From positions 62,001 to 126,000 of the forward strand of contig MPNJ01000008.1 in assembly GCA_002238965.1 (NCBI GenBank): a DNA stretch of 64,000 nucleotides, written 5' to 3'. Shown one piece after another: positions 1-64,000 of this stretch. Under the pieces are notes generated by a model. It did not search any database. It saw nothing but the letters and a program-made list of their open reading frames with translations, and was not told the DNA's origin. Source of the stretch: Nitrospinae bacterium bin107 (GTDB lineage Bacteria; UBA8248). Made by a program: the position numbers and the translations under genes. Numbering within the stretch: the stretch's first letter is position 1; each line of letters begins with the position of its first letter.

Positions 1-1243
1 CGTCCGTCCATTCCATCGGATTTTCGGGATTCCCCCAGTTGACGGGTTCATCCCGCTCCAGGACGCGTCCGTCTTTGAGCGTCATCCTCACGCCGCCGTG
101 CAGGTATTGGGGAAAGCGATCCGAATCCACACCCGAGCACCTCACCTTCCCGGCCAGTTCGAGCACCTGCGCGTCGCCCAGATGTTCTTCCTCGAAATCA
201 TCGAGCGTTGCGCGGCCCTTCACCACGTTGACCGCCAGGCAAAAGGGGAGGCTGAAAAGGGCCGCATACTGCGTGTTGGGCTTTCGCTTATGCTCGATGG
301 GCTCGCACACGATGTGGAGGATAGGCTCCGGCGTAATCGTCTCGATTTCATCGATTTCATTTAGGGAAATTTCCGCCTCACTCACCAGATTCTTCGCCGC
401 ATCCATCGCCGCGTGATTGAAATGGCAGCAAGGATAGGGTTTGAACGAAATCCGCAGCGTCTCCCATCGCTCACCGAGTCCGCCCGACAGGATTTCCGCG
501 TCGTAAGAGGGATCACTCAAGTGCGTGGCGTAGAGGCCGAACCTGCCTTCCAGGACCTTCCGGGGGCCCATAAACCCGTGGCCCGCCATCTGCGCGGCGG
601 TGACGCCCGCATGGGAAGCCCAGCCCGGGTGAAAGCGCTTGACCCAGCTTCCATCGTCGAGAAACTCCTGAATCCCCGCCGCCTGACTCCCGCACACGCC
701 GAAAGCGTTGGCGATGGTTTCCGGCGAGTGGTTCATCAGACGCCCCATGATGGCCGCTGCGCCAAAGGCGCCGCATATCGGCGTGGCGTGATAGCCCTCG
801 GCGTGAAACTTCCCCGGCACTGCGCCTCCGATTCTGGCGATCACTTCATAACCCGCCACCATGGCAGCCAGAATCTCCCGGCCGCTTGCGCCCACCGCCT
901 CGCCCGCAGCCAGCGCTGTGGGCACCACGCAGGCGCTCATGTGGGTGATGGAATCCGTATGCGTGTCGTCGAAATCAAGACCATGCACGTAACTGCCGTT
1001 GACCATGGCGGTGTGCGCGACGGGCAGCTTGTCCCCGTAGCGCCAGACGCTGGCCTGAGGCGTTCCGCCCCAATCGCGCGCCGTTTTCGTCACCGCGTCG
1101 GCGTATGGCTCCCGCGTTGCGGCGAGTCCTATCCCCAGGGCGTCTAATAGATGTAGTTTCGCCTTCTCGACAACCTGCCCTGGAATGTCCTCGTAAGATA
1201 AACCGGCGGCGAAGCGCGCCAGCTTGTCGCTCATCGTTTCCAT
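1..1243 (-). CDS. MmgE/PrpD family protein, C-terminus cut by window edge
   Basis: The family contains 2-methylcitrate dehydratase (PrpD), cis-aconitate decarboxylase and many relatives of unknown substrate; these are cytoplasmic enzymes. About 414 codons are visible in one open frame running off the left end. The family hallmark HGLDFDDTH lies near residues 87-95, and a late GNPENPM motif sits close to the edge, so only the last few dozen residues are probably missing. The ATG at 1243 has an AGGAGA ribosome site 6 nt upstream. It follows a second MmgE/PrpD gene by about 30 nt on the same strand, so the two are likely co-transcribed. The substrate cannot be assigned: no citrate synthase (PrpC) is nearby to support a methylcitrate cycle. 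Confidence 0.88.
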   Translation of the reverse strand, partial: METMSDKLARFAAGLSYEDIPGQVVEKAKLHLLDALGIGLAATREPYADAVTKTARDWGGTPQASVWRYGDKLPVAHTAMVNGSYVHGLDFDDTHTDSITHMSACVVPTALAAGEAVGASGREILAAMVAGYEVIARIGGAVPGKFHAEGYHATPICGAFGAAAIMGRLMNHSPETIANAFGVCGSQAAGIQEFLDDGSWVKRFHPGWASHAGVTAAQMAGHGFMGPRKVLEGRFGLYATHLSDPSYDAEILSGGLGERWETLRISFKPYPCCHFNHAAMDAAKNLVSEAEISLNEIDEIETITPEPILHIVCEPIEHKRKPNTQYAALFSLPFCLAVNVVKGRATLDDFEEEHLGDAQVLELAGKVRCSGVDSDRFPQYLHGGVRMTLKDGRVLERDEPVNWGNPENPMEWTD

Positions 1244-1275
1244 GTTCGTCTCCTGAGCTTATGTTCGGCCCGGCT

Positions 1276-2640
1276 CTATGCAAGATGCGCCACTAGTGCA
1301 CCCATCGTTTCCGTATCATCGAGGCCTGAGGCGGCCTCTATCAACATGTCCTGTTCATCAGGCGGAATTACGCCGCCCGTAATCTGTCTGAATTTCCCGG
1401 CCACCATGTCGAAATCCATCGGGTTCTGGGGTGAACCCTTGGGACCGGCGACATGGCTCTTGAGTTCGCGGCCATCACGAGTGCGAATCGCCACCTTGGC
1501 GGGAAAAGTTTTTGGATAGAGTTGCTCGATTTCAGGGTCCACAGTGAAGCGCGCCCGCCGCGCGAGACCTACCAACTCGGGGTCGGCGATGCGCTCAGGC
1601 GTGAACTGGCCGGGTCCCGCCTCCCCGTCAGTGAGCGCGACCGCGGCGCAATACTCGATGTTCATCTGCGCGCGGAGTGAACTCACCGGCTCATAACGCC
1701 AGGAACACTGCTGTTTCACTACGCTGTGGTTCATGATCTCCATTTCCTGCACGTCATCGGGAGCGACGCCGTGCTCCCTTCGCAGGGCGAGAACGGCGTC
1801 GATTGTCGAGTGGGTGCTTCCGCAGCAGCAATAGGGCTTGAACGAGACACCTTCCGCCTCCCAATGCGCGCCCAGATCCCTCGTCAGCGGCTCAGGGTCC
1901 CCGCAACCGCTGAACACCCGAATGAACCCGCCGTCTTCGTACTCGAAAATCTCCTTGGGCCCCGTATAGCCACCCTGAGCCAGAGAAGCGGCCATGAGGC
2001 CGCTTTGGGCCGCACGTCCCGCGTGAAAGCGCTTGGTCTCGGAACCATCGCACTGAAAGGCCCAGGTCCCCGCCCCCTGGGTTCCCGCGAGGCCTAAGGC
2101 ATTGGCCGTTTGCTCGGGGTTCAAGCCCATCAGATGCGCAGCGGCGGCGGCGGCTCCAAAGGGTCCGCACAAGCCCGTGAGATGAAACCCCCGCCTGCGC
2201 ACCTCCAGGCAGTCTGCGGCGATGCTCGCGCGGATCATCGTTTCATAGCCCACGGCGCAGGCCGTCATGAACATTCTGCCACTTGCGCCCAACTTCTCGG
2301 CAAGTGGATACGCGGCGGCGAAGACCACTGCACCCGGGTGGAGCTTCGCGCCGCTGTGGTAATCATCGAGTTCGAACGCATGCATCCAGGTGCCCAGACA
2401 AAGCGCAACAGGTCCCACCGGTCCACGCCAGGCGCTCCTCCACAAGGTGGCTTCCTCGCTTCCGCCTTGTTCCTGGACGAAGCGAGACAGGATTCGCCCT
2501 GATTCAGTGGTCGTACCGTATAGGCCGCAACCGAGGGCGTCCAGGAAATACTTGGCGATACAGGCGCGCAGGTTCTCGGATAAATCGCTATAGGAAGTTT
2601 CACTGATAAATCGCGCGAGTTCGCGCGTGTGGCCGTTCAT
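1276..2640 (-). CDS. MmgE/PrpD family protein (tandem paralogue)
   Basis: A full-length member of about 454 residues, usual for the family. The dehydratase-type motif FELDDYHSGAKLHPG appears near residue 90, and GSTHSTIDAV and the late GSPQNPMDFD segment match PrpD-type proteins. A GTG two codons upstream (2646) is possible, but the GAGG spaced 5 nt from the ATG at 2640 favours that ATG. Its start lies just after the stop of the PrpB-like lyase, suggesting translational coupling. Together the three minus-strand genes resemble part of a methylcitrate-like module (lyase plus two dehydratase-fold proteins). The exact acid processed is unknown. Confidence 0.88.
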   Translation of the reverse strand: MNGHTRELARFISETSYSDLSENLRACIAKYFLDALGCGLYGTTTESGRILSRFVQEQGGSEEATLWRSAWRGPVGPVALCLGTWMHAFELDDYHSGAKLHPGAVVFAAAYPLAEKLGASGRMFMTACAVGYETMIRASIAADCLEVRRRGFHLTGLCGPFGAAAAAAHLMGLNPEQTANALGLAGTQGAGTWAFQCDGSETKRFHAGRAAQSGLMAASLAQGGYTGPKEIFEYEDGGFIRVFSGCGDPEPLTRDLGAHWEAEGVSFKPYCCCGSTHSTIDAVLALRREHGVAPDDVQEMEIMNHSVVKQQCSWRYEPVSSLRAQMNIEYCAAVALTDGEAGPGQFTPERIADPELVGLARRARFTVDPEIEQLYPKTFPAKVAIRTRDGRELKSHVAGPKGSPQNPMDFDMVAGKFRQITGGVIPPDEQDMLIEAASGLDDTETMGALVAHLA

Positions 2641-2647
2641 CGTCACC

Positions 2648-3523
2648 TCACTGCCTGGGCAGATATTCTACTTCTATGGCGTGATACGCGTCGTAATCCA
2701 GGAGTTCGTAGAGTTCCTTGCGCGTCATCATGTTGTCCAGATAATCCGCCATTGTGCCCTTGGTCTTGAGTTCGTCGAGCAGCAATTCACCCGCTTTGAG
2801 CATCGCGCGCAAGATGCTCACCGGAAACAGTACGAGTTTATAGCCCATCTCCTCGAAATCGGTTTTGGAGATATGGGGCGTCTTGCCGAACTCCGTCATG
2901 TTGGCGAGCAGAGGCCCCGGACAGCGCTCGGCGTACTCGATGAACTCATCGCGCGTCTCAAGTGCTTCGATGAAGATAACGTCCGCCCCGGCGTCGAGCG
3001 CCGCATTGCCGCGTTCGACGGCCTCACCCATGCCGTGGATGTATTTGGCGTCGATTCGCGCCATAATGGCGAAATCCGGGTCTGTACGATGCGCCACCGC
3101 GGCGCGGATTTTTCCGATAAACTCATCGCGGCTCACCACTTGTTTTCCGTCCAGATGACCACATCGCTTCGGCAGCACCTGATCTTCTATCTGAATGCAT
3201 GCAACGCCCGCCCTTTCGAAATCCCGCACTGTGCGCACGACGTTTACCGCGTTGCCGTAACCGGTATCCACATCCACCACAAGCGGGATTTCCACGGCGT
3301 CCGCAACATATCTCGCATTCATGAGCACCTCGCTAAAAGACGCCAGGCCGTTATCGGGCAGTCCCGCGAGAGCGTTCACCACGCCCGCCCCAGACATGTA
3401 GACGGCCTCGAATCCCCTGGAGGCAATGAGCCTGGCCGTCAGCGCATCGTGCGCTCCGGGGATGATCGTCGTCCCCGGTCGTTCAAGAATTTTTCTGAAT
3501 TTTTTTCGTACCGAATCGGCCAT
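2648..3523 (-). CDS. isocitrate lyase/PEP mutase family protein (PrpB-like)
   Basis: 291 residues, the size of 2-methylisocitrate lyase, oxaloacetate decarboxylase and PEP mutase family enzymes, which cleave or rearrange C-C or C-P bonds with Mg2+. Visible motifs are SGAGV near residue 45, the metal-binding DVDTGYG at 84-90, IED at 112-114 and the lyase signature PKRCGHL with catalytic Cys about 121. That Cys motif favours a lyase over a phosphonate mutase. The ATG is preceded by an AAGGAAAGG ribosome site. It is first in a minus-strand set with two MmgE/PrpD genes. 2-methylisocitrate lyase is the best single guess; a dimethylmalate-lyase-type reaction is an alternative. Confidence 0.85.
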   Translation of the reverse strand: MADSVRKKFRKILERPGTTIIPGAHDALTARLIASRGFEAVYMSGAGVVNALAGLPDNGLASFSEVLMNARYVADAVEIPLVVDVDTGYGNAVNVVRTVRDFERAGVACIQIEDQVLPKRCGHLDGKQVVSRDEFIGKIRAAVAHRTDPDFAIMARIDAKYIHGMGEAVERGNAALDAGADVIFIEALETRDEFIEYAERCPGPLLANMTEFGKTPHISKTDFEEMGYKLVLFPVSILRAMLKAGELLLDELKTKGTMADYLDNMMTRKELYELLDYDAYHAIEVEYLPRQ

Positions 3524-3696
3524 GCGCCTTTCCTTCCCGGCAAAATCAATGGGTTGAAGCGAAGGTCACCTTTTCGCCAAACCGCATCTTCTCCTTGATA
3601 TAAAAGAACTTATCCGCCGCCCCCGCCTCAACGCAACCACCCTTGATTCTTTCATATCATCCGGCGGGATCGCCATAGCCCAAAGCCGATTTTTCC

Positions 3697-3727
3697 TTGA
3701 CAAACAACCGAAGTGAAGTGGCATAAT
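3697..3727 (+). promoter_or_regulatory. predicted sigma70-type promoter for the TPR gene
   Basis: A perfect TTGACA at 3697-3702 is followed, after 19 bases, by CATAAT at 3722-3727. Transcription would begin near 3734. This leaves a leader of about 33 nt before the ATG at 3767 and rules out the in-frame ATG at 3713, which lies inside the promoter. The spacer is slightly longer than ideal. Confidence 0.55.
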
Positions 3728-3766
3728 TTCATGTGGCGCGTGGGTTCGATCTTGGAGAGTATTGTG

Positions 3767-4303
3767 ATGACGGATGAAAACGAAGACTTGAGTTTCGACG
3801 GAAAATATGAAGAAGAATCCAAGGTCAACTCCGACCTCAAGCGCGCCCTGGATCTTTTGGGCCAGGGTGGTGCTGCCCATGCGAAAGGAAACCTCGACAA
3901 GGCCATCGAATTGTACAGGGACTCCATCGCCTACTACCCCACAGCGGACGCACATACCTATCTGGGCTGGATGTACAGCAAGCAGGGCCGCCTCGAGGAA
4001 GCCATCGAGGAGTGCCACATGGCCATCGAGGTCGACGATGAGTTCGGTAACCCCTACAACGATATCGGCTGTTATCTCATGCAATTGGGCGAACTCGACG
4101 AAGCGGCTAATTGGCTCGAGAAAGCGAAGGCAGCGCCGAGATACGAGCCGCGCCATTTCCCCTATATGAACCTGGGGCGCATTTACCTTCAGAAAAAAGA
4201 GTACGGCAAGGCGCAAGGCGAGATTTACGAGGCCATCAGGCGCGCCCCCGAAGTGGAGGGTCTAAAAAAGAATTTTCTGGAGTTGGTGTCGATGCTCAAC
4301 TAG
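3767..4303 (+). CDS. tetratricopeptide repeat protein
   Basis: A 178-residue soluble protein made mostly of TPR helices: clear repeats contain AHTYLGWMYSKQGRLEEAIE and NPYNDIGCYLMQLGELDEAA, and a third begins PYMNLGRIYLQKKEYGKAQ. No signal peptide or membrane segment is visible, so it is probably cytoplasmic. TPR arrays bind partner proteins; no catalytic role can be inferred. The ATG at 3767 has a GGAGAG site 7 nt upstream. It is a monocistronic unit, with its own promoter upstream and a strong terminator 17 nt downstream. Confidence 0.85.
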   Translation: MTDENEDLSFDGKYEEESKVNSDLKRALDLLGQGGAAHAKGNLDKAIELYRDSIAYYPTADAHTYLGWMYSKQGRLEEAIEECHMAIEVDDEFGNPYNDIGCYLMQLGELDEAANWLEKAKAAPRYEPRHFPYMNLGRIYLQKKEYGKAQGEIYEAIRRAPEVEGLKKNFLELVSMLN

Positions 4304-4320
4304 CAATTCATTATGAAAAA

Positions 4321-4350
4321 AGCCGGCCGCAAGGGCCGGCTTTTTCTTTT
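4321..4350. terminator. bidirectional Rho-independent terminator
   Basis: An 8-bp stem, AGCCGGCC with GGCCGGCT, encloses a 5-base loop at 4329-4333 and is followed by a T-rich tract at 4341-4350. On the other strand the A run at 4316-4320 provides a T tract, so it can end both the plus-strand TPR gene and the convergent minus-strand cupin operon. Confidence 0.85.
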
Positions 4351-4363
4351 TCTCGCTTAGGGC

Positions 4364-4816
4364 CTAGCCGGGAATCTTGTCCCTCGTATCCTCTTCCATC
4401 CACTCGTTTTCCACGTAAATCGTCTTGGCGGCGTCGCGGTTGGGACAATTGCCATAAGTAAAGACGAGTTCGGCGTCCTCTGTCTCGCTCGGGTTGTAGA
4501 GGCCGTGAATCTCGCCCGCTGCGCAATAGACGAAAGTGCCCGAGGGCACCGTATGTTCTTCCCTGTCCTCTCCCATCCAGACGATGATCGGGCCTTTGAC
4601 GATGTAGAACGTCGCGTCGCACACGTGGTAGTGCCTCTGGTTGCGGCCCTTGGGAGGAATGATGGTGCGTCCCATCGTTATGGTCTGGGTGCCGGTGGCA
4701 TTGCTGTCCACGCCCCATGCGATGATGAGGGGCGGCTCGTACTTCTTGTCCACGCCGATGGCCGTGGAATCGATGAGACACCAGCGCTGTTTGGTAGGTG
4801 CTGATATGGCTGACAT
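4364..4816 (-). CDS. cupin domain protein
   Basis: A 150-residue single-domain cupin. Metal-ligand candidates are His62 and His64 in QRHYHV, followed by the YIVKG strand, and His104 in GEIHGLYNP; all fit the two-motif cupin barrel. Such proteins range from sugar-acid isomerases to dioxygenases and ligand sensors, so the substrate is unknown. The ATG has an AGGAG site 6 nt upstream. It is the last gene of the minus-strand glycolate oxidase cluster, about 110 nt after the hydrolase gene, and ends at the shared terminator. Confidence 0.8.
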   Translation of the reverse strand: MSAISAPTKQRWCLIDSTAIGVDKKYEPPLIIAWGVDSNATGTQTITMGRTIIPPKGRNQRHYHVCDATFYIVKGPIIVWMGEDREEHTVPSGTFVYCAAGEIHGLYNPSETEDAELVFTYGNCPNRDAAKTIYVENEWMEEDTRDKIPG

Positions 4817-4927
4817 GGGTGCTCCTTTTGATTGGAAACGATATGGAAATTCCCGTTCTCTCGAAGGTGGCCTAATCTAGTCGTTCGCTTCACAGAGCGC
4901 AAGGGCGCAGCGGATGAGGATGAGTCT

Positions 4928-5941
4928 TCACCCTTCCAGAAACAACTGAACCTCGCTCAACAGCTCCATCCTGCGCTTTTCCAGTTCCATGAAATGCGTA
5001 CCGTCGTTTATGATGACGTAGCGCTTGCCCCGGCTGTTGCAGAGGGCTCTGTACAGCCCCCAGGCTTCAGGGTCAGCCGAGGCGCCGTCCTGATCACCCC
5101 GGATGAGCAGCACGGGACACGTTATCTTGCCCGCGTCATAGAGGGGTATGTTCCTCGCCCTATCGTATAGATCCGCCAGAGAGCCGTTCGCCAGCCGGAA
5201 CGCGGGCGTCTTGCGCCTGGCGCCTTGCGTGTCGTAGCGAAGCAGTTCGCGAAAATACGTCTTGAACACCCTGGGTTCTCGCCATTTATGGTGGGCGTCT
5301 CCCGGTATGTGGCCCCACCAGCGATGGTGCACGTCTTTTTCCGTGCACCACGACCACGCGCCTCTTCTCGCGTCGAATTCTCCGGGCTTTTTGGGGTCTT
5401 CCATCTGCTTCGCGCGGGCGGGATTATCATAGGCGTAATAAGGGGCATACAGAACGAGCTTATTCACCCGTTTCATATTGTCGGCCGCATATGCCGGGCT
5501 CGTCGTCGTTCCCCAGGAACGGCCCAGAATGCTGAGTTTATTCACGCCTCGCTGCTCACAGATGAAATCGACCGCCGCCTTGATGTCCCTTACGGCCACA
5601 TTCCCCGGTACCGCGGGAGGCTTGCCCCTGGGGCTGGTGAGCATCTCCTGCGGCCAGGTCGATTCGCCAAAACCCCGAATCGAAAGCGCGAAGACGTCGA
5701 ACCCGCGCGAGGCGATGTAATCCATCCATGAATAGCCGGGGACCGGGAGATCATAGGCTACGGGACCGGGCGCCATCCGTCCGTGCACGATGAGGAGCGT
5801 GGCCTGATCCTCGAATTTCTTCTTGCCCCTGGGGCGTTTTTCTCTCACGTGCAGCGTAATGCCGGGATCGAGCGAATCGATGTAGTGGTCGATTCGCTCG
5901 ATTCCCTTCAGAGCCACATTCTTTCGCGGTGAAGCGCTCAA
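4928..5941 (-). CDS. alpha/beta hydrolase
   Basis: 337 residues with an alpha/beta hydrolase fold. The oxyanion-side HG motif is near residue 53. The nucleophile elbow GRSWG places Ser at about 142. The acid is Asp283 or Asp285 in RGDQD, and the base is His316 in DGTHF. A WCTEKDVHHRWWGHIPGD insertion after the elbow looks like a lid. No signal peptide is visible. It sits 12 nt after the bicupin gene in the same operon. An ester or lactone substrate linked to the hydroxy-acid pathway is plausible but unproven. Confidence 0.85.
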   Translation of the reverse strand: MSASPRKNVALKGIERIDHYIDSLDPGITLHVREKRPRGKKKFEDQATLLIVHGRMAPGPVAYDLPVPGYSWMDYIASRGFDVFALSIRGFGESTWPQEMLTSPRGKPPAVPGNVAVRDIKAAVDFICEQRGVNKLSILGRSWGTTTSPAYAADNMKRVNKLVLYAPYYAYDNPARAKQMEDPKKPGEFDARRGAWSWCTEKDVHHRWWGHIPGDAHHKWREPRVFKTYFRELLRYDTQGARRKTPAFRLANGSLADLYDRARNIPLYDAGKITCPVLLIRGDQDGASADPEAWGLYRALCNSRGKRYVIINDGTHFMELEKRRMELLSEVQLFLEG

Positions 5942-5953
5942 ATCCTGATTACC

Positions 5954-6901
5954 CTAATTTTTCAAGTGTGAATAATCCTGGTCATACGCGGGCGGCAGCG
6001 CGCCTCCCTGCCCCTGAATGACGTGCAGCTTACCCCACCCCCGGCCTGAATTGCGAAACCCGCGCTGTACGCCCGCCGGCGCCCAGCACATGTCCCACGG
6101 CCCGAGGACCTCTTGATGCGAATCTCCCCTCTCATCCGTCCAGAACACCGTCCAGTCGCTCTCAAGAGGAATGAAGGCTTCTTCAAGATCGGGGTGATCA
6201 TGCAGCGGAGCGCCGGAACCCACCCGGTTCTCGTTGATGACGAAGGAGAATTCTCCCTCAGACAAAGACGGAGGCGGACCCACGCCCTCGAGCTCACCGC
6301 CCACGTGGCCTATATAGCGGCGAATCCCCCGCACTCCTTCTGGAAGAGAGGATTCATGATAAACCTGGAAATTCTTAGGACACTCATCATAACGAACCAC
6401 CTGGGAGAGGGGATCGACGTAAGGGGCGCCCTCGACTTCCGCCGCCTCCACTTCTCCCTGGAATACGGGCGGCTCGTACGCGCCGCGCCCGTGAATGTAG
6501 TAGAGGAATCCATCGTCATCGCCTGTGTTCCTGTAGCCGCGCATCACACCTGGCGGCATCCGGATGGCGTCATGACGTTCGAGTTCAACTGTCTTGATTT
6601 CCCCATCGCGCGCGTCGACCCAGAAGACTTCGAACGCACCCTCCCACACCATGAAAACCTCCTCGAACCCGTGGCTGTGTAGTGGAGCGCCGTTTCCGGG
6701 AGGCGCCATCACGATTCCGTTGGCGAATTCCCAGCCGGGGAGCGCCGCTCTCGGCTCTATATCGCGAGGTCCCCCGATATAGCGATAAACCGCCCGGTGA
6801 TGCCCCTCCTCGCGGGCGTCGGGCGATGAATCCCAGTCGGGCATGATCTCGGCGAAACGGACAATCGTGGTGGGGACGGCTCTGGAAGTATGTTTCGTCA
6901 T
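5954..6901 (-). CDS. two-domain cupin (bicupin) protein
   Basis: 315 residues from the preferred ATG at 6901, which has GAGGTG 6 nt upstream; an earlier in-frame start would overlap glcF by about 50 nt. Each half holds a cupin metal motif: PLHSHGFEEVF in the N-terminal domain and PLHDHPDLEEAF in the C-terminal domain. Each also has a later partner segment (RMPPGVMRGYRN and WAPAGVQRGFRN). This is the architecture of bicupin dioxygenases and of some non-catalytic binding proteins. Position directly downstream of glcF implies co-expression with glycolate oxidase. No specific reaction can be given. Confidence 0.82.
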   Translation of the reverse strand: MTKHTSRAVPTTIVRFAEIMPDWDSSPDAREEGHHRAVYRYIGGPRDIEPRAALPGWEFANGIVMAPPGNGAPLHSHGFEEVFMVWEGAFEVFWVDARDGEIKTVELERHDAIRMPPGVMRGYRNTGDDDGFLYYIHGRGAYEPPVFQGEVEAAEVEGAPYVDPLSQVVRYDECPKNFQVYHESSLPEGVRGIRRYIGHVGGELEGVGPPPSLSEGEFSFVINENRVGSGAPLHDHPDLEEAFIPLESDWTVFWTDERGDSHQEVLGPWDMCWAPAGVQRGFRNSGRGWGKLHVIQGQGGALPPAYDQDYSHLKN

Positions 6902-6926
6902 CTTCAGCACCTCGCCGGTTATAAGG

Positions 6927-8282
6927 TCATGGAAGCGTCGCGTTTCGATACACGCCTTCCGCCTCATACGCCTCATCGAGCAGGACGACGGGATGCACCA
7001 CCCGAAGGTCCATGTCCCGCTCGCGGGCGCCGAACGCGATTTGAATCTGACAACCAGGGTTCCCCGTGCAGACCACGGGGGCTTCAGAATCTTTCACGTG
7101 CCCCATCTTCCTCTCGAGAAGGCGCATGGAAATCTCCGTCTGGGTGAGATTGTAGCTGCCTGCGGAGCCGCAGCACCAATCGCTCTCCTCGAGGGGCACC
7201 GTCTCGACATTGCGGATCGCGGCAAGAACCTCGAGCGGCTCCTTGCGGACCTTGAGCGCGTGAAACAGATGACAGGGGTGGTGATACGCGATTTTCCGGG
7301 ACGAAGGGTGTGCCGCTTCCCGGACCCCGATTCTGGAGAGAAACACGGTGACGTCCATCGCCTTGTCGCTGAACGCCTCGGCGCGGCTTGCGTAGACGGG
7401 ATCCTCAGCGAGTAAATCCTTGTATTCGTGCAGCATGGCCCCGCAGCCGGAGACGGCCAGGATGACGGCGTCGAACGCACCTGCGTCGATGGCGTCTATG
7501 TTCTCGCGCGCCAGGATTCTCGCCGCCTCCCTGTCCCCGGCATGAGCCTGCAGCGCGCCGCAGCAGGTCTGCGAAGCGGGAAACACCACGCGCACTCCGT
7601 TCGCCGCCAACGCGCGTATGGCGGCCCGGTTCACGTCGCCGAACAAGGTGGATTGAATACAACCGCCGAAGAAGGCGACGCGGTATTTTTCCTCCCCGAT
7701 GGGCGCAACTTCGGGGGGGAGAGCCCTCATCGAGGATACGGGCGGAGCTTGGGGCATCATGGGTTCGAGTTCGGCCAGTTTTCTGGGCAAAAGACCCAGG
7801 CCTCTCACCACGCTTTTCAAAAACGTGGTCTGATAAAGCCGGGTGGCCACGCCCGCCAGGTTGAGCAGCGTCCTGTTCGGCAAAAGCCAGCGAAAGAGGA
7901 ATCTTCTGAAAATCCGCACCGACAAGGGACGTTTTCTTATCTTTTCGAGTCCTTCGCGCGCCGCTTCTATCAATGAGCCATAAGGCACGCCGGATGGGCA
8001 CGCCGTCTCACATGCGCGGCAGTCCAGGCAGCGATCGAGGTGTTTTATCACCGTCTCGTTGGGAGCCATCTCGCCGTCCGTCACCATGCGCATGAGGTAG
8101 ATTCTCCCGCGCGGGGAGTCCATCTCGTTGCCGAGCAGCGTGAAAGTGGGGCAACTCGTGCCGCAGAACCCACAGTGGATGCAACGCTGAATCATCTCCC
8201 TGTCGGGAGCGTCCGGTCCGACGAAGGGGTTTTCGTATTCGGGAAAAACCTGCGCGAAATCTACTTTTTGATCCGTAGCCAC
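6927..8282 (-). CDS. glcF: glycolate oxidase iron-sulfur subunit GlcF
   Basis: 451 residues. Two 4Fe-4S motifs lie near the N-terminus (Cys34, 37, 40, 44 and Cys85, 88, 91, 95). Two CCG heterodisulfide-reductase-like domains follow, seen as QTCCGALQ and DWCCGSAG. This is the electron-transfer subunit of the membrane-associated GlcDEF complex, passing electrons from FAD to the quinone pool as glycolate is oxidised to glyoxylate. It lies 14 nt after glcE in the minus-strand operon. The family also includes lactate-oxidising LldE-like and GlpC-like proteins, but the presence of separate D and E partners supports GlcF. Confidence 0.92.
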   Translation of the reverse strand: MATDQKVDFAQVFPEYENPFVGPDAPDREMIQRCIHCGFCGTSCPTFTLLGNEMDSPRGRIYLMRMVTDGEMAPNETVIKHLDRCLDCRACETACPSGVPYGSLIEAAREGLEKIRKRPLSVRIFRRFLFRWLLPNRTLLNLAGVATRLYQTTFLKSVVRGLGLLPRKLAELEPMMPQAPPVSSMRALPPEVAPIGEEKYRVAFFGGCIQSTLFGDVNRAAIRALAANGVRVVFPASQTCCGALQAHAGDREAARILARENIDAIDAGAFDAVILAVSGCGAMLHEYKDLLAEDPVYASRAEAFSDKAMDVTVFLSRIGVREAAHPSSRKIAYHHPCHLFHALKVRKEPLEVLAAIRNVETVPLEESDWCCGSAGSYNLTQTEISMRLLERKMGHVKDSEAPVVCTGNPGCQIQIAFGARERDMDLRVVHPVVLLDEAYEAEGVYRNATLP

Positions 8283-8296
8283 TTAGGGCTTTCCTC

Positions 8297-9676
8297 CTAC
8301 AGCCGGCCCACGAAGCGGCCGGGGCTCAAAGTTCCCTCCGGGTCATAAGTTTTCTTGATGTTGCGCATTACCTGCAGCGCCGCGGATTCGAGCGCGTCCT
8401 CACCCCACACGGATACCTGTTCTTTAAGTGAATTCGGCCCCGAATCCAGGCGCAGGTGAATTGAACGAGCTTGCGCCTCATCTCTCCCCTCCCTGCAAAG
8501 TGAAGAGAAAACACGCCACGCCTCGAACGGAGAAGACTCCTCATCCTCGGGCGCAAGCCAGCAGCGCAGCACGCCGCTTCCCGCGTGCGCCGAAATCGCG
8601 AAGTCGTAACTCCCCGCCTCGGCGGCTCGTCTCGTCGCCTCCGCGAAGCGGGGCAGCTGATCGAGACGACCCGAGGCCCTGAAAGCGAGCGTCTCGGGAC
8701 CGGAGAAATCCTCTCCCGGCGGATCGGCCAAGGCGGGGCCCAATCGAGCGGTTTGCTCATCATCGAGGCGCAAGATATCGTCTCCGCTCTCTGTTTTAAG
8801 GATTTCCTCGAAGCGGGCCAACTGATCGTTGAGCCCTTCTTCAAAATCCCCGAAAGAAGCCACAAGGCTCACGGGGCCGGGCAAGGCGATGCCGTCGTCT
8901 GACGCCAGCGAGGCGATGCGCGCATCATCCAACACTTCCGCCCAAACGGGCATAAGAGGTGAGGCCATCAGCGCCCTCGCGGCTTTGAACGCAGTGTCTG
9001 TGGATGGAAAAGAAGCCGCCAGCGCTCCAATGTGCTCAGGGGCCTTATACAGGCGAATCGCCAACTCGGTGACGACGGCCAGCGTCCCCCAACTGCCCGA
9101 CAAAAGGCGGTTCATGTCGTAGCCGGTAACGTTTTTCACCACCAGCGCGCCATAGGTGTGTGTCTCGCCGTCGGCCAGGGCCACCTTCATGCGCATCACG
9201 CGGTCTCGCGCCTTGCCCCAGCGCACCCGCATGGGGCCCGAGCGATCCGCGATGATGGTTCCCCCTACCGTGGAAGCTCCCGGATTTGGGGGGTCGAGAC
9301 CCGCCGTCTGGCCCTCTGCGTTCGTTAATTTATCGAGGTCCTCGACGCTCATTCCCGCTTCGACAACGGCGGTGAGGTCGTCTTTCAAAAACTCCACCGC
9401 CTTCGACATGCGCTCTAAAGAGAGGGCTACGTCGTATTTCTCGGGCGCATAGCCCGTTCCACGACTCGTGCCTCCTCCCCAGGGGAATACGGCCAGGCCC
9501 GCTTCATTCGCGCGCGCGAGAACGCGGCATAAGGCTTCATGATCGGCAGGACTCACCACCACCGAGGGTGTCTGGCCTCCGAGTTTGAACGACTCCGCCC
9601 TCTCATCCGACAACAAGACGGAATCGCCTGAATCTGCTTCTATGGATTGAGCGAACGAATCTAGTTTCAGGGCCAT
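8297..9676 (-). CDS. glcE: glycolate oxidase FAD-binding subunit GlcE
   Basis: 459 residues with a PCMH-type FAD-binding domain. FPWGGGTSRGTGYAPEKYD near residue 65 is the flavin loop, and GASTVGGTIIADRSGPMR and VKNVTGYDMNRLLSGSWG are diagnostic for GlcE. It is the small flavoprotein of glycolate oxidase and resembles GlcD with a degenerate C-terminal half. It starts 6 nt after the glcD stop and is followed by glcF, so all three complex subunits are present in the canonical D-E-F order. Confidence 0.92.
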   Translation of the reverse strand: MALKLDSFAQSIEADSGDSVLLSDERAESFKLGGQTPSVVVSPADHEALCRVLARANEAGLAVFPWGGGTSRGTGYAPEKYDVALSLERMSKAVEFLKDDLTAVVEAGMSVEDLDKLTNAEGQTAGLDPPNPGASTVGGTIIADRSGPMRVRWGKARDRVMRMKVALADGETHTYGALVVKNVTGYDMNRLLSGSWGTLAVVTELAIRLYKAPEHIGALAASFPSTDTAFKAARALMASPLMPVWAEVLDDARIASLASDDGIALPGPVSLVASFGDFEEGLNDQLARFEEILKTESGDDILRLDDEQTARLGPALADPPGEDFSGPETLAFRASGRLDQLPRFAEATRRAAEAGSYDFAISAHAGSGVLRCWLAPEDEESSPFEAWRVFSSLCREGRDEAQARSIHLRLDSGPNSLKEQVSVWGEDALESAALQVMRNIKKTYDPEGTLSPGRFVGRL

Positions 9677-9682
9677 GGTTTC

Positions 9683-11128
9683 CTACTTCGTCATCCCGCC
9701 GCCCATCCGGGCGACGGCGCCGCCGAGAGCAACCGGGAACACGTTTTCCTCATCAGGAATGAGTTTACCGGGGTTCATCAGGCCATCCTCGTCGATGGCG
9801 TCGCGCACGCGTTCCATAATCTCGAGCGTGGGTTCATCGAACTGGTCCTTCATCTCCCTGATCTTCTCGATGCCGATGCCGTGCTCGCCGGAGAGAACGC
9901 CCCCGGCGCGAATGCAGGCGCGGAGCACTTCTGCTCCGCACTCTATCGCACGCTCTGTCTCTCCTGGCACCCGATCGTCGAACAAGACGTTCGGATGCAG
10001 ACTCCCGTCGCCGGCATGAAACACGTTTGTGATGCGCAAATTATAGCGCGCGGAGATCTCATCGAACTCCTCGAGCACCTGCGCCAGCTTCGAGCGGGGC
10101 ACAGTGCCGTCCAGGCAGTAGTAGGTAGGCGCAATCACCCCGAAGGCGCCGAACGCCTTTTTCCGGCCCATCCACAGCCCCTCTCGCTCTTCTTCTGTCT
10201 GCGCGATCCGGAACGAGGAGCAGTTGTTCTTCTCGCTGATATCGCGAATAAGGGTTTCGAGCGGTCCGATGGAAGACGGCAGTCCGTCGAGTTCGATTAG
10301 CAAGACAGCCTCGGCGTCCCTGGGATAGCCTGCCTGTACCACGGTCTCGACCGCCTCGATAGTGTAGCGATCCATTAACTCCATCGCGGCGGGCACGGCT
10401 CCCGCGGCAATAACCTCGCTCACCGTGCGGCAGGCATCCCCCACCTGGGAGAAACAGGCGAGCATCGTGCGCACGCTCTCTGGGTTCGGCGTGAGTCGTA
10501 CGGTTAGTTCCGTGATGACCGCGAAAGTGCCCTCCGAACCAATGAAGAACCCGCGCAGGTCCAGACCCGGCGTATCCTCCCCGTCGGCGCCCAGATGCGC
10601 CACCTCGCCCGTGGGCAGGACGACGGTCATCTCCATGATGTGGTTCGTCGTCATCCCGTATTTCAGGCAATGCGCGCCGCCGGAGTTCTCCGCTGCGTTG
10701 CCGCCGATGGTGCAGGCCGCCTGGCTGGAAGGATCGGGCGCGTAATGAAAACCATGCGGCAGCGTTTCGCGGGAGAGATGGAGGTTCACCACCCCCGGTT
10801 GCACGCGCGCCAGGCGGTTCACATAGTCGAGTTCCAGAATCTTGTTCATCCGTGTGAAGACAATGAGCACGCCGCCCGGCAAGGGCGTCGCTCCTCCAGA
10901 GAGGCCTGTGCCGGCGCCTCTGGCGATCAGGGGCACTCGGTAATCGCGGCAGGTTTCCACGATCTGGCTGACTTCCTCAGTGCTCTCTGGCAATACGACT
11001 GCCGACGGAATGCCTTTGTAAATCGTGAGGCCGTCGCAATCATACGTCCTGAGCGCTACCGGATCCGTGTGGATGAATTCCTCCCCCACCACATCGGTTA
11101 ATTTCTGAATGAATCCAGCGCTATCCAC
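9683..11128 (-). CDS. glcD: glycolate oxidase FAD-linked subunit GlcD
   Basis: 481 residues from a GTG start at 11128 with a GAGGG site 7 nt upstream. An ATG at 11170 is in frame but lies only about 6 nt from the predicted transcription start, so I prefer the GTG. Motifs: the FAD loop IARGAGTGLSGGATPL, GGNAAENSGGAHCLKYGMT, FIGSEGTFAVITE, and the C-terminal SGEHGIGIEKI with NPGKLIPD. It is the catalytic flavoprotein of the glycolate/2-hydroxy-acid oxidase complex. It heads a six-gene operon and is divergent from two MFS carriers. D-lactate dehydrogenase activity is possible for this fold. Confidence 0.92.
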   Translation of the reverse strand: MDSAGFIQKLTDVVGEEFIHTDPVALRTYDCDGLTIYKGIPSAVVLPESTEEVSQIVETCRDYRVPLIARGAGTGLSGGATPLPGGVLIVFTRMNKILELDYVNRLARVQPGVVNLHLSRETLPHGFHYAPDPSSQAACTIGGNAAENSGGAHCLKYGMTTNHIMEMTVVLPTGEVAHLGADGEDTPGLDLRGFFIGSEGTFAVITELTVRLTPNPESVRTMLACFSQVGDACRTVSEVIAAGAVPAAMELMDRYTIEAVETVVQAGYPRDAEAVLLIELDGLPSSIGPLETLIRDISEKNNCSSFRIAQTEEEREGLWMGRKKAFGAFGVIAPTYYCLDGTVPRSKLAQVLEEFDEISARYNLRITNVFHAGDGSLHPNVLFDDRVPGETERAIECGAEVLRACIRAGGVLSGEHGIGIEKIREMKDQFDEPTLEIMERVRDAIDEDGLMNPGKLIPDEENVFPVALGGAVARMGGGMTK

Positions 11129-11182
11129 CTCAAAACCCTCGCGGTGCTTCCTGAATGAACAAAAACACATTAGAGTAGCACC

Positions 11183-11188
11183 ATTATA
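11183..11188 (-). promoter_or_regulatory. predicted -10 element of the glc operon
   Basis: On the minus strand a perfect TATAAT lies at 11188-11183 in the glcD/MFS divergent region. A matching -35 hexamer is poor, so an activator may be needed. Transcription would start near 11176, giving a leader of about 48 nt before the GTG start of glcD. Confidence 0.45.
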
Positions 11189-11226
11189 CCCATGCTACTG
11201 AAAAAAACGAATAGAAAGGTGACTTC

Positions 11227-12528
11227 TTGGACAAATCCGGCGGCTCCATCCCAGCTTCGGGCCGTTCCACAAGGCGCGGGCGAGCAGGCGGCTTATACTA
11301 CGGATGGGTGATCGTCGGCGTATCTTTCATTAGTATGGCCTTCCACATGTCGGCCACTTTCTCGTTTTCCCTGTTTCAGGTTCCCCTCATTCAGGAATTC
11401 GGCTGGAGCAGAGGTGCCCTGGGAGGCGCATTCGCCACAACCATGAGCCTCTACGCCATCTGCAGCCCCAAGGCGGGCTCCATCCTGGAAAGAAAAGGCC
11501 CTAGGACACTGATCCCGTGGGGTTCGGTCTCGATTGGCCTGGGACTCATGTTGGGCTTTTTCATCTCATCTCTTTGGCATGTGTATGTGTTCATCGGCGT
11601 CATGATCGGCGTGGGGATCGCGATGAGCGGTTTCGTAACGCACGGCGCGCTTCTGCCGCGGTGGTTCTTCAGAAATCGTGGACTGGCGGCGGGCATCGCC
11701 CTCTCGGGCATCGGCATCGGCTCATTCATTCTGATGCCCACCATCGAAAGACTCATCGCCTACTTCGGCTGGCGCTACGCCTACCTGATTTTCGGCGCCT
11801 CGATACTTCTCATCATCCTTCCGCTCAAATTGCTCCTGCTCAGAAATCATCCCTCAGACGTCGGGCAGAACATCGACGGCGCATCGGACGAAGAAGCCGC
11901 CGGGTTTCCAAAACCACTTGCCACCCATTCCCAGAAAGTAGGAGGAGTATTCCGACAGGTAATGCGGGAGAAGAATTTCTGGGCATTGCTGATCCTTGTT
12001 TTTGTCATCGGCCTGAACAACAACTCCATCTGGAGCCAGCTTCAGATATTCTTCGTCGACGCGAAATTCAGCACCGCATTCGGCGCTTTCGTTTTTGGGT
12101 TCACGGGCGCCATCCGGATTCTGGGGAGCGTGGTCATGGGTTGGGCAGGTGATCGCATATCGCACAAAAGGGCCCAGGCCATCGCCCTTTTCCTGTCTGG
12201 ACTTGGCGTCCTCATCTTGCTTTCCGTGCCGCATATGGGCAACGGCGTCGTCTTCGCCTTTTTGTTCGCCGCCTTCTACGGGTTCGGCGTCGGCGGCATG
12301 TCGACGTCCTATGCGGCCATGTGCGCGGACGCCTACGGCGGACGCTCGTTCGGCGTCATCATCGGGTTGCTGGAAATCTTCTTCGGCCTCGGGGGATTCA
12401 TCGGCCCCCCGATGGCGGGCTTCATGTTCGACTACACGGGAAGCTATGTTCTGCCCTTCTGCATCGTGGTCATTTTCCAGGCGGTTGCGCTCCTTGTCTG
12501 TCATTTCGTCTTCAGCACCGAGAAATAG
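11227..12528 (+). CDS. MFS transporter, OFA/monocarboxylate-like
   Basis: 433 residues with about 12 hydrophobic segments. YYGWVIVGVSF and IQEFGWSRGALGGAF at the N-terminus and FGLGGFIGPPMAGFMFDYTG near the C-terminus are typical of the oxalate:formate antiporter/monocarboxylate carrier branch of the MFS. It resides in the inner membrane. The first codon is TTG at 11227, with an AGGTG site 5 nt upstream; no ATG precedes the first membrane helix. It is divergent from the glc operon and followed at 6 nt by a close paralogue, suggesting uptake of a hydroxy or oxo monocarboxylate. Confidence 0.85.
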   Translation: MDKSGGSIPASGRSTRRGRAGGLYYGWVIVGVSFISMAFHMSATFSFSLFQVPLIQEFGWSRGALGGAFATTMSLYAICSPKAGSILERKGPRTLIPWGSVSIGLGLMLGFFISSLWHVYVFIGVMIGVGIAMSGFVTHGALLPRWFFRNRGLAAGIALSGIGIGSFILMPTIERLIAYFGWRYAYLIFGASILLIILPLKLLLLRNHPSDVGQNIDGASDEEAAGFPKPLATHSQKVGGVFRQVMREKNFWALLILVFVIGLNNNSIWSQLQIFFVDAKFSTAFGAFVFGFTGAIRILGSVVMGWAGDRISHKRAQAIALFLSGLGVLILLSVPHMGNGVVFAFLFAAFYGFGVGGMSTSYAAMCADAYGGRSFGVIIGLLEIFFGLGGFIGPPMAGFMFDYTGSYVLPFCIVVIFQAVALLVCHFVFSTEK

Positions 12529-12534
12529 AACGTT

Positions 12535-13812
12535 ATGAGAGGAGGAAAAACCACCCGCCCCTGGATTTATTACGGGTGGGTAATCGTCGGCACGTCCTTC
12601 ACTGCCATGGCGTTTCATCAAACGGCGCGTTTTTCTTTTTCCATTTTTCAAGTTCCCCTGATTCAGGAGTTCGGCTGGGGACGCGGCGCCCTGGGCGGGG
12701 CATACGCCCTGATGCTGGGCAGCTACGCGTTGGTCAGTCCCTTCACGGGTAACTTGTTCGACAAAAAAGGCGCGCGCGCCGTCATGCCTTGGGGGTCTGT
12801 TCTCGTCGGTGTCGGCTTCACGCTGGCCTATTTCATCAGCGAACTCTGGCACGTCTACCTCGTTCCCTGCCTGTTCGTGGGTCTCGGGATGGCGCTGAGC
12901 GGCTTTGCGATGCACAGTGCTCTCATGCCGCAGTGGTTTCAGAAAAAACGGGGTCTCGCCACGGGGCTTGCCCTATCAGGCAGCGGGACGGGAATACTGC
13001 TTTTCATACCGCTCATCGAATGGTTGATCTCCACGAAAGGCTGGCGCCTGACCTATCTGATTTTCGGCTTGGCCGTACTTTTCATCGTCGTCCCCATTAC
13101 GGCGCTATTACTTCGAAGAGGGCCCGAGGATGTGGACCAATACATCGACGGGGAATCCGAACCTCCCGCCCATTCAGCAACCAAATCAAGCGAAAAATCG
13201 CACAGCCCTCCCTTATTTCAAGTGTTTCGCCAGGTTTGCAAGCAGAAAAATTTCTGGACGCTCCTCATCGTCGTCTTCTTCATGGGGTTGAACAACAACT
13301 CTATATTGAGCCAACTCCAGTTGTATCTGGTCGACGCCGAATACAGCACGGCTCTGGCGGCTTTTTTCTTCGGAATGCTGGGCGCGATCCGGATGCTCGC
13401 CACGTTTTCCATGGGGTGGCTCAGCGATTTCATCGGCAGGAAGCGCGCACAGGGACTCTCCTCTTTCATAACGGTCTGCGGAATAGTGATACTGCTCTCC
13501 ATCCCCCATGTGTCGTCGAAAATCTTGATGGGCTGGGTCTTTATTTTCGTCTACGGTATGGGCCTCGGGGGAATGAGCGTATGCTACTCCTCCATGTCCG
13601 CGGATGCGTTCAAGGGTCCCTCGTTCGGCGCCACTATCGGATTGCTCGAAATTTTCTTTGGTCTCGGCGGATTCATCGGCCCCCCGCTGGCGGGTTACTT
13701 GTTCGACTATACGGGGAGCTACATGATTCCCTTCGTCGGGATAGCGATCGGTCTGGTGTGCTGCATCTTCATGAGCTTGTTCGTCTATGAAACGCCCCGA
13801 GGGACCTCTTGA
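12535..13812 (+). CDS. MFS transporter, OFA/monocarboxylate-like (tandem paralogue)
   Basis: 425 residues, clearly a tandem duplicate of the preceding carrier: the openings YYGWVIVGTSF and IQEFGWGRGALGGAY, the central loop NFWTLLIVVFFMGLNNNSI and the ending FIGPPLAGYLFDYTGSYM all have counterparts in the neighbour. Twelve membrane segments are expected. It begins 6 nt after the first copy with no strong ribosome site, so translation is probably coupled. The two carriers may have split substrates, or may form a hetero-oligomer as seen in some paired transporters; that is inference. Confidence 0.85.
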   Translation: MRGGKTTRPWIYYGWVIVGTSFTAMAFHQTARFSFSIFQVPLIQEFGWGRGALGGAYALMLGSYALVSPFTGNLFDKKGARAVMPWGSVLVGVGFTLAYFISELWHVYLVPCLFVGLGMALSGFAMHSALMPQWFQKKRGLATGLALSGSGTGILLFIPLIEWLISTKGWRLTYLIFGLAVLFIVVPITALLLRRGPEDVDQYIDGESEPPAHSATKSSEKSHSPPLFQVFRQVCKQKNFWTLLIVVFFMGLNNNSILSQLQLYLVDAEYSTALAAFFFGMLGAIRMLATFSMGWLSDFIGRKRAQGLSSFITVCGIVILLSIPHVSSKILMGWVFIFVYGMGLGGMSVCYSSMSADAFKGPSFGATIGLLEIFFGLGGFIGPPLAGYLFDYTGSYMIPFVGIAIGLVCCIFMSLFVYETPRGTS

Positions 13813-13842
13813 GCTCGGCGGGCGTCAAAAGGGCCGGCTCAA
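13809..13842. terminator. stem-loop between convergent genes
   Basis: TTGAGC, a one-base bulge and CGG at 13809-13818 pair with CCG and GCTCAA at 13834-13842. The element spans the gap between the convergent MFS and DinB-like genes. There is no clear T tract on either strand, so its terminator activity is uncertain. Confidence 0.35.
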
Positions 13843-14646
13843 AACCTCGAGCACTCTGGTAGCCTTCGCCCTGTCGCCCTCGATACGGAGGCGACCCGCT
13901 CTTTCCTTATGCTCCAGGCTCGCCCGGCCCGTGGTGAGCAGAACCAGGTCGCTCCCGCAGCATACGACGCGCGCGTCGCAATACCCATCATCGGACAACA
14001 AAATTTCTGATTTCCCCTCTTGGATGCGGAGCGCCCATTTGCGTTCGGGTTCGTTTGTTTCAAAGCAGATGATTCCGCTGAAATCCTTATCCCCCCGCGC
14101 ACCGAAGAAGATGGGGAAACGCTCGAGGAGACAATCCACCGCAACGGGCAGGGACGGAGCATGCAAATCGCCATCGGGCTGATTCCGAATATCCCAGTCG
14201 TGGAGAATCAGTTCATAGAGCCTTTGCCCGGGAAACGTACGAATCGGGCATGGGGCGAGCCAGTGCCAGGCTTGTTTGTCAAGATTATCAGGCTGAACCC
14301 CCTCAAAGACTTCCTGCAGCCCCCAGACGGCTTCGCCAAAAGCGTCTATGCGCTCTTCGTCCGAGAGCGCAACGAGTTCATCCCCCACTTTTTTTCGGTA
14401 CGACCAGAACGATTCCATATCCGCCGCGCCGAATGGCATCTCCAGGCGTCCGGCGGCGCCTGCGGGGATAACGTGCGCATAAAAACGCGCGCCCAGCGTC
14501 ATGTGCGCCACCACGTCGGCCACAGACCAGCCCGGACAAAAGATGGACGCGCGCCACCCTTGCTCGCTCAAGCCTCGCAATATCCCGATGAACCTGTGGT
14601 TTTCTTGTTCCACCCAGGTTACGACACGAGCAAAAAAATCAGCCAT
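13825..14646 (-). CDS. maleylpyruvate isomerase/DinB-type family protein
   Basis: 273 residues. The N-terminal half has the four-helix DinB/MDMPI pattern: GWSVADVVAHMTLGARFY near residue 40 and ELILHDWDIRNQ near 160 supply the His ligands expected for a divalent metal. The C-terminal part resembles an SCP2-like domain, as in mycothiol-dependent maleylpyruvate isomerases. Mycothiol is an actinobacterial thiol, so in this presumably Gram-negative host the cofactor may be something else. The ATG at 14646 is preferred over a GTG one codon earlier. It is convergent with the MFS gene. Confidence 0.7.
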   Translation of the reverse strand: MADFFARVVTWVEQENHRFIGILRGLSEQGWRASIFCPGWSVADVVAHMTLGARFYAHVIPAGAAGRLEMPFGAADMESFWSYRKKVGDELVALSDEERIDAFGEAVWGLQEVFEGVQPDNLDKQAWHWLAPCPIRTFPGQRLYELILHDWDIRNQPDGDLHAPSLPVAVDCLLERFPIFFGARGDKDFSGIICFETNEPERKWALRIQEGKSEILLSDDGYCDARVVCCGSDLVLLTTGRASLEHKERAGRLRIEGDRAKATRVLEVLSRPF

Positions 14647-14800
14647 CACGAAATTCCGCCCTCACACTCGGAGACGTGAGACACCAAGCCCCCCGCTCAC
14701 AAGCGCGGCGATGAAAAATCTCTTCGGGAGACACCAGCCCTCGGAATAAAACGAAGTGCACCTGAAGCGAGCCATCAGGAGCATGTAATTCGCATCGGCA

Positions 14801-15853
14801 TCAGACGGGCATCGCCACTTTGAGCTCGTCAGAGATCTGCTCCACCTGCTTCCACACGCCATCATCCACCGGGATTCCTTCCCGCAGCCTTCTTTCCTTT
14901 TCCCTGAAGCTGCGTTCCCCCGGCACACGAATCTCCTCCACGCCGGGAGCCTTGCGCGTGTTCTTGACCTCGGCGACGTGGTAATCGACCATCTCCCTGA
15001 ACACTTTCGGATCCCCAAATGCGGAAGGGTCGATGGCAATGAACAAATCCCCCTTGTCGTAATGTCCCTCTTGCACCGACTGGCTGAGAGGCTTGCCGAC
15101 CTTGGCTCCGAGCAAAGGCCCCGCCAGAAGACCGATCAACAGGCAAAGGCCATAGCCTTTGTGCCCCCCGAAAGGGGCAACCGCGCCCGCAGCCGCCGTT
15201 TTGGCATCCGTCGTCGGTTCGCCATCCGGCCCCACCGCCACGCCTTCCGGAATAGGGTCTCCCGTGACGCTCGCCTTCAAGATCATCCCATAGGGAATGG
15301 CGCTCGTCGCAAAGTCGAGGAGTACGGGTTCGTCCCCGCCCTTTGGAACGGCTATTGAAAATGGGTTCGTGCCCATAAGGCGCTCCACGCCCCCGAATGG
15401 ATGCACGAGCGGCTGCGTGACGCCAGCGACAATCCCCACGCAGCCGGCCCGGGCGATGCGTTCAGCGTAATAGCCCGTCATGCAGATATGGTCGCTGTTC
15501 ACGACGCCCACGGCGCAGGAACCGGCCTTTTCCGCCTTTCTGGCAGCAATGCTCGCGCCATAGGTCGCGCCCACGGGCCCCATGGCGCGGTCGCCTTCCA
15601 CCAGCGCGGACCCCTCCCTCTCGTGCACGACGTGGGGTCTGGCATTGGCGTTAATCATCCCGCTCTGGATTCTCCGGATCATGTTCGGCAGGCGAATGAG
15701 GCCGTGTGTGGAATACCCCCTGAGATCGGCTTCTATCAATACGTCGGCCGTCGCCATCGATTGTTCGTACGAACACCCCGCGGCCGTCAGGATGCGCTCC
15801 ATCAAATCGCGCAGAGCGTCTGCGTTGACGATGCGCTCTTTATCTAGACTCAT
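14801..15853 (-). CDS. Ldh family NAD(P)-dependent oxidoreductase
   Basis: 350 residues from the ATG at 15853. It belongs to the malate/L-lactate dehydrogenase type-2 family (also ureidoglycolate and sulfolactate dehydrogenases): motifs are ADLRGYSTHGLIRLPN, SDHICMTGYYAERIA, the nucleotide-binding MGTNPFSIAVP, and FGGHKGYGLCLLI. It interconverts 2-oxo and 2-hydroxy acids in the cytoplasm. A start 22 codons earlier would overlap the upstream VOC gene. The VOC gene lies 22 nt upstream on the same strand, so they likely form an operon. Substrate unknown; a hydroxy acid fits the neighbourhood. Confidence 0.85.
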   Translation of the reverse strand: MSLDKERIVNADALRDLMERILTAAGCSYEQSMATADVLIEADLRGYSTHGLIRLPNMIRRIQSGMINANARPHVVHEREGSALVEGDRAMGPVGATYGASIAARKAEKAGSCAVGVVNSDHICMTGYYAERIARAGCVGIVAGVTQPLVHPFGGVERLMGTNPFSIAVPKGGDEPVLLDFATSAIPYGMILKASVTGDPIPEGVAVGPDGEPTTDAKTAAAGAVAPFGGHKGYGLCLLIGLLAGPLLGAKVGKPLSQSVQEGHYDKGDLFIAIDPSAFGDPKVFREMVDYHVAEVKNTRKAPGVEEIRVPGERSFREKERRLREGIPVDDGVWKQVEQISDELKVAMPV

Positions 15854-15875
15854 GTGCGAAAAAACCTTTCCGTTT

Positions 15876-16385
15876 CTAAAGATCGGGGTTGGGAGCGGAA
15901 ACGCTCGGCTTGGTGACATGCATCATCCAGCAATAAATTTCTATCCGATTGCCGTCAGGGTCTAAAAAGTAGAAAGCATGGCTCCCGCTACCGCCGATAA
16001 ACCCGTTCTCATCCAACCCTTCATGCGCATGAACATAGGGACCCGAGACGAACTCCACGCCACAGGATTTCACGTGTTCCTGGGCGAGAAGCCAATTTTC
16101 TCGGTCATCAACCTCAAAAGCGATATGGTGTAATCCGACATCCGTTCGATGCTCGGAGTCGGTCTTCGTCAACCCGGCTTTCACGGCGTCTTCTGGCAAC
16201 TCAAATAGAACCAGGGTGTGGTGTTTCTCCGCGCAGCGCATGAAACAGATCGGGCGAAAAAAATCCGGAGGACCCCATTTGCCAGTCAGCTTCAACCCCA
16301 CCACCTCACGATAGAACTTGATGGAGCGTTCAACATCACTCACGTGGATTCCCATGTGACCAAGCCGTGCGACATTACAACCCAT
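15876..16385 (-). CDS. VOC family protein (glyoxalase/extradiol dioxygenase fold)
   Basis: 169 residues with paired beta-alpha-beta-beta-beta modules. LGHMGIHVSDVERSIKFY starts the first; DVGLHHIAFEVDD and AFYFLDPDGNRIEIY in the second contain the usual His and Glu metal ligands. The family includes glyoxalase I, fosfomycin-resistance proteins, methylmalonyl-CoA epimerase and ring-cleavage dioxygenases; the second-half motif most resembles catechol 2,3-dioxygenase-like members. The ATG has a GGAGG site close upstream. It leads an operon with the Ldh-family gene. Confidence 0.82.
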   Translation of the reverse strand: MGCNVARLGHMGIHVSDVERSIKFYREVVGLKLTGKWGPPDFFRPICFMRCAEKHHTLVLFELPEDAVKAGLTKTDSEHRTDVGLHHIAFEVDDRENWLLAQEHVKSCGVEFVSGPYVHAHEGLDENGFIGGSGSHAFYFLDPDGNRIEIYCWMMHVTKPSVSAPNPDL

Positions 16386-16529
16386 TCCTATCCCTCCAAG
16401 AACGTATGCAGAGCAGAATTAATTCGTTTGCCTAAAATGGTGCGGCATCATAACATGCGCGGGCGCGGTTCGCGCGTGCGGGTCCATGTTTGTACTTCAG
16501 CCGCTTTACCTGAATGAAAGGACATTCGA

Positions 16530-17357
16530 ATGTCGAAAAAAACGAGCTTTACCGCCCTGGTACTTGCCGGCGGAATACTCTTCTCTGTCGTTTTCCTGCT
16601 TTCATCCGCGAATAGCCAAAAAGAGAAACTCTCCGCAATAGCACTCGCATCGAACGAAGCCAAACCAAAAGCAGCGCCCGCCCCCACCCTCGTGGCGCAA
16701 AGCATCGAAAAGAAGCAAATCGAGAAAATTATCCGAGAATATCTAATCGAAAACCCCGAAGTGCTTGAGGAGGCCTTACAAGCCTTGCAGGTCAAACGAC
16801 AAGCAAGGAGGCTGGCCGCGGCTCAGACCTCTATCCGAAAATACAGGAAACAAATCTATGAGGACCCCGCAGATACCGTGGGCGGGAACCCCAAAGGGGA
16901 CGTTACGATTGTGGAGTTTTTCGATTACCGATGTGGTTTTTGCAAGAGGGTAGCTCCGGTCGTGGACGATGCGCTCGCTAAAGACAAGAAAATCCGCTTC
17001 GTTTACAAGGAATTTCCCGTCCTGGGTCCAAATTCCGTATTGGCGGCCCGGGCGGCGCTCGCCTCACGCGCACAGGGTAAATATATAGTTTTTCACAAGG
17101 CTCTCATGAAGGCCAAAATTTCTTATGATGAAGCGAGCATCATGAAAATCGCCACAGCGGTGGGCATCGACACGGCTCGCCTGAAAAAGGACATGCAAGC
17201 GCCAGGCATCCAGGCCCAGATAGCCAAGACCCGCGCCCTGGCGCGCTCGCTAGGCATACGCGGCACACCAGCCTTCGTAGTGGGAGAACAACTCTTCCCG
17301 GGCGCGCTCAGTTCGGCTCAGCTTGCCCGTATGATTCAAATGGCGAGAAAGAAATAG
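16530..17357 (+). CDS. DsbA family thiol:disulfide interchange protein
   Basis: 275 residues. An N-terminal membrane anchor or signal segment (about residues 8-26) precedes a helical region rich in Lys and Glu and then a thioredoxin/DsbA domain. The active site is CGFC at 135-138 and the cis-Pro loop is RGTPAFVVG near 243. It should act in the periplasm on exported protein thiols, resembling the Com1/BdbD subgroup. An AAAGGA site precedes the ATG. It is a single-gene unit diverging from the VOC operon and ends at a strong terminator. Confidence 0.88.
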   Translation: MSKKTSFTALVLAGGILFSVVFLLSSANSQKEKLSAIALASNEAKPKAAPAPTLVAQSIEKKQIEKIIREYLIENPEVLEEALQALQVKRQARRLAAAQTSIRKYRKQIYEDPADTVGGNPKGDVTIVEFFDYRCGFCKRVAPVVDDALAKDKKIRFVYKEFPVLGPNSVLAARAALASRAQGKYIVFHKALMKAKISYDEASIMKIATAVGIDTARLKKDMQAPGIQAQIAKTRALARSLGIRGTPAFVVGEQLFPGALSSAQLARMIQMARKK

Positions 17358-17366
17358 AAAAGAAAA

Positions 17367-17394
17367 AAGCCCCGGAGATTCCTCTCCGGGGCTT
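17367..17394. terminator. bidirectional Rho-independent terminator
   Basis: A 12-bp stem, AAGCCCCGGAGA with TCTCCGGGGCTT, encloses a 4-base loop at 17379-17382. The A run at 17363-17368 gives a good T tract on the minus strand; the plus side has only a short T run. It separates the convergent dsbA-like and PNPOx-like genes. Confidence 0.82.
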
Positions 17395-17411
17395 TCCATC
17401 CATCGGCAAAC

Positions 17412-17864
17412 TCAGTCTACCGTCACCGAACCCATCAACATTCTGCGGTAATCCCACCATTTCCATTTCTTGGGGACCATGGTGATTCGCACACGTATTT
17501 TCTGCGCGATGGGCGTATTTACGTAATTCGCCCACATATCCGGCCCAAAAAAGTGATCCACCACGCTTTTCAGCCCCTCGTGGTCCTTACCCAACACCTC
17601 GGAGACCTGCGCCTCCCCCTCCACGACAACAGCGCGGAAAGGAGCTTCATCATCGTCGATGCAGATGGAAAACGCCGGGTTTCGCCTTAAATTCCTTGCC
17701 GAAACGGAATCCTCACCCGTGCTGATGAAAAAACTGGCATCCTCGGGATTGAACAGATACAAAAGCGGAATTACGTGCGGGGAACCATCCGCATTCGTGG
17801 TGGCGATTCTCGCCATGTGGGGTTCTTCTAAAAATTCATCCATTTCTGTCGGGCGCTCGGCCAT
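17412..17864 (-). CDS. pyridoxamine 5'-phosphate oxidase family protein
   Basis: 150 residues with the split-barrel flavin fold: HMARIATTNADGSPHVIPL opens the barrel, SARNLRRNPAFSICID is the helix-strand typical of FMN- or F420-binding members, and the C-terminal KIRVRITMVPKKWKWWDYRR completes it. It likely binds FMN and reduces or oxidises a small molecule; true PNPOx function is unlikely at this size. A GAGGAG site precedes the ATG. It lies about 80 nt downstream of leuS on the same strand. Confidence 0.82.
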   Translation of the reverse strand: MAERPTEMDEFLEEPHMARIATTNADGSPHVIPLLYLFNPEDASFFISTGEDSVSARNLRRNPAFSICIDDDEAPFRAVVVEGEAQVSEVLGKDHEGLKSVVDHFFGPDMWANYVNTPIAQKIRVRITMVPKKWKWWDYRRMLMGSVTVD

Positions 17865-17943
17865 TTTCCATCTCCTCTCGAAAATTCATGACGTTATGAA
17901 TTATTCCCGATTTATCGCTCCAAAATGATACCGGAGTCATCCT

Positions 17944-20553
17944 TCACTTCACAATCAGATTCACCAGGCGTCCCGGCACGACAATGTGCTTCACGATCTC
18001 TTTATCACCGATGTAGCCAGCCGTGACGGCTTCCGCTTTTTCCTTCAGTTCCTCCTCGGGCGCATCCGGCAGCGCCATGAACGTGCGCCTCGTCTTTCCG
18101 TTCACTTGCACGGCGAATTCTTTCTCCTCGGCGGCAATGGCCGATTCATCCACTTGGGGCCACGCCACCCGGAAGATACTGACCTCTCCCCCACTTCCGC
18201 CAAGAGCCTGCCAGAGTTCCTCCGCCACGTGAGGCGCCATGGGCGCCATGCAGCGAAGCAGAATCTCGGCCGCCTCGCGCTGCACCGCATTGTCCGCCTC
18301 GGCCTCCGAGCGAAGCGACGTGGACAGTTCCATGATGCGCGCCACCGCCGTGTTAAAGGAGAAGGTGTGCTCATAAACTTCCGTCACCGCTTTCAAGGTG
18401 GCGTGGGCGTCGCGCCTGAGCTTTCTCCCGGATGCGGTCAACCCGCTCCCGTCTCCGGAATAGGCATCTGTCTCCCTCCAGGCTTCGAGCCGCTCCGCGA
18501 ACGTAACCCAAAGCCTTTGCAGGAACCTGTGCACGCCTATCAATCCATCATCGCGCCATTCCTTCGAGCGCTCGGGAGGACCGATGAACAGCGTATACAG
18601 GCGGCCCGCATCGGCCCCGTATTTTCCCGTGCATTCTTCAATCGAGACTCCGTTCATCTTCGACTTGCTCATCGAGGCCATCTCGGGGAGCACCTTCTTC
18701 CCGGCTTCGTAGCCGCTGCCGCTCGGGCCGTCTGCCGTAACGACAAGAGATTCCTCGTCCACGTCCTGATAGGGTACCCAAACTCGGCCGCGCGCATCTG
18801 CCACATAGTAGGCCATCCTGCAAACCATTCCCTGGGTGAACAGATTCTCAAAGGGCTCCTCGAAAGAAACAAGCCCCAGATCGTAGAGCACTTTTGTGAA
18901 AAACCGCGAGTACAGCAGGTGCATTACGGCATGTTCCGCGCCCCCGATGTACTGCGTCACCGGCAGCCAGTGGTTCACGTTTTCCGACTGGAACACGGCG
19001 CTATCGTCGCGCGGGCTGACGTACCGCAGGTAATACCAGGATGAGTCCACAAAAGTGTCCATCGTGTCCGTCTCCCGGCGGGCGGGCCTTCCTGTTTTCG
19101 GGCTGATGACGTTCACGAAATCCTCGCTCTGGGCCAGGGGATTCCCCCCTCGGCCCGTGAACTCGACGTCACGCGGGTGCATGACGGGCAGATGATCGTC
19201 CGGCACAGGGGTGATGCTGCCGTCTTCTTCATAAATGACGGGTATCGGCACCCCCCAATAACGCTGGCGAGAAATGAGCCAGTCTCTGAGGCGCCAGTTG
19301 ATTGTCTTGTCCCCGAAACCCTTTTCCGCGAAATAATTGATCATCTTCGGATACGCTTCGCGGTTCGGCTGCCCGTCGAATGGGCCGGAGTTTTCCATGA
19401 CGCCGTCTTCGATGTATGCCTCCTCCATCGTGTCGCCATTGAGTCCCCCTTCAGGATGCTGGATGACCACCTTGACCGGGATCCCGTATTTTCTCGCAAA
19501 AACGAAATCGCGCTGGTCGTGCGCGGGCACACCCATCACGATGCCCGTGCCATATTCCATCAAAGCGTAATCGGCCACGAGCAAGGGTACGCGATCTCCA
19601 TTGACGGGGTTGATAATGAAATGACCCGTATCGATACCTGTTTTTTCACTGTCTTCGCTCATGCGTTCCGCGGCGCTTTGGGTCTGCATGGCTTCCACGG
19701 CCTCACGTATGGAATCCGCGTGGACATTCCCTTCCAGCAACTGATCGATTAGAGGGTGCTCCGGCGCGCAGACCATGAAGGTGACGCCATAGACCGTATC
19801 CGGCCTGGTGGTGAAAACCGAGAGCGTCTCGCCGGTCGTTTCGAGTCTGAAATCAATCCGAGCACCTTCGCTGCGCCCCAGCCAGTTTCTTTGTTGCTGC
19901 TTTACGTGCTCGGGCCAGCCGACGAGACCATCGAGATCGTCCAGCAGGCGCTGCGCATAATCGGTAATCTTCAGGAACCACTGGCTGAGCCAGCGTTTTT
20001 CCACCTTGGCGCCGCTGCGCCAGGCGATGCCGTCGTGAATCTGCTCATTTGCCAGAACCGTGCCATCTACCGGGTCCCAGTTGACGAGGGCCTCGCGCTT
20101 ATACGCCAAGCCATTTTCGAGCATCTGGAGGAAAATCCACTGTGTCCATTTGTAATAACCCGGATGCGCGGTGGAAATCTCGCGCGGCCAGTCATAAGCG
20201 AGACCCGCCATTCGAAGCTGGCGTCTCATGTTGTCGATATTTTTTTTCGTCCACGCGGCGGGATGCGCGCCGGCATTGATGGCGGCGTTCTCCGCGGGCA
20301 GCCCCAGGGCATCCCAGCCCATCGGGTGCAAGACCTCGAAGCCGCGCATCTTCCGGTAGCGGCTGATGGCGTCACCCATCGTGTAGTTGCAGGCGTGGCC
20401 CATGTGCAGGTCGCCCGATGGGTAGGGAAACATCATCAGGGAATAGTAGGTAGGCTTATCACCGGGATGATCGGAGGTCTCGAATATCTTCTCCTCCGCC
20501 CACAGATTCTGCCACTTTTCCTCGTATTTCGATGGACTATATTCGCCGAGCAT
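17944..20553 (-). CDS. leuS: leucyl-tRNA synthetase
   Basis: 869 residues, standard for a bacterial LeuRS, which charges tRNA-Leu with leucine. The class I HIGH motif appears as HMGHACNYT, and the KMSKS loop as MSKSKMNG near residue 630. GTGIVMGVPAHDQRDF belongs to the CP1 editing domain, and the anticodon-binding C-terminal region is present. The ATG at 20553 has GAGGAA a few bases upstream, better than a TTG four codons earlier. It sits in a minus-strand run mgtE, thioesterase, leuS, PNPOx-like gene. Confidence 0.96.
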   Translation of the reverse strand: MLGEYSPSKYEEKWQNLWAEEKIFETSDHPGDKPTYYSLMMFPYPSGDLHMGHACNYTMGDAISRYRKMRGFEVLHPMGWDALGLPAENAAINAGAHPAAWTKKNIDNMRRQLRMAGLAYDWPREISTAHPGYYKWTQWIFLQMLENGLAYKREALVNWDPVDGTVLANEQIHDGIAWRSGAKVEKRWLSQWFLKITDYAQRLLDDLDGLVGWPEHVKQQQRNWLGRSEGARIDFRLETTGETLSVFTTRPDTVYGVTFMVCAPEHPLIDQLLEGNVHADSIREAVEAMQTQSAAERMSEDSEKTGIDTGHFIINPVNGDRVPLLVADYALMEYGTGIVMGVPAHDQRDFVFARKYGIPVKVVIQHPEGGLNGDTMEEAYIEDGVMENSGPFDGQPNREAYPKMINYFAEKGFGDKTINWRLRDWLISRQRYWGVPIPVIYEEDGSITPVPDDHLPVMHPRDVEFTGRGGNPLAQSEDFVNVISPKTGRPARRETDTMDTFVDSSWYYLRYVSPRDDSAVFQSENVNHWLPVTQYIGGAEHAVMHLLYSRFFTKVLYDLGLVSFEEPFENLFTQGMVCRMAYYVADARGRVWVPYQDVDEESLVVTADGPSGSGYEAGKKVLPEMASMSKSKMNGVSIEECTGKYGADAGRLYTLFIGPPERSKEWRDDGLIGVHRFLQRLWVTFAERLEAWRETDAYSGDGSGLTASGRKLRRDAHATLKAVTEVYEHTFSFNTAVARIMELSTSLRSEAEADNAVQREAAEILLRCMAPMAPHVAEELWQALGGSGGEVSIFRVAWPQVDESAIAAEEKEFAVQVNGKTRRTFMALPDAPEEELKEKAEAVTAGYIGDKEIVKHIVVPGRLVNLIVK

Positions 20554-20632
20554 GAATTTCCTCAATTATTCGGTATATGTCTCTTGAATCTCCATGCAGG
20601 CGCTCCGCCTGCTTCAAAATGTTCGCGCTGCT

Positions 20633-21055
20633 CTAAAGATGCGGCCCCTCCGAGATGGGTACGGCCTCTCCTCTTATCTTCTCTAGGATTTCAGGCGGAA
20701 TGCGTCTTGGCTTTCCAAGCGCATCGGTTCTCGCATGTAGCGTATAGCCCTTCACAAGTACGCGCCCCTCCTGTTCCACAAGATAATCGATCCGTACGCG
20801 GATACCCTCGGGCTCCCTGAACCAGCCGGTGACTTTCACCTCGCCGTCATACCGGGCACCTTCCTTGTACTGACAACGGCTCTCCACCACGGGAAAGAAA
20901 ACGCCCTGTTCTTCGAGCTGCCCGTAGGGGAATCCGATTTTACGAAAATACTCTGTTCGAAGCTGCTCGAACCATACATAATAGACCGAGTGATGCACCA
21001 CTCCCATCTGGTCGGTTTCGGCATACCTTACACGGAAATCGATAGACAGAGCCAA
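20633..21055 (-). CDS. acyl-CoA thioesterase (YbgC/FadM, hotdog fold)
   Basis: 140 residues. The signature RVRYAETDQMGVVHHSVYYV with catalytic Asp15 is that of 4-hydroxybenzoyl-CoA thioesterase/YbgC-like enzymes, and the following WFEQLRTEYF helix fits the hotdog fold. It hydrolyses acyl-CoA thioesters in the cytoplasm. It lies 22 nt after mgtE and before leuS, probably by chance operon membership. Chain-length preference cannot be told. Confidence 0.87.
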   Translation of the reverse strand: MALSIDFRVRYAETDQMGVVHHSVYYVWFEQLRTEYFRKIGFPYGQLEEQGVFFPVVESRCQYKEGARYDGEVKVTGWFREPEGIRVRIDYLVEQEGRVLVKGYTLHARTDALGKPRRIPPEILEKIRGEAVPISEGPHL

Positions 21056-21076
21056 GCCGGATAAACCTATGAGCGG

Positions 21077-22444
21077 TTATGAAAAAAGAAACCAACGAGC
21101 GATGTTAAAGTAAATCAAAAGCCCCAAAACATCGACTCCGGTCGTCACAAAAGGCCCCGTCGCCACGGCGGGGTCAACGCGAAACCGATGGAGCACGAGC
21201 GGCAGAACCGATGCGAGAAGAGCAGAAAACATCATCACCACACAAATCGCAAGCCCCACGACGAAACCCAGCCACGCGACTGAGGAGAACTGATACGTCG
21301 CCAACAATCCCAATAACAGGCCATAACAAACGCCCAGAAGCGACCCGACGGTCACCTCTTTCGAGATAACGCGAAGCCATGATTTGGGATCGATTCGTCC
21401 TGTCGCTATACCGCGGACAACGATTGTGGCGCTTTGGGTGCCCACGTTGCCCGCCATTCCGATGATCACCGGCATGAATGCGGCGAGAGCCACTATTTTA
21501 CTCAATTGGTCTGAGTACTGATGAATCAACTGAGCGGCGAGTATGCCGCCCAGCCAACTGAAAAAGAGCCAGGGCAAACGGATCCACGCAAGGCGCCTTG
21601 CGGAAAGCGACGTCACCTCGTCCTGATAGGAGTGCGTCCCCGCCATCTTCAAAATATCCTCGGTCGCTTCCTCTCTGATGACGTCGAGCACGTCATCCAC
21701 CGTGATGATCCCGACCAGTACATTGTCATCATCCACGACGGGAATAGCCAAAATATTGTAGCGCGAGACGACGCGTGCGACGTGCTCCTGGTCGGCATGT
21801 ACGTTTTCGCTCCAAACATTGGTAATCATGATTTCAGACAAGGGTTTGGAAGGATCCGCCAGCAAAAGTTGCCGTAGGGTAATCACCCCTCTCAGGCAAC
21901 CATTGGAGTCTATGACGTACACATAGAAAATGTAGTCAACTTCACTGGCTTTTCGCACCCGGGCGATGGCTTCATCAACCGTGAGTTCCTCTGGAAGAGC
22001 CACATATGAATCCGTCATGATGGCGCCTGCTGTTTCCGGCAGATACGCCATCATGTCCTGTATGGCTTCCGTTTCCGGCGCATCTAAGAGCGCAACTATT
22101 TCCTGGGAACGCTCCTCGGGCAGGGTTTCGAGAATATATCTCGCGTCGTCGCTGTCCAATTCCTTGATCAGTGGGACGACGTCATCGTTCGGTACCGGCT
22201 CGAGGAGTTCCCGTACGATGTGGGAATCCGATTCCGTCAGAATGGAGGCGCGGTGTTCCCGGTTTCGGACGAGGGAAAACGCTTCCTGGCGTTCTTCGGG
22301 CAGAAAATGCTGAAAAATCTGCGCCACTTCAGCCGCGTGCATTTTTTCCAGTGCATTGGAGAGGTTGGCATCGGCCTTATGCCTTAAAAGCCGACGCACC
22401 ATGTCCTCTACGCGAAGAAGTCTCGGATCACGCTCGTTCACCAT
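21077..22444 (-). CDS. mgtE: magnesium transporter MgtE
   Basis: 455 residues. The cytoplasmic N domain has the alpha-helical MgtE_N repeats (residues about 20-130). Two CBS domains follow (VDYIFYVYVIDSNGCLRGVI and ILAIPVVDDDNVLVGIITVDD). Five membrane helices form the Mg2+ channel at the C-terminus, with MPVIIGMAGNVGTQSATIVV containing the conserved pore segment. Low cytoplasmic Mg2+ is expected to open it through the N/CBS sensor. The ATG at 22444 has GGGGAT upstream. The predicted leader is only about 45 nt, leaving no room for an M-box riboswitch. Confidence 0.93.
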   Translation of the reverse strand: MVNERDPRLLRVEDMVRRLLRHKADANLSNALEKMHAAEVAQIFQHFLPEERQEAFSLVRNREHRASILTESDSHIVRELLEPVPNDDVVPLIKELDSDDARYILETLPEERSQEIVALLDAPETEAIQDMMAYLPETAGAIMTDSYVALPEELTVDEAIARVRKASEVDYIFYVYVIDSNGCLRGVITLRQLLLADPSKPLSEIMITNVWSENVHADQEHVARVVSRYNILAIPVVDDDNVLVGIITVDDVLDVIREEATEDILKMAGTHSYQDEVTSLSARRLAWIRLPWLFFSWLGGILAAQLIHQYSDQLSKIVALAAFMPVIIGMAGNVGTQSATIVVRGIATGRIDPKSWLRVISKEVTVGSLLGVCYGLLLGLLATYQFSSVAWLGFVVGLAICVVMMFSALLASVLPLVLHRFRVDPAVATGPFVTTGVDVLGLLIYFNIARWFLFS

Positions 22445-22495
22445 GGCTGATCCCCAAATTTTCAAGCAAGCAAACACGGTGTCTAAAGGGCGTAG

Positions 22496-22524
22496 AGTCT
22501 ATTGAACACCATTGGGAGTGTCAA
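22496..22524 (-). promoter_or_regulatory. predicted sigma70-type promoter of mgtE
   Basis: On the minus strand a perfect TTGACA (22524-22519) is separated by 17 bases from TAGACT (22501-22496). Transcription would begin near 22489, about 45 nt before the mgtE ATG. Confidence 0.55.
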
Positions 22525-22690
22525 TCATATTGTGTTATGGGCAAACTTAGCATATCTTGTTGATAGATTGTTGTTTACGCAATGGAGATAATCGCTGGCG
22601 CAGCTTCGTAATTTTCTGCCCGATTGATTTGGGGAGTAACCTGCCATCGCTAGACTTCATGGTCGCCTCACCGGGCTGAAGCCTAAGCAA

Positions 22691-24361
22691 ATGAAAGTTT
22701 TGGAAAGGCTATACCGCCGCAAAATTCCACCCGATCAATTCATTCATTTAGAACTCGGCCGCGAATTAACATATCTATCGTATGAAATATCGCGTCAGAT
22801 TGGGTTGCTCATCGATCGACTCGGTGTAGTGCGCTACGTGATTATCGGCGATGCGCGTGGAATCGAAATACCGGAACTGGGCCGCGCACGCGCCGGGATG
22901 GCCAGACTCAGAGGGCTTCGGTGCGTACACACCCACTTGAACGCCTCTCCGCTATCCCAGGAAGATCTGACGGACATGGCTCTCCTGCGACTCGACGCCA
23001 TGGGAGTTATAGAAGTCGTGGAAGACGGGAAGGCAGGCCGCTTCCATTTCGCCCACCTTACAACTCGGCCTCCCGATGATAGTGCGCAAGCCAACGGCCA
23101 CTCGACCTTCGCGGAAAATCGTGCTCCCTGGGAAATCCAGTCGTTCCCTAACCTCGAATCGACCCGGGTCGACATCGAGGCCCTCATTAACTCTCTCGAG
23201 AATGAATTCGCACGACTGCAAAAATCATCAATTGATCTCGAAGATGGAGAGCGCGCCTTGCTTGTGCATCTCGATACAGGGCAGAAATCGAACCGCTCTC
23301 CCGAGACCGAGTTCGAGGAATTGTCCCTGCTCACACGTGAGGCCGGTTTCATCCCATGCGGACAAATCCTCCAGCGCCGGAAAAAACCGGACCCTCGCTT
23401 CGTCATCGGTAAGGGTCGGCTTGCGGAGGTCCTTATGAACTCGATGCAAGTGGGGGCCGAGGTGCTGTTCTTCTCCAATGAGTTGACCCCCTCGCAAATC
23501 AAAAACTTATCAGAATTCACCGATCTGAAAATCCTCGACCGGACGCAAATCATTCTCGATATTTTCGCCCAAAGAGCGAAGAGCCGCGTGGGAAAACTTC
23601 AGGTGGAACTGGCTTTATTGCGATATACCCTGCCCCGCATCTCCTCTCAACACACAGCCTTGAGTAGACTCACCGGTGGCATTGGCGGCAGGGGACCGGG
23701 CGAAACGAAGCTGGAGATTCACCGCCGCCGCGCGTTCGAACGAATTCGAAGGGTGGAGAAAGAACTCGAAAACTTGCAGAAAAAACGCTCTCAAGGCAGG
23801 CAACTCCGCCAGCGTCGTGAAGTACCGGTTCTCTCTCTGGTGGGTTATACAAATGCGGGTAAATCGACACTGCTGAACGCCTTAACGAATAGCGAGGTAA
23901 TTGCCGAGAATCGCCTATTCGCCACCTTGGACACATCGAGCCGTAGACTCAGGCTCCCGCGCGATCAGGAAGTCATCATCACGGATACCGTCGGTTTTAT
24001 TCACGACCTCCCCCAGGAGTTGATCGGGGCATTCCGCTCGACATTGGAGGAACTGAGTGAGGCGGACCTTCTCCTTCATGTGATCGACGCCTCTTCTCCG
24101 CATTGTGAGGACAACCTTCATGCCGTGGAGAAAATCCTTGATGAAATTGGCCTAAAAGACACGCCTCTCATTCGGGTATTCAACAAAATGGACCAGACGG
24201 ATGACATCCGTCTGGCCAATCTGTGCCGTCGGTTCGACGGCATCGCCGTGAGCGGCATAGCCCCCGAAAGCCTTGTGCCACTGGTGGACGAGGCAGCCCA
24301 CCGCCTATCGAGCATGGACAAGCAAGATGAGACGCAAGGATACGAACAGATCGCAAACTAA
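22691..24361 (+). CDS. hflX: GTPase HflX
   Basis: 556 residues from the first ATG. Ribosome-associated GTPase that splits stalled 50S/30S particles. The HflX domain shows LGADVLFFSNELTPSQ-like residues (here VGAEVLFFSNELTPSQ), LQVELALLRY and GGRGPGETKLE. The GTPase domain has Walker A GYTNAGKST near 385, the switch region DTVGF and NKMD. It belongs to the long form with an extra N-terminal domain. Conserved sequence (HGRLTGLKPKQ) continues in frame upstream of this ATG to an in-frame TAA at 22637, but with no ATG, GTG or TTG; true initiation may be at ATC 22646 (GGGGAG 9 nt upstream). Confidence 0.92.
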   Translation: MKVLERLYRRKIPPDQFIHLELGRELTYLSYEISRQIGLLIDRLGVVRYVIIGDARGIEIPELGRARAGMARLRGLRCVHTHLNASPLSQEDLTDMALLRLDAMGVIEVVEDGKAGRFHFAHLTTRPPDDSAQANGHSTFAENRAPWEIQSFPNLESTRVDIEALINSLENEFARLQKSSIDLEDGERALLVHLDTGQKSNRSPETEFEELSLLTREAGFIPCGQILQRRKKPDPRFVIGKGRLAEVLMNSMQVGAEVLFFSNELTPSQIKNLSEFTDLKILDRTQIILDIFAQRAKSRVGKLQVELALLRYTLPRISSQHTALSRLTGGIGGRGPGETKLEIHRRRAFERIRRVEKELENLQKKRSQGRQLRQRREVPVLSLVGYTNAGKSTLLNALTNSEVIAENRLFATLDTSSRRLRLPRDQEVIITDTVGFIHDLPQELIGAFRSTLEELSEADLLLHVIDASSPHCEDNLHAVEKILDEIGLKDTPLIRVFNKMDQTDDIRLANLCRRFDGIAVSGIAPESLVPLVDEAAHRLSSMDKQDETQGYEQIAN

Positions 24362-24374
24362 TTTCTATTCTGAA

Positions 24375-25010
24375 ATGAAATTTCTTCTTTTACCCGTCAT
24401 GTTGCTGAGTATCCTGGCTGGGGGTTGTGCTGGAAGCAACTATTCTTCACAAGATGTGTGGGAGAAGACGAAAACCACCGTTCGATCCGCTTACGTAAAG
24501 ACCCAGCGAGCCGTTACGAATACCTTGATCTCCATCGGAAAATACCAGCGAGACCACGCATACGGACGAGAAGACACCGGAGAAACACGAGCCAAGAACG
24601 AAAAAAACAATAGAAACCCTGTTGCCCGCCCCGCCGAAACGCCCCGCAAGAATGATCGCTTTCCTTCCAGAACTCCTGCAGCAATGGAGGAAAACATGAG
24701 GCCCGGCCAAGTCCGGCAAACAACCAGGGGAATTACTCGAGATGAAACCTCGAAAGAAATGCCTTTGCCACCACGTACGACAATGACTCTCGAAGAATTG
24801 CGTCAACGCATTCTAGAGATCGAACAAGTGCGGATTCGCTCGAAAAATCCCGCTGCAAGGCGCAGACTGGCTGCTGAATTGAAGGAACTGGAGCGAATGC
24901 TGCTCACATATCAAAAAGAAGAAAACATTATTGAGGAAATGGCTCAATTACGCCGCCAGCTAAGAAAGCTACAAGGAGATTTGCTCGAGATTCAAGAAAC
25001 CAATCGCTAG
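24375..25010 (+). CDS. predicted lipoprotein with C-terminal coiled coil
   Basis: 211 residues from the ATG at 24375. The N-terminus MKFLLLPVMLLSILAGGC is a lipoprotein signal with lipidated Cys18. A short helical region follows (VWEKTKTTVRSAYVKTQRAV), then a Pro/Thr/Arg-rich low-complexity linker. The C-terminal 70 residues are strongly charged heptad-like helix (LEELRQRILEIEQVRIRSK onward), probably a coiled coil. It begins 13 nt after hflX and is likely co-transcribed. I do not recognise the family; an envelope structural or scaffolding role is only a guess. Confidence 0.7.
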   Translation: MKFLLLPVMLLSILAGGCAGSNYSSQDVWEKTKTTVRSAYVKTQRAVTNTLISIGKYQRDHAYGREDTGETRAKNEKNNRNPVARPAETPRKNDRFPSRTPAAMEENMRPGQVRQTTRGITRDETSKEMPLPPRTTMTLEELRQRILEIEQVRIRSKNPAARRRLAAELKELERMLLTYQKEENIIEEMAQLRRQLRKLQGDLLEIQETNR

Positions 25011-25019
25011 AAAGTCAGT

Positions 25020-27767
25020 CTATTTCAAAGTATTGCCCGATACGATCACCAGGCATTCTTTGCTCGGCTTCATAAAATGACGTGCGGCTTCTCTGACGGT
25101 GTTTATTTCCACCCGTTCAATCTGGCGCTTTGTTTCTTCAAGCGTCTCCCATCCCAATCCATGGACGAATCGGCCCGCCAGGTCGGCCGCTCGGGCAAAA
25201 GCCCGCTGATGACTACGAGACAACACACCGACAAGATAAGCCTTCGCCCGCTGAAACGCTTCTTCACCAAGACCCTCTGTGCTTACACGGGTAATTTCTT
25301 GCCATATGAGGTCAATAACGAAATTTTCCTTGCCCGCAGGCGTGGCTGCATAAATCGAAATCGGCCCCGGGTCCAGAGACTCGTAAGAGGAAATGCTTAT
25401 ATCGTAGGCAAGGCCTCGCTTTTCTCTCAATTCCAGAAATAGTCCTCCACCCTGACTCCCCAAGGCCGCTGTTATAACGGCAAGCGCATGTCTGGCTGGA
25501 TCATGAAAAGTCGTTCCCAAAAACGACATATGAATATGGCTTTGCGAGGCCCCATCAATCTGATATGAGCGAAAGCGCTTTCTTGAGAGGCTTCTGGGCG
25601 TAGCGGGCTGAAGAACAGGTGTTTTAAGCGGAGCGCTCGCGGCCCAGGGCTTTAGCATTTTAGAGAGATGTTCTTCCAGATACGAAGTGTCGTAATTCCC
25701 GGCCGCCGTGATGACAAGTTCCGCAGGCGTTACCCTTTTACGCCATTCCCGCCTCAAAACATTACGGTTGAATGCGGCCATCGTTTTGTTAGTCCCGAGT
25801 GGATGACGGCCCAACGGGTGTTTGCCATACAATAGCTGATAGCCCTTGAACCGGCACCATTGCCCCAAATCATCAAGTTCGCTGTCGCGCTCCGCACTTA
25901 ATTCCGCGCGAGTGAATTCGACATCACCCTCATCAAAAGCGGGCGCAGAAATTACTTCAACGAATCTTTCCATCACCTCGGGTAAAACCGCGCTGAGACC
26001 GGAAGCCGTTAGCCCAAACGTATTTCTCCCCGAAAACCCATTGATACTGGCGCCCAAACCCTCGACCTCTTTGGTATGGATAAAAGATGGACAATTCTCC
26101 GTCGCCATGGGAGCGGCGGACGTCATCAAGGCGTGCAGTCCGGCCTGGCGGGCGGATTCATTTCTTTGCCCTCCTAGGAATACGGCTCGCATTGAGAAAA
26201 CCAGCGGGCCGCCATCTGGCAGCATGACCAACCGCCCGCCACCCGGAAGCTTTTTCTCAATCGGCTTGTTCTTGTCACTAGAGCGACTCGCATACTTGGG
26301 GGAGCTTCTCTTTCGTGAAACGGTGCGGGTACGACTAGACGCGGCAGATTTTTCCGTTACACTCTGGTTTCCATTCGTGTTATCCCGGTTTCGCTCAAAA
26401 TGATTTTCGAATCCGTTCCATATCGCATTTCGAATCCTTCGCACCCCGACTCGCGGCGCTTCTCCCTTGGGGAAGAATACGCCCGCTGTTAATCTTGATG
26501 ATGACAGATACCGCCTCGCCACGTCAGAGACATCATTTGCATCCAGGGCCATCACCTTTTTCATGTACTTCACGTAATAATTCGGGTCTCCAGTGATCAA
26601 CTCGGAATAGCCCGCCACATGAGCGCGGCCTGTCATTCTCTCTCGCCTGAATTCCAGACCCGTCAGATAATTCATCCGCACTTTATCCAACTCATCCGTG
26701 GTGAGCGGCCTGTCCTCAATGATTTGTTTCGCTACCTGAAGAATTTGCTCTATGGCCTTCTCGGCGTTTTCCGGAGCCGTATATCCACCCAGGAAAAACA
26801 GCCCCGGCCCGCCGGAAAGATAGACTTCGGCAGAAACATCAAACATCAGCGACGTGTCCATGCAAAGATGTTCATACAAGCGGGAGCTTTCGCCCGCTCC
26901 GAGAACGATGCCGAGAACTTCCAGCGCGGGAGCATCCCGGTTCGTCACGGGAGGAATTTCGAAAGCGAGTTCCAGGTGCGCCGTTCCCGAGCGGCCACGC
27001 CGAACGACGACCCGCGGACCTGCTTTCAGGGGAGCCGGTCGGGGAACTTTCGGCATTTTCCTGCGCTGCGGTCTTGGCCATTTGGCGAGAAAGCCCTTTT
27101 GCCTTCTTCTCAAAATGGATTTTACCCGCGTAACGTCAAATGCTCCGGCAAACACCAGTACGGCGGATGAGGGCGCATAGAATCGCTTGTGATATTTCTT
27201 CAACTCTGCCGCGCCTATGTTCTTGAGCGTCTGCCGCGTGCCCAAAATGGCGCGGCCGTAAGGATGCCGGGGGCCGTATGCCTCACGGTAGAGGTGATAC
27301 TGAAGCAAGTGATCGGGTTGCTCATAAGTGCGATTGAATTCCGAGAGAATAACCTGTCGTTCCTGGCGGACTTCGCTCTCCTCGAATCGCGGCCACCAAA
27401 GGGCATCGAGTAATGCTTCGAGACACCCTTCGAATTCATCCGGCATCGATATCAGGTCGTAATGGGTGGTTTCGCTCGTCGTAAAGGCGTTAATGTCTCC
27501 GCCGGAAGACTCGGCCAGAGAGGCGAGCTCCCCTACTTCGAGATTCTCCGAACCCTTGAATATCATGTGCTCCAGGAAATGGGAGATGCCCTCGTTCGGG
27601 TCCGTTTCCGTAAGACTGCCGACACGAAGCCATGCCTGAACACTCACGGCGGGAGCGGTGGAGTCCGGCAGGAAAAGACAGGTGGGGCCGCTCTTCATCC
27701 GGTAGGTGAGAGGTTTTCTATCTTCGGAGAAAACTTCGCTAACGTCGTTTGGAAATTCCTTGAACAT
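25020..27767 (-). CDS. M16 family metallopeptidase, two M16 units in one chain
   Basis: 915 residues from the ATG at 27767. The N-terminal half carries the inverted zinc motif HFLEH (about residues 63-67) and the downstream Glu-containing ESEVRQERQVILSEF, so it should be catalytic. The C-terminal half repeats the fold (QAGLHALMTSAAPM and the later EKRGLAYDISISSYE region) but lacks HxxEH and is presumably the non-catalytic partner lobe. A basic, Ser-rich linker of about 60 residues joins the halves. No signal peptide is evident. It is convergent with the lipoprotein gene and divergent from the ferredoxin operon. Confidence 0.9.
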   Translation of the reverse strand: MFKEFPNDVSEVFSEDRKPLTYRMKSGPTCLFLPDSTAPAVSVQAWLRVGSLTETDPNEGISHFLEHMIFKGSENLEVGELASLAESSGGDINAFTTSETTHYDLISMPDEFEGCLEALLDALWWPRFEESEVRQERQVILSEFNRTYEQPDHLLQYHLYREAYGPRHPYGRAILGTRQTLKNIGAAELKKYHKRFYAPSSAVLVFAGAFDVTRVKSILRRRQKGFLAKWPRPQRRKMPKVPRPAPLKAGPRVVVRRGRSGTAHLELAFEIPPVTNRDAPALEVLGIVLGAGESSRLYEHLCMDTSLMFDVSAEVYLSGGPGLFFLGGYTAPENAEKAIEQILQVAKQIIEDRPLTTDELDKVRMNYLTGLEFRRERMTGRAHVAGYSELITGDPNYYVKYMKKVMALDANDVSDVARRYLSSSRLTAGVFFPKGEAPRVGVRRIRNAIWNGFENHFERNRDNTNGNQSVTEKSAASSRTRTVSRKRSSPKYASRSSDKNKPIEKKLPGGGRLVMLPDGGPLVFSMRAVFLGGQRNESARQAGLHALMTSAAPMATENCPSFIHTKEVEGLGASINGFSGRNTFGLTASGLSAVLPEVMERFVEVISAPAFDEGDVEFTRAELSAERDSELDDLGQWCRFKGYQLLYGKHPLGRHPLGTNKTMAAFNRNVLRREWRKRVTPAELVITAAGNYDTSYLEEHLSKMLKPWAASAPLKTPVLQPATPRSLSRKRFRSYQIDGASQSHIHMSFLGTTFHDPARHALAVITAALGSQGGGLFLELREKRGLAYDISISSYESLDPGPISIYAATPAGKENFVIDLIWQEITRVSTEGLGEEAFQRAKAYLVGVLSRSHQRAFARAADLAGRFVHGLGWETLEETKRQIERVEINTVREAARHFMKPSKECLVIVSGNTLK

Positions 27768-27838
27768 TATCGAAACAGGCTCACTCCAGGCCAAGACGAC
27801 CAACTCGACTTGCCCTCAATCCGAAAGCGGCGAATCCC

Positions 27839-27866
27839 TTGACTTCTAGTGAGCGGAGCGTATCAT
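27839..27866 (+). promoter_or_regulatory. predicted sigma70-type promoter of the ferredoxin-UxaA operon
   Basis: TTGACT at 27839-27844 and TATCAT at 27861-27866 are separated by 16 bases; each hexamer matches the consensus at 5 of 6 positions. Transcription would start near 27873, leaving a leader of about 95 nt before the GTG at 27969. Confidence 0.5.
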
Positions 27867-27968
27867 CCTCTCCTGGCAAAGTCATTCAGGGATGATGTTG
27901 GAAGATTTCGAAGCCTCGCTCTGAACAATTCCAATAGTGACTACCCATAAATCAAAAAGAGGATAATC

Positions 27969-28310
27969 GTGGAACACATCAAAAGACACGTTTTCGTCTG
28001 CATCAATCAACGCCCGCCGACTCACCCGATGGGCTGTTGCCAGAGCAAGGGCAGCATTGAGGTCGCGCAAGCGATCACGGAGGCGATTGGCTCGGATGAC
28101 GAACTCGCCGCGGATACGGCCATGGCAGGCGCCACTTGTCTGGGTCCGTGCACGATGGGCCCCACCCTGGTCGTCTACCCCGAGGGCGTCTGGTACACGG
28201 GCGTAAAGGTGGAGGACGTTCCCGAAGTCATCGAGGAACACCTGAAAAACGGCCGCCCCGTCGAGCGGCTGCGGTTGAGGCTCCCCGGTAATGTCGGAAG
28301 CGACGACTAG
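27969..28310 (+). CDS. thioredoxin-like [2Fe-2S] ferredoxin
   Basis: 113 residues from a GTG with GAGGA 5 nt upstream. The opening HVFVCINQRPPTHPMGCC and the later ATCLGPCTMGP give the four-Cys pattern (Cys11, Cys23 or 24, Cys57, Cys61) of thioredoxin-fold [2Fe-2S] ferredoxins, and LVVYPEGVWYTGVKVEDVPE is the usual following strand. It should be a cytoplasmic electron carrier. It is the first gene of a unit with a split UxaA-type dehydratase, hinting that the dehydratase cluster or a partner oxidoreductase needs electrons. Confidence 0.88.
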   Translation: MEHIKRHVFVCINQRPPTHPMGCCQSKGSIEVAQAITEAIGSDDELAADTAMAGATCLGPCTMGPTLVVYPEGVWYTGVKVEDVPEVIEEHLKNGRPVERLRLRLPGNVGSDD

Positions 28311-28331
28311 ACCCGCCATGGAGAACAGCCG

Positions 28332-28604
28332 ATGAGCCGAGCGCTGGTGATGCACCCGAAAGACAACGTGGCCACGGTGCTTGAGGATGTCTCCTCAGAG
28401 CAGAGCGTGAAAATCGAAGGCGGGGTTGAGACAATCACGCTCTCCGCAACTGAATCCATTCCATTTGGACACAAAATTGCGCTGCGTAAGATCCGCTCGA
28501 ACGCAAAAGTGCTCAAATACGGCGAAGTCATCGGCACCGCCACACAAGAAATACCCGCAGGCTGTCACGTTCACGTCCATAACATCAAGAGCACAAGAGG
28601 CTAG
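28332..28604 (+). CDS. UxaA family hydrolase, small SAF-domain subunit
   Basis: 90 residues forming an SAF domain like the N-terminus of altronate/galactarate dehydratase: ALVMHPKDNVATVLEDV, SIPFGHKIALRKI and KVLKYGEVIGTATQEIPAG with a final CHVHVHNIKS. In the fused enzymes this domain precedes the large catalytic domain; here it is a separate polypeptide. GGAG lies 8 nt before the ATG, and the gene begins 22 nt after the ferredoxin stop. Confidence 0.87.
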   Translation: MSRALVMHPKDNVATVLEDVSSEQSVKIEGGVETITLSATESIPFGHKIALRKIRSNAKVLKYGEVIGTATQEIPAGCHVHVHNIKSTRG

Positions 28605-28606
28605 GC

Positions 28607-29785
28607 ATGGCCCGGAAAAAAGCAACTCCCACTTTCTGGGGCTACAGGAGACTTGAAGGTCCTCCGGGTGGCCGGAATCATCTCGCCATCGTCAGCGGAA
28701 TGGACAATTCCAACCCCATCGTCCGCAGAATCGGTTCGCTGGTGCGAGACGCCACCCCCGTCAACACCTCGTTCGGACGCGCCCTGATGGGCGAGGACGA
28801 GACGCAACACTGGCGGGTTATGGGACACACCGCCGCCCACCCGAACGTCGGGGCCGCCATCATCGTGAGCCTCGAACCCAAGAGCGCCAACGCCATCGCG
28901 GAAGTAGCCGCAAGAACGTCTCCCTGGATGCCCATAGAAGCCGTGAACATCCAGGAGATTGGAGGCACGCTCAGCACAACCTCGCATGTCGTGGAGCTCG
29001 CCACGAAACTTTCCGCCCATCTCGCATCGGCCAAGCGAGTCCGCTGTGAGTTGGGCGAACTCACCATCGGGGCGGAATGCGGAGGCTCGGATACGACCAG
29101 CGGCGTCATCTCGAACCCCGTGACGGGCATGGTCGCCGACAGGGTCGTGGAAGCGGGGGGTTCGGTTATCTTTTCCGAAACGCTGGAAATCGTGGGCGCC
29201 GAGCATCTTCTCGCCCGCCGTGCCGCGGACAGGAAAACGGCGCGAAAAATCATCGATTCCGCAAAGAGCGCCGTCGATTACGCCGAAAGCATCGGCGTCG
29301 ACTTCATCGGCTCGAACCCGGCGCCGGATAACATCCGGGGCGGTCTATCGTCCATCGAGGAAAAAAGCCTGGGAGCCATCAAGAAAGCGGGCAGCCACCC
29401 CATCGTCGAGGTCGTCGGTGTGGGAGAGCGTCCTTCGAAGAAAGGCACCATCTTCGCCGACGCTCCCTGCGCGGGCGTTGAGAACATTTCCTCTTTGGCG
29501 GCCAGCGGAGCGCAGGCGATCGTTTTCTCGACCGGAATCGGCAACCCCATCGGCCATCCCATCTCTCCCACCATCAAGGTGACCGGCAATCCCCGTACCG
29601 CGCGGTCGATGGCCGAGAACATCGACGTGGACATCAGCGGCGTCATGGAGGGGACGATGCGAATCGATGAGGCGAGAGATCTGCTCGAAAAAGAACTGAT
29701 AGCGGTGATGAGCGGTAAACTCACGACATCGGAGCTTCTCGGAGAAACCGAACTCACGGTCAGCAGGGCCGCATTAAGCCTCTAA
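28607..29785 (+). CDS. UxaA family hydrolase, large catalytic subunit
   Basis: 392 residues corresponding to the catalytic domain of altronate/galactarate dehydratases, which remove water from sugar acids with Fe2+. Motifs include HLAIVSGMDNSN near the start, GELTIGAECGGSDTTSG (the family ECGGSD) and DFIGSNPAPDNIRGGLSSIE. It starts 2 nt after the small subunit, so the two should be translationally coupled. The substrate could be altronate, galactarate, sulfolactate (SuyB-like) or another hydroxy acid; the small plus large split is common to the altronate and sulfolactate types. Confidence 0.87.
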   Translation: MARKKATPTFWGYRRLEGPPGGRNHLAIVSGMDNSNPIVRRIGSLVRDATPVNTSFGRALMGEDETQHWRVMGHTAAHPNVGAAIIVSLEPKSANAIAEVAARTSPWMPIEAVNIQEIGGTLSTTSHVVELATKLSAHLASAKRVRCELGELTIGAECGGSDTTSGVISNPVTGMVADRVVEAGGSVIFSETLEIVGAEHLLARRAADRKTARKIIDSAKSAVDYAESIGVDFIGSNPAPDNIRGGLSSIEEKSLGAIKKAGSHPIVEVVGVGERPSKKGTIFADAPCAGVENISSLAASGAQAIVFSTGIGNPIGHPISPTIKVTGNPRTARSMAENIDVDISGVMEGTMRIDEARDLLEKELIAVMSGKLTTSELLGETELTVSRAALSL

Positions 29786-29832
29786 AATCTCGTTCGCAGC
29801 CTACATGGTTGGTAATTATTTAGGTCTTCGTA

Positions 29833-30345
29833 TTAAAAGCCCATTCCCACGATCAGTCGATTCCAGGTGTTGATGAGGGCGATGGCGCCGAGAAGCTCCA
29901 CTATCTGCGCTTCAGAATAGTGCGCCTTCAGCGCTTCAAACGTCCCGTCCGAAACGCTCACCCCCTGCGTGCTCTCCTCGCAAAGGCGAAGCGCCGCCTT
30001 CTCCTTCTCATCGAAGACGTCACTCGAGGAACCCTCTTGCGCGGCTTTCGTCTTATCGTCTCCTGCCTTGTGCATCCTTGCCATGTTGGAATGCATGTTG
30101 GTGCAAAAATGACATCCGTTGAGCACCGATGCGCGAATGTTCAAGATTTCCTTGAAGCCGACGTCGATCTCCCCCGGGCCGTCCGCCACCGTGGTCAAGC
30201 TCAGCAAAGAACGCAAAAAATCCGGTTTGTGGGCCAGTGCCTTCACAGGCGGAATCACGACACCGAATTGCTTTTGCAGATTCTCCATGATGCGTTTCGC
30301 GGATGCTTCCGCCTGCTCGGGCTCTAACAAGGAAATCCGTGGCAT
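29833..30345 (-). CDS. carboxymuconolactone decarboxylase/AhpD-like protein
   Basis: 170 residues from the ATG at 30345, which has AAGGAG 6 nt upstream. The CMD motif NGCHFCTNMHSN places the redox CxxC at Cys78 and Cys81 and the proton-relay His at 85, as in AhpD peroxidase-related proteins. The ending LLGAIALINTWNRLIVGMGF is characteristic of the larger CMD subgroup. Probable role: peroxide or thiol metabolism, or decarboxylation; unresolved. It diverges from the CoA-transferase operon across a palindrome-containing region. Confidence 0.85.
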   Translation of the reverse strand: MPRISLLEPEQAEASAKRIMENLQKQFGVVIPPVKALAHKPDFLRSLLSLTTVADGPGEIDVGFKEILNIRASVLNGCHFCTNMHSNMARMHKAGDDKTKAAQEGSSSDVFDEKEKAALRLCEESTQGVSVSDGTFEALKAHYSEAQIVELLGAIALINTWNRLIVGMGF

Positions 30346-30383
30346 TCCATGCTCCTTCGATTGATTCATCTGGAAGTATACTT

Positions 30384-30404
30384 GCGCATGAGAGCAACTC
30401 TCAT
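30384..30404. promoter_or_regulatory. putative operator palindrome between CMD and CoA-transferase genes
   Basis: ATGAGAG at 30388-30394 and CTCTCAT at 30398-30404 form a perfect 7-bp inverted repeat around CAA. The sequence GCGCATGAGAGCAA (30384-30397) recurs exactly at 30478-30491, giving one full site and one half site in the 230-bp divergent region. This arrangement suggests a dimeric transcription regulator controlling one or both genes. Confidence 0.45.
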
Positions 30405-30477
30405 CTCATCGATATTTACGCCACACCGGGTTCTCGGTCAATGAATGCGTCAAATTCACTTCTCTGACGGCATGAAG

Positions 30478-30491
30478 GCGCATGAGAGCAA
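30478..30491 (+). repeat. second copy of a 14-bp direct repeat (half operator)
   Basis: Exact copy of 30384-30397 with the same orientation, 94 bp further along. It contains the ATGAGAG half site without the matching CTCTCAT half. Confidence 0.5.
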
Positions 30492-30577
30492 GCACAAATC
30501 ATCAACATTTGTTAAACTATGCCCCATAATTTTTGTTGCCCACATCATGCGCCCAAAACGAGTGGATGGAAGCTGCC

Positions 30578-31405
30578 ATGAGCAAGCAAATGTCCTTACG
30601 AGAAGCCGCTTCTCTCATTGAAGGAGGAGACGCAATAAGTCCCGGCGGCACCCTCTTACACAGAACGCCCGCCGCCCTCATCCGTGAAATCGCGCGCGCG
30701 GGCCTTCGGGATCTCACGCTCATCAAACCCTCTCCCGGTTACGACGCCGATCTCCTTTGCGCCGCAGGGGCCGTGAAGAGAATCATCAGCGGCATCGTCA
30801 CCTTCGAGGCGGAATTCGGATTGGCGCCTCACTACCGGAAGGCGATAGAGAAAGGACTTGCCGGCCTGACCGAGCACGCCTGAGCCAGCGTTCTTGCTGG
30901 GCTGCGGGCCGCAGCCTACGGCGTTCCCTTCCAGCCCATTCGCGGTTTCGACGGGAGCGACATCCCGGAGCAAAGCGGCATCTTCACGATGGAAGACCCC
31001 TACACGAAAGAGGAACTCTATGCGATTCCCGCTCTCAAGCCGGACTGGGCATTGATACACGTCCAGAAGTCTGACCCGCAGGGAAACGCGCAAATCCTGG
31101 GCAACCAGCAATTCGACGTTGAAATGACGCGCGCGGCGCAAAAAGGGGTCATTCTCACGACCGAGAAAATCGTTGGCTCAGAAGAGATCGCAGCGGAGCC
31201 GGAGAGAACCACTATTCCAGGCTTCCTCGTCAAAGCAGTCGTGGAAAAGCCGGGCGGGGCGTCTCCCTGCAGTTGCCACCCATACTATGGGGTCGACAAA
31301 ACTGAAATGAGTCGTTACATGACCTTGACCCAAAGCCAGGACGGGCTTCGGGAATATCTGGAAAGCACCGACGAATCACACGCACAAGATGCGGTGACAA
31401 AATAG
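30578..31405 (+). CDS. CoA-transferase alpha subunit with one in-frame TGA (candidate selenocysteine)
   Basis: Read through its single TGA (30881-30883, codon 102), the frame encodes about 275 residues, the normal length of family I CoA-transferase alpha subunits (glutaconate, 3-oxoacid and IpdA-like). The N-terminal part has the glycine-rich CoA loop ISPGGTLLHRTPAALIREI and GYDADLLCAAGAVKRI. After the TGA the protein continues without damage: AGLRAAAYGVPFQP, IPALKPDWALIHVQKSDPQG and ERTTIPGFLVKAVVEKPGGA. The TGA follows EHA, where I recall relatives having Cys (EHAC). The beta gene follows 2 nt after the TAG. Options: selenoprotein, recent nonsense mutation or base error, or two polypeptides (30578-30883, and reinitiation at ATG 30989). 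Confidence 0.8.
30900..30916 (+). promoter_or_regulatory. SECIS-like stem-loop downstream of the in-frame TGA
   Basis: GGCTGCG (30900-30906) pairs perfectly with CGCAGCC (30910-30916) around a GGC loop. The loop begins 24 nt after the TGA and has G in its first positions, which fits the geometry I recall for bacterial selenocysteine insertion elements. A smaller hairpin (CCAGC with GCTGG, 30885-30900) lies between it and the TGA. GC-rich coding DNA can form such stems by chance. Confidence 0.4.
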
Positions 31406-31407
31406 CG

Positions 31408-32160
31408 ATGGGCAGCCGCCTGGCCTCGTTGCCCGAGCACGTAATCCGCGCGGGAAACCAGATGGCCGTCACGCTCTCGCGCCTCATCGAAGACGGCGAG
31501 AAAGTATTCCACGGCGTCAACTCCCCGCTTCCCATGATCGCGATCTTTTTGGCCAAGAAACGACATGCCCCCAATTGCTCGCTCATAGAAGTCGCGGGTT
31601 CGGTGGACCCCAAACCGCGCTTCATGCCGAACAGCACGGCCGACCCTGAACTCTGCCACGGCGCGGCATCTATGTTCTACAACCCGGACATGTACGATCT
31701 TTTTGCGCGCGGCGGGGTGGACATGGCTTTCCTGGGAGCCGCCCAACTCGACAAACAAGGGCGAGCCAACATGAGCTACATCGGCGACCCGTTCCAGCCG
31801 AAAGTGAGGCTTCCCGGCGGAGGGGGAGGCGCCGTCATCATGCCTCAGGTGAAACGCACCGTCATATGGCGAACTGTGCACGACAGGCGATTTCTCGTAC
31901 CCCGGGTCGACTTCTCTACCCAATCGGGCAGACTGAGCCACTTGGTGACACCCATTGCCTTGTTCGAGAAAAAATCTACCGGGCTCGAGATTGCCAGTGT
32001 TCACCCTGGACACTCGGTGGATGAAGTGATCGAGAATACCGGCTTCGAACTGGAACGCCCGAGCGTCGTGGCGCAAACCCACGCGCCAAGCGCCGAAGAA
32101 CTGGGTGCCCTGGAGGAACTCGACCCGGATGGCGTACGCTTTACGGAATTCCGTTTTTAG
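31408..32160 (+). CDS. CoA-transferase beta subunit
   Basis: 250 residues, intact. It pairs with the preceding alpha gene. PDMYDLFARGGVDMAFLGAA, LDKQGRANMSYIG and LPGGGGGAVIMPQVKRTVI are typical of the beta subunit of IpdAB/glutaconate-type CoA-transferases. The catalytic Glu-Asn-Gly segment seen in classical 3-oxoacid CoA-transferases is not visible, which resembles the IpdB branch, where the complex acts on a ring or side-chain acyl-CoA by hydrolysis. Such enzymes work in the cytoplasm on acyl-CoA or organic acids. Its intactness argues that the operon is still under selection. Confidence 0.85.
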   Translation: MGSRLASLPEHVIRAGNQMAVTLSRLIEDGEKVFHGVNSPLPMIAIFLAKKRHAPNCSLIEVAGSVDPKPRFMPNSTADPELCHGAASMFYNPDMYDLFARGGVDMAFLGAAQLDKQGRANMSYIGDPFQPKVRLPGGGGGAVIMPQVKRTVIWRTVHDRRFLVPRVDFSTQSGRLSHLVTPIALFEKKSTGLEIASVHPGHSVDEVIENTGFELERPSVVAQTHAPSAEELGALEELDPDGVRFTEFRF

Positions 32161-32245
32161 ACCCCAATCTTTCGACGAAACGAGTATCATTCCCTTCACT
32201 ATTTGACGCCAATTTCTTCCGGCACGACTGATTCAGGAGAATTTC

Positions 32246-32887
32246 ATGAGCAATGACTTGGTAAATCGCTTAAGGGGCTATTCAGCCTGTCAGGTAGCGG
32301 ACGCTTTTGACAAATTGAAAATCAGGGGCCACATGCCCGACATCATCCTGTTGTCGCCCGACCCGGATTACAGGATGGTGGGGGAAGCCCATACCGTTCG
32401 AATGGTTCCCGCCGGCGGCGGACCGCTGCCCAAACGAGAGGTGCACCACATCGACGCGGCGCCCGAGGGGAGCATCGTCGTCATCAGCATCCCGCCCGGA
32501 GTCACGACGGCCAACTGGGGCGGGATGATGACCACGCGCGCGAAGGTGATGAATTTAGGTGGCGTCGTCCTGGACGGCAGGGCAAGGGACATCGAAGAAC
32601 ACCGCCAGGCGGGTTTTCCCGTGTTCGCCAGAGGGGTATCGGTTCACGGCAGCGGTGGGTATACGGTTCCCATCAGTGTGGGAGAGCCGATCAATTGCGG
32701 GGGCGTCGCGGTGAGGCAGGGAGACATCATTCTTGGCGACGTCAACGGCGTTGTCGTCATCCCCGGGGAAAGGCTCGAAGAAGTCATCGACAAGATGGAT
32801 GAACTGGCGGAAATCGAAGAAAAAATCATCGCGGAACTCGATAAAGGCATGAGCATTGGTGAGGCATTCTCCAGGCACCGAAACTAG
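32246..32887 (+). CDS. RraA family protein (HMG aldolase/oxaloacetate decarboxylase type)
   Basis: 213 residues. The RraA fold is shown by VVISIPPGVTTANWGGMMTT, AKVMNLGGVVLDGRARD (the conserved Arg and Asp that bind pyruvate-like ligands and Mg2+) and GDVNGVVVIP. Members with the Gly-x-Arg-Asp segment are 4-hydroxy-4-methyl-2-oxoglutarate aldolases or oxaloacetate decarboxylases rather than RNase E regulators. AGGAG lies a few bases before the ATG. It follows the CoA-transferase genes after 85 nt on the same strand and may share their transcript. Confidence 0.85.
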   Translation: MSNDLVNRLRGYSACQVADAFDKLKIRGHMPDIILLSPDPDYRMVGEAHTVRMVPAGGGPLPKREVHHIDAAPEGSIVVISIPPGVTTANWGGMMTTRAKVMNLGGVVLDGRARDIEEHRQAGFPVFARGVSVHGSGGYTVPISVGEPINCGGVAVRQGDIILGDVNGVVVIPGERLEEVIDKMDELAEIEEKIIAELDKGMSIGEAFSRHRN

Positions 32888-32940
32888 CACGAGGCCACGA
32901 TAACCGCGATTTTCAAAATTCGTCCGAAAAACGCGCTTCT

Positions 32941-32969
32941 ATGACGACGCCGGATGAAACTGATATAAT
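32941..32969 (+). promoter_or_regulatory. predicted sigma70-type promoter of rlpA
   Basis: ATGACG at 32941-32946 (4 of 6 matches to TTGACA) is followed after 17 bases by a perfect TATAAT at 32964-32969. Transcription would begin near 32976, which makes the in-frame ATG at 32941 unlikely as a start and supports ATG 33010. Confidence 0.55.
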
Positions 32970-33009
32970 AACTTCGTCTTTTTTCGAAATCCGCCCCAGA
33001 CGTATCCCG

Positions 33010-33672
33010 ATGAATTTAATGACCAACCCTTCGTATGCTCTCCCCTTGCGGGCTCTTATCGTCAGCCTCGCAATTTCCTTTCTCCTGAGTGGATGCGGCT
33101 TTCTGCCCACTCAAAGGAGTGATGACATCGAAGGGGGCGGTACCCGCGGCATCGCCTCGTGGTATGGCAATCCCTACCACGGGCGCAAAACGGCAAATGG
33201 TGAAACCTACGACATGCACGCCCTCACCGCCGCGCACCGCACCCTGCCCTTCGGTTCCATCGTCAGAGTTCGTAGAAGCGACGATGGGCGGGTAGTGCAA
33301 GTGCGAATTAACGATCGTGGGCCTTTTTTCATAAACCGCGTTATCGACCTTTCTCGAGAGGCGGCCCGTAGAATCGGGATGCTGCGCAGGGGCACCACCG
33401 AGGTTTCCATTGAACCCCTCTATATTCCCCGAGAGCCGAACCCCAAGTGGATGATCCTGGTGGGCGGGTTTATGGAAAAACCGGAGGCGCAAGAATTCGC
33501 CGATTACTTTCATAGAAACGGCACAACGTCGGAAATTCGGCCCGGCTGGCATGGAAACTACGCCCACTACCACGTGCAGATCAAAGGCCTTGTCGGCGAG
33601 AGTAAAGCGAAGCGATTGGTGGAAAAGCTGCAGCGCAACGGGTACGGGGCATTCATCGTACGGGCGAAATGA
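33010..33672 (+). CDS. rlpA: septal ring lytic transglycosylase RlpA family lipoprotein
   Basis: 220 residues. A lipoprotein signal ends at SFLLSGCG (Cys29). The double-psi beta-barrel domain follows, with GIASWYGNPYHGRKTANGE, the catalytic-region LPFGSIVRVRR and VRINDRGPF containing the conserved Asp. A C-terminal SPOR domain (about residues 150-220, ILVGGFMEKPEAQEFADYF) would bind denuded septal glycan. It cleaves peptidoglycan lacking stem peptides in the periplasm during daughter-cell separation. No strong ribosome site is visible at the chosen ATG. It is convergent with the DUF255 gene. Confidence 0.9.
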   Translation: MNLMTNPSYALPLRALIVSLAISFLLSGCGFLPTQRSDDIEGGGTRGIASWYGNPYHGRKTANGETYDMHALTAAHRTLPFGSIVRVRRSDDGRVVQVRINDRGPFFINRVIDLSREAARRIGMLRRGTTEVSIEPLYIPREPNPKWMILVGGFMEKPEAQEFADYFHRNGTTSEIRPGWHGNYAHYHVQIKGLVGESKAKRLVEKLQRNGYGAFIVRAK

Positions 33673-33677
33673 ACGAT

Positions 33678-35750
33678 TCAACCGTTCTCGAGCGCTTTCT
33701 CAATTGCGCTTAGGTCAGTAAGAGGCTCCTTGCACGTGAAATTTTCACACAGGTAGACGGCGGCTCGTCCCTCCACCATGGCCTTTCCATCGAGCAGAGG
33801 CACTGTGGCATCTGCTTCTTCGCCTGATGATTCGGACTTGAGAGCCAATACTTTATTGGGAATGAAGCGGGAACAGACGGCCCTGAGAGCCGCATTTGTA
33901 TCTTCTGCGTTTTTCTCACCGACAATCGCCACCTCCACCGGGGAATCCAGATGAAAATCAAGCGCCACCAGCATCATGTGGAAGGCGGCCGGAACGCGGC
34001 CCAGATAATCGCCGAACGAGTGCAAAACTTCCTCGCCGCGTTTTGCGAATTCCGTCTCGCCCGAGAGTTTCGCCAGCTTCAATAACCCCAGCGCCGCCAT
34101 CGAGTTCCCGCTCGGAACGGCGCCGTCTTGCGTCATCTTCTTCCTCACGATGAGTTGTTCATGATCGTGAGCCGTAAAGAAGAATGCGCCCCCTTCATCA
34201 TCCCAATAGCGCGATATCATCTCCCGCGCCAAATCAGAGGCCGCTCGAATCCACCGGGGCTCGAAGCTCGCCTCGTACAAATCCACCAGGCCCAGGATCA
34301 GAAAAGCATAATCATCCAGATACGCGTTGAACTTGCTCACACCCTCCCGGTGGCTCCTCTGCAATCCGCGCTCATCGCGCATGTTGTTCAAAATAAAATC
34401 CGCCGCCTTGCCCGCTTCTTCCACATAGGGGGGGTGTTCAAGAATCCTGCCCGCCAAAGCCATCGAGCCGATCATGAGCCCGTTCCAACTCGTAAGAATT
34501 TTATCGTCCAGACCAGGTTTCACACGTTTTTCCCGCTCGGCGAAGAGTTTTGCGCGCCCTCTTTGCAAGACTTCAAAGAGCTTCTCCTCCGTGATCCCCG
34601 ACTCCTCGGCGAAAACGCGAGGTGGTTTCTGAATGAACAAGGCGGAGGTCGTGCCCTCGAAGTTCCCCTCTTCCGTCACGCTGTAGAACCGGCAGAATAT
34701 GTCAGCTTCTTCTTTGCCGAGAATCTCTTCTATTTCCTCAGGACGCCATACGAAGAACTTGCCCTCCTCACCCTCGCTGTCGGCGTCCTGCGCGGAGTAG
34801 AATCCCCCGACCGGGCTGGTCATCTCGCGCAAAACGTAATCAAGGGTATCCGCCACCACGGAGCGGTAAAACGCGCTTCCCGTCGCCTGGTAGGCCTCGA
34901 GGTAGACTCTGGCGAGAAGGCCGTTGTCATAAAGCATTTTCTCGAAGTGCGGAATGAGCCAGTAAGCATCCACGCTGTAGCGGTGAAAACCGCCGCCGAG
35001 TTGATCATACATCCCGCCCAGCGCCATTCTTTGAAGCGTTATCTCGACCATCTTCAGCAATTCCTGATCCGGGGACCGCTTCCATTTTCTTAAAAGTAGC
35101 ATCAGCGCCATGGAGGGCGGGAATTTGGGAGCGTTCCCGAAACCGCCCCAGGTGGAATCGAATCGATCTTTGAGTTCCTGAGCGGCCTGGTCGATCCACT
35201 CCGTTTTCAAATCACCTTCCGCAGACGTTACGACCCCCATTTGCTGCAGATTCGCAGTGATGCTTTCTGCGTTCGTATGCAAATCGTCCTGTCTCGTTTG
35301 ATAAACTTCGGCCAGCCTCAAGAGCACGTTTTTGAAGCCGGGCCTCCCCCATTTGTCATCCGGCGGAAAATACGTGCCCCCGAAGAAGGGCCTCAAATCC
35401 GGGAGCAGGAATACGCTCATCGGCCAACCGCCCTGGCCCGTCATCATCTGCACCGCTTCCATATAGATACCGTCGATATCGGGGCGTTCTTCCCGATCCA
35501 CCTTGATGGAAACGAAATGCTCGTTCAGGATTTCAGCGATCCCCTCATCCTCGAAACTCTCATGCTCCATCACATGGCACCAATGGCATGCGGAATAGCC
35601 GACGGACAAGAAAATGGGTTTATTCTCTTCTCTTGATTTGCTGAGCGCATCCTCGCCCCAGGGATACCACTGCACCGGATTGTATTGATGCTGCAAGAGA
35701 TACGGGCTCGTCTCCTGTGCGAGGCGGTTCTTTTGCAGGGGCTGATTCAT
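33678..35750 (-). CDS. thioredoxin domain-containing protein, DUF255 (YyaL/SPATA20 type)
   Basis: 690 residues, the usual length. The N-terminal thioredoxin-like domain has [13 protein letters not shown] and the active-site-like [16 protein letters not shown] with Cys55 and Cys58, then DREERPDID and [20 protein letters not shown]. The remainder is an alpha-toroid resembling N-acylglucosamine 2-epimerase (for example [16 protein letters not shown]). It is a widely conserved cytoplasmic protein of unknown biochemical role, possibly binding or modifying sugars under redox control. Confidence 0.93.
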
Positions 35751-35823
35751 GAATTCCTCATATGAACGGATGAAAGATCACTGGCCGCGAAAAGACGCCT
35801 GTCGACAGGGTATGGGAGAATGA

Positions 35824-36327
35824 TCAACAAAACAATTCGGGCTGCGGAACCATTTGCGCATGTGTCTCCACACGCCCGTCCCCACGAATGTGCGAAATAT
35901 TTTCGCCGCAACTCTCCGCCCAGGCCGCCGATACCAGATGCAGGCGATGACAGTTTCTCGGGTTCTCCTCCGCACAAAGAACCGCCGTGGGTTCTTTTCC
36001 CACTTGCGTTCTCAAGCGCTCCATCGCAAGGATGAAACTCTCATCACGCCTCACTTTCTTCCAGTCGATGCGCCTATCAGAGCCAAAGAATTCTGGGTTT
36101 TCACTAAAGTTGCGTTTCCCGCCCAACGCCTCTCCTTCCCAGACGTATGCGATATTTCGCGATGAGAGGCTTTGTCTCATCTTCTCTCTACTGAACTGTG
36201 GATTTCTCCTGCTGTAGGGGATGCTGCGAACATCCACAACGCATGCGATCTCATGACGAGCTAGCAAGTCAAGGAATTTCTCCGCGCAGTGGTTGCTGTG
36301 GCCTATCGTCCAGAGCGGGTGCTTCAA
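35824..36327 (-). CDS. DUF488 domain protein
   Basis: 167 residues from a TTG start at 36327, which overlaps the stop of the M20 peptidase gene (TTGA) and has GGGAGG 6 nt upstream. An ATG at 36363 would lack this site. DUF488 motifs are TIGHSNH at the N-terminus, VVDVRSIPYSRRNPQFSRE and the Cys pair in LCAEENPRNCHR. Function is unknown; the fold resembles a small nuclease or rhodanese-like domain. Translation is probably coupled to the peptidase gene. Confidence 0.85.
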   Translation of the reverse strand: MKHPLWTIGHSNHCAEKFLDLLARHEIACVVDVRSIPYSRRNPQFSREKMRQSLSSRNIAYVWEGEALGGKRNFSENPEFFGSDRRIDWKKVRRDESFILAMERLRTQVGKEPTAVLCAEENPRNCHRLHLVSAAWAESCGENISHIRGDGRVETHAQMVPQPELFC

Positions 36328-37664
36328 GCGAATCCTCCCATGAGAGTCGCCGCAATCTCGCATCCACGATGAAAAATCTCTACGTCAATGTTCTCATCAG
36401 GCGCGTGAGCGTTCGAATCCGCGTTGGCGAGGGGGAACCAGACAGATGGAATCCCTAAGTCTATCGTAAACATGCTGTCGGGTACGCTGCCGCCGAAGTT
36501 GGGGTAGATGACCGGTTCGACGCCGTAGCCTCCAACGGCCTTGATGACCATTTGCACATAGGGGTTGTCCGCAGGCGTTTTGCTGGCATCGAACGTGGCC
36601 ATCTTGCGTACTTCGATGTCATCGAATCCCTCTGCATTCAAGAATGAACACACATCCCCGAACAGCTTGTCCGGGTCCTGCTCCACGACGAGGCGGAAAT
36701 CCAGCTTGGCGCGCGCGGAACCTGGCAGGACCGTTTTCATGCCATCGTTGGAATATCCCCCTTGGAATCCACAGATGTTCAGGTTCGGCTGGGTTAATAC
36801 TTTCGTATAAAAGGCGGAAAGATCCGGAATACGGGAGGCGCCTTCTCCGATGACGGCCCGTAGCTCCGCCTCCGGATCAGGAATTCCTTCCAGCGCATCC
36901 TGATCCGCATCCCCTATCGGGAGCACTGACTCATAAAACCCCGGCACGCGCACCCTTCCCTCATTATCTCGCAGGCATTGCACAGCCTCCATGAGGCGCC
37001 AGAACGGGTTCGGCGCCGGCCCTCCATAAGACCCGGAATGGAGGTCTTTTCCGACGCCGCGCGAGATTAGTTCGATATAAAGCAATCCTCTGCAGCCCAA
37101 AGAGAGCGTCGGCCTGCCCGATGGATGTACGGAGCCATCGGATGAGCAGGCGATATCGGCTTTCAACAACTCCTTGTTCGCTTGTATGAATTTTCTCAAA
37201 TTAGGCGAACCCATCTCTTCTTCCCCTTCAATCAAAAATTTGAGGGTGATGGGCATTTTCGTGTTCGTCTGGTGGAAGGCTTCAACCGCCTTGATCTGGG
37301 CGAAGTGCTGGCCCTTGTTGTCTCCCGACCCTCTTGCGTAGAGGCGGCCATCTCGCACCTGTGGTTCAAATGGTTCAGAACGCCAGCTCTCGGAAATATC
37401 GGCCGGCTGAACGTCATAGTGGCCATAGATGAGCATCGTGGGCGCATCCGGAGGCCCCTTCACCTCTCCGTATACAAGAGAAATACCCTCGGTCGGCAGA
37501 ATCTGCGCCTCGATGCCTGCGCTACGCATCAACGCCACCAGGTGCGCAGCCGCCTCCTCGACACCGACACCCAACGTGCTGATAGAGGGTATCTTGAGGT
37601 ATTCGATGAGTTCCGCCAGCCTCTGCTCTCTCCTGGATCGCAGAAAATCAATCACCGCCGACAT
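36324..37664 (-). CDS. M20 family dipeptidase/zinc peptidase
   Basis: 446 residues. The di-zinc site is evident: GHYDVQPA (His82, Asp84), ARGSGDNKGQ, the catalytic EGEEEMGS and a late HAPDEN His. A dimerisation domain with KDLHSGSYGG lies in the middle. This pattern (LIYGHYDVQP with GSGDNKG) is typical of carnosinase/cytosolic non-specific dipeptidase-like M20 peptidases. AAGGAGG precedes the ATG. No signal peptide, so it probably trims imported or recycled dipeptides in the cytoplasm. Confidence 0.92.
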   Translation of the reverse strand: MSAVIDFLRSRREQRLAELIEYLKIPSISTLGVGVEEAAAHLVALMRSAGIEAQILPTEGISLVYGEVKGPPDAPTMLIYGHYDVQPADISESWRSEPFEPQVRDGRLYARGSGDNKGQHFAQIKAVEAFHQTNTKMPITLKFLIEGEEEMGSPNLRKFIQANKELLKADIACSSDGSVHPSGRPTLSLGCRGLLYIELISRGVGKDLHSGSYGGPAPNPFWRLMEAVQCLRDNEGRVRVPGFYESVLPIGDADQDALEGIPDPEAELRAVIGEGASRIPDLSAFYTKVLTQPNLNICGFQGGYSNDGMKTVLPGSARAKLDFRLVVEQDPDKLFGDVCSFLNAEGFDDIEVRKMATFDASKTPADNPYVQMVIKAVGGYGVEPVIYPNFGGSVPDSMFTIDLGIPSVWFPLANADSNAHAPDENIDVEIFHRGCEIAATLMGGFA

Positions 37665-37786
37665 TCAATCCTCCTTCACATAAACTAAATTCGCCGAGAT
37701 GTTGCCGAAATCGTCCTCCCGGACTATTCTCAGAAGTGGTATGAACCTGCCAACTCTTTTGCCGCCGTGCAAAAACTGGGTTTCGC

Positions 37787-38797
37787 ATGACTCGATCTGT
37801 ACTTAGCATAATTCATCGCTTCTTCAAGATCATCCGCATAAGAGCCCTCTTGCTTTTCATCTTCGTCGTGTTGATGGTGACAAGCTGCGCCCGGCCCCGC
37901 ACGCTGAACCTGGCGCCTGCTCCTGCTGGAAGTTACGACCACAAGGGAAGCTACGTCGAACTGCCATCGAGCATCGAAACCGCCTTGATGACAGGATATC
38001 TGGTGCGTCCCTTGAGAGCCGGGAGATATCCTTGCGTCGTATTGCTGCACGGGAAAGGCGGTTGGTGGCGGGCATACATCCGCTACGCCCGAAAACTCGC
38101 GAGCCATGGATTCTCATCCTTGGTCATCAATTATTACTCGGTGCACCAGGTGGACCTCGAGGGTCTCAGAACACCTTTCGTCCAACGAAAATCGAATTTT
38201 GAACGCCAGAATGAAGACATCAATCGAGCCGTTTCCACCTTTGCGAAAAGCGCGCATTGCATACAAAACAAGGTTGGTCTCATCGGATTCTCGCTAGGCG
38301 CAGACAAGGCGTTCCGTGCGGCCGCGTCGCTTCCGGTCGTGAAGGCCGTGGTAGCCTATTATGGTCCCTATGATTATGCGGCTCTGATTAAAAAGCGCAT
38401 CAACTCCGTTGTGCTCGCACTTGCAACAGAGGATTTGCTGCGCTGGAAAGATTATCTGGAATTTCACAGCCCCGCCAACAAGATACAGAACACGAAAGCT
38501 TCCACCTTGATGTTTCATGGCGTGGCGGATGGGCTCATTCCCGTGCAGCAATCATTCACGATGATGAGAAAACTGCTAGCGAGAAAATCAGGTTACGCCC
38601 AATTGAAACTTTATGAGGGCACCGGCCACAATTTCGTTCTCAGAAGGAGAACTCCTCGGGAAAGAGAAGACTCGATTCGGCTCGCGTTGCTTTTCCTCAA
38701 AGACCACTTGCCCCGAACCGGAGAAACCCCCGTACCAAAAGAATTGAAAAAAAAACGGGCCGAATTTCATTCTGAAACCGACAAACAAGATAGTTGA
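37787..38797 (+). CDS. dienelactone hydrolase-like lipoprotein
   Basis: 336 residues. An N-terminal hydrophobic segment ends at MVTSCA, a plausible lipobox with Cys34, so the enzyme is probably anchored in the envelope. The alpha/beta hydrolase core shows VVLLHGKGGW, the nucleophile elbow GFSLG (Ser rather than the Cys of true dienelactone hydrolase), HGVADGLIP with the Asp, and GTGHNF with the His. A basic C-terminal tail follows. It precedes DUF3604 by 6 nt and PIG-L follows, forming one operon that could process an external ester or conjugate. Confidence 0.82.
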   Translation: MTRSVLSIIHRFFKIIRIRALLLFIFVVLMVTSCARPRTLNLAPAPAGSYDHKGSYVELPSSIETALMTGYLVRPLRAGRYPCVVLLHGKGGWWRAYIRYARKLASHGFSSLVINYYSVHQVDLEGLRTPFVQRKSNFERQNEDINRAVSTFAKSAHCIQNKVGLIGFSLGADKAFRAAASLPVVKAVVAYYGPYDYAALIKKRINSVVLALATEDLLRWKDYLEFHSPANKIQNTKASTLMFHGVADGLIPVQQSFTMMRKLLARKSGYAQLKLYEGTGHNFVLRRRTPREREDSIRLALLFLKDHLPRTGETPVPKELKKKRAEFHSETDKQDS

Positions 38798-38803
38798 CAC
38801 ATC

Positions 38804-41020
38804 ATGGATACGACACCTGACGGCAGACACGGTAAGAGTGAATCCTGGGTTCGCGAATGGGTGGGATGGTGCGAACTCGCTCCCGCCGGTGACGTGGAAG
38901 TAGGCGCATGGGGCACGTGGGAGCTCACTTACCACGTTGGCAGATACGGCGTGGATGATGGCGGGACTATCGTCCTTTCGCGACGTTTCGCCAGTGATTG
39001 GGCCAAGCCGCAAACCGACGCGCCCGGTGAGCCTCACTATGCGAGTGTAAGTACGAGCGGGAGCACCTCGCTCAGGGGTAGATGGGACCCGAAATCGAAC
39101 ATCAGGCCCTGGCAGCAAGGCCTGGCCATCGATGTATTTGACAGCTATCTGGCGGAAGGCGATACGGTAACCATTGTTCTGGGAGACCGTAGCGGGGGCG
39201 GAGCGGGAACCCGCGCTCAAACCTTTTGCGAAAAAAATTTCCGCCTCAGGCTTTTTGTTGATTGCTTCGGCTCGAATCGATTCATCGAAGCCGCCGATAC
39301 GCCCGCTATTTCCATCGTACCGGGAAATCCCGCCCGCCTCGTCATTCACGGGCCGACCGAACAGGCACCCGATGAGACATCCTGGATGCAGGTGAAACTC
39401 GAGGACATCTGGGGAAATCCATGCCGCGGCATAGATGCGCAAGTTTCGCTCGCTGCCGAGGGCGGAATCTGCGAGGGGCTGCCAGGAACCGTTCAATTCA
39501 AGCGTGGCGAACCAGCAGTTGTCCGCCTGGAGAATCTGTGCTGGGAATCCGGGGAATGGGGGCGCATAAGAGGTGACGCAGGGGGCGACATCCCTCCTGC
39601 ATACAGCAATTACATATACGCCATGGAAAAAATCCACCAGTGGCGGCCATTCTGGGGCGATCTGCACGGCCAAAGCGAGGAAACGGTAGGCACGAACACC
39701 GTCGATGACTACTTCGCATTTGCCCGTAACATGGCCGGAGCGCAATTTTCCTGCCATCAGGGGAATGATTTTCAAGTCACGAAAAACACCTGGAGCGCCA
39801 TTCGAGCGGCCACGAGGAAATACAACGAGCCTGGACGCTTCGTTACGTTCCTGGGCGTTGAATGGTCCGCCGTGACTGGTATGGGCGGGGACAGGAACGT
39901 CATGTATCTAGGCGACGATGGCCCTCTGCACCGTACCAGCCACTGGCAACTGGAGGACTGGACAGATCAGGAAAAGGACAGATATCCCCTAGATGCACTC
40001 TACGGCGCCTTGGAAGGCAGCCGGGACGTCACCCTAGTCCCCCATATCGGGGGCCGGCGGGCGAGCCTGGACTATCACCACGCAGAACTTGAGCGCGTTA
40101 TGGAAATATATTCTTCCTGGGGACGATTCGAATGGTTCGTCGAGGAAGCCCTGGAAATGGGCTGGCGCGTGGGCATCACGGCAGGGAGCGATGGGCACAA
40201 GGGCCGCCCGGGAGCGAGCTACCCGGGAGCGGCTATTTTCGGGGTCTATGGCGGTTACGCCTGCATTTATGCAACAGAACTCACGCGCGCGAGCCTCTGG
40301 GAAGCGATCCAGGCCAGACGCGTCTATGCGACGACGGGCAAGAAAATTCATCTCTCCTTTTCGGCTGGCGAACATTTTATGGGAGAGGAATTCGAATCCA
40401 CCGATCCACCAGTGTTCAAAGTCCGCGCAACGGGCGAATGCGGGATTGAGTCGATTGAGCTAAAGCGCGCCTCACAAACCATCTGTTCTTATCGCCCTAA
40501 AGATACGGCTGCCCAAAATTCTGTCTGGTTTCGAGTCTCCTGGAGCGGCGCCCGCATACACCAGCGCAACCGCCAAACTCATTGGCACGGCGGTTTACGG
40601 GTCGATAAAGGGAGAATCGAAGAGCCCAGAGACTGGCAAGTGGATAATCTTGAGGAAGGCATACAGTCGGCCGATGAGCAGAGCATCCGGTGGTTGAGCC
40701 GCACGACCGGGGATGCGGACGGCGTCGAATTCCGCATTTCAGGCGGAGAAGGCGCAACGCTTTTTTTTGAAACCGACGTCGTTTCCTTTGATGTGAATCT
40801 CGATACCATCGGGGCCATTCCCTATGTAGTGGATGCAGGCGGCGTTCGCCAACAAGTGGAAGTGCAGCGCATCAGCCCAACGCTTGGGAACCCTCACACG
40901 AACGTCATATTCGACGTTGATGAAAGTGATTTTCATGACGGCTGGAACCCCTACTTCATCAGGTTGATGCAAGAAGACGGAGCATTGGCCTGGAGCAGCC
41001 CCATTTTTGTGAAAAGGTGA
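38804..41020 (+). CDS. DUF3604 domain protein (PHP-like metal-dependent fold)
   Basis: 738 residues. An N-terminal beta-rich domain (about 1-270) precedes a PHP-like metallohydrolase region with FWGDLHGQSEETVG, DDYFAFARNMAG, FVTFLGVEWSA, VPHIGG and GITAGSDGHKGRPG. These His and Asp residues would bind two or three metals. A C-terminal beta-sandwich domain ends the protein. No signal peptide is seen. DUF3604 proteins are common in marine and sponge-associated bacteria and have no settled function. The gene starts 6 nt after the lipoprotein and is followed at 4 nt by PIG-L. Confidence 0.9.
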   Translation: MDTTPDGRHGKSESWVREWVGWCELAPAGDVEVGAWGTWELTYHVGRYGVDDGGTIVLSRRFASDWAKPQTDAPGEPHYASVSTSGSTSLRGRWDPKSNIRPWQQGLAIDVFDSYLAEGDTVTIVLGDRSGGGAGTRAQTFCEKNFRLRLFVDCFGSNRFIEAADTPAISIVPGNPARLVIHGPTEQAPDETSWMQVKLEDIWGNPCRGIDAQVSLAAEGGICEGLPGTVQFKRGEPAVVRLENLCWESGEWGRIRGDAGGDIPPAYSNYIYAMEKIHQWRPFWGDLHGQSEETVGTNTVDDYFAFARNMAGAQFSCHQGNDFQVTKNTWSAIRAATRKYNEPGRFVTFLGVEWSAVTGMGGDRNVMYLGDDGPLHRTSHWQLEDWTDQEKDRYPLDALYGALEGSRDVTLVPHIGGRRASLDYHHAELERVMEIYSSWGRFEWFVEEALEMGWRVGITAGSDGHKGRPGASYPGAAIFGVYGGYACIYATELTRASLWEAIQARRVYATTGKKIHLSFSAGEHFMGEEFESTDPPVFKVRATGECGIESIELKRASQTICSYRPKDTAAQNSVWFRVSWSGARIHQRNRQTHWHGGLRVDKGRIEEPRDWQVDNLEEGIQSADEQSIRWLSRTTGDADGVEFRISGGEGATLFFETDVVSFDVNLDTIGAIPYVVDAGGVRQQVEVQRISPTLGNPHTNVIFDVDESDFHDGWNPYFIRLMQEDGALAWSSPIFVKR

Positions 41021-41024
41021 AAAA

Positions 41025-41750
41025 ATGACGGCGAACAAACTACTTACTCTCGATGAAAATTGGCAGCGAGCGTTGGCCATCGTGGCTCATCCGGATGACA
41101 TGGAATTCGGCGCCTCGAGCGCGGTCGCAAGGTGGACGGCCCAAGGTAAGGAAGTTTCATACATTCTCATGACGAGTGGCGAGGCGGGCATCGACGGGAT
41201 GTCGCCGGAAGAAGCCGGCCCCGCGAGAGAAGAGGAAGAAATAAAAAGCGCCGCCATCGTCGGTGTGGGAAATGTCGAATTCCTGGGCTATACGGATGGG
41301 ATCATCGAGTACAATCTGGATTTAAGACGCGATCTCACCCGGAAAATCAGAACCTACCGACCTGAAATCGTGATCACACTTTCCCACCACCTCACCTGGC
41401 CGGGCGGCCCATTGAACATGGCGGATCATCGCTGGCTCGCCTATGGCGTGATGGACGCGAGCCGCGATGCTGGAAACCGCTGGATTTTTCCCGAACTACT
41501 GGACGAAGGCCTGGAACCCTGGACGGGCGTTCGAATGGTTTTGCTCAGCGGCTCTCCTGAATCCACAATTGCCGTGGATGTCACTGAGCACCTCGATACA
41601 GGAATCGCATCCTTACAAGCCCATAAGCTCTACATCGACAATCTCGCGCAAGGGTTCGACTCTGTCGCTTTTCTCACCCAGGCGGCCATCGAAACAGGGA
41701 AGCATGCCGGATACAAATTTGCGGTATCGTTCGAGGCGATCACGATATAA
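41025..41750 (+). CDS. PIG-L family deacetylase
   Basis: 241 residues. The zinc motif AHPDDMEFG (His22, Asp25) and the later NMADHRW are the PIG-L/LmbE signature of N-acetyl-sugar deacetylases such as MshB, BshB and GlcNAc-PI deacetylase. TSGEAGIDG is the usual following loop. AAGGTG lies upstream of the ATG. As the third gene of a lipoprotein hydrolase, DUF3604, deacetylase operon, it may act on an acetylated sugar conjugate. The substrate is unknown. Confidence 0.9.
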   Translation: MTANKLLTLDENWQRALAIVAHPDDMEFGASSAVARWTAQGKEVSYILMTSGEAGIDGMSPEEAGPAREEEEIKSAAIVGVGNVEFLGYTDGIIEYNLDLRRDLTRKIRTYRPEIVITLSHHLTWPGGPLNMADHRWLAYGVMDASRDAGNRWIFPELLDEGLEPWTGVRMVLLSGSPESTIAVDVTEHLDTGIASLQAHKLYIDNLAQGFDSVAFLTQAAIETGKHAGYKFAVSFEAITI

Positions 41751-41871
41751 TTATCTGAAAAAAAAATGTGGCTCAAGGCTATATCTTCTCAAGCGAATTG
41801 GGTAGTATTCGCCTGCAGTTTGGCTGTGATGCACTATCTTAGAATGATTTATACATCCGATGAGGGAATGA

Positions 41872-42816
41872 ATGCTTGATGATGCAACAAAACTAGAGTT
41901 AAGGGAAAAACACTACAACGCCACAGTCGTGGATATCGTCTGGCAGCATGAGACGCTCGCATGTTTTCGCGTAAAACCCGATTTCGACTTTCCCGAATAT
42001 AAATCAGGGCAATATACGACGCTGGGCTTAGGAAATTGGGAGCCTCGCCACGAAGACGCTGTCAAGGAAAAAGAACTCGACGAGAAGAGAATCAGGCGAT
42101 TGGGAAGACGCGCCTATTCCGTGTCCCACCCTGTGGTCAACGGAGCGGGAGAACTGTTTCCGCCGGATGATTTGGATTTTCTGGAATTCTACATCGTCAT
42201 GGTCATCGGTGCGGAAGGAGAGCCCGCGCCTCTTCTTACCCCGAGGCTCTTCCTCCTGAAATCTGGCGATCGTATTCACATGGGCCAGAAATTTACTGGT
42301 GAATACACGCTCGAATGCATGAACGATATTCGTAACGATGACAATTCTCTCGTCGTCTTCGCAGGCACGGGAACGGGAGAAGGCCCGCATAACCACATGA
42401 TTTGGGAGCTTCTTCGCACGGGCTACAAAGGGCAAATCGCCAGCATCAACGTCGTTCGATACAATAACGACCTTGCATACGAACCCCTCTATAGAGAACT
42501 CGAGAAGAAATATCCCACGCTCTCATATCACGCGCTCACCACGCGCGAGGCGGATACCATCAACAACAAGATATATGTGCAGGATTATCTGGCCACGGGC
42601 ATGTTCGAGGAAAACATCGGCCGCAAGATGGACCCTGCGAACACGCATCTGTTCTTGTGCGGAAACCCAGACATGATCGGTATCCCGAAAGTTCGGGAAG
42701 GCGAGAAAATATGGCCCGAAGGCGCGCCGGGCGTCATTCAGATCATGGAAGATCGCGGCTTCACGATGGACTATGGCCAGACAAAGGGAAACATCCATTA
42801 CGAGAAATACTGGTAA
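41872..42816 (+). CDS. FAD-dependent ferredoxin/flavodoxin-NADP reductase-like protein
   Basis: 314 residues. The FAD domain has RRAYSVSHPVV (RxYS type flavin motif) and LLKSGDRIHMGQKFTGEYTL; the nucleotide domain has VVFAGTGTGEGPHNHMIWEL. The C-terminal LCGNPDMIGIP and EDRGFTMDYGQ segment resembles Fpr-type reductases. It would transfer electrons between NAD(P)H and ferredoxin or flavodoxin. It is the first gene of a plus-strand group that ends with a ferredoxin-dependent AOR, so it may recycle the ferredoxin reduced by that enzyme. Confidence 0.85.
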   Translation: MLDDATKLELREKHYNATVVDIVWQHETLACFRVKPDFDFPEYKSGQYTTLGLGNWEPRHEDAVKEKELDEKRIRRLGRRAYSVSHPVVNGAGELFPPDDLDFLEFYIVMVIGAEGEPAPLLTPRLFLLKSGDRIHMGQKFTGEYTLECMNDIRNDDNSLVVFAGTGTGEGPHNHMIWELLRTGYKGQIASINVVRYNNDLAYEPLYRELEKKYPTLSYHALTTREADTINNKIYVQDYLATGMFEENIGRKMDPANTHLFLCGNPDMIGIPKVREGEKIWPEGAPGVIQIMEDRGFTMDYGQTKGNIHYEKYW

Positions 42817-42872
42817 GACCTTAGTTTTACACCTTACCTCGGCTCTGGTAGACGAAATCAGCAGGAGGTCTC

Positions 42873-43652
42873 ATGCCCGATTTTATTCATGAAGCCGAGG
42901 GCGGACTCTCCATCCTGAAGTTCAACAGAAAAAACGTTCGCAACGCCATCAACGAAGAAATCATGCAGGGGCTCTCAGACGCCCTAGTCAACCTCGAAGC
43001 ATCTCGAGAACTGAGAGCCGTCGTCCTCACGGGTGCGGGCGAGGAGGCGTTCTGCTCAGGCGGCGACTTGAAGTGGCTACAGTCATTTGAATCTCACGAG
43101 GCGGGTCTGGGGATGAGCAGACGCATGCAGGGAATCCTGGGGCGTCTGTCCGAATTGCCAGTGCCTGTCATCGCCGTTTTGAATGGATACGCTCTGGGCG
43201 GTGGGACCGAAATCGCCATGTCCTGTGACATGCGAATAATCGAAGAACACGCCTACATGAGCTTCAAGCAAGCCCGCGTCGGCCTCATGACGGGTTGGGG
43301 AGGCGGGGGTCGTCTTCTCCGCGCTATCGGCTATGGACGCGCGATGGAATTGTTGACCACCTGCAAAGAACTGAGCCCCGAAGATGCGCTCAAGATGGGA
43401 CTTGCCAACGCCGTGGTACACAAAGGAGACGGTCTTCGCGTCGCGAAAGCGATGGTGGATGAAATTACCAAAAGCGCGCCGACGGCTATCCGCTCTTTGA
43501 AGGAATTGCTCTTATTCGGATTAGAAAATACACTGAATGAAACGAAGGGTATGGAATCGTCGCTATTTGCAGATCTTTGGGTGTCAGAAGATCATGATGA
43601 GGCGGTAAAAGCATTTTTCGAAAAGCGAAACCCCGTTTTCAAGGGGAGATAA
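42873..43652 (+). CDS. enoyl-CoA hydratase/isomerase family protein
   Basis: 259 residues with the crotonase fold. The first oxyanion loop is FCSGGDLKWL near residue 54; the second is YALGGGTEIAMSCDMRI near 105, followed by QARVGLMTGWGGGGRLLRAIG. One catalytic Glu of classical hydratases appears replaced (ARVGL in place of the ERLGL-like residues), so isomerase, hydrolase or decarboxylase activity is possible. AGGAGG precedes the ATG. It lies between the reductase and the mutase gene, 7 nt from the latter. Confidence 0.87.
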   Translation: MPDFIHEAEGGLSILKFNRKNVRNAINEEIMQGLSDALVNLEASRELRAVVLTGAGEEAFCSGGDLKWLQSFESHEAGLGMSRRMQGILGRLSELPVPVIAVLNGYALGGGTEIAMSCDMRIIEEHAYMSFKQARVGLMTGWGGGGRLLRAIGYGRAMELLTTCKELSPEDALKMGLANAVVHKGDGLRVAKAMVDEITKSAPTAIRSLKELLLFGLENTLNETKGMESSLFADLWVSEDHDEAVKAFFEKRNPVFKGR

Positions 43653-43659
43653 TCGCAAG

Positions 43660-45246
43660 ATGGGAAAAGAACCCCCACAGATAAAAACTCGTTCAGGTCT
43701 CGCCGTTGAAAACACGTACGGCCTGAGAGATTTGCCTCCGGGCTATTCCCCTGGCAAACCAGGCGAATATCCTCTCACGCGCGGCATTCACCCCGAGATG
43801 TACAGAAAACGTTTGTGGACGATGCGCCAGTATTCGGGTTTCGGAACCGCCGAAGATACGAATCAGCGATACCGCTTTCTACTAGACGAGGGGAACACCG
43901 GGCTTTCCGTCGCCCTCGACCTCCCGACACAACTGGGACTCGACAGCGACAATGAAAAATCATCCGGCGAAGTCGGCAAAGTCGGGGTAGCCATCGACTC
44001 ACTGGCGGATATGGAGACCATTTTTCAAGATATTCCGCTCGACAGGATCAGCACGTCCTTCACCATCAACTCAACGGCCGCCATCCTTTATGCCATGTAC
44101 GTCGCAGTCGGCAAGAAACAAGGCGTTTCGCCCGCTCAACTAACCGGCACCATCCAGAACGACATTCTGAAGGAATATGTTTCCCGCGGCACATGGATTT
44201 TCCCGCCCGAGCCATCCTTAAGGCTGATCGTCGATACTGTTGAATACGGGGTGAAAAACACTCCAAGGTTCAATACCATCAGCGCTGCAGGAGCTCATTT
44301 CAGGGATGCCGGCGCAACTGCCGTCCAGGAAGGCGGTTTTACGCTCGCGGACGCCATCGTTTACGTAGAGAGATGTCTGGACCGCGGACTTGATATCGAC
44401 GAGTTCGCCCCCAGGCTCAGTTTTTATTTTTACACCCACATGGATTTTTTCGAAGAAATCGCCAAATACAGAGCCATGCGGACGCTTTGGGCAAAAATCA
44501 TGCGTGAGCGTTTTGGCGCTAAAAATGAGAGAAGCTGGTTATTCCGCTTCGGCGTCGTTTGTGGCGGGAGTACGCTAACTGCACAAGAACCCGAGAACAA
44601 TATCGTCAGAGTCACTTACGAGACACTTTCCGCCGTGCTCGGAGGCGCCCAAACTATCTTTACTTGTGCATATGACGAAGCACTAGCCTTGCCGACCGAA
44701 GATAGCGCCCTTCTCGCCCTGCGCACCCAGCAGATCATTGCCCATGAAAGCGGCGTGCCCGATGTGGCGGACCCATTTGGTGGTTCATATTATCTGGAGA
44801 ATTTGACTGCAAGCATGGAAAATGAAATGGCGCAAATTATTGAAGACGTGGAAGAACGCGGCGGTATGGTTGAGTGCATTCAAAGAGGCGTAGTGCAAAA
44901 ATGGATAGCAGAGAGCGCTTTCCGCTGGCAAAAAGCGGTGGATGCACATGAGCAGACTATCGTCGGCGTAAATAAATATATGCGGGAGGAGCCTTCCGCA
45001 CAAGAAATATTCACGATTGATCCTGCGCTTGAAGAGCGTCAGAAGAAACAACTGAATAAATTGAAGAAAGAGCGAGACACTTCACAGGCAGAACTAAGTC
45101 TCAAACGCCTGGAAGACGCCGCTCGAGGCGATGAGAATCTCATGGTGGCGATTTCCGAGGCGGTGGAAGCATATGCCACTATCGGGGAGATAACGGACGT
45201 GCTCCGTGGCGTTTTTGGAGAATTTCAAGAGCCTGTAGCTTTCTAA
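43660..45246 (+). CDS. acyl-CoA mutase large subunit, methylmalonyl-CoA mutase-like, B12 domain absent
   Basis: 528 residues, the TIM-barrel catalytic chain of coenzyme-B12 acyl-CoA mutases. It has TMRQYSGFGTAEDTNQRY (Tyr58, matching the MCM substrate Tyr), TGLSVALDLPTQLGLDSD, AGTIQNDILKEY-like GTIQNDILKEYVSRGTWIFP, the Arg of PSLRLIVD and the His of AAGAHFRDAG. The C-terminal cobalamin-binding domain is missing and no small subunit is adjacent, so a partner must lie elsewhere. The strand normally containing HSQT reads FRFGVVCGGSTLTAQ here, an active-site change suggesting a different substrate. It follows the hydratase gene by 7 nt. Confidence 0.88.
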   Translation: MGKEPPQIKTRSGLAVENTYGLRDLPPGYSPGKPGEYPLTRGIHPEMYRKRLWTMRQYSGFGTAEDTNQRYRFLLDEGNTGLSVALDLPTQLGLDSDNEKSSGEVGKVGVAIDSLADMETIFQDIPLDRISTSFTINSTAAILYAMYVAVGKKQGVSPAQLTGTIQNDILKEYVSRGTWIFPPEPSLRLIVDTVEYGVKNTPRFNTISAAGAHFRDAGATAVQEGGFTLADAIVYVERCLDRGLDIDEFAPRLSFYFYTHMDFFEEIAKYRAMRTLWAKIMRERFGAKNERSWLFRFGVVCGGSTLTAQEPENNIVRVTYETLSAVLGGAQTIFTCAYDEALALPTEDSALLALRTQQIIAHESGVPDVADPFGGSYYLENLTASMENEMAQIIEDVEERGGMVECIQRGVVQKWIAESAFRWQKAVDAHEQTIVGVNKYMREEPSAQEIFTIDPALEERQKKQLNKLKKERDTSQAELSLKRLEDAARGDENLMVAISEAVEAYATIGEITDVLRGVFGEFQEPVAF

Positions 45247-45379
45247 AATCCTTATCACGTCCGTCGGCTTGCCCAACAAGGCAAAACACGGAATAATCAC
45301 GGGCTGAGAAAAACAATCAATCGCAAATAATATAACTCTAGAATTCCATGTGGCAAATTCATCGGAGGCAGGCAGAAAA

Positions 45380-47248
45380 ATGTGGACAGACGCCAAAAAC
45401 GGGAATAACTCGGCAACTGATTACAAGTATAGAAGCGCTACCGTTGAGCTGGACAGTGGAAATATCACGATTGAAGACAAATCCTGTGAGGATTTGGAGG
45501 ATTTTCTGGGCGGGATCGGCAGGATTTTCAAAATCCTCTCCCATCACGACGTATCTGACCCCTATGCCCCTTCCGCCCCGCTCGTCATGGAACTTGGCTG
45601 TTTTTCTGGTACGAACCTCATGACGGGGCTGAGGACGTTCTTTGGCGGCTACAGTCCGCTCAAGAGCACGCTCGCAGGCGCGCCTTCCGCTATGTACTCG
45701 GCAGGCTCCGGCAAATTCGGAACCAAGGTTGCCTGCGCGGGCATCGATGAAATCATCTTTACCGGCAGGAGCGAGAAGCCCGTCACACTGGTTATCAAGA
45801 GCGACACCCTGGGCGGCCCGCCGAGCCTGGAACTCGTGGACGCCTCTCCTCTCGTGGGCCAAGACTCGCATGAAAAAATGATGGCGCTCGCCGATGAATA
45901 CGACGATGCGCACTTCGCCGTCATCGGCCCGCCGGGGGAGAATTTTGAGACGAACCGCATGGCGTCCATTGTCTTGAGCACGGAAAACCAGCTCAAAACG
46001 AGGGAATGCAAGCCGAGGTTCTGCGGACGCGGCGGCTTCGGCGGCGTGATGGGTTCCAAAAACCTCATCGCCATCGTCGCGCAGGCGCCAGACGACAAAG
46101 CCGCCGTCACGAATGTCGTCAAAGAGGCCAACAAAGTCATCTCACGGGGCGCAGGTTCCAAAAACTACCGAGACGCCCATAAGGCGGACGGCGGCGGTGG
46201 AACCTGGCGAAACATCGCGGGTCTCCACCCCATGGGCTGTCTGCCCGAGAGGAACTTCTGGGCGCCGGGAAACGATGACGCCGTTCAACTGTACCGGGGC
46301 AGCTTTGAAGAACCCTACGTCATCAAGGATGAATCCTGCTTCAAGTGCGGCATCGCGTGCCATAAAAACATCTACGACAGGCCCGAGGGCGAGACGGCCG
46401 AAGGCAGGCGGGCGAAAAAAGGAAAATTCAGGGTCAAGTTCGACTATGAACCGCTCGATCTCATCACGGCGAACTGCGGCGTCTACGATGCGGAAGAATC
46501 CCTGGATCTCGTCGAACTGGGTGACCGGATGGGTTACGACGCCATCAGCCTGGGCGCCACCATAAGCTACGCCATGGAGTGGAACGAGAAAAACCCCGAC
46601 AAACCCGTGCTCGACGACATCCGCTTCGGCGACGCCAGGAAGATGGATGAATTGATCCGCAAAGCGGCGGCGGGCGAGTGTGAAGAACTGGCCCAGGGCA
46701 CCATGCGTCTGGCCCAGCAGTGTGGCGACCTATCCTTCGCTATGCAGGGCAAGGGCCTCGAATACCCGGCCTATCTGCCCGAAACAAACCCCGGCTACCC
46801 CTGGGCACTGGCAGGCGGCCACATGAGCATGCGCACGTTCCTGCTCCTCATCCTCGACGGCCAGCAGACGGACATCGATTACTGGGAAAACGCCATCCAG
46901 AACGGCATCTACTATACGAGGGACGACCTCATCGGCACTTGCAAATTCGCGGGCGCGCCCAACGAGAATATCGTCGACAGCCTGAACGATATGTTCGGCG
47001 TCTCGTTGACGGAAGAAGACGTGAACCAGGCGATTCGGCGTTCCTACCTGAGAGGACGCCTGCTGGAGAAAAAAGTGGGCTATACCGACGAGGAATACGA
47101 CGTGCCCTCCCGCGTGTATGAAGGGGCGAATGAAAACGTCAAAATGCCCAGCTTCATGACGCGCGAATTCATGGATGAACTCAAAAAACGAACCGAGGCG
47201 AATTGGGACAGGCTCACCGAGGAAGAGGGAATCGCCCTTCCCGCATGA
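45380..47248 (+). CDS. aldehyde:ferredoxin oxidoreductase family protein (tungsten/molybdenum bis-pterin)
   Basis: 622 residues from ATG 45380 (a GTG at 45350 is an alternative). The AOR family is shown by CGRGGFGGVMGSKNLIAI, GTWRNIAGLHPMGCLPERNF, the 4Fe-4S Cys motif SCFKCGIACHKNI with the fourth Cys later in DLIGTCKFAG, and DRMGYDAISLGATISYAME. The fold binds a tungsto- or molybdo-bis-pyranopterin and one cluster, oxidising aldehydes to acids with ferredoxin as acceptor. It may also work in reverse or on other substrates, as BamB does. It is 134 nt after the mutase and ends at a good terminator. Confidence 0.92.
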   Translation: MWTDAKNGNNSATDYKYRSATVELDSGNITIEDKSCEDLEDFLGGIGRIFKILSHHDVSDPYAPSAPLVMELGCFSGTNLMTGLRTFFGGYSPLKSTLAGAPSAMYSAGSGKFGTKVACAGIDEIIFTGRSEKPVTLVIKSDTLGGPPSLELVDASPLVGQDSHEKMMALADEYDDAHFAVIGPPGENFETNRMASIVLSTENQLKTRECKPRFCGRGGFGGVMGSKNLIAIVAQAPDDKAAVTNVVKEANKVISRGAGSKNYRDAHKADGGGGTWRNIAGLHPMGCLPERNFWAPGNDDAVQLYRGSFEEPYVIKDESCFKCGIACHKNIYDRPEGETAEGRRAKKGKFRVKFDYEPLDLITANCGVYDAEESLDLVELGDRMGYDAISLGATISYAMEWNEKNPDKPVLDDIRFGDARKMDELIRKAAAGECEELAQGTMRLAQQCGDLSFAMQGKGLEYPAYLPETNPGYPWALAGGHMSMRTFLLLILDGQQTDIDYWENAIQNGIYYTRDDLIGTCKFAGAPNENIVDSLNDMFGVSLTEEDVNQAIRRSYLRGRLLEKKVGYTDEEYDVPSRVYEGANENVKMPSFMTREFMDELKKRTEANWDRLTEEEGIALPA

Positions 47249-47269
47249 GCAACTGAGCTAGATCAAAAG

Positions 47270-47299
47270 CGCCCTCCGGCGACTGTCGGGGGGCGTTTT
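47270..47299 (+). terminator. Rho-independent terminator after the AOR gene
   Basis: CGCCCTCCG (47270-47278) pairs with CGGGGGGCG (47287-47295) with one G-T pair around an 8-base loop, followed by TTTTCTTTT. It ends the reductase-hydratase-mutase-AOR group. Confidence 0.8.
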
Positions 47300-47335
47300 C
47301 TTTTCATCGGCCTATTGTTTCCCAGATGCCCGAAG

Positions 47336-48037
47336 CTACACCCCGCGCTTGTCACCCCACAGCATAACGTGAAGCCTGGGAGTGAAGCGAAATCCTCGAT
47401 TCATCGAAAGCTCCGCCAGGGCGAACAGCCTGTGCTCCATCTGCTCTCGCGTTTTGCCTCCCGGGGAAACGATGACGCGACTTCGCGGGAAATCACCAAG
47501 GCCGTACTTTTCGAGGACAGACTCGATTTCATCTAGTTCATTCGCCCGATGAACCACGAATTTGAGATAGGGTTCCTTGGTTCGGCGCAGCCAGTCGAGG
47601 GTAGTCGGCTGTTTTTCCTCCGGGATTTGGGCCGACTGTAGTTTGGGCGAGACGTTCCACTGGTCCACCCGTTCGAGGAGGTCTTCAGACGGCGGTACGT
47701 GGCCCGCCGTTTCCACCTCCACCCTTAAGCCCGCAGCATGGAGGGCCTTAATTAGCGTTGGGAACTGCGGGGATTCCAGAGGTTCACCCCCCGTCACCAC
47801 CACCTGGGCGCCTTCGTGTTCCTCACAAAAACCCAGGATTTCCGCAATCGATCTCTCCTCCACCGGAGGTCCCGACCAGGAATACTTCGTGTCGCACCAC
47901 ACGCAGCCCACAGAGCAGCCCATGAGACGAATGAAGACGGACGGTCGACCGATGGTCGCGCCCTCACCCTGTAAAGAGAAAAAAAGCGGATCGGCAAGTG
48001 ACACCCTGAAATCCGCTTTTTCCTTGAGTTTTGTCAT
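47336..48037 (-). CDS. queE: 7-carboxy-7-deazaguanine synthase QueE
   Basis: 233 residues. Radical SAM enzyme of queuosine/7-deazaguanine synthesis that contracts 6-carboxytetrahydropterin. The N-terminus has SLQGEGATIGRPSVFIRL and the cluster motif CSVGCVWCDT (Cys42, 46, 49; CxxxCxxC), typical of QueE, then VVVTGGEPL. An ATG one codon after a GTG is taken as the start. No other queuosine genes are in the window. It is convergent with the AOR gene. Confidence 0.9.
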   Translation of the reverse strand: MTKLKEKADFRVSLADPLFFSLQGEGATIGRPSVFIRLMGCSVGCVWCDTKYSWSGPPVEERSIAEILGFCEEHEGAQVVVTGGEPLESPQFPTLIKALHAAGLRVEVETAGHVPPSEDLLERVDQWNVSPKLQSAQIPEEKQPTTLDWLRRTKEPYLKFVVHRANELDEIESVLEKYGLGDFPRSRVIVSPGGKTREQMEHRLFALAELSMNRGFRFTPRLHVMLWGDKRGV

Positions 48038-48115
48038 CACGCCATGCCCGCTTCTTCACTCTCGGTCAGAGGTTCTCAACGCCAGGGTCAAAAGGGCAAT
48101 AACACTTATCCCCAA

Positions 48116-48397
48116 TTACCCCAACGCCGCCGCAACGATGACCGCCACGCCCAGAAAAATCGCGCCCACGACGATACCCACCGCCCTGTTTTGATCTTTC
48201 GACAGCGCATCGTTCACCGAGAAGGGCGTGATCCACTCGAAAATCTTGTACCCGATCATCAGCAAAGCGATGCCGACCAGGCCATATACGATCGATAGAA
48301 AGAGGCCCGTCCCGACTCCCATACGGGGCGCGCCCTGGGCGAGGGCCACGGCGGGCGTCAAGAGACTCATCGTAGTTGCTATCGCGAATTTCTTCAT
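48116..48397 (-). CDS. DUF350 family small membrane protein
   Basis: 93 residues with a signal-like N-terminus (MKKFAIATTMSLLTPAVALA) and two further membrane helices. IVYGLVGIALLMIGYKIFEW and DQNRAVGIVVGAIFLGVAVI match the DUF350 pattern of inner-membrane proteins of unknown function, often found beside PspA-, AIM24- or Tim44-like genes. The ATG has an AAGGAG site. It follows the glycine-rich membrane protein gene by 31 nt. Confidence 0.82.
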   Translation of the reverse strand: MKKFAIATTMSLLTPAVALAQGAPRMGVGTGLFLSIVYGLVGIALLMIGYKIFEWITPFSVNDALSKDQNRAVGIVVGAIFLGVAVIVAAALG

Positions 48398-48428
48398 CTG
48401 GAAACTCCTTGTTCAGTGACGGAAAATT

Positions 48429-48860
48429 TTAACGTCGTGACATCATTCGCATAATGAAAATCAGGATGAGGGGAAAGAGCAGCATCCGGCCCAGACCGAA
48501 AAGACCCATCCCGCCGAATCCCCATCCTCCCAGCATTCCCAAACCCATGCCCATGCCGAAACCGCCGAGTCCGCGCCGGCCCGCGAACCCCCGGCTGTAG
48601 CCCCGTCCATAGCCTCGTCTCGAAAACGAACGCGCGCCGAAGGAACGCATGCGTCCGAACCCGCCGAACGAACGGCCCCCTCCGAAACGCCTGGCTTCCG
48701 CAATGGATGGCTGTAGAACGAGGGCGGCGGTGATAGCGGAGGCCCCCACTGCGCCACGCACGATGTGCGTCGACGAAACGGAGGCAAGCGCAAAGAATGC
48801 GCCCGCAACAACGATCAAGAGACAGTAAGCGGGGCGAAACAAGAATGGGGTTGTCTTCAA
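48429..48860 (-). CDS. glycine/arginine-rich membrane protein
   Basis: 143 residues. An N-terminal membrane segment (about 8-27) and a second near 35-52 precede a low-complexity Gly/Arg/Phe/Ser domain (RRFGGGRSFGGFGRMRSFG onward). A final hydrophobic helix (MLLFPLILIFIMRMM) follows. The AEARRFGGGRSFG segment recalls the N-terminal half of bacterial Tim44-like proteins, but the Tim44 domain is absent, so the protein may be shortened. It is next to a DUF350 gene and probably co-transcribed with it. Function unknown. Confidence 0.65.
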   Translation of the reverse strand: MKTTPFLFRPAYCLLIVVAGAFFALASVSSTHIVRGAVGASAITAALVLQPSIAEARRFGGGRSFGGFGRMRSFGARSFSRRGYGRGYSRGFAGRRGLGGFGMGMGLGMLGGWGFGGMGLFGLGRMLLFPLILIFIMRMMSRR

Positions 48861-48937
48861 TGCGGCCTCGCATCAGGGGCGGTCGAAACTACGGCAACAG
48901 CCTAGCAGGGCGTGCCCAATTTCTCAATCACCCGTTT

Positions 48938-49717
48938 TCAGTCCCATCTCCTGCCCGGCATGTGATTGTAGACGCTGTTCAGGATGCCACCGTCGATGTC
49001 GAGACGCGAAGATGTGATCCAGTCGGATTCCTCGGAAAGCAGGAATAAAATGCCGTGCGCGATATCCACCGGCTGGCCCACGCGGCCGAGGGGCGTCACG
49101 TCGCTTCTGCCTTTCTTGATCTCGGGGTCTTGCAGATAGGCGGTGAGCGGCGTTTCCGTGTGGCCGGGGCATACGGCGTTCACGCGAATACCCTTGCGCG
49201 CCCATTCGATTCCCAGCTGCTTGGAAAGCATGATGATGCCCGCCTTCACCGTGCTGTACGCGCCCGACATCCCGTAAGGCTGGACCCCTGCGTTCGAGGA
49301 TAAATTCACCATGACGCCCGGCCTCTCGTTCTCAATCAGCCAGCGGCCCGCCGCCTGGCACATCAGAAACATGCCCGTGAGGCCGATGTCCACCACCATT
49401 TTCCAGCTCGCCAGAGGCAGATCGACCAGCGGGGCGGGGTCCATCTTGATGGCGCAGTTCACGAGGTGGTTCAGCCCGCCAAACTCGCCCACCGCGCGCT
49501 CCACCGCCGCCTGGCAGGACGCCTCATCCGTCACGTCGAGCGATTGAAATACCGCCTTCTCCTTGCCGAGACTGGCTTCCAGCTCGACGCCCAGCTCCTC
49601 GTTCACGTCGCCGATGAGCACCCGGCCGCCCTGTTCCACATACATTTCACACGTCTTGGCGCCGATGCCCCGGGCGCCACCTGCGACAATACAGACATCC
49701 CCATCGAAACGGCCCAT
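48938..49717 (-). CDS. SDR family oxidoreductase
   Basis: 259 residues with a Rossmann fold. The cofactor loop is GGARGIG near residue 13, the catalytic tetrad includes Ser in NLSSNAG and Tyr/Lys in YSTVK, and SSRLDIDGG ends the domain. IGDVNEE at the end of beta-2 suggests NAD(H). The usual NNAG segment is replaced by NCAIK. It follows a paralogue with the same oddity, 20 nt upstream on the same strand. A hydroxyacyl or sugar-alcohol substrate is possible but unknown. Confidence 0.87.
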   Translation of the reverse strand: MGRFDGDVCIVAGGARGIGAKTCEMYVEQGGRVLIGDVNEELGVELEASLGKEKAVFQSLDVTDEASCQAAVERAVGEFGGLNHLVNCAIKMDPAPLVDLPLASWKMVVDIGLTGMFLMCQAAGRWLIENERPGVMVNLSSNAGVQPYGMSGAYSTVKAGIIMLSKQLGIEWARKGIRVNAVCPGHTETPLTAYLQDPEIKKGRSDVTPLGRVGQPVDIAHGILFLLSEESDWITSSRLDIDGGILNSVYNHMPGRRWD

Positions 49718-49737
49718 GCGGAACCTCCTCTCTCAAG

Positions 49738-50538
49738 TCATTTATACTCGATTTTCCTGCCGCCCCAGTTTCGCCCGGGCGTATGAATCATCTTGCTCTC
49801 CACCTGCCCGCCGTCGATGGGCAGGTTCGCCGCCGTGATGTATCTCGCCCGGTCCGAGAGGAGGAACACGCATCCCTCAGCGATGTCTTCAGGCGTGGCG
49901 ACGCGGCCCATCGGCACGACGGAGGCGCGCCCCGCCGCGATTTCCGGGTCCTGGAACATGGCCTCGGTCATCGGGGTGCGCACCTGGCCGGGCGAGACGG
50001 TGTTCGCGCGAACGCCGCGTCCGCCCCACTCCACGCCGAAGAGCTTGCTGAGCATGATCGCCCCTGCCTTGCATACGCTGTAAGCGCCCGCGAGGGGGTA
50101 GGTCTGCATGCCGCCGATGGAGGAGACGAAGACGAGGGAGCCGCTTCCCTTCTCCAGCATCACCCGTCCCGCCGCCTGGGCGCAGAGGAAATAACCCTTT
50201 AGCCCGATGTCCATCACCATGTCCCAGTCGGCTTCGGGCAATTCTTCCAGCTTTCCAGGCACGAGCTTTATCGCGCAGCAGACGAGGCCGTCTATCGTCC
50301 CGAAAGCGTCTACGGCCTCGGCCGTCATGCGCTCGGCGTCGGCTTTCTTCGCCGTATCCATCTCGATGAGGAAAGCCTTAGCGCCTTGTTTTTCCACCAT
50401 ATAGACTGTCTCGGCGGCGGTTTCGCGGTTGATGTCGGCCACGGCGACGTCCGCCCCCTCGCTGGCGGCGAGAACGCACGTGGCGCGGCCGATGCCGCTT
50501 CCCCCTCCCGTGACGATGACCTTCTTGCCCTCGAGCAT
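49738..50538 (-). CDS. SDR family oxidoreductase (tandem paralogue)
   Basis: 266 residues. Motifs: TGGGSGIGRA cofactor loop, VADINRE (NAD-type Asp), Ser in FVSSIGG, YSVCK and AANLPIDGGQ. NNAG is replaced by CCAIK, paralleling the next gene; both also share VMDIGLKGYFL/VVDIGLTGMFL, so they arose by duplication. It leads a two-gene minus-strand unit with a 900-bp non-coding region upstream. Confidence 0.87.
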   Translation of the reverse strand: MLEGKKVIVTGGGSGIGRATCVLAASEGADVAVADINRETAAETVYMVEKQGAKAFLIEMDTAKKADAERMTAEAVDAFGTIDGLVCCAIKLVPGKLEELPEADWDMVMDIGLKGYFLCAQAAGRVMLEKGSGSLVFVSSIGGMQTYPLAGAYSVCKAGAIMLSKLFGVEWGGRGVRANTVSPGQVRTPMTEAMFQDPEIAAGRASVVPMGRVATPEDIAEGCVFLLSDRARYITAANLPIDGGQVESKMIHTPGRNWGGRKIEYK

Positions 50539-50747
50539 GGCGCGCGATCCTCCAAAGAGTGATTATTCAACAGGTTACGGCTCGTCCCTGGCCCCGTGCA
50601 CCGCATTCTACGCGAGAGAGGCCCATCCGACCAGCCCTGCGCTTACGGTCCAGGATAATATTTATTTTACCTATACATAACAACGACTTGCGCCGGATAG
50701 ATGATTTCGTTTCGAGGACTGACGGGGACGCATTAATTTTCGGAAAT

Positions 50748-50785
50748 ACCCCGTGAATTTATCTAAAAACCCCGTGAATTTATCT
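50748..50785 (+). repeat. tandem 17-bp direct repeat, period 21
   Basis: ACCCCGTGAATTTATCT occurs at 50748-50764 and exactly again at 50769-50785. The 21-bp period equals two helical turns, as expected for protein-binding iterons, though only two copies are present. Confidence 0.6.
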
Positions 50786-51089
50786 TATTTTATTGAATTA
50801 TTCAGGTATTCGAGGTCTTCGCGCGCACGGCCATCGCCCGCCCGGCTCACCGGACGCCACCCGAGCAACCGTCGGGCCGGACGCGAATCCCGGGGCGGCA
50901 GCCACACCGTCCAAAAGCCCTCTCGAAACCAGGCGCCTGCGATTCGCGTCCTCCGCGCGCCGGATAACCGGGCACGCTCACGGCGCGCTCCCTCCCGCAC
51001 GAGGAGAGGGAGCCGTACGATACGCGCACGTCCGTAAATCCCCTTCCTCGCAAATGCGGGCAAATGCGCGAATCGATTCCGACCCATCC

Positions 51090-51204
51090 GGGGTTGTTGA
51101 AAAACCCCTGAAAGGTAGGGTTTGATCCCTCGAGGGTCTTGAAGTTCACTCCCCGGTAGGAAATATATACGCCCGGTCTCGAAACGGGGTTTTTCAACAG
51201 CCCC
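51090..51204. repeat. MITE-like element bounded by inverted repeats
   Basis: The 19-bp GGGGTTGTTGAAAAACCCC at 51090-51108 faces GGGGTTTTTCAACAGCCCC at 51186-51204, inverted with one mismatch. Each end is itself nearly palindromic. The 115-bp unit carries no gene. Related TTTTTCAACA ends occur at 51312-51330 and 53313-53333, so this is a dispersed family. Confidence 0.6.
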
Positions 51205-51233
51205 TGCCCGGCGGGAATGCATCGCCTTTTTCT

Positions 51234-51268
51234 ACCCCCCTGACAAGGGGGGTAGAGGGGGGGGTGCC
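51234..51268. repeat. C/G-run hairpin repeat
   Basis: ACCCCCCTGACAAGGGGGG begins a C-run/G-run hairpin followed by further G runs. A closely similar sequence lies at 53238-53268, marking a dispersed intergenic repeat. Confidence 0.55.
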
Positions 51269-51451
51269 TTAATGGGGTTTCCCTCTCAAGGGGTTGCCTT
51301 TACCCACTCAAGGGCTTTTTCAACATCCCCAGTCCGGCAGGAATTGACCCGCAGGGAGAGAGGGTTTGACGCGAGCAACGAACGAAGGGATTACTCATCC
51401 GCTACGAGGAGCGCCGACAGGGATGATCCTCATGCGCCGAACTCAGCTCTA

Positions 51452-52339
51452 TCATTCCATCGGCAGGTGATTCGCATAGGTGCGCGCCGCTTCTTTCAGC
51501 GAGCGTCCGCCGTCTATCGTGTCCGGGGTCTCGGTGGCGTACGGCGTCCCGGCGAGGAGCCTGTAGACGTCATGGGCGCCCTGATGAAACTTCGGCGTGA
51601 CGCCGACGGAAGAGAACGCCGCGGCTATCTCCTCCATCTCGCCGATATACCTCGCGGCCACGGAGGGGAGGCGACGCGTTCCCGATTCCATCTGTCGGTA
51701 GAGGGCCTCGCGGCTGCCGAGCATCTCTTTTTCGAATTCCTCGCCCAGCCCCATCGCCTCGGCGGCGATGAGAACGGCGGTCTGCAGCGCGAGCGTCCCC
51801 TTTCTGAGCGCTGCGGAGCACATCTTGAGGCCCGATGCGCTGCCAATCTCGCTCCCAATTACGCGCACGCTGATGCCTTTGCCGTCCAGTGCGGTCATCG
51901 GGTCGGTGCATTCGCCGCTCACGTAGAAAACAGGGACCCTCTCCTCCCAGGGCGGCGGACCGACGATGATCCCGCCGTCGATATAAACCCCTCCCGCATC
52001 CGTGATGATTTTCCCGGCCTGGCGGGTGGAATCGGGCGATATGGCGTTGCAATCGACATAAACCGGACGATGGCCGGTGGCTTTCATGGCTGCTGCTATC
52101 TCTCTGGCCGCGTCCACCGCGCAGGCGGGCGGCATGATGGAGAGCACCAGGTCCGCCTCTTCCAATAGCGCTTCCATGGTCGGAACCTCCTGGAACCCCG
52201 CCGCCAGGGCCCGCTCGCGCGTGAGCGCGCTGCGTCCCGAGAGGCAGGCGACGGCGGCGAGTCCGTTTTCCTTCAAAACGCCGCCTACGGCGCTCCCCAA
52301 CTCTCCCGGACTGATGATGGCGATGGTCTGCGCGGTCAT
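51452..52339 (-). CDS. NAD(P)-binding dehydrogenase with DUF1932 C-terminal domain
   Basis: 295 residues. The N-terminal Rossmann domain (IAIISPGELGSAVGGVLKEN) resembles 6-phosphogluconate/beta-hydroxyacid dehydrogenases, with VYVDCNAISPDSTRQ as substrate-loop counterpart and DGGIIVGPPP after it. The C-terminal helical part (SGLKMCSAALRKGTLALQTA) contains the conserved Lys and matches DUF1932. AAGGAGG lies before the ATG. Likely reduces or oxidises a small hydroxy acid. It stands alone, with repeats on one side. Confidence 0.85.
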   Translation of the reverse strand: MTAQTIAIISPGELGSAVGGVLKENGLAAVACLSGRSALTRERALAAGFQEVPTMEALLEEADLVLSIMPPACAVDAAREIAAAMKATGHRPVYVDCNAISPDSTRQAGKIITDAGGVYIDGGIIVGPPPWEERVPVFYVSGECTDPMTALDGKGISVRVIGSEIGSASGLKMCSAALRKGTLALQTAVLIAAEAMGLGEEFEKEMLGSREALYRQMESGTRRLPSVAARYIGEMEEIAAAFSSVGVTPKFHQGAHDVYRLLAGTPYATETPDTIDGGRSLKEAARTYANHLPME

Positions 52340-52445
52340 GACGAACCTCCTTCATATGCTCCATCGACGCAAAAACCTCACATCGCCAATGCAGGCGAAT
52401 GCGAGGCCTTCGCGCGTTCCGGCAGTTTCTTGGCGGGGCGATACC

Positions 52446-52877
52446 CTAGGGCAGCACCTTGATGGAAATGGTCGCCGCCCACCTCTTCCCGAAGGAGCGG
52501 TGCAGGCCGTCGGCGAACTGCATCGTGAGCTTGTAGTCCCCCGGCGCCAGCTTGATGGAGGCCTCCGTCTGCCCCTTGCCGTAGTGTAAGTGAATTTTGT
52601 CGGTGGGGATCACCTTGCCTTTTCGCATGGGACCCTGGTTCAGGAGGACGTGGTGATGCCCGGTGCCCTTCACCACCTTGCCCGAAGCCTTGATGGTCAT
52701 GCCCTTCATCCCCATCACGACCTTGACGGGGCTTTTCACCTGCGCGCCGTCCTTGGGCTCGATGAACCAGACGCCCTTTTTCATCTCTTTCTTCTCGGCC
52801 CCTTGCGCATACCCCGCAAACGCCAGAAACGCCGCGAATCCCAATGCGAACAACCCGAAAACGCCTCTTCTGCTCAT
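52446..52877 (-). CDS. DUF4399 domain exported protein
   Basis: 143 residues from the ATG at 52877, preceded by AAGGAG. The signal peptide ends near AFAGYAQGAE. The DUF4399 core shows VWFIEPKDGAQVKSPVKVV, KGTGHHHVLLNQGP, the conserved IPTDKIHLHYGKGQTEA and LTMQFADGLHRSFG. His-rich positions suggest metal binding in the periplasm, but the function of the family is unknown. A longer in-frame start reaches into the upstream repeat DNA and is not supported. Confidence 0.87.
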   Translation of the reverse strand: MSRRGVFGLFALGFAAFLAFAGYAQGAEKKEMKKGVWFIEPKDGAQVKSPVKVVMGMKGMTIKASGKVVKGTGHHHVLLNQGPMRKGKVIPTDKIHLHYGKGQTEASIKLAPGDYKLTMQFADGLHRSFGKRWAATISIKVLP

Positions 52878-53122
52878 TTTCGACTCCTTTCCGGCCCCCG
52901 TCCGGAGAGCCTGCAAGCGATACGTGAAGGGCGCGATGCCCGGAAGTGACAAGAGCAATTTCAAAATAGTGTGCCTTAAGGAAAGCCTATCAAAACTCGA
53001 TGCGCACCCCAAAGAAAAATCAGCCCCTGGGGCGAAATTTTCCACCGGCGGGCGGAAACGCCACCTGTATCGAGCGGGATTGACGAGCAAAACCAACAAC
53101 TCCCGCAGGGGGAATCCTCTCC

Positions 53123-53152
53123 GTAGGGACAGGTCGCGACCTGTCCCCCTAC
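53123..53152. repeat. palindromic dispersed repeat
   Basis: GTAGGGACAGGTCG at 53123 onward mirrors CGACCTGTCCC and the final CTAC, forming a long palindrome with a two-base insertion. The palindromic form is typical of extragenic repeats. Confidence 0.55.
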
Positions 53153-53237
53153 AGGTGGCATTTTAACCGTTGGCTGAGGGCAATCACGTCTGTAGAGGGG
53201 CTTTTCTTCCATCCCCCCTCGTCGGGACATCGCTTTT

Positions 53238-53268
53238 ACCCCCCTGTCAAGGGGGGATACAGGGGGGT
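53238..53268. repeat. C/G-run hairpin repeat, second copy
   Basis: ACCCCCCTGTCAAGGGGGG with a further AGGGGGG differs from the copy at 51234 at few positions. The stem is six G-C pairs with a short loop. Confidence 0.55.
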
Positions 53269-53312
53269 TGCTTTTATCAGTCGAGAGAGGTGTCCCCTCT
53301 ACTCTCTAAAAA

Positions 53313-53333
53313 GGGGACTTTTTCAACAACCCC
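53313..53333. repeat. TTTTTCAACA dispersed repeat end
   Basis: GGGGACTTTTTCAACAACCCC resembles the ends of the element at 51090-51204. It may be a solo remnant of the same family. Confidence 0.5.
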
Positions 53334-53401
53334 ATATGTGTGGCGGACATATATGTCCAACCTGCAAGTCAATTCCAATCGAGGTATGAAGAATTCACCC
53401 C

Positions 53402-54160
53402 TCACTCCTTGGCGCCGCGGGCTTTCAAGACCTCGATCACCTTCTGGAACGGCTCCTTGTTCGGGCCTGGCGCTTTGAGCCGAAGCCGGGCCGCCGCCAG
53501 GGGCGTCTGCGTTCGGCCATCTTTCGCGTTCACGTCTGCGCCCGCATCGAGCAGGACCCGGGCGGCGTCCACCCCTCCGCCGAATACCGCCCAGTGCAGC
53601 GGCGTCTTTCCGTGTTTCCTGTCTTTTGCCTCAAGTTGCGCGCCGCCCTTGAGGAGAATCTCCACCGCCTTCGCGCGCCCGTTTCCGGCCGCCACGTGAA
53701 GCGGCGTCAATCCGTTCGGCGCTATCGCGTTCACGTCCGCCCCGCCGGCGAGCAGGGCGCGGGCCCCCGCCGCGCTTCCTTTCATCGCTGCGCCGTGAAG
53801 CGCGGTCAGACCCGCCTTGTCGTCGGGCTTCGCCCCCGCGCGAATCAGCGCCGCCACCGCCGCCCCGTGCCCCCGGAACGCCGCCCAGTCAAGCGGCGCC
53901 TTGCCGATCTTGTCCCGCGCGTTCACGTCCGCGCCGCCCCCGGCCAGGGCTTCTATCCCTGAAGCGCTCCCCTTGATGGCCGCATAGAATATCGGCGTCA
54001 TTCCCAGACGGTCCCGCTCGTCGGCGTCCGCACCGCCTGCGAGCAGGGATTTGATCTGCGCCGCATCGCCCTTCAGCGCCGCATCGTGCAGCTGAGCGGC
54101 GAGTGCGGAGGAAGCGAACAGCCAGATCGCAAGAGCCATGAAGATCATTCGGCGGAGCAT
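53402..54160 (-). CDS. exported ankyrin repeat protein
   Basis: 252 residues with a signal peptide (MLRRMIFMALAIWLFASSALA, cleavage after ALA). About six ankyrin repeats follow, for example GMTPIFYAAIKGSASGIEAL, GKAPLDWAAFRGHGAAVAAL and GLTPLHVAAGNGRAKAVEIL, each followed by GGADVN-type turns. Ankyrin arrays bind proteins; here the signal peptide indicates a periplasmic or secreted location. No enzymatic domain is present. It is a single gene flanked by repeat DNA and a 370-bp gap. Confidence 0.87.
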   Translation of the reverse strand: MLRRMIFMALAIWLFASSALAAQLHDAALKGDAAQIKSLLAGGADADERDRLGMTPIFYAAIKGSASGIEALAGGGADVNARDKIGKAPLDWAAFRGHGAAVAALIRAGAKPDDKAGLTALHGAAMKGSAAGARALLAGGADVNAIAPNGLTPLHVAAGNGRAKAVEILLKGGAQLEAKDRKHGKTPLHWAVFGGGVDAARVLLDAGADVNAKDGRTQTPLAAARLRLKAPGPNKEPFQKVIEVLKARGAKE

Positions 54161-54533
54161 CTGTTATCTCCCCTTTTCCTGTAATCGTCTGTGTTGAGTA
54201 GAAACAGTTATTTTACACGATTCGTTTTCCCGGCGCTTCGTTGCGCTTACCACCCGACAATGATGCGGGTACGCAAGGCCACGCGTTGATATGGTCGATG
54301 AAAATGAAGCCATGCTGCATGGCGAATGGTTTCGTCTGTGCTGCTGGCTGCGGCGGAATATATACACGCGGTCTCGATGTGATAATGTCCGACGACCCTG
54401 ATATCTGTAGCCGCGAAGATGTCATCGAGCTTGCGGACTCGGCGTGCCCGCCTGCATCACAATCGGCTCGATGAGTACGCCATGCCCGTCCATGCTGCTC
54501 GATGACGGACACAAGGAAATGGGAACGAAACAG
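54161..54533. other. mostly non-coding region upstream of the EamA gene
   Basis: About 370 bp. The only notable item is a short Cys-rich frame (54298-54474, plus strand, 58 codons) whose TGA overlaps the ATG at 54471, an in-frame upstream start of the EamA gene. Coding status is unproven. I see no clear promoter or terminator. Confidence 0.4.
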
Positions 54534-55451
54534 ATGGCGTCAGAACCCAAGGCGATGAACAGCGCGGAATGGAGCCTGCTGGTGCTTCTGTCGGTTCTTT
54601 GGGGCGGCGCATTCTTCTTCGTAGGCGTCGCGGTGACCGAACTGCCGCCATTGACCATCGTTCTGGCCCGTGTCGGCATGTCGGGATTGATTCTCCTCTT
54701 TCCATTCCGTTTTCTGGGTTATTCCCTGCCGCGCGGCCTGCGCGACTGGACGCCGTTTATCGTGATGGGCCTGCTCATCAACGTTCTGCCGTTCAGTCTG
54801 TTGAACACCGGACAGACCATGATCAGCTCCGGTCTTACGTCGATCATGACTGGCATGACGCCGCTGTTCACGGCAATTGTGATGGCGTCGTTCCGCGAGG
54901 AGCGTTTGACGTGGAACAGCGTAATCGGTGTGCTCCTGGGCGTAGCGGGAGTGGCGATCATCAGCTGGTCGGGCGACGCAGCAGCAGACACTCATCTCCT
55001 GGGGATCGGGCTATGCCTCGCCGGGGCATTGAGCTACGCGTTCGCCGCGCTCTGGGGGCGTCGACATCTGAGAAACATGCCGCCGCTCAAGTCGGCGACC
55101 TGCCAGCTTCTCTCTTCGACCCTGATCATGGTTGCAGTGGTCGCGGTCGTCGATCGCCCCTGGACGCTGCCGCTGCCCGGCGCAAAGATCTGGCTGGCGC
55201 TCGGTGGTCTCGCCCTCTTCGGAACGGCTATCGCCTACATCGTGTTCTTCGAGATTCTATCGCGCGCAGGCGCAAGCAACGTAATGCTGGTGACACTGCT
55301 GATTCCGGTGACGGCGCTTCTTCTCGGGAACCTGTTCCTGGGCGAGCCGATCTTCATGCACGAGCTCATCGGCGCCGCAACAATCGGGCTGGGACTGTTG
55401 TTCATCGATGGACGCCTGCCCAGGCGAATGGCGCACGCCGTCTCGACCTGA
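54534..55451 (+). CDS. DMT superfamily (EamA) transporter
   Basis: About 305 residues with ten hydrophobic helices in two EamA repeats (LVLLSVLWGGAFFFVGVAV opens the first; GIGLCLAGALSYAFAALWG the second; ALLLGNLFLGEPIFMHELIG lies near the end). It is an inner-membrane metabolite or drug exporter. The start is uncertain: in-frame ATGs at 54444, 54471, 54519 and 54534 all precede the first helix, and none has an ideal ribosome site. The substrate cannot be inferred. Confidence 0.85.
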   Translation: MASEPKAMNSAEWSLLVLLSVLWGGAFFFVGVAVTELPPLTIVLARVGMSGLILLFPFRFLGYSLPRGLRDWTPFIVMGLLINVLPFSLLNTGQTMISSGLTSIMTGMTPLFTAIVMASFREERLTWNSVIGVLLGVAGVAIISWSGDAAADTHLLGIGLCLAGALSYAFAALWGRRHLRNMPPLKSATCQLLSSTLIMVAVVAVVDRPWTLPLPGAKIWLALGGLALFGTAIAYIVFFEILSRAGASNVMLVTLLIPVTALLLGNLFLGEPIFMHELIGAATIGLGLLFIDGRLPRRMAHAVST

Positions 55452-55565
55452 AGGGCATTGCTTTCAATTCTCGCGGCCGACAGAATCGCGTCCCCTGAGG
55501 AAGCAAGGAAGAGCTCATACATGATTCAGGTCCACCACTTTCTTTCGCCGAATGCCATCCTTCCC

Positions 55566-55940
55566 TCACACCGGAATGTACGCCCCCCGGAACTCCAGCA
55601 GGTCATCCCGCCGGGGGCTGAAGATCTGAAGGTCCTGGGAGCCGTCCTCGAGCGCTTTCAGCCAGTGCTCGACGTTCGATTTACAGACAACCACCTCGCC
55701 CGCGCCCACCTCGCGCTCCTCCTCGCCCTCGACGCGGAACAGAAAGCGCCCGCGCTGGATGAAGGACATCTGCTCGTGGGGATGTTTGTGAGAAGCGACT
55801 TCCGAACCCTCCGAAAACGTCCAGAGCGCGAGCGTCTGGTTCTCGCCCACGATCATCTGGAGTTCGATGACGCTCTCGGGCGGGATGTTCTCGTGGATGA
55901 TGCGCATCCTGGGAATGTCGTCCCACTTCTGAAAGATCAT
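55566..55940 (-). CDS. cupin domain protein
   Basis: 124 residues. The cupin motif VASHKHPHEQMSFIQRGRF and the later GEVVVCKSNVEHWLKAL contain the His/Glu ligands of a metal site. Such small cupins include ligand-binding and dioxygenase-like proteins; this one is not assignable. GAAGGAGG lies just upstream of the ATG. It is convergent with the EamA gene and divergent from the porin gene. Confidence 0.85.
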   Translation of the reverse strand: MIFQKWDDIPRMRIIHENIPPESVIELQMIVGENQTLALWTFSEGSEVASHKHPHEQMSFIQRGRFLFRVEGEEEREVGAGEVVVCKSNVEHWLKALEDGSQDLQIFSPRRDDLLEFRGAYIPV

Positions 55941-56129
55941 GGCTCCCTCCTTCGGGTTGAGTGGGGCCGAAACGGCTCAATGAGCGTTACTTGGAAAGAA
56001 TTTCCGCCTCCTTCATTTTTCGTGCTTTCAGTCATTGTCGGGAATTCCGGTCCGCGCCGCAACTTGCCGACCTCCCGGCGCAACTCGCCCGCGCACCTTC
56101 TTCTTTACCATTTCTTTACGCAAATATTA

Positions 56130-56158
56130 TTGACCTCGCTCAACGGGAAAAATAACAT
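56130..56158 (+). promoter_or_regulatory. predicted sigma70-type promoter of the porin gene
   Basis: TTGACC at 56130-56135 and TAACAT at 56153-56158 are separated by 17 bases. Transcription would begin near 56165, about 40 nt before the ATG at 56204. Confidence 0.5.
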
Positions 56159-56203
56159 TCTATTGGTCCCGACACGCCGCCAGGCAAGGACAGGATCGAG
56201 GCG

Positions 56204-57802
56204 ATGTTCTTTTCTATACAACGCTTTTCGTCGCTTCAGCGGCGCGGCTGCTTCCATCACGAGTTGCCTGGCGGTTCGGGCGCCACCTCCACGCAGCCTA
56301 CCGGACTCAACAGCGCCGCTTTCCACGGCTCGCGTATCAGGACACCTGCTCTTCTCCTGAGCGTCGTCATGGCGATGGCGCTGTGCCTGACGACGGGCGT
56401 GGCTCTCGCAGATCCCATCGATAGTGTGATGAAGCGCCTCGAAAAACTCGAAGCGGAAAACCGGAAACTCCGCGGGGAAATCGAACTGCTCAAGGCCGAA
56501 CGCAAGATAAGTGCCCCTCGGGCCGCAGCACCTGCGCCGAAAGGCGCCAAGGCGGAATTCGTGAAATTCGACCCGAAATTCGGCTACGAAATCCTAGACC
56601 CCACGACGAACGTCAATCGCAAGCAACGCCTCTTACTCGACAGAAAGAAAATGGGCGTCCTCGCCCCGGACAGCTTGCATTTACATGGCGCCGTCAGTGC
56701 GATCGCCAACTACCAGTCGAGCAACAGGGACGATAAGTTCGGATACCTGATGCGCCACCCGACCGCTTCCAACCAGGTGGGGCGCACGGTCTCGGAGTCG
56801 GCGATCCATTCGGTGCAACTGGGATTCACGGGCGCGCTCGGCGACTGGATTACCACGAACGCAGAGATCCTCTACGATCCGGAACAGAGCTTCGGCAAGG
56901 GCACCAATACGTACCTGGAACGCAACCAGCTTCAGGTGCGGCGCGCCTATGTCCTCCTCGGGGACCTCGACAGGTCGCCTCTCTACGCCGGCCTCGGCAA
57001 AATGGCGGTGCCATTCGGCCTCACCGACAGCTTAAGCCCGTTCTCCACGTCTAGCGTCTGGCACGCCTTCGGGGGACTGGCCAACGGTGTGAGAGCGGGC
57101 TACGCGGGCGACGGCCTGAACCTCTCCGTCATGGGCGTACAGGGAGGGGCGCAGTTTCGGGCCGCGAACACCCCGGTGCACGGCACCGCCGTCCCGAGCA
57201 GGCTGAACAACTTCGCCGTGGATGCGAACTACACGCTCGGGCTGGGCTCGGTCGGCTCGTTTCTCATGGGAGGCTCATATCTGCGCGGGACGGCCTATTG
57301 CCAGGATTTTCCGGTCGTCCACTTCGCACCCTGTAAGGACAACAACCCGGCTTTCGGCGTTTACGGGAAATTCATTTACGGCGACTTCACTCTGCAGGGG
57401 GAGTTCGCCCGGACGACGGACGAGTGGCCCGCGACCTTGAACCCCGCCATTCCCCAATTCCCGGCCGGCAAAGTAACGAGTTTCGGGGTCGGGACAAGAT
57501 ACCGTTACGACTCCGGTTTCGGCCCGGTGGATTTCTCCGCCGAATTCAGCCGATTCAGCGCTGGAGCGGAGGGTGCGCCCTGGGAGCGCCAGGATCAACT
57601 CGTCCTGGGTCTGGGATGGTTCTTGCGGCCCAGCGTGAAAGTTTTTGCCGAATACATCAAAATTGACGGCTATACGCCGCTGAATTTCATCAGCGGTGGA
57701 AACATCAAGGATGAAAACGGAGAAGTGCTGCCCGATCGCACCCACAGCGACGCCACCGCCCGCTCGGAAGTTTTCATGGTCGGCGTAACCGCGGCGTTTT
57801 AA
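56204..57802 (+). CDS. outer-membrane porin, LbtU-like
   Basis: 532 residues. A signal-type helix (ALLLSVVMAMALCLTTGVALA) ends near residue 69; a short coiled coil follows (SVMKRLEKLEAENRKLRGEI), then a long beta-barrel of alternating strands ending in FMVGVTAAF, with a terminal Phe recognised by the Bam machinery. Coiled coil plus barrel resembles LbtU siderophore porins and related trimeric porins. The 48 residues ahead of the signal helix are unusual; no other ATG, GTG or TTG gives a full signal, so the annotated start may include a spurious extension. It has its own promoter. Confidence 0.82.
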   Translation: MFFSIQRFSSLQRRGCFHHELPGGSGATSTQPTGLNSAAFHGSRIRTPALLLSVVMAMALCLTTGVALADPIDSVMKRLEKLEAENRKLRGEIELLKAERKISAPRAAAPAPKGAKAEFVKFDPKFGYEILDPTTNVNRKQRLLLDRKKMGVLAPDSLHLHGAVSAIANYQSSNRDDKFGYLMRHPTASNQVGRTVSESAIHSVQLGFTGALGDWITTNAEILYDPEQSFGKGTNTYLERNQLQVRRAYVLLGDLDRSPLYAGLGKMAVPFGLTDSLSPFSTSSVWHAFGGLANGVRAGYAGDGLNLSVMGVQGGAQFRAANTPVHGTAVPSRLNNFAVDANYTLGLGSVGSFLMGGSYLRGTAYCQDFPVVHFAPCKDNNPAFGVYGKFIYGDFTLQGEFARTTDEWPATLNPAIPQFPAGKVTSFGVGTRYRYDSGFGPVDFSAEFSRFSAGAEGAPWERQDQLVLGLGWFLRPSVKVFAEYIKIDGYTPLNFISGGNIKDENGEVLPDRTHSDATARSEVFMVGVTAAF

Positions 57803-57877
57803 GATTCAGCCATGCAGAGATGTACTAATCTCTTTCCCCTCAGCCGCACGTTTTCACTCGTCACATTGCGCGAACTA

Positions 57878-58327
57878 TCAAGTCTGCGAGCGAACCCACG
57901 GGTCGATGAGGGCGACGCCGGTATTGCGGAAATCTCTCTCATTTCGCGTGATGAGTGAAAGCCCTCGGGCAAGGGCCATTCCGGCGAGCATGGCATCCGG
58001 CAAGTGGTCGTCCAGCGATTCGCCCCGCCTGCGTTTTTCCTCCATCACCCGGGCGCAGACCTTAGCGTCGCTGAAAGCCCAATCGAGCACGCTATCCTCG
58101 AAGAGGTCTTCGAGAACCCCTTGAAAACGCTCGGCAAGCTCCTCGCGGCGTCGGCCCGGAGGGAGACGACCGATGCTGTCGAGTATTTCCCACACGGTGA
58201 TGGAAGCGAGAGCTATTCCCTCTTCGGCAATTGCGTCGATACACGTCACAACGCGAGGCTCCGGGTTCGGGCGCATCATTTCCGAAACGACGTTGGTGTC
58301 AAGCAAATAGGCAAAAGGGCCGCTCAC
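57878..58327 (-). CDS. vapC: PIN domain toxin VapC/FitB-like
   Basis: 149 residues. PIN-domain acidic residues are visible: Asp10 in LLDTNVVSE, Glu47 in TVWEILDSI, Asp111 in LPDAMLAG and the final ITRNERDF. These coordinate Mg2+ for ribonuclease activity on tRNA or other RNA. It begins with a GTG that overlaps the stop of the antitoxin gene (GTGA), the usual toxin-antitoxin arrangement. It is closest in look to the FitB branch. Confidence 0.9.
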   Translation of the reverse strand: MSGPFAYLLDTNVVSEMMRPNPEPRVVTCIDAIAEEGIALASITVWEILDSIGRLPPGRRREELAERFQGVLEDLFEDSVLDWAFSDAKVCARVMEEKRRRGESLDDHLPDAMLAGMALARGLSLITRNERDFRNTGVALIDPWVRSQT

Positions 58328-58581
58328 GCCTCCTCTCCATCGCTCAGGTCGAGCGGGCGATAGCCGTAGCGGGCACGCGGCGGCAGTTCAACGCCATATT
58401 CAGGGCCAAAATATCGCTTGAATATCTCGGAGGGCTTGGAGCGGCTTTCATCCTTTTCCCGCTTTTCGTGGATGAGACGGCGAACGAACTCCTCCATCGA
58501 GACCCCTATACGCTGCGCCTCACGCCTGACCCAGGCCTTGTCCCCATCATCCATATTTCGAACGGTAATCGTAGCGCTCAT
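58324..58581 (-). CDS. vapB: ribbon-helix-helix antitoxin VapB/FitA-like
   Basis: 85 residues. MSATITVRNMDDGDKAWVRR forms the DNA-binding beta strand and first helix, with GVSMEEFVRRLIHEKRE as the second helix, as in FitA/VapB. The C-terminal tail (FGPEYGVELPPRARYGYRPL) would wrap the toxin. AAGGAGG lies 7 nt before the ATG. A 15-bp palindrome at 58635-58649 is a likely operator for autorepression. Confidence 0.87.
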   Translation of the reverse strand: MSATITVRNMDDGDKAWVRREAQRIGVSMEEFVRRLIHEKREKDESRSKPSEIFKRYFGPEYGVELPPRARYGYRPLDLSDGEEA

Positions 58582-58634
58582 CGCATAGCCTCCTTCTCTT
58601 CTACATGCAACTGTTACATCTACCAAGAAAATGC

Positions 58635-58649
58635 TAGCATATTATGCTA
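58635..58649. promoter_or_regulatory. palindromic operator of the vapBC pair
   Basis: TAGCATA, one central base, then TATGCTA form a perfect 15-bp palindrome about 55 nt upstream of the vapB start. Location and symmetry fit the binding site of an autoregulating antitoxin. Confidence 0.55.
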
Positions 58650-58677
58650 TCAAATCCAAGGTTTTTTTATCTCCCCC

Positions 58678-59883
58678 TTACCTTACCCCCTCCCCTTCCA
58701 TGAAACGCGCGATTTCCTCTTCCGGCCAGCCGAGCCATTGCTGAAGCACCTCGGCGGTATGCTGGCCGAGCAGGGGCGGCGGCTTCACTTCGGCTTGCGC
58801 CCCGCTCATGATCCACGGCGCGCCCACCACGCGAATCTCTCCCGATACGGGATGCTCGACGCGCCTGATGAGGCCCCGGTGCTCGACCTGGGGGTCTGCG
58901 AGCGCGCGCTCGTAGTCGTTCACGGCGGAGAAGCCCACGCGCTCGGCTTCCAGGCGCTGTTCCCACTCGGCCATTGTGCGCGATGCGAAAATGTTGGACA
59001 CCCGCTCATTGATGGCGTCGCGGTTCGCCACGCGCGCCCGCGCCGTCGAAAATCGCTCATCCTCCAGCCAATCCTCCACCTCCAGCGCGCGGCAAAAGCC
59101 CGGCCAGAAGCCGTCGTGCTGCACGATGACGGTCACGTACTCTCCGTCGCTCGTGCGGTAGGTGTTCGCGGGCACCCGCATGGGGTTCTCGTTGCCGTGC
59201 CGGCCGGGGGAGACGCCCGCCTGGAGCGTCTCGCCCATGCGCGGCCCCAGCGCGGCCACCATGGCGTCCTGCATGCTCACGTCGATGTAGCGGCCCTCCC
59301 CCTCGCGCTTGACCGCGTGGAGCGCGCTCACGATGGCGTAGGCGGAAAACATGCCCGCCAGCACGTCGGCGAGCGGCGCGCCTATCTGGGTGGGGTCCTC
59401 GTTGCCCGTTACGCTCATGACGCCCGAGACGGCCTGCAGTATCGGGTCGAGCCCCACCCGGTCGCGGTAGGGGCCGTTCTGCCCGAAGCCCGAGAGCGAG
59501 CAGTAGACGATTCTGGGATTCGCCGCGCGGGCATCCTCCCAGCCGAGGCCGAGTTCGACCAGCTTTCCGGGCGCCATGTTCTCGATGATCGCATCGGCCT
59601 CGCCCGCCAGAGCGCGCACCGCGCCCTTGCCCGCTTCGGTCTTCATGTTGATGGCGATGCTCTTTTTCGAGCGGTTGTTCGCATAGAAATAATCTTCGTG
59701 CTCCTCGCGGTCCTTGTAGCGGGTGATGCGGCGCGTATCGTCCCCGTGGCCTGGGCGCTCAATCTTCACCACCACGGCCCCCATGTCGGCCAGCATCGTG
59801 GCGCAGAAAGGGCCCGCGACGACCTGGGTGAAATCCAGCACCCGGAACCCGCTCAAAGGCGCTGCGGCTTGCGATTCGGACAT
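58678..59883 (-). CDS. CaiB/BaiF family (type III) CoA-transferase
   Basis: 401 residues, standard for the family, which moves CoA between organic acids. LSGFRVLDFTQVVAGPFCA at the N-terminus, KIERPGHGDDTR, NRSKKSIAINMKTEAGK and the catalytic Asp at about 146 within GPYRDRVGLDPILQAVSG are all present. GMFSAYAIVSALHAVKREG is the usual dimer-contact helix. Substrates of family members include carnitine, formate/oxalate and bile acids; none can be selected. It is the third minus-strand gene after the XRE pair. Confidence 0.92.
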   Translation of the reverse strand: MSESQAAAPLSGFRVLDFTQVVAGPFCATMLADMGAVVVKIERPGHGDDTRRITRYKDREEHEDYFYANNRSKKSIAINMKTEAGKGAVRALAGEADAIIENMAPGKLVELGLGWEDARAANPRIVYCSLSGFGQNGPYRDRVGLDPILQAVSGVMSVTGNEDPTQIGAPLADVLAGMFSAYAIVSALHAVKREGEGRYIDVSMQDAMVAALGPRMGETLQAGVSPGRHGNENPMRVPANTYRTSDGEYVTVIVQHDGFWPGFCRALEVEDWLEDERFSTARARVANRDAINERVSNIFASRTMAEWEQRLEAERVGFSAVNDYERALADPQVEHRGLIRRVEHPVSGEIRVVGAPWIMSGAQAEVKPPPLLGQHTAEVLQQWLGWPEEEIARFMEGEGVR

Positions 59884-59972
59884 CTTTCCCTCAACGGATG
59901 GAACCGGCGCGATGAAGAGCGGAACACCTCATCGCACAGGCTGCGGCATGAATCGAATTCTATTCGTTCGCT

Positions 59973-60986
59973 TCACGAATCAACGACTTCACCGGTGGGA
60001 TACTCCCGTACCTTGCGCCCTCTGACATCCCGCAGACTGACGACGCGGCACGCGCCGATCGATTCGTTCTCCGGCAGCGGCGCCTCCCCTTTCGCCTTAC
60101 CGGTCTGCTCTACACTCTTCAGGGACTTTAGAACATTGCTCCCCGAAACGGCCTCCGCGTCTGCGTTGTAGTAATCGAACCAGGGCAGACCGGCCTCAGT
60201 GTAGTCCCTGGCCGTGGGCGGCTCAACCGGCGGCCGCTCGCCCGTGATCGCCATCCACTGGACGGAATTAGCGATGGTGACGAAACACCGGCTGGGATGC
60301 CGCTGGTCCCAGGCATCCAGGCCATAGGGGTCCTCATAGATTTCCTGCTGCATCCGGCCGCCGGGCGCCAGTCCCATGCCCATCTCCGAGGGACTCTCCA
60401 GAATAAAACCCTGTCCCGCCACGTTTCTGCACATCTCTTCATAGCGCTCACGCTTCATGGGATAGGCCACGATCTGCAGGCCGCCAAGGCGCGCGGCGCC
60501 CTGCAACTGCTCCTCGGCCGTGTAGCCCTCCCCCAGGGGCATGGCCACGAACTGGCGGACTATCCCTTTTTCGACGCAGTAGCCGTCGAGCCAGGGCTGC
60601 TCGGGCAAAACGAGGTAATCCTGCGGGTCGGTGTTCAGGTGGTCCACCCAGTTATCGCCGGTGAGCGCGCAGATTTTTCCGGTCGCAATCTTCACCGCGA
60701 ATGGATAGGGAAGAGAACCGCTGAATCCCGAATCGAAGTTGATCCACAGGGCCTCGGCCTGGAACATCGGCATAATCACGCCGCCTCGGCCGAGCCACTC
60801 CCCTGGCAGGCGCTCTGCGTAGTCGTCCAGGTGCCGCAACGGGAAACAACCCAGACCCGGGGGCAGGAAGTAATCTTCCCCGTCGTCCGGGATTCGAAGG
60901 GTGCGCTGGAACTCGATCGTGCTCCGGGCGTGGTCGTGAACCTCGGGGCACCGGATATCCAGGCAATCGTTTTCAAGAATGATCAT
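59973..60986 (-). CDS. conserved hypothetical protein paired with an XRE regulator
   Basis: 337 residues. I do not recognise a characterised family, though the LRIPDDGEDYFLPPGLGCF, YPFAVKIATGKICALTGDNW and EQPWLDGYCVEKGIVRQFVA segments look like a well-conserved globular protein; similar proteins of unknown function occur in actinobacteria as far as I recall. No signal peptide or membrane helix is evident. It starts 12 nt after the XRE gene and appears co-expressed, which suggests a stress-response or toxin-antitoxin-like pair rather than housekeeping. Confidence 0.75.
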   Translation of the reverse strand: MIILENDCLDIRCPEVHDHARSTIEFQRTLRIPDDGEDYFLPPGLGCFPLRHLDDYAERLPGEWLGRGGVIMPMFQAEALWINFDSGFSGSLPYPFAVKIATGKICALTGDNWVDHLNTDPQDYLVLPEQPWLDGYCVEKGIVRQFVAMPLGEGYTAEEQLQGAARLGGLQIVAYPMKRERYEEMCRNVAGQGFILESPSEMGMGLAPGGRMQQEIYEDPYGLDAWDQRHPSRCFVTIANSVQWMAITGERPPVEPPTARDYTEAGLPWFDYYNADAEAVSGSNVLKSLKSVEQTGKAKGEAPLPENESIGACRVVSLRDVRGRKVREYPTGEVVDS

Positions 60987-60998
60987 CAGAATCCTCCT

Positions 60999-61352
60999 TT
61001 ACCAGTCTCCGTCCCGCACCTCGCGCACCACCCGGAGGATGGCGTCATCGGGCGCCTCTCTCATCTGGCGGATCAGCTCCGCGAACAGTTTTGGCCTTTT
61101 GCGGATGATCTCCTGCAGGTCGCTCGAGACCTTCCCCGCCAGGGCCAGCAACACATCCGGGTCCTCGCCCAGTTCCCGCGCCAGCTTCAGAGTCGTTGCC
61201 TCAGAAGGCGGCGACACGTCGCCGCGCTCGATCTTGCTCAAATAGGCCGGTTCGACTCCTATCCGCTGCGCCACCTGCCTCAGCGAATAGCGCCGGTCCT
61301 CCTGTCTCAGACTTTCACGTTGGGTTCGGATAGTGCTTCCAAATTGTGTCAT
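60999..61352 (-). CDS. XRE family transcriptional regulator
   Basis: 117 residues from the ATG at 61352. The helix-turn-helix is YSLRQVAQRIGVEPAYLSKI followed by ERGDVSPPS. A C-terminal helical tail (LARELGEDPDVLLALAGKV and onward) is the type common beside ImmA/IrrE proteases or toxin partners, but here an unknown 337-residue protein follows at 12 nt. The predicted promoter places transcription start at the A of the ATG, so the mRNA is probably leaderless; no ribosome site is present. Autoregulation is likely. Confidence 0.87.
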   Translation of the reverse strand: MTQFGSTIRTQRESLRQEDRRYSLRQVAQRIGVEPAYLSKIERGDVSPPSEATTLKLARELGEDPDVLLALAGKVSSDLQEIIRKRPKLFAELIRQMREAPDDAILRVVREVRDGDW

Positions 61353-61358
61353 ATATAG

Positions 61359-61387
61359 AACATAGTACATATTCTGTTTTTCGTCAA
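61359..61387 (-). promoter_or_regulatory. predicted promoter giving a leaderless XRE transcript
   Basis: On the minus strand TTGACG (61387-61382) is followed after exactly 17 bases by TATGTT (61364-61359). Seven bases beyond the -10 is position 61352, the first base of the XRE ATG. Confidence 0.5.
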
Positions 61388-61885
61388 GTTTTTCTTATCG
61401 CTAGCGGATAAAACCGAAAATCAAGACCCGGCTAATCTATTGTTTTCAAATGTTTTGGATGGATATTCGGGCATTCACGGAAACGCGGAAAACGGCGGCA
61501 TGGCGCCCCGGGGCCGGTATGGAACCATCTCCATTAACTACTGTATTTATCTGCAATTCATATTCGTCGATTCACGTTTTCCCGCCTTTTAGCGGGAAGT
61601 CATGGGAATCTTCGCTCGCCAGGATGCCGGCGGCAATCATCGAGATGAGCCGGTAATGTCAGGAAGAAAAGGAAATTTCCAGGCGGCGGGCAATATCTCC
61701 AGGAATGATATTCAGGTTGTTCTTGAGTCTCTGTAATTTCTGACAACTTCCCGAATTCACGTCCACCGAAGCGTCGCATCAGCATCAAATTACTGTCGTG
61801 TGCGCCACAAATTGATGGTCAACAAGCTGGAAGCCTGACTAAATCGCAGGCGAGCCGCCAGGTCCGTTCGCGCCGATTTTGCCGG
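61388..61885. other. non-coding region upstream of the XRE promoter
   Basis: About 500 bp with no convincing gene. It contains a small hairpin (CCCGC with GCGGG near 61581-61596) and degenerate sequence resembling dispersed intergenic repeats. No transposase or attachment site is seen. Confidence 0.5.
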
Positions 61886-62359
61886 TCACTTATTCGGTTT
61901 CATTCCGTGACCTCCGTGCTTCATTTCCTTGCCTTTACCGTGATGGGACATACCGGATTTGCGCCCGTCGCGCCCTTTCATTACACCGAAATGGAGTTTC
62001 TTGATCAGACGGTCCCGAGCCGGCTTGGTGAAATCAAGCTTCAACACCCACTCTCCTGTCATTTCAAGGTGCACCCGCGCCCGATAGGTTCCTGGGGTTC
62101 CGTGCGGTTCGGCGGGTGTCGGGCGCACGTTGTGGGCGCCGGGCATGGACGGCATATCGGCGCCGACCGTGAACTCGGCGCCGGCGACCGGCATGCCGCT
62201 CTTCTTGCCCTTGAGGGTGATCATGCAGTCGTAGACCAATTTCTGCTCCGCCGGTTTGCATTCCACCTCGGCCGCTTTACGCTCGCCCGCCGCAGTCTGC
62301 ATCGGCCACAGTCCCAGTCCACCGACAACGAAAACTATGAACAAACGAGTCTTCAACAT
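61886..62359 (-). CDS. exported YtkA/FixH-like protein with His-rich tail
   Basis: 157 residues. A signal peptide (FIVFVVGGLGLWPMQTAAG) is followed by an immunoglobulin-like domain with VAGAEFTVGADMPSMPG, NVRPTPAEPHGTPGTYRA and HLEMTGEWVLKLDF, the YtkA-like/FixH pattern. The tail SHHGKGKEMKHGGHGMKPNK is rich in His, Lys and Met and may bind metal such as copper. It lies 11 nt after livF and ends the liv transcript, an unusual partner. Function unknown; likely periplasmic metal handling. Confidence 0.8.
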   Translation of the reverse strand: MLKTRLFIVFVVGGLGLWPMQTAAGERKAAEVECKPAEQKLVYDCMITLKGKKSGMPVAGAEFTVGADMPSMPGAHNVRPTPAEPHGTPGTYRARVHLEMTGEWVLKLDFTKPARDRLIKKLHFGVMKGRDGRKSGMSHHGKGKEMKHGGHGMKPNK

Positions 62360-62370
62360 CGCTGCGCCTC

Positions 62371-63105
62371 CTATCGGTCCGGGTTGGATGGTTCAGGAGC
62401 GGAGATGCCCAGGTAATTCGAAACGAGCCGCTCGTCCGCCATCAGTTCCGCCGCAGATCCATGGAGAGTAATCCGTCCGCTTTCGAGAACGTAGGCCCGG
62501 TCGGCGAGCGCCAGAGTCCGCCTGACGTTCTGTTCAACGAGGAGGATGGTGATCCCCTGCTCGCGCAGCCTGCGGATCAGCCCGAATACCTCCTCCGCCA
62601 ACTTGGGCGACAAGCCGAGCGAGGGTTCGTCCAGCAGCAGCATCCGGGGCCTGGATTCGAGTCCGCGGGCAAGCGCCAGCATCTGCGCTTCGCCGCCGCT
62701 CAGGCCGGCGGCCGGATTATCCAGTTTGTCCGCAAGGGCGGGGAACAAGCGCCGCAGGCTCGAGCGGCTGCGGCGCCGCAATATGAACCGGCCTCTTTGA
62801 TGGGCGGCGACCTGGAGATTCTCCTCCACGCTCAGGGTTCCGAAGATCATCCGCCCCTCGGGAACCTGAACGATGCCGCGAGCGACGACGGTGTGCGCCG
62901 GAAGGCCGCCAATCGACTCACCCTCGAAGATGATTTCGCCCTTCTCCGGCGACACGATGCCCGAGATCGCATTGAGGATCGAAGTCTTGCCGGCGCCGTT
63001 TGCGCCGATGATGGAAACGATCTCTCCGGGCCGGACTTCCAATGACGCTTCATCGACCGCGAGGATGCCGCCGTAAGAAACGCTCAACCGGCGCAATTCA
63101 AGCAT
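62371..63105 (-). CDS. livF: branched-chain amino acid-type ABC transporter ATPase LivF
   Basis: 244 residues from the ATG at 63105 (8-nt overlap with the end of livG). Walker A GANGAGKTS, the signature LSGGEAQML, Walker B MLLLDEPSLGLSP and the switch His in ITILLVEQNV are all present, and the small size is typical of LivF. It energises import of branched-chain amino acids or related compounds (urea, aromatic or short-chain acids in relatives). A binding protein and LivH should lie beyond the right edge. Confidence 0.92.
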   Translation of the reverse strand: MLELRRLSVSYGGILAVDEASLEVRPGEIVSIIGANGAGKTSILNAISGIVSPEKGEIIFEGESIGGLPAHTVVARGIVQVPEGRMIFGTLSVEENLQVAAHQRGRFILRRRSRSSLRRLFPALADKLDNPAAGLSGGEAQMLALARGLESRPRMLLLDEPSLGLSPKLAEEVFGLIRRLREQGITILLVEQNVRRTLALADRAYVLESGRITLHGSAAELMADERLVSNYLGISAPEPSNPDR

Positions 63106-63856
63106 CGAGCGCACCGTCGCTGCCCAGATAGGCTTGCCTTACGTTCGCGTCGGCGAGCACCTCGCCCGGGAGTCCTTCCGCTATCTTGCGGCCGAAATCG
63201 AGCACGCAGAGACGGGTGCAAACGCCCGCGATCAGCGCCATCTTATGCTCGATCACCACGCAGGTGCGGTTCGGAGCGACGACTTCGCGGATGAGTCGGG
63301 CCATGTCTGCGGTCTCGGCCGGAGTCATGCCGCCCGCCGGTTCATCGAGGAACACCAGCGGCGGATCGCTCGTCAGCGCACGGGCGACCTCCAGGCGACG
63401 ACGCGCCGGCAGGGGGAGGTGCTTCGCCAGTACTTCCCGATCTTCTAGAAGTCCAACCAGCTCCAGCATTTCCTCGACTCTTCTGGTATCGCCGCAACTG
63501 CGCGCCGGGCAGCTTCGCAACAGGGCGAGGAGTCCACCTGAAACCCGGCTGTGCTGCGAGGCCCACACGTTTTCGAAGACGGTCATGCTCGGAAACAAGC
63601 GGATGTTCTGAAAAGTGCGCGCGATTCCCAGGCGCGCAATCCGGTGTCCTTTCCAACCGGTGATGTCCGCGCCCTGAAAGGAAATGCGCCCGCCGCTCGG
63701 CGGGTACACGCCGGTCACGGTGTTCAGAAGCGTCGTCTTGCCCGATCCATTGGGCCCGATGACGCCCAGAACCTCTCCGGCCGCGACCTCGAGGTCGATG
63801 TTGTCGAGCGCGGCCAGAGCGCCGAAACGTTTTTCGACCTTCCTAAGCGCGAGCAT
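63098..63856 (-). CDS. livG: branched-chain amino acid-type ABC transporter ATPase LivG
   Basis: 252 residues. Walker A GPNGSGKTT, the LivG-type insertion LGIARTFQNIRLFPSMTVFENV, Walker B PLVFLDEPAGGMTP and the H-loop in CVVIEHKM are present. The LSGGQ-like signature is degenerate (LPLPARRRLEVARAL), a variation known in LivG proteins. It overlaps the end of livM by 14 nt and livF by 8 nt, implying translational coupling within a liv operon. Confidence 0.92.
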   Translation of the reverse strand: MLALRKVEKRFGALAALDNIDLEVAAGEVLGVIGPNGSGKTTLLNTVTGVYPPSGGRISFQGADITGWKGHRIARLGIARTFQNIRLFPSMTVFENVWASQHSRVSGGLLALLRSCPARSCGDTRRVEEMLELVGLLEDREVLAKHLPLPARRRLEVARALTSDPPLVFLDEPAGGMTPAETADMARLIREVVAPNRTCVVIEHKMALIAGVCTRLCVLDFGRKIAEGLPGEVLADANVRQAYLGSDGALDA

Positions 63857-64000
63857 GATTCCGCCTCGAGAACACGGCCTTCAATCGATGCACCCGCTCC
63901 TCGTCGAGGATGCCGCGCGGCATGAAAATCAACAGTATCGCCACCAGGCCGCCAAACACGATCATCCTGTAGCCCTGGATGAAGCGAATCGCTTCCAGGA
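63843..64000 (-). CDS. livM: branched-chain amino acid ABC transporter permease LivM, C-terminal part
   Basis: The last 52 residues are visible before the window edge. They contain a final membrane helix (MIVFGGLVAILLIFMPRGI) and a short basic tail (RVHRLKAVFSRRNHARA) ending at TAG 63845-63843. The MPRGI segment after the helix is characteristic of LivM. The 5' end lies outside the window. It overlaps livG by 14 nt. Confidence 0.85.
   Translation of the reverse strand, partial: LEAIRFIQGYRMIVFGGLVAILLIFMPRGILDEERVHRLKAVFSRRNHARA

Follow-up and report, generated by a model that had tools for sequence, protein, structure and literature searches.

A putative selenocysteine in the alpha subunit of a CoA-transferase-fold enzyme from uncultured Nitrospinota

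An in-frame TGA in an otherwise intact gene raises the question of whether the gene is decayed or wrongly assembled, whether the code is changed, or whether the codon specifies selenocysteine (Sec). Such a codon lies in a gene for the alpha subunit of a CoA-transferase-fold enzyme, within a stretch of 64,000 nt that was analyzed whole and is here called the window; coordinates are window positions. The features concerned are as follows.

30578..31405, + strand: alpha subunit of the CoA-transferase-fold enzyme; its translation gives 275 residues, with TGA read as Sec, and a TAG stop
30881..30883, + strand: in-frame TGA, codon 102, proposed selenocysteine and sole interruption of the alpha frame
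31408..32160, + strand: beta subunit, 250 aa, supported by the ORF, Pfam, PDB alignment and beta alignment

A preliminary description, made from the sequence alone, had claimed that the frame is continuous but for this single TGA and that an intact beta subunit follows 2 nt on. Both claims held, with the beta start at 31408 lying 2 nt past the alpha stop. The Pfam domain PF01144 (CoA_trans) matched residues 5-224 of the read-through alpha subunit (3.4e-21), and therefore continues across the TGA; the same domain was matched in the beta subunit (4.4e-19). The source genome comprises 4.37 Mb in 60 contigs, with 95.92% completeness and 3.23% contamination, and a sequence search for close relatives gave five, three of them from assemblies named Nitrospinota. 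Other TGA-bridged frames in the window were scanned and judged by eye, and no other convincing case was found; an Rfam scan of the window gave no match. Standard gene calling would be expected to truncate the alpha gene at the TGA.

Conservation of the codon was analyzed in 18 genomes of the phylum with a profile built from six copies (E <= 1e-20), and a match was obtained in 17 of them. The 45 places found comprised one fragment, 14 full TGA copies and 30 paralogues, half of them closer and half weaker. TGA occupied the same column in all 14 phylum orthologues that reach it, and the closer paralogues carried Cys there (15/15). Sec and Cys forms are co-resident in 13 of these 18 Nitrospinota genomes. 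The only sequence examined among the 15 weaker, clade-3 paralogues, L047, had His. The single fragment, from genome G013, is C-terminal, lies at a contig edge and does not reach the TGA column; no orthologous TGA-type copy was found in G009, G010 and G011 in this profile search.

The search outside the phylum covered 386 relatives at E <= 1e-60 and nine genomes of the phylum of G038 at E <= 1e-50. It gave two further copies with TGA at the same column, in G038 and G388 from another phylum, the G038 copy being 43% identical to the window protein, and Cys in the remaining 13 outside-phylum copies examined. Two further phyla (four and two genomes) had Cys copies only, all of them already examined. 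Relatives were present in 219 plasmid records, of which five were examined (Cys in four, His in one), and none was found in the viral contigs searched. In the alignment of the read-through product with its homologues, which the preliminary description had asked for, the column reads TGA in 16, Cys in 28 and His in 1 of 45 copies. The conserved TGA and its Cys counterparts are shown directly by these sequences. The earlier claim that relatives have Cys held for the close families (28 of the 29 non-TGA copies) and failed for the characterized enzymes, none of which has Cys at the column (Gln in GctA, Gly in AibA and Glu in IpdA).

A referee might read the gene as a recent pseudogene, or the TGA as an assembly error, and in favor of this, the Cys codons are one base away from TGA. 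Against it stand the identical TGA in 16 genomes of two phyla and a nonsynonymous difference far below the synonymous one after the TGA. Because 14/14 phylum orthologues carry it, the TGA is neither a lone sequencing error nor a fresh mutation. Downstream of the TGA, five same-genus rows gave pN 0.016-0.022 against pS 0.278-0.402, and three more distant rows gave pN 0.167-0.179 against pS 0.596-0.611, five rows of other lengths being left out; upstream, all 13 rows gave pN 0.013-0.223 and pS 0.338-0.926. Purifying selection thus acts on the alpha subunit beyond the TGA. Pseudogene-type frame damage in relatives, which had been named beforehand as an observation that would refute a Sec residue, was not seen, and the pseudogene or error reading is all but excluded.

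The machinery for Sec decoding was also demonstrated by sequence. As a test of membership among bacterial selenoproteins, selA, selB, selC and selD were looked for in the source genome and all were found, which supported the Sec interpretation put forward in the preliminary description and contradicted the lack of selB, selC and selD that it had named as refuting. The tRNA-Sec on contig C32 scored 75.9 bits (gathering score, 47), with the anticodon loop CTTCAAA and the anticodon TCA (UCA). The matches to selA (513.1 bits) and selB (385.7 bits) lie about 1 kb apart on C14, and selD (333.9 bits) has one in-frame TGA of its own, in GG-U-GSK, in agreement with the UxxK motif given for SelD (PMC13188914).

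G000 C32:206681-207643, strand not given: selD with in-frame TGA (L020 / L104), with a stem and GGA loop after the TGA

This selD serves as an internal control, the genome needing Sec decoding for SelD too. Among the genomes with TGA copies, tRNA-Sec was found in 15/16, the exception being the 67% complete G002, and a full-length SelA match in 13/15, G388 lying outside this test; no SelA was found in G002, and G017 gave only a weak, partial match of 43 bits. The tRNA-Sec was also present in all seven tested outside-phylum genomes having Cys copies only, and therefore co-occurrence with the machinery does not discriminate between the two forms. Genera g1 and g6 repeatedly showed a second, weak match to the SelA family (about 38-43 bits), e.g., at G000 C45:52172-52513, which is likely another PLP enzyme.

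Bacterial SECIS elements are hairpins located just downstream of the UGA with a small apical loop containing G (PMC1088965). Their usual spacing in bacteria is 16-37 nt. A hairpin of this kind is proposed for the alpha gene.

30899..30917, + strand: proposed bacterial SECIS hairpin with an 8-bp stem and a GGC loop at 30907-30909, the loop 23 nt past the TGA

The hairpin starts 16 nt downstream of the UGA. In the 14 phylum TGA copies, the nine codons from +6 to +14 after the TGA had a synonymous difference of 0.117, compared to a mean of 0.449 over 267 scored codons; this was the lowest of 266 windows of codons, and a value as low occurred in none of 100,000 random nine-codon sets. The same nine codons in the 15 Cys paralogues gave 0.626, the highest value, with 253 of 254 windows lower. 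Strong synonymous constraint on the hairpin is thus confined to the TGA copies. Since the peptides over these codons are nearly identical in the TGA and Cys types (GLRAAAYG and GLRASAYG), the constraint is most simply one on the RNA. In L041, with 24% GC3, the only CTG and the only CGG of the gene both fall within the constrained stretch, and the same stretch is present in both TGA copies of the other phylum.

Support from folding was less uniform. The consensus folds into the 8-bp stem with the GGC loop, and over the 16 rows, six of nine pairs are invariant, two vary on one side only (U-A/U-G and G-C/G-U) and the outermost is unpaired in nine rows; covariation in the stem did not exceed that of shuffles. 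The hairpin was in the minimum-energy fold of 9/14 rows over 42 nt, with another fold in the other five, and single-sequence folding of a 63-nt segment of the window gave a different fold with weak support (z -1.3). On the + strand of the window, eight of 912 TGA triplets are followed by a stem of 9 bp or more in the SECIS zone, and the alpha TGA, with 9 bp, reaches this length. The hairpin is SECIS-like in position and loop, and this criterion of membership among bacterial selenoproteins was counted as met, although the covariation was uninformative.

The other way to read through the codon is a different amino acid, e.g., Trp, inserted by suppression or under a changed code. Some other bacteria do read UGA as Trp or Gly. 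Against this reading, the counterparts have Cys, once His, and never Trp or Gly; among the 55 window ORFs that a greedy call gave at a minimum of 150 aa, 24 end in TGA, which is therefore not reassigned wholesale; the Sec set is complete, with a UCA tRNA; and the hairpin constraint is confined to the TGA copies. The reading is very unlikely. Pseudogene, sequencing error and changed code were accordingly all rejected, on the grounds of the conserved TGA, purifying selection, hairpin constraint and the use of TGA as an ORF end.

In the proposed decoding, UGA codon 102 would be read as Sec by SelB and tRNA-Sec under direction of the hairpin; without decoding, alpha translation would end after 101 residues. 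Insertion of Sec at codon 102 is inferred, in the absence of selenium data, and was judged very likely. That the gene encodes a Sec-containing CoA-transferase-fold enzyme is also very likely (probability about 0.9), on the same understanding that insertion is deduced from sequence and not from experiment.

The position of residue 102 bears on what Sec might do. The AlphaFold2 model of the alpha subunit (pLDDT 90.3, pTM 0.89) had its best PDB matches among IpdA, GctA and AibA chains, the top Foldseek match being 6con_A (TM 0.91). Residue 102 opens a helix (102-114) in the model, directly after a conserved Glu-His-Ala, of which Glu99 is present in 45/45 aligned copies and His100 in 42/45. By pairwise and profile alignment, the TGA column corresponds to residue 117 of chain 6co6_A, a Glu, and to Ala in 6coj_A. 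The title of 6coj reads 'Rhodococcus jostii RHA1 IpdAB E105A COCHEA-COA complex', and the TGA column therefore equals Glu105 of IpdA, a match shown by sequence. Glu105 is reported to be needed for IpdAB activity (2018 IpdAB paper). The location of Sec102 in the active site is inferred, without coordinates, a complex or distances.

The preliminary description had named Glu as the catalytic residue of the family. This was refined, in that the classical Glu belongs to the beta subunit, as Glu54 in GctB (PMC5380842), and the Sec column in the alpha subunit matches IpdA Glu105. In AibB, Cys56 replaces the catalytic Glu of GctB (PMC7756340). The window beta subunit places Val62 in this AibB Cys56/GctB Glu54 column without any gap, with Glu61 immediately before it. 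Val at the column and Glu one residue earlier were found in 13/14 betas beside the phylum Sec copies. The 14th, L037 (G002 C33, from the 67% complete genome), has a broken frame in its contig, through assembly error or decay. The betas of both Sec copies from the other phylum had Val at the column and Asn before it, and those of the Cys copies, where found, had Ile, Val or Thr preceded by Asn; for five Cys copies (L046, L048-L050 and L060), no following beta was found, and the L092 beta is cut. Glu at the column itself occurred solely beside His copies, namely, L047 and a Sinorhizobium plasmid copy. The readable betas that partner Sec or Cys copies thus lack Glu at the usual catalytic column, as shown by sequence, although a register shift to Glu61 is not excluded in the clade of the window.

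The enzyme is probably not a classical CoA transferase, an inference made without an activity assay. IpdAB, which has Gly57 in place of the beta Glu, showed no transferase activity when acetyl-, propionyl- or succinyl-CoA was supplied (PMC5380842), and AibAB is a decarboxylase (PMC7756340). Because loss of the beta Glu accompanies non-transferase chemistry in both, we favor a Sec that is catalytic and works on a CoA ester. In the proposed mechanism, the Sec102 selenolate would act, either as a nucleophile or in acid/base catalysis, on a CoA ester bound at the alpha/beta active site and would cleave a C-C or acyl bond, in a chemistry nearer to IpdAB and AibAB than to classical CoA transfer through a Glu anhydride. 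The chemistry and the substrate are both inferred. For Sec, the preliminary description had left the choice between new chemistry and a structural or redox role. Since the Sec column matches the IpdA Glu105 mutated in 6coj, a catalytic role was judged likelier than a structural or redox one, again by inference; on balance the evidence leans towards a role that is catalytic and non-redox, for a reaction that is untested.

Two alternatives accept Sec insertion and differ on its function. In the first, the enzyme would be an ordinary CoA transferase using beta Glu61 in a shifted register, with Sec102 assisting or lining the pocket. The Glu just before the column in 13/14 phylum Sec-clade betas supports it, as does the Glu at the same place in the Cys-type plasmid relatives L108 and L109. 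Against it, Asn takes that place in both other-phylum Sec copies and in the readable Cys-copy betas of the beta alignment, and Val falls at the column without any gap. This alternative is the less likely one but remains possible in the clade of the window. In the second, Sec102 would be inserted for redox purposes and form a selenenyl-sulfide, e.g., with Cys231 or Cys233, in a switching or protective role. In its favor, Cys231 is Cys in 14/14 phylum Sec copies and in 0/15 Cys paralogues, Cys233 is nearly general, and most uncharacterized selenoproteins are probably redox proteins according to a 2026 review (PMC13188914). However, Cys231 is Ala in both other-phylum Sec copies, there is no CxxU or UxxC motif, and the Sec column is that of the catalytic Glu of IpdA, which together make a redox function unlikely.

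Within the preferred reading of a catalytic Sec, a bolder version can be drawn, which we would put at well under even odds. Here Sec102 would attack an acyl-CoA or beta-keto-CoA ester as a covalent nucleophile, giving a selenoester in place of the Glu-CoA anhydride of the beta subunit; the catalytic residue would have shifted from the beta to the alpha subunit, and two lineages would have upgraded it from Cys to Sec.

Comparison with characterized systems shows where the enzyme departs from them. It shares the two-subunit fold with IpdAB, the COCHEA-CoA hydrolase of steroid breakdown (6co6, 6co9, 6coj and 6con), and like IpdAB it has a functional residue in the same column of the alpha subunit and no Glu at the beta column (Gly57 in IpdAB, PMC5380842). 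It differs in having Sec for Glu105, identity of about 30% and other neighbors; the steroid-breakdown cluster was absent among the neighbors tested, which were the dehydratase-like, CMD and RraA-like proteins of the window only. AibA/AibB, the 3-methylglutaconyl-CoA decarboxylase (5mzw and others), shares the fold and family and gave the best beta matches, but its thiol replaces the classical Glu in the beta subunit (Cys56, PMC7756340), where the window has Val62 and carries Sec in alpha instead, and AibA has Gly at the Sec column. AibB Cys56 is not strictly essential (PMC7756340). The class I glutaconate CoA-transferase GctAB (1poi) has the same fold and subunit layout; unlike the window enzyme, GctA has Gln at the Sec column, and Glu54 of GctB corresponds, via the AibB Cys56 column, to Val62, with Glu61 adjoining.

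The history of the residue was analyzed in a tree for which the residue under test was masked. Two Cys/Sec changes were needed, forced by well-supported branches, and a single change was obtained in 0% of 200 bootstrap trees, with the caveats of long branches, above all that of L047, and odd composition in L081. Therefore, either Sec had two origins, or it had one and was lost at least twice. The hairpins of both Sec clades are almost identical, which is compatible with one ancient origin, but convergence is possible because the encoded peptide is also conserved.

An RraA-like protein is encoded beside the alpha/beta pair in the window, as are the following.

28332-29785, strand not given: SAF-domain protein of 90 aa and galactarate/altronate-dehydratase-like protein of 392 aa, adjacent and split like a two-subunit lyase
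29833-30369, - strand: CMD/AhpD-like protein, with CxxC, not CxxU; its best NCBIfam match, far under the cut-off, is a YciW-related (seleno)protein model

The pair at 28332-29785 might, as a guess, be the sulfolactate lyase SuyAB. In G038, the alpha/beta genes come after the C-terminal part of a thiolase and an acyl-CoA dehydrogenase, with an acyl-CoA dehydrogenase and an aldehyde dehydrogenase downstream. In G014 (L098, C222), the order is alpha(Sec)-beta-alpha(Cys), followed by a CoA-binding protein, and the coordinates in G015 C29 and G016 C60 agree. No second beta was found after the Cys-type alpha of L098, and at loci of this type, two alternative alphas may possibly share one beta. Beyond beta, no conserved neighbor was found by Pfam among chosen proteins of L095, L097, L098, L103 and the window, with partial coverage.

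The Cys-type relatives L108 and L109 are plasmid-borne, in Nocardioides sp. JS614 and Mycolicibacterium chubuense NBB4. Their neighbors include an annotated cobalamin-independent methionine synthase II family protein and monooxygenase genes, in what we take to be ethene/vinyl chloride clusters. Published work assigns such plasmid genes a 'CoA transferase' role in the final step, which leads from 2-ketoethyl-CoM to acetyl-CoA (PMC6440738 and PMC11507031). In this subfamily, the genes run alpha then beta, adjoined by coenzyme M epoxide-pathway genes, and Cys stands at the Sec column. Because this Cys, within Cys-Cys, lies at the IpdA Glu105 column, the CoA-transferase chemistry assumed for L108 and L109 may be open to question.

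The gene resembles known prokaryotic selenoproteins in its UGA-Sec with Cys homologues, its downstream hairpin and the presence of Sec machinery. The preliminary description knew of no characterized selenocysteine CoA-transferase, and this held in the literature searched. No CoA-transferase is listed among the 119 prokaryotic selenoprotein families and subfamilies in Table 1 of the May 2026 review (PMC13188914), and no such family was found in the sections bearing on CoA or transferase of the 2022 review and the 2008 GOS, 2025 deep-Sep and 2005 Sargasso papers. No report of a selenoprotein CoA-transferase, or one from Nitrospinota, was found in the open-access literature searched, and the NCBIfam (June 2026) selenoprotein models gave no match at E <= 1 to 30 aligned members. 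The gene very likely represents a new selenoprotein family, on strong computational evidence and with the mechanism inferred.

If selenium is confirmed, the CoA-transferase superfamily would join the selenoproteins, and, if the proposed reading is true, Sec may here serve acyl or C-C bond chemistry and not redox. The genomes with both forms offer a natural comparison of the advantage of Sec over Cys. In the Cys-type subfamily, found also on ethene-degradation plasmids, a presumed catalytic thiol may have been hidden by the label 'CoA-transferase'.
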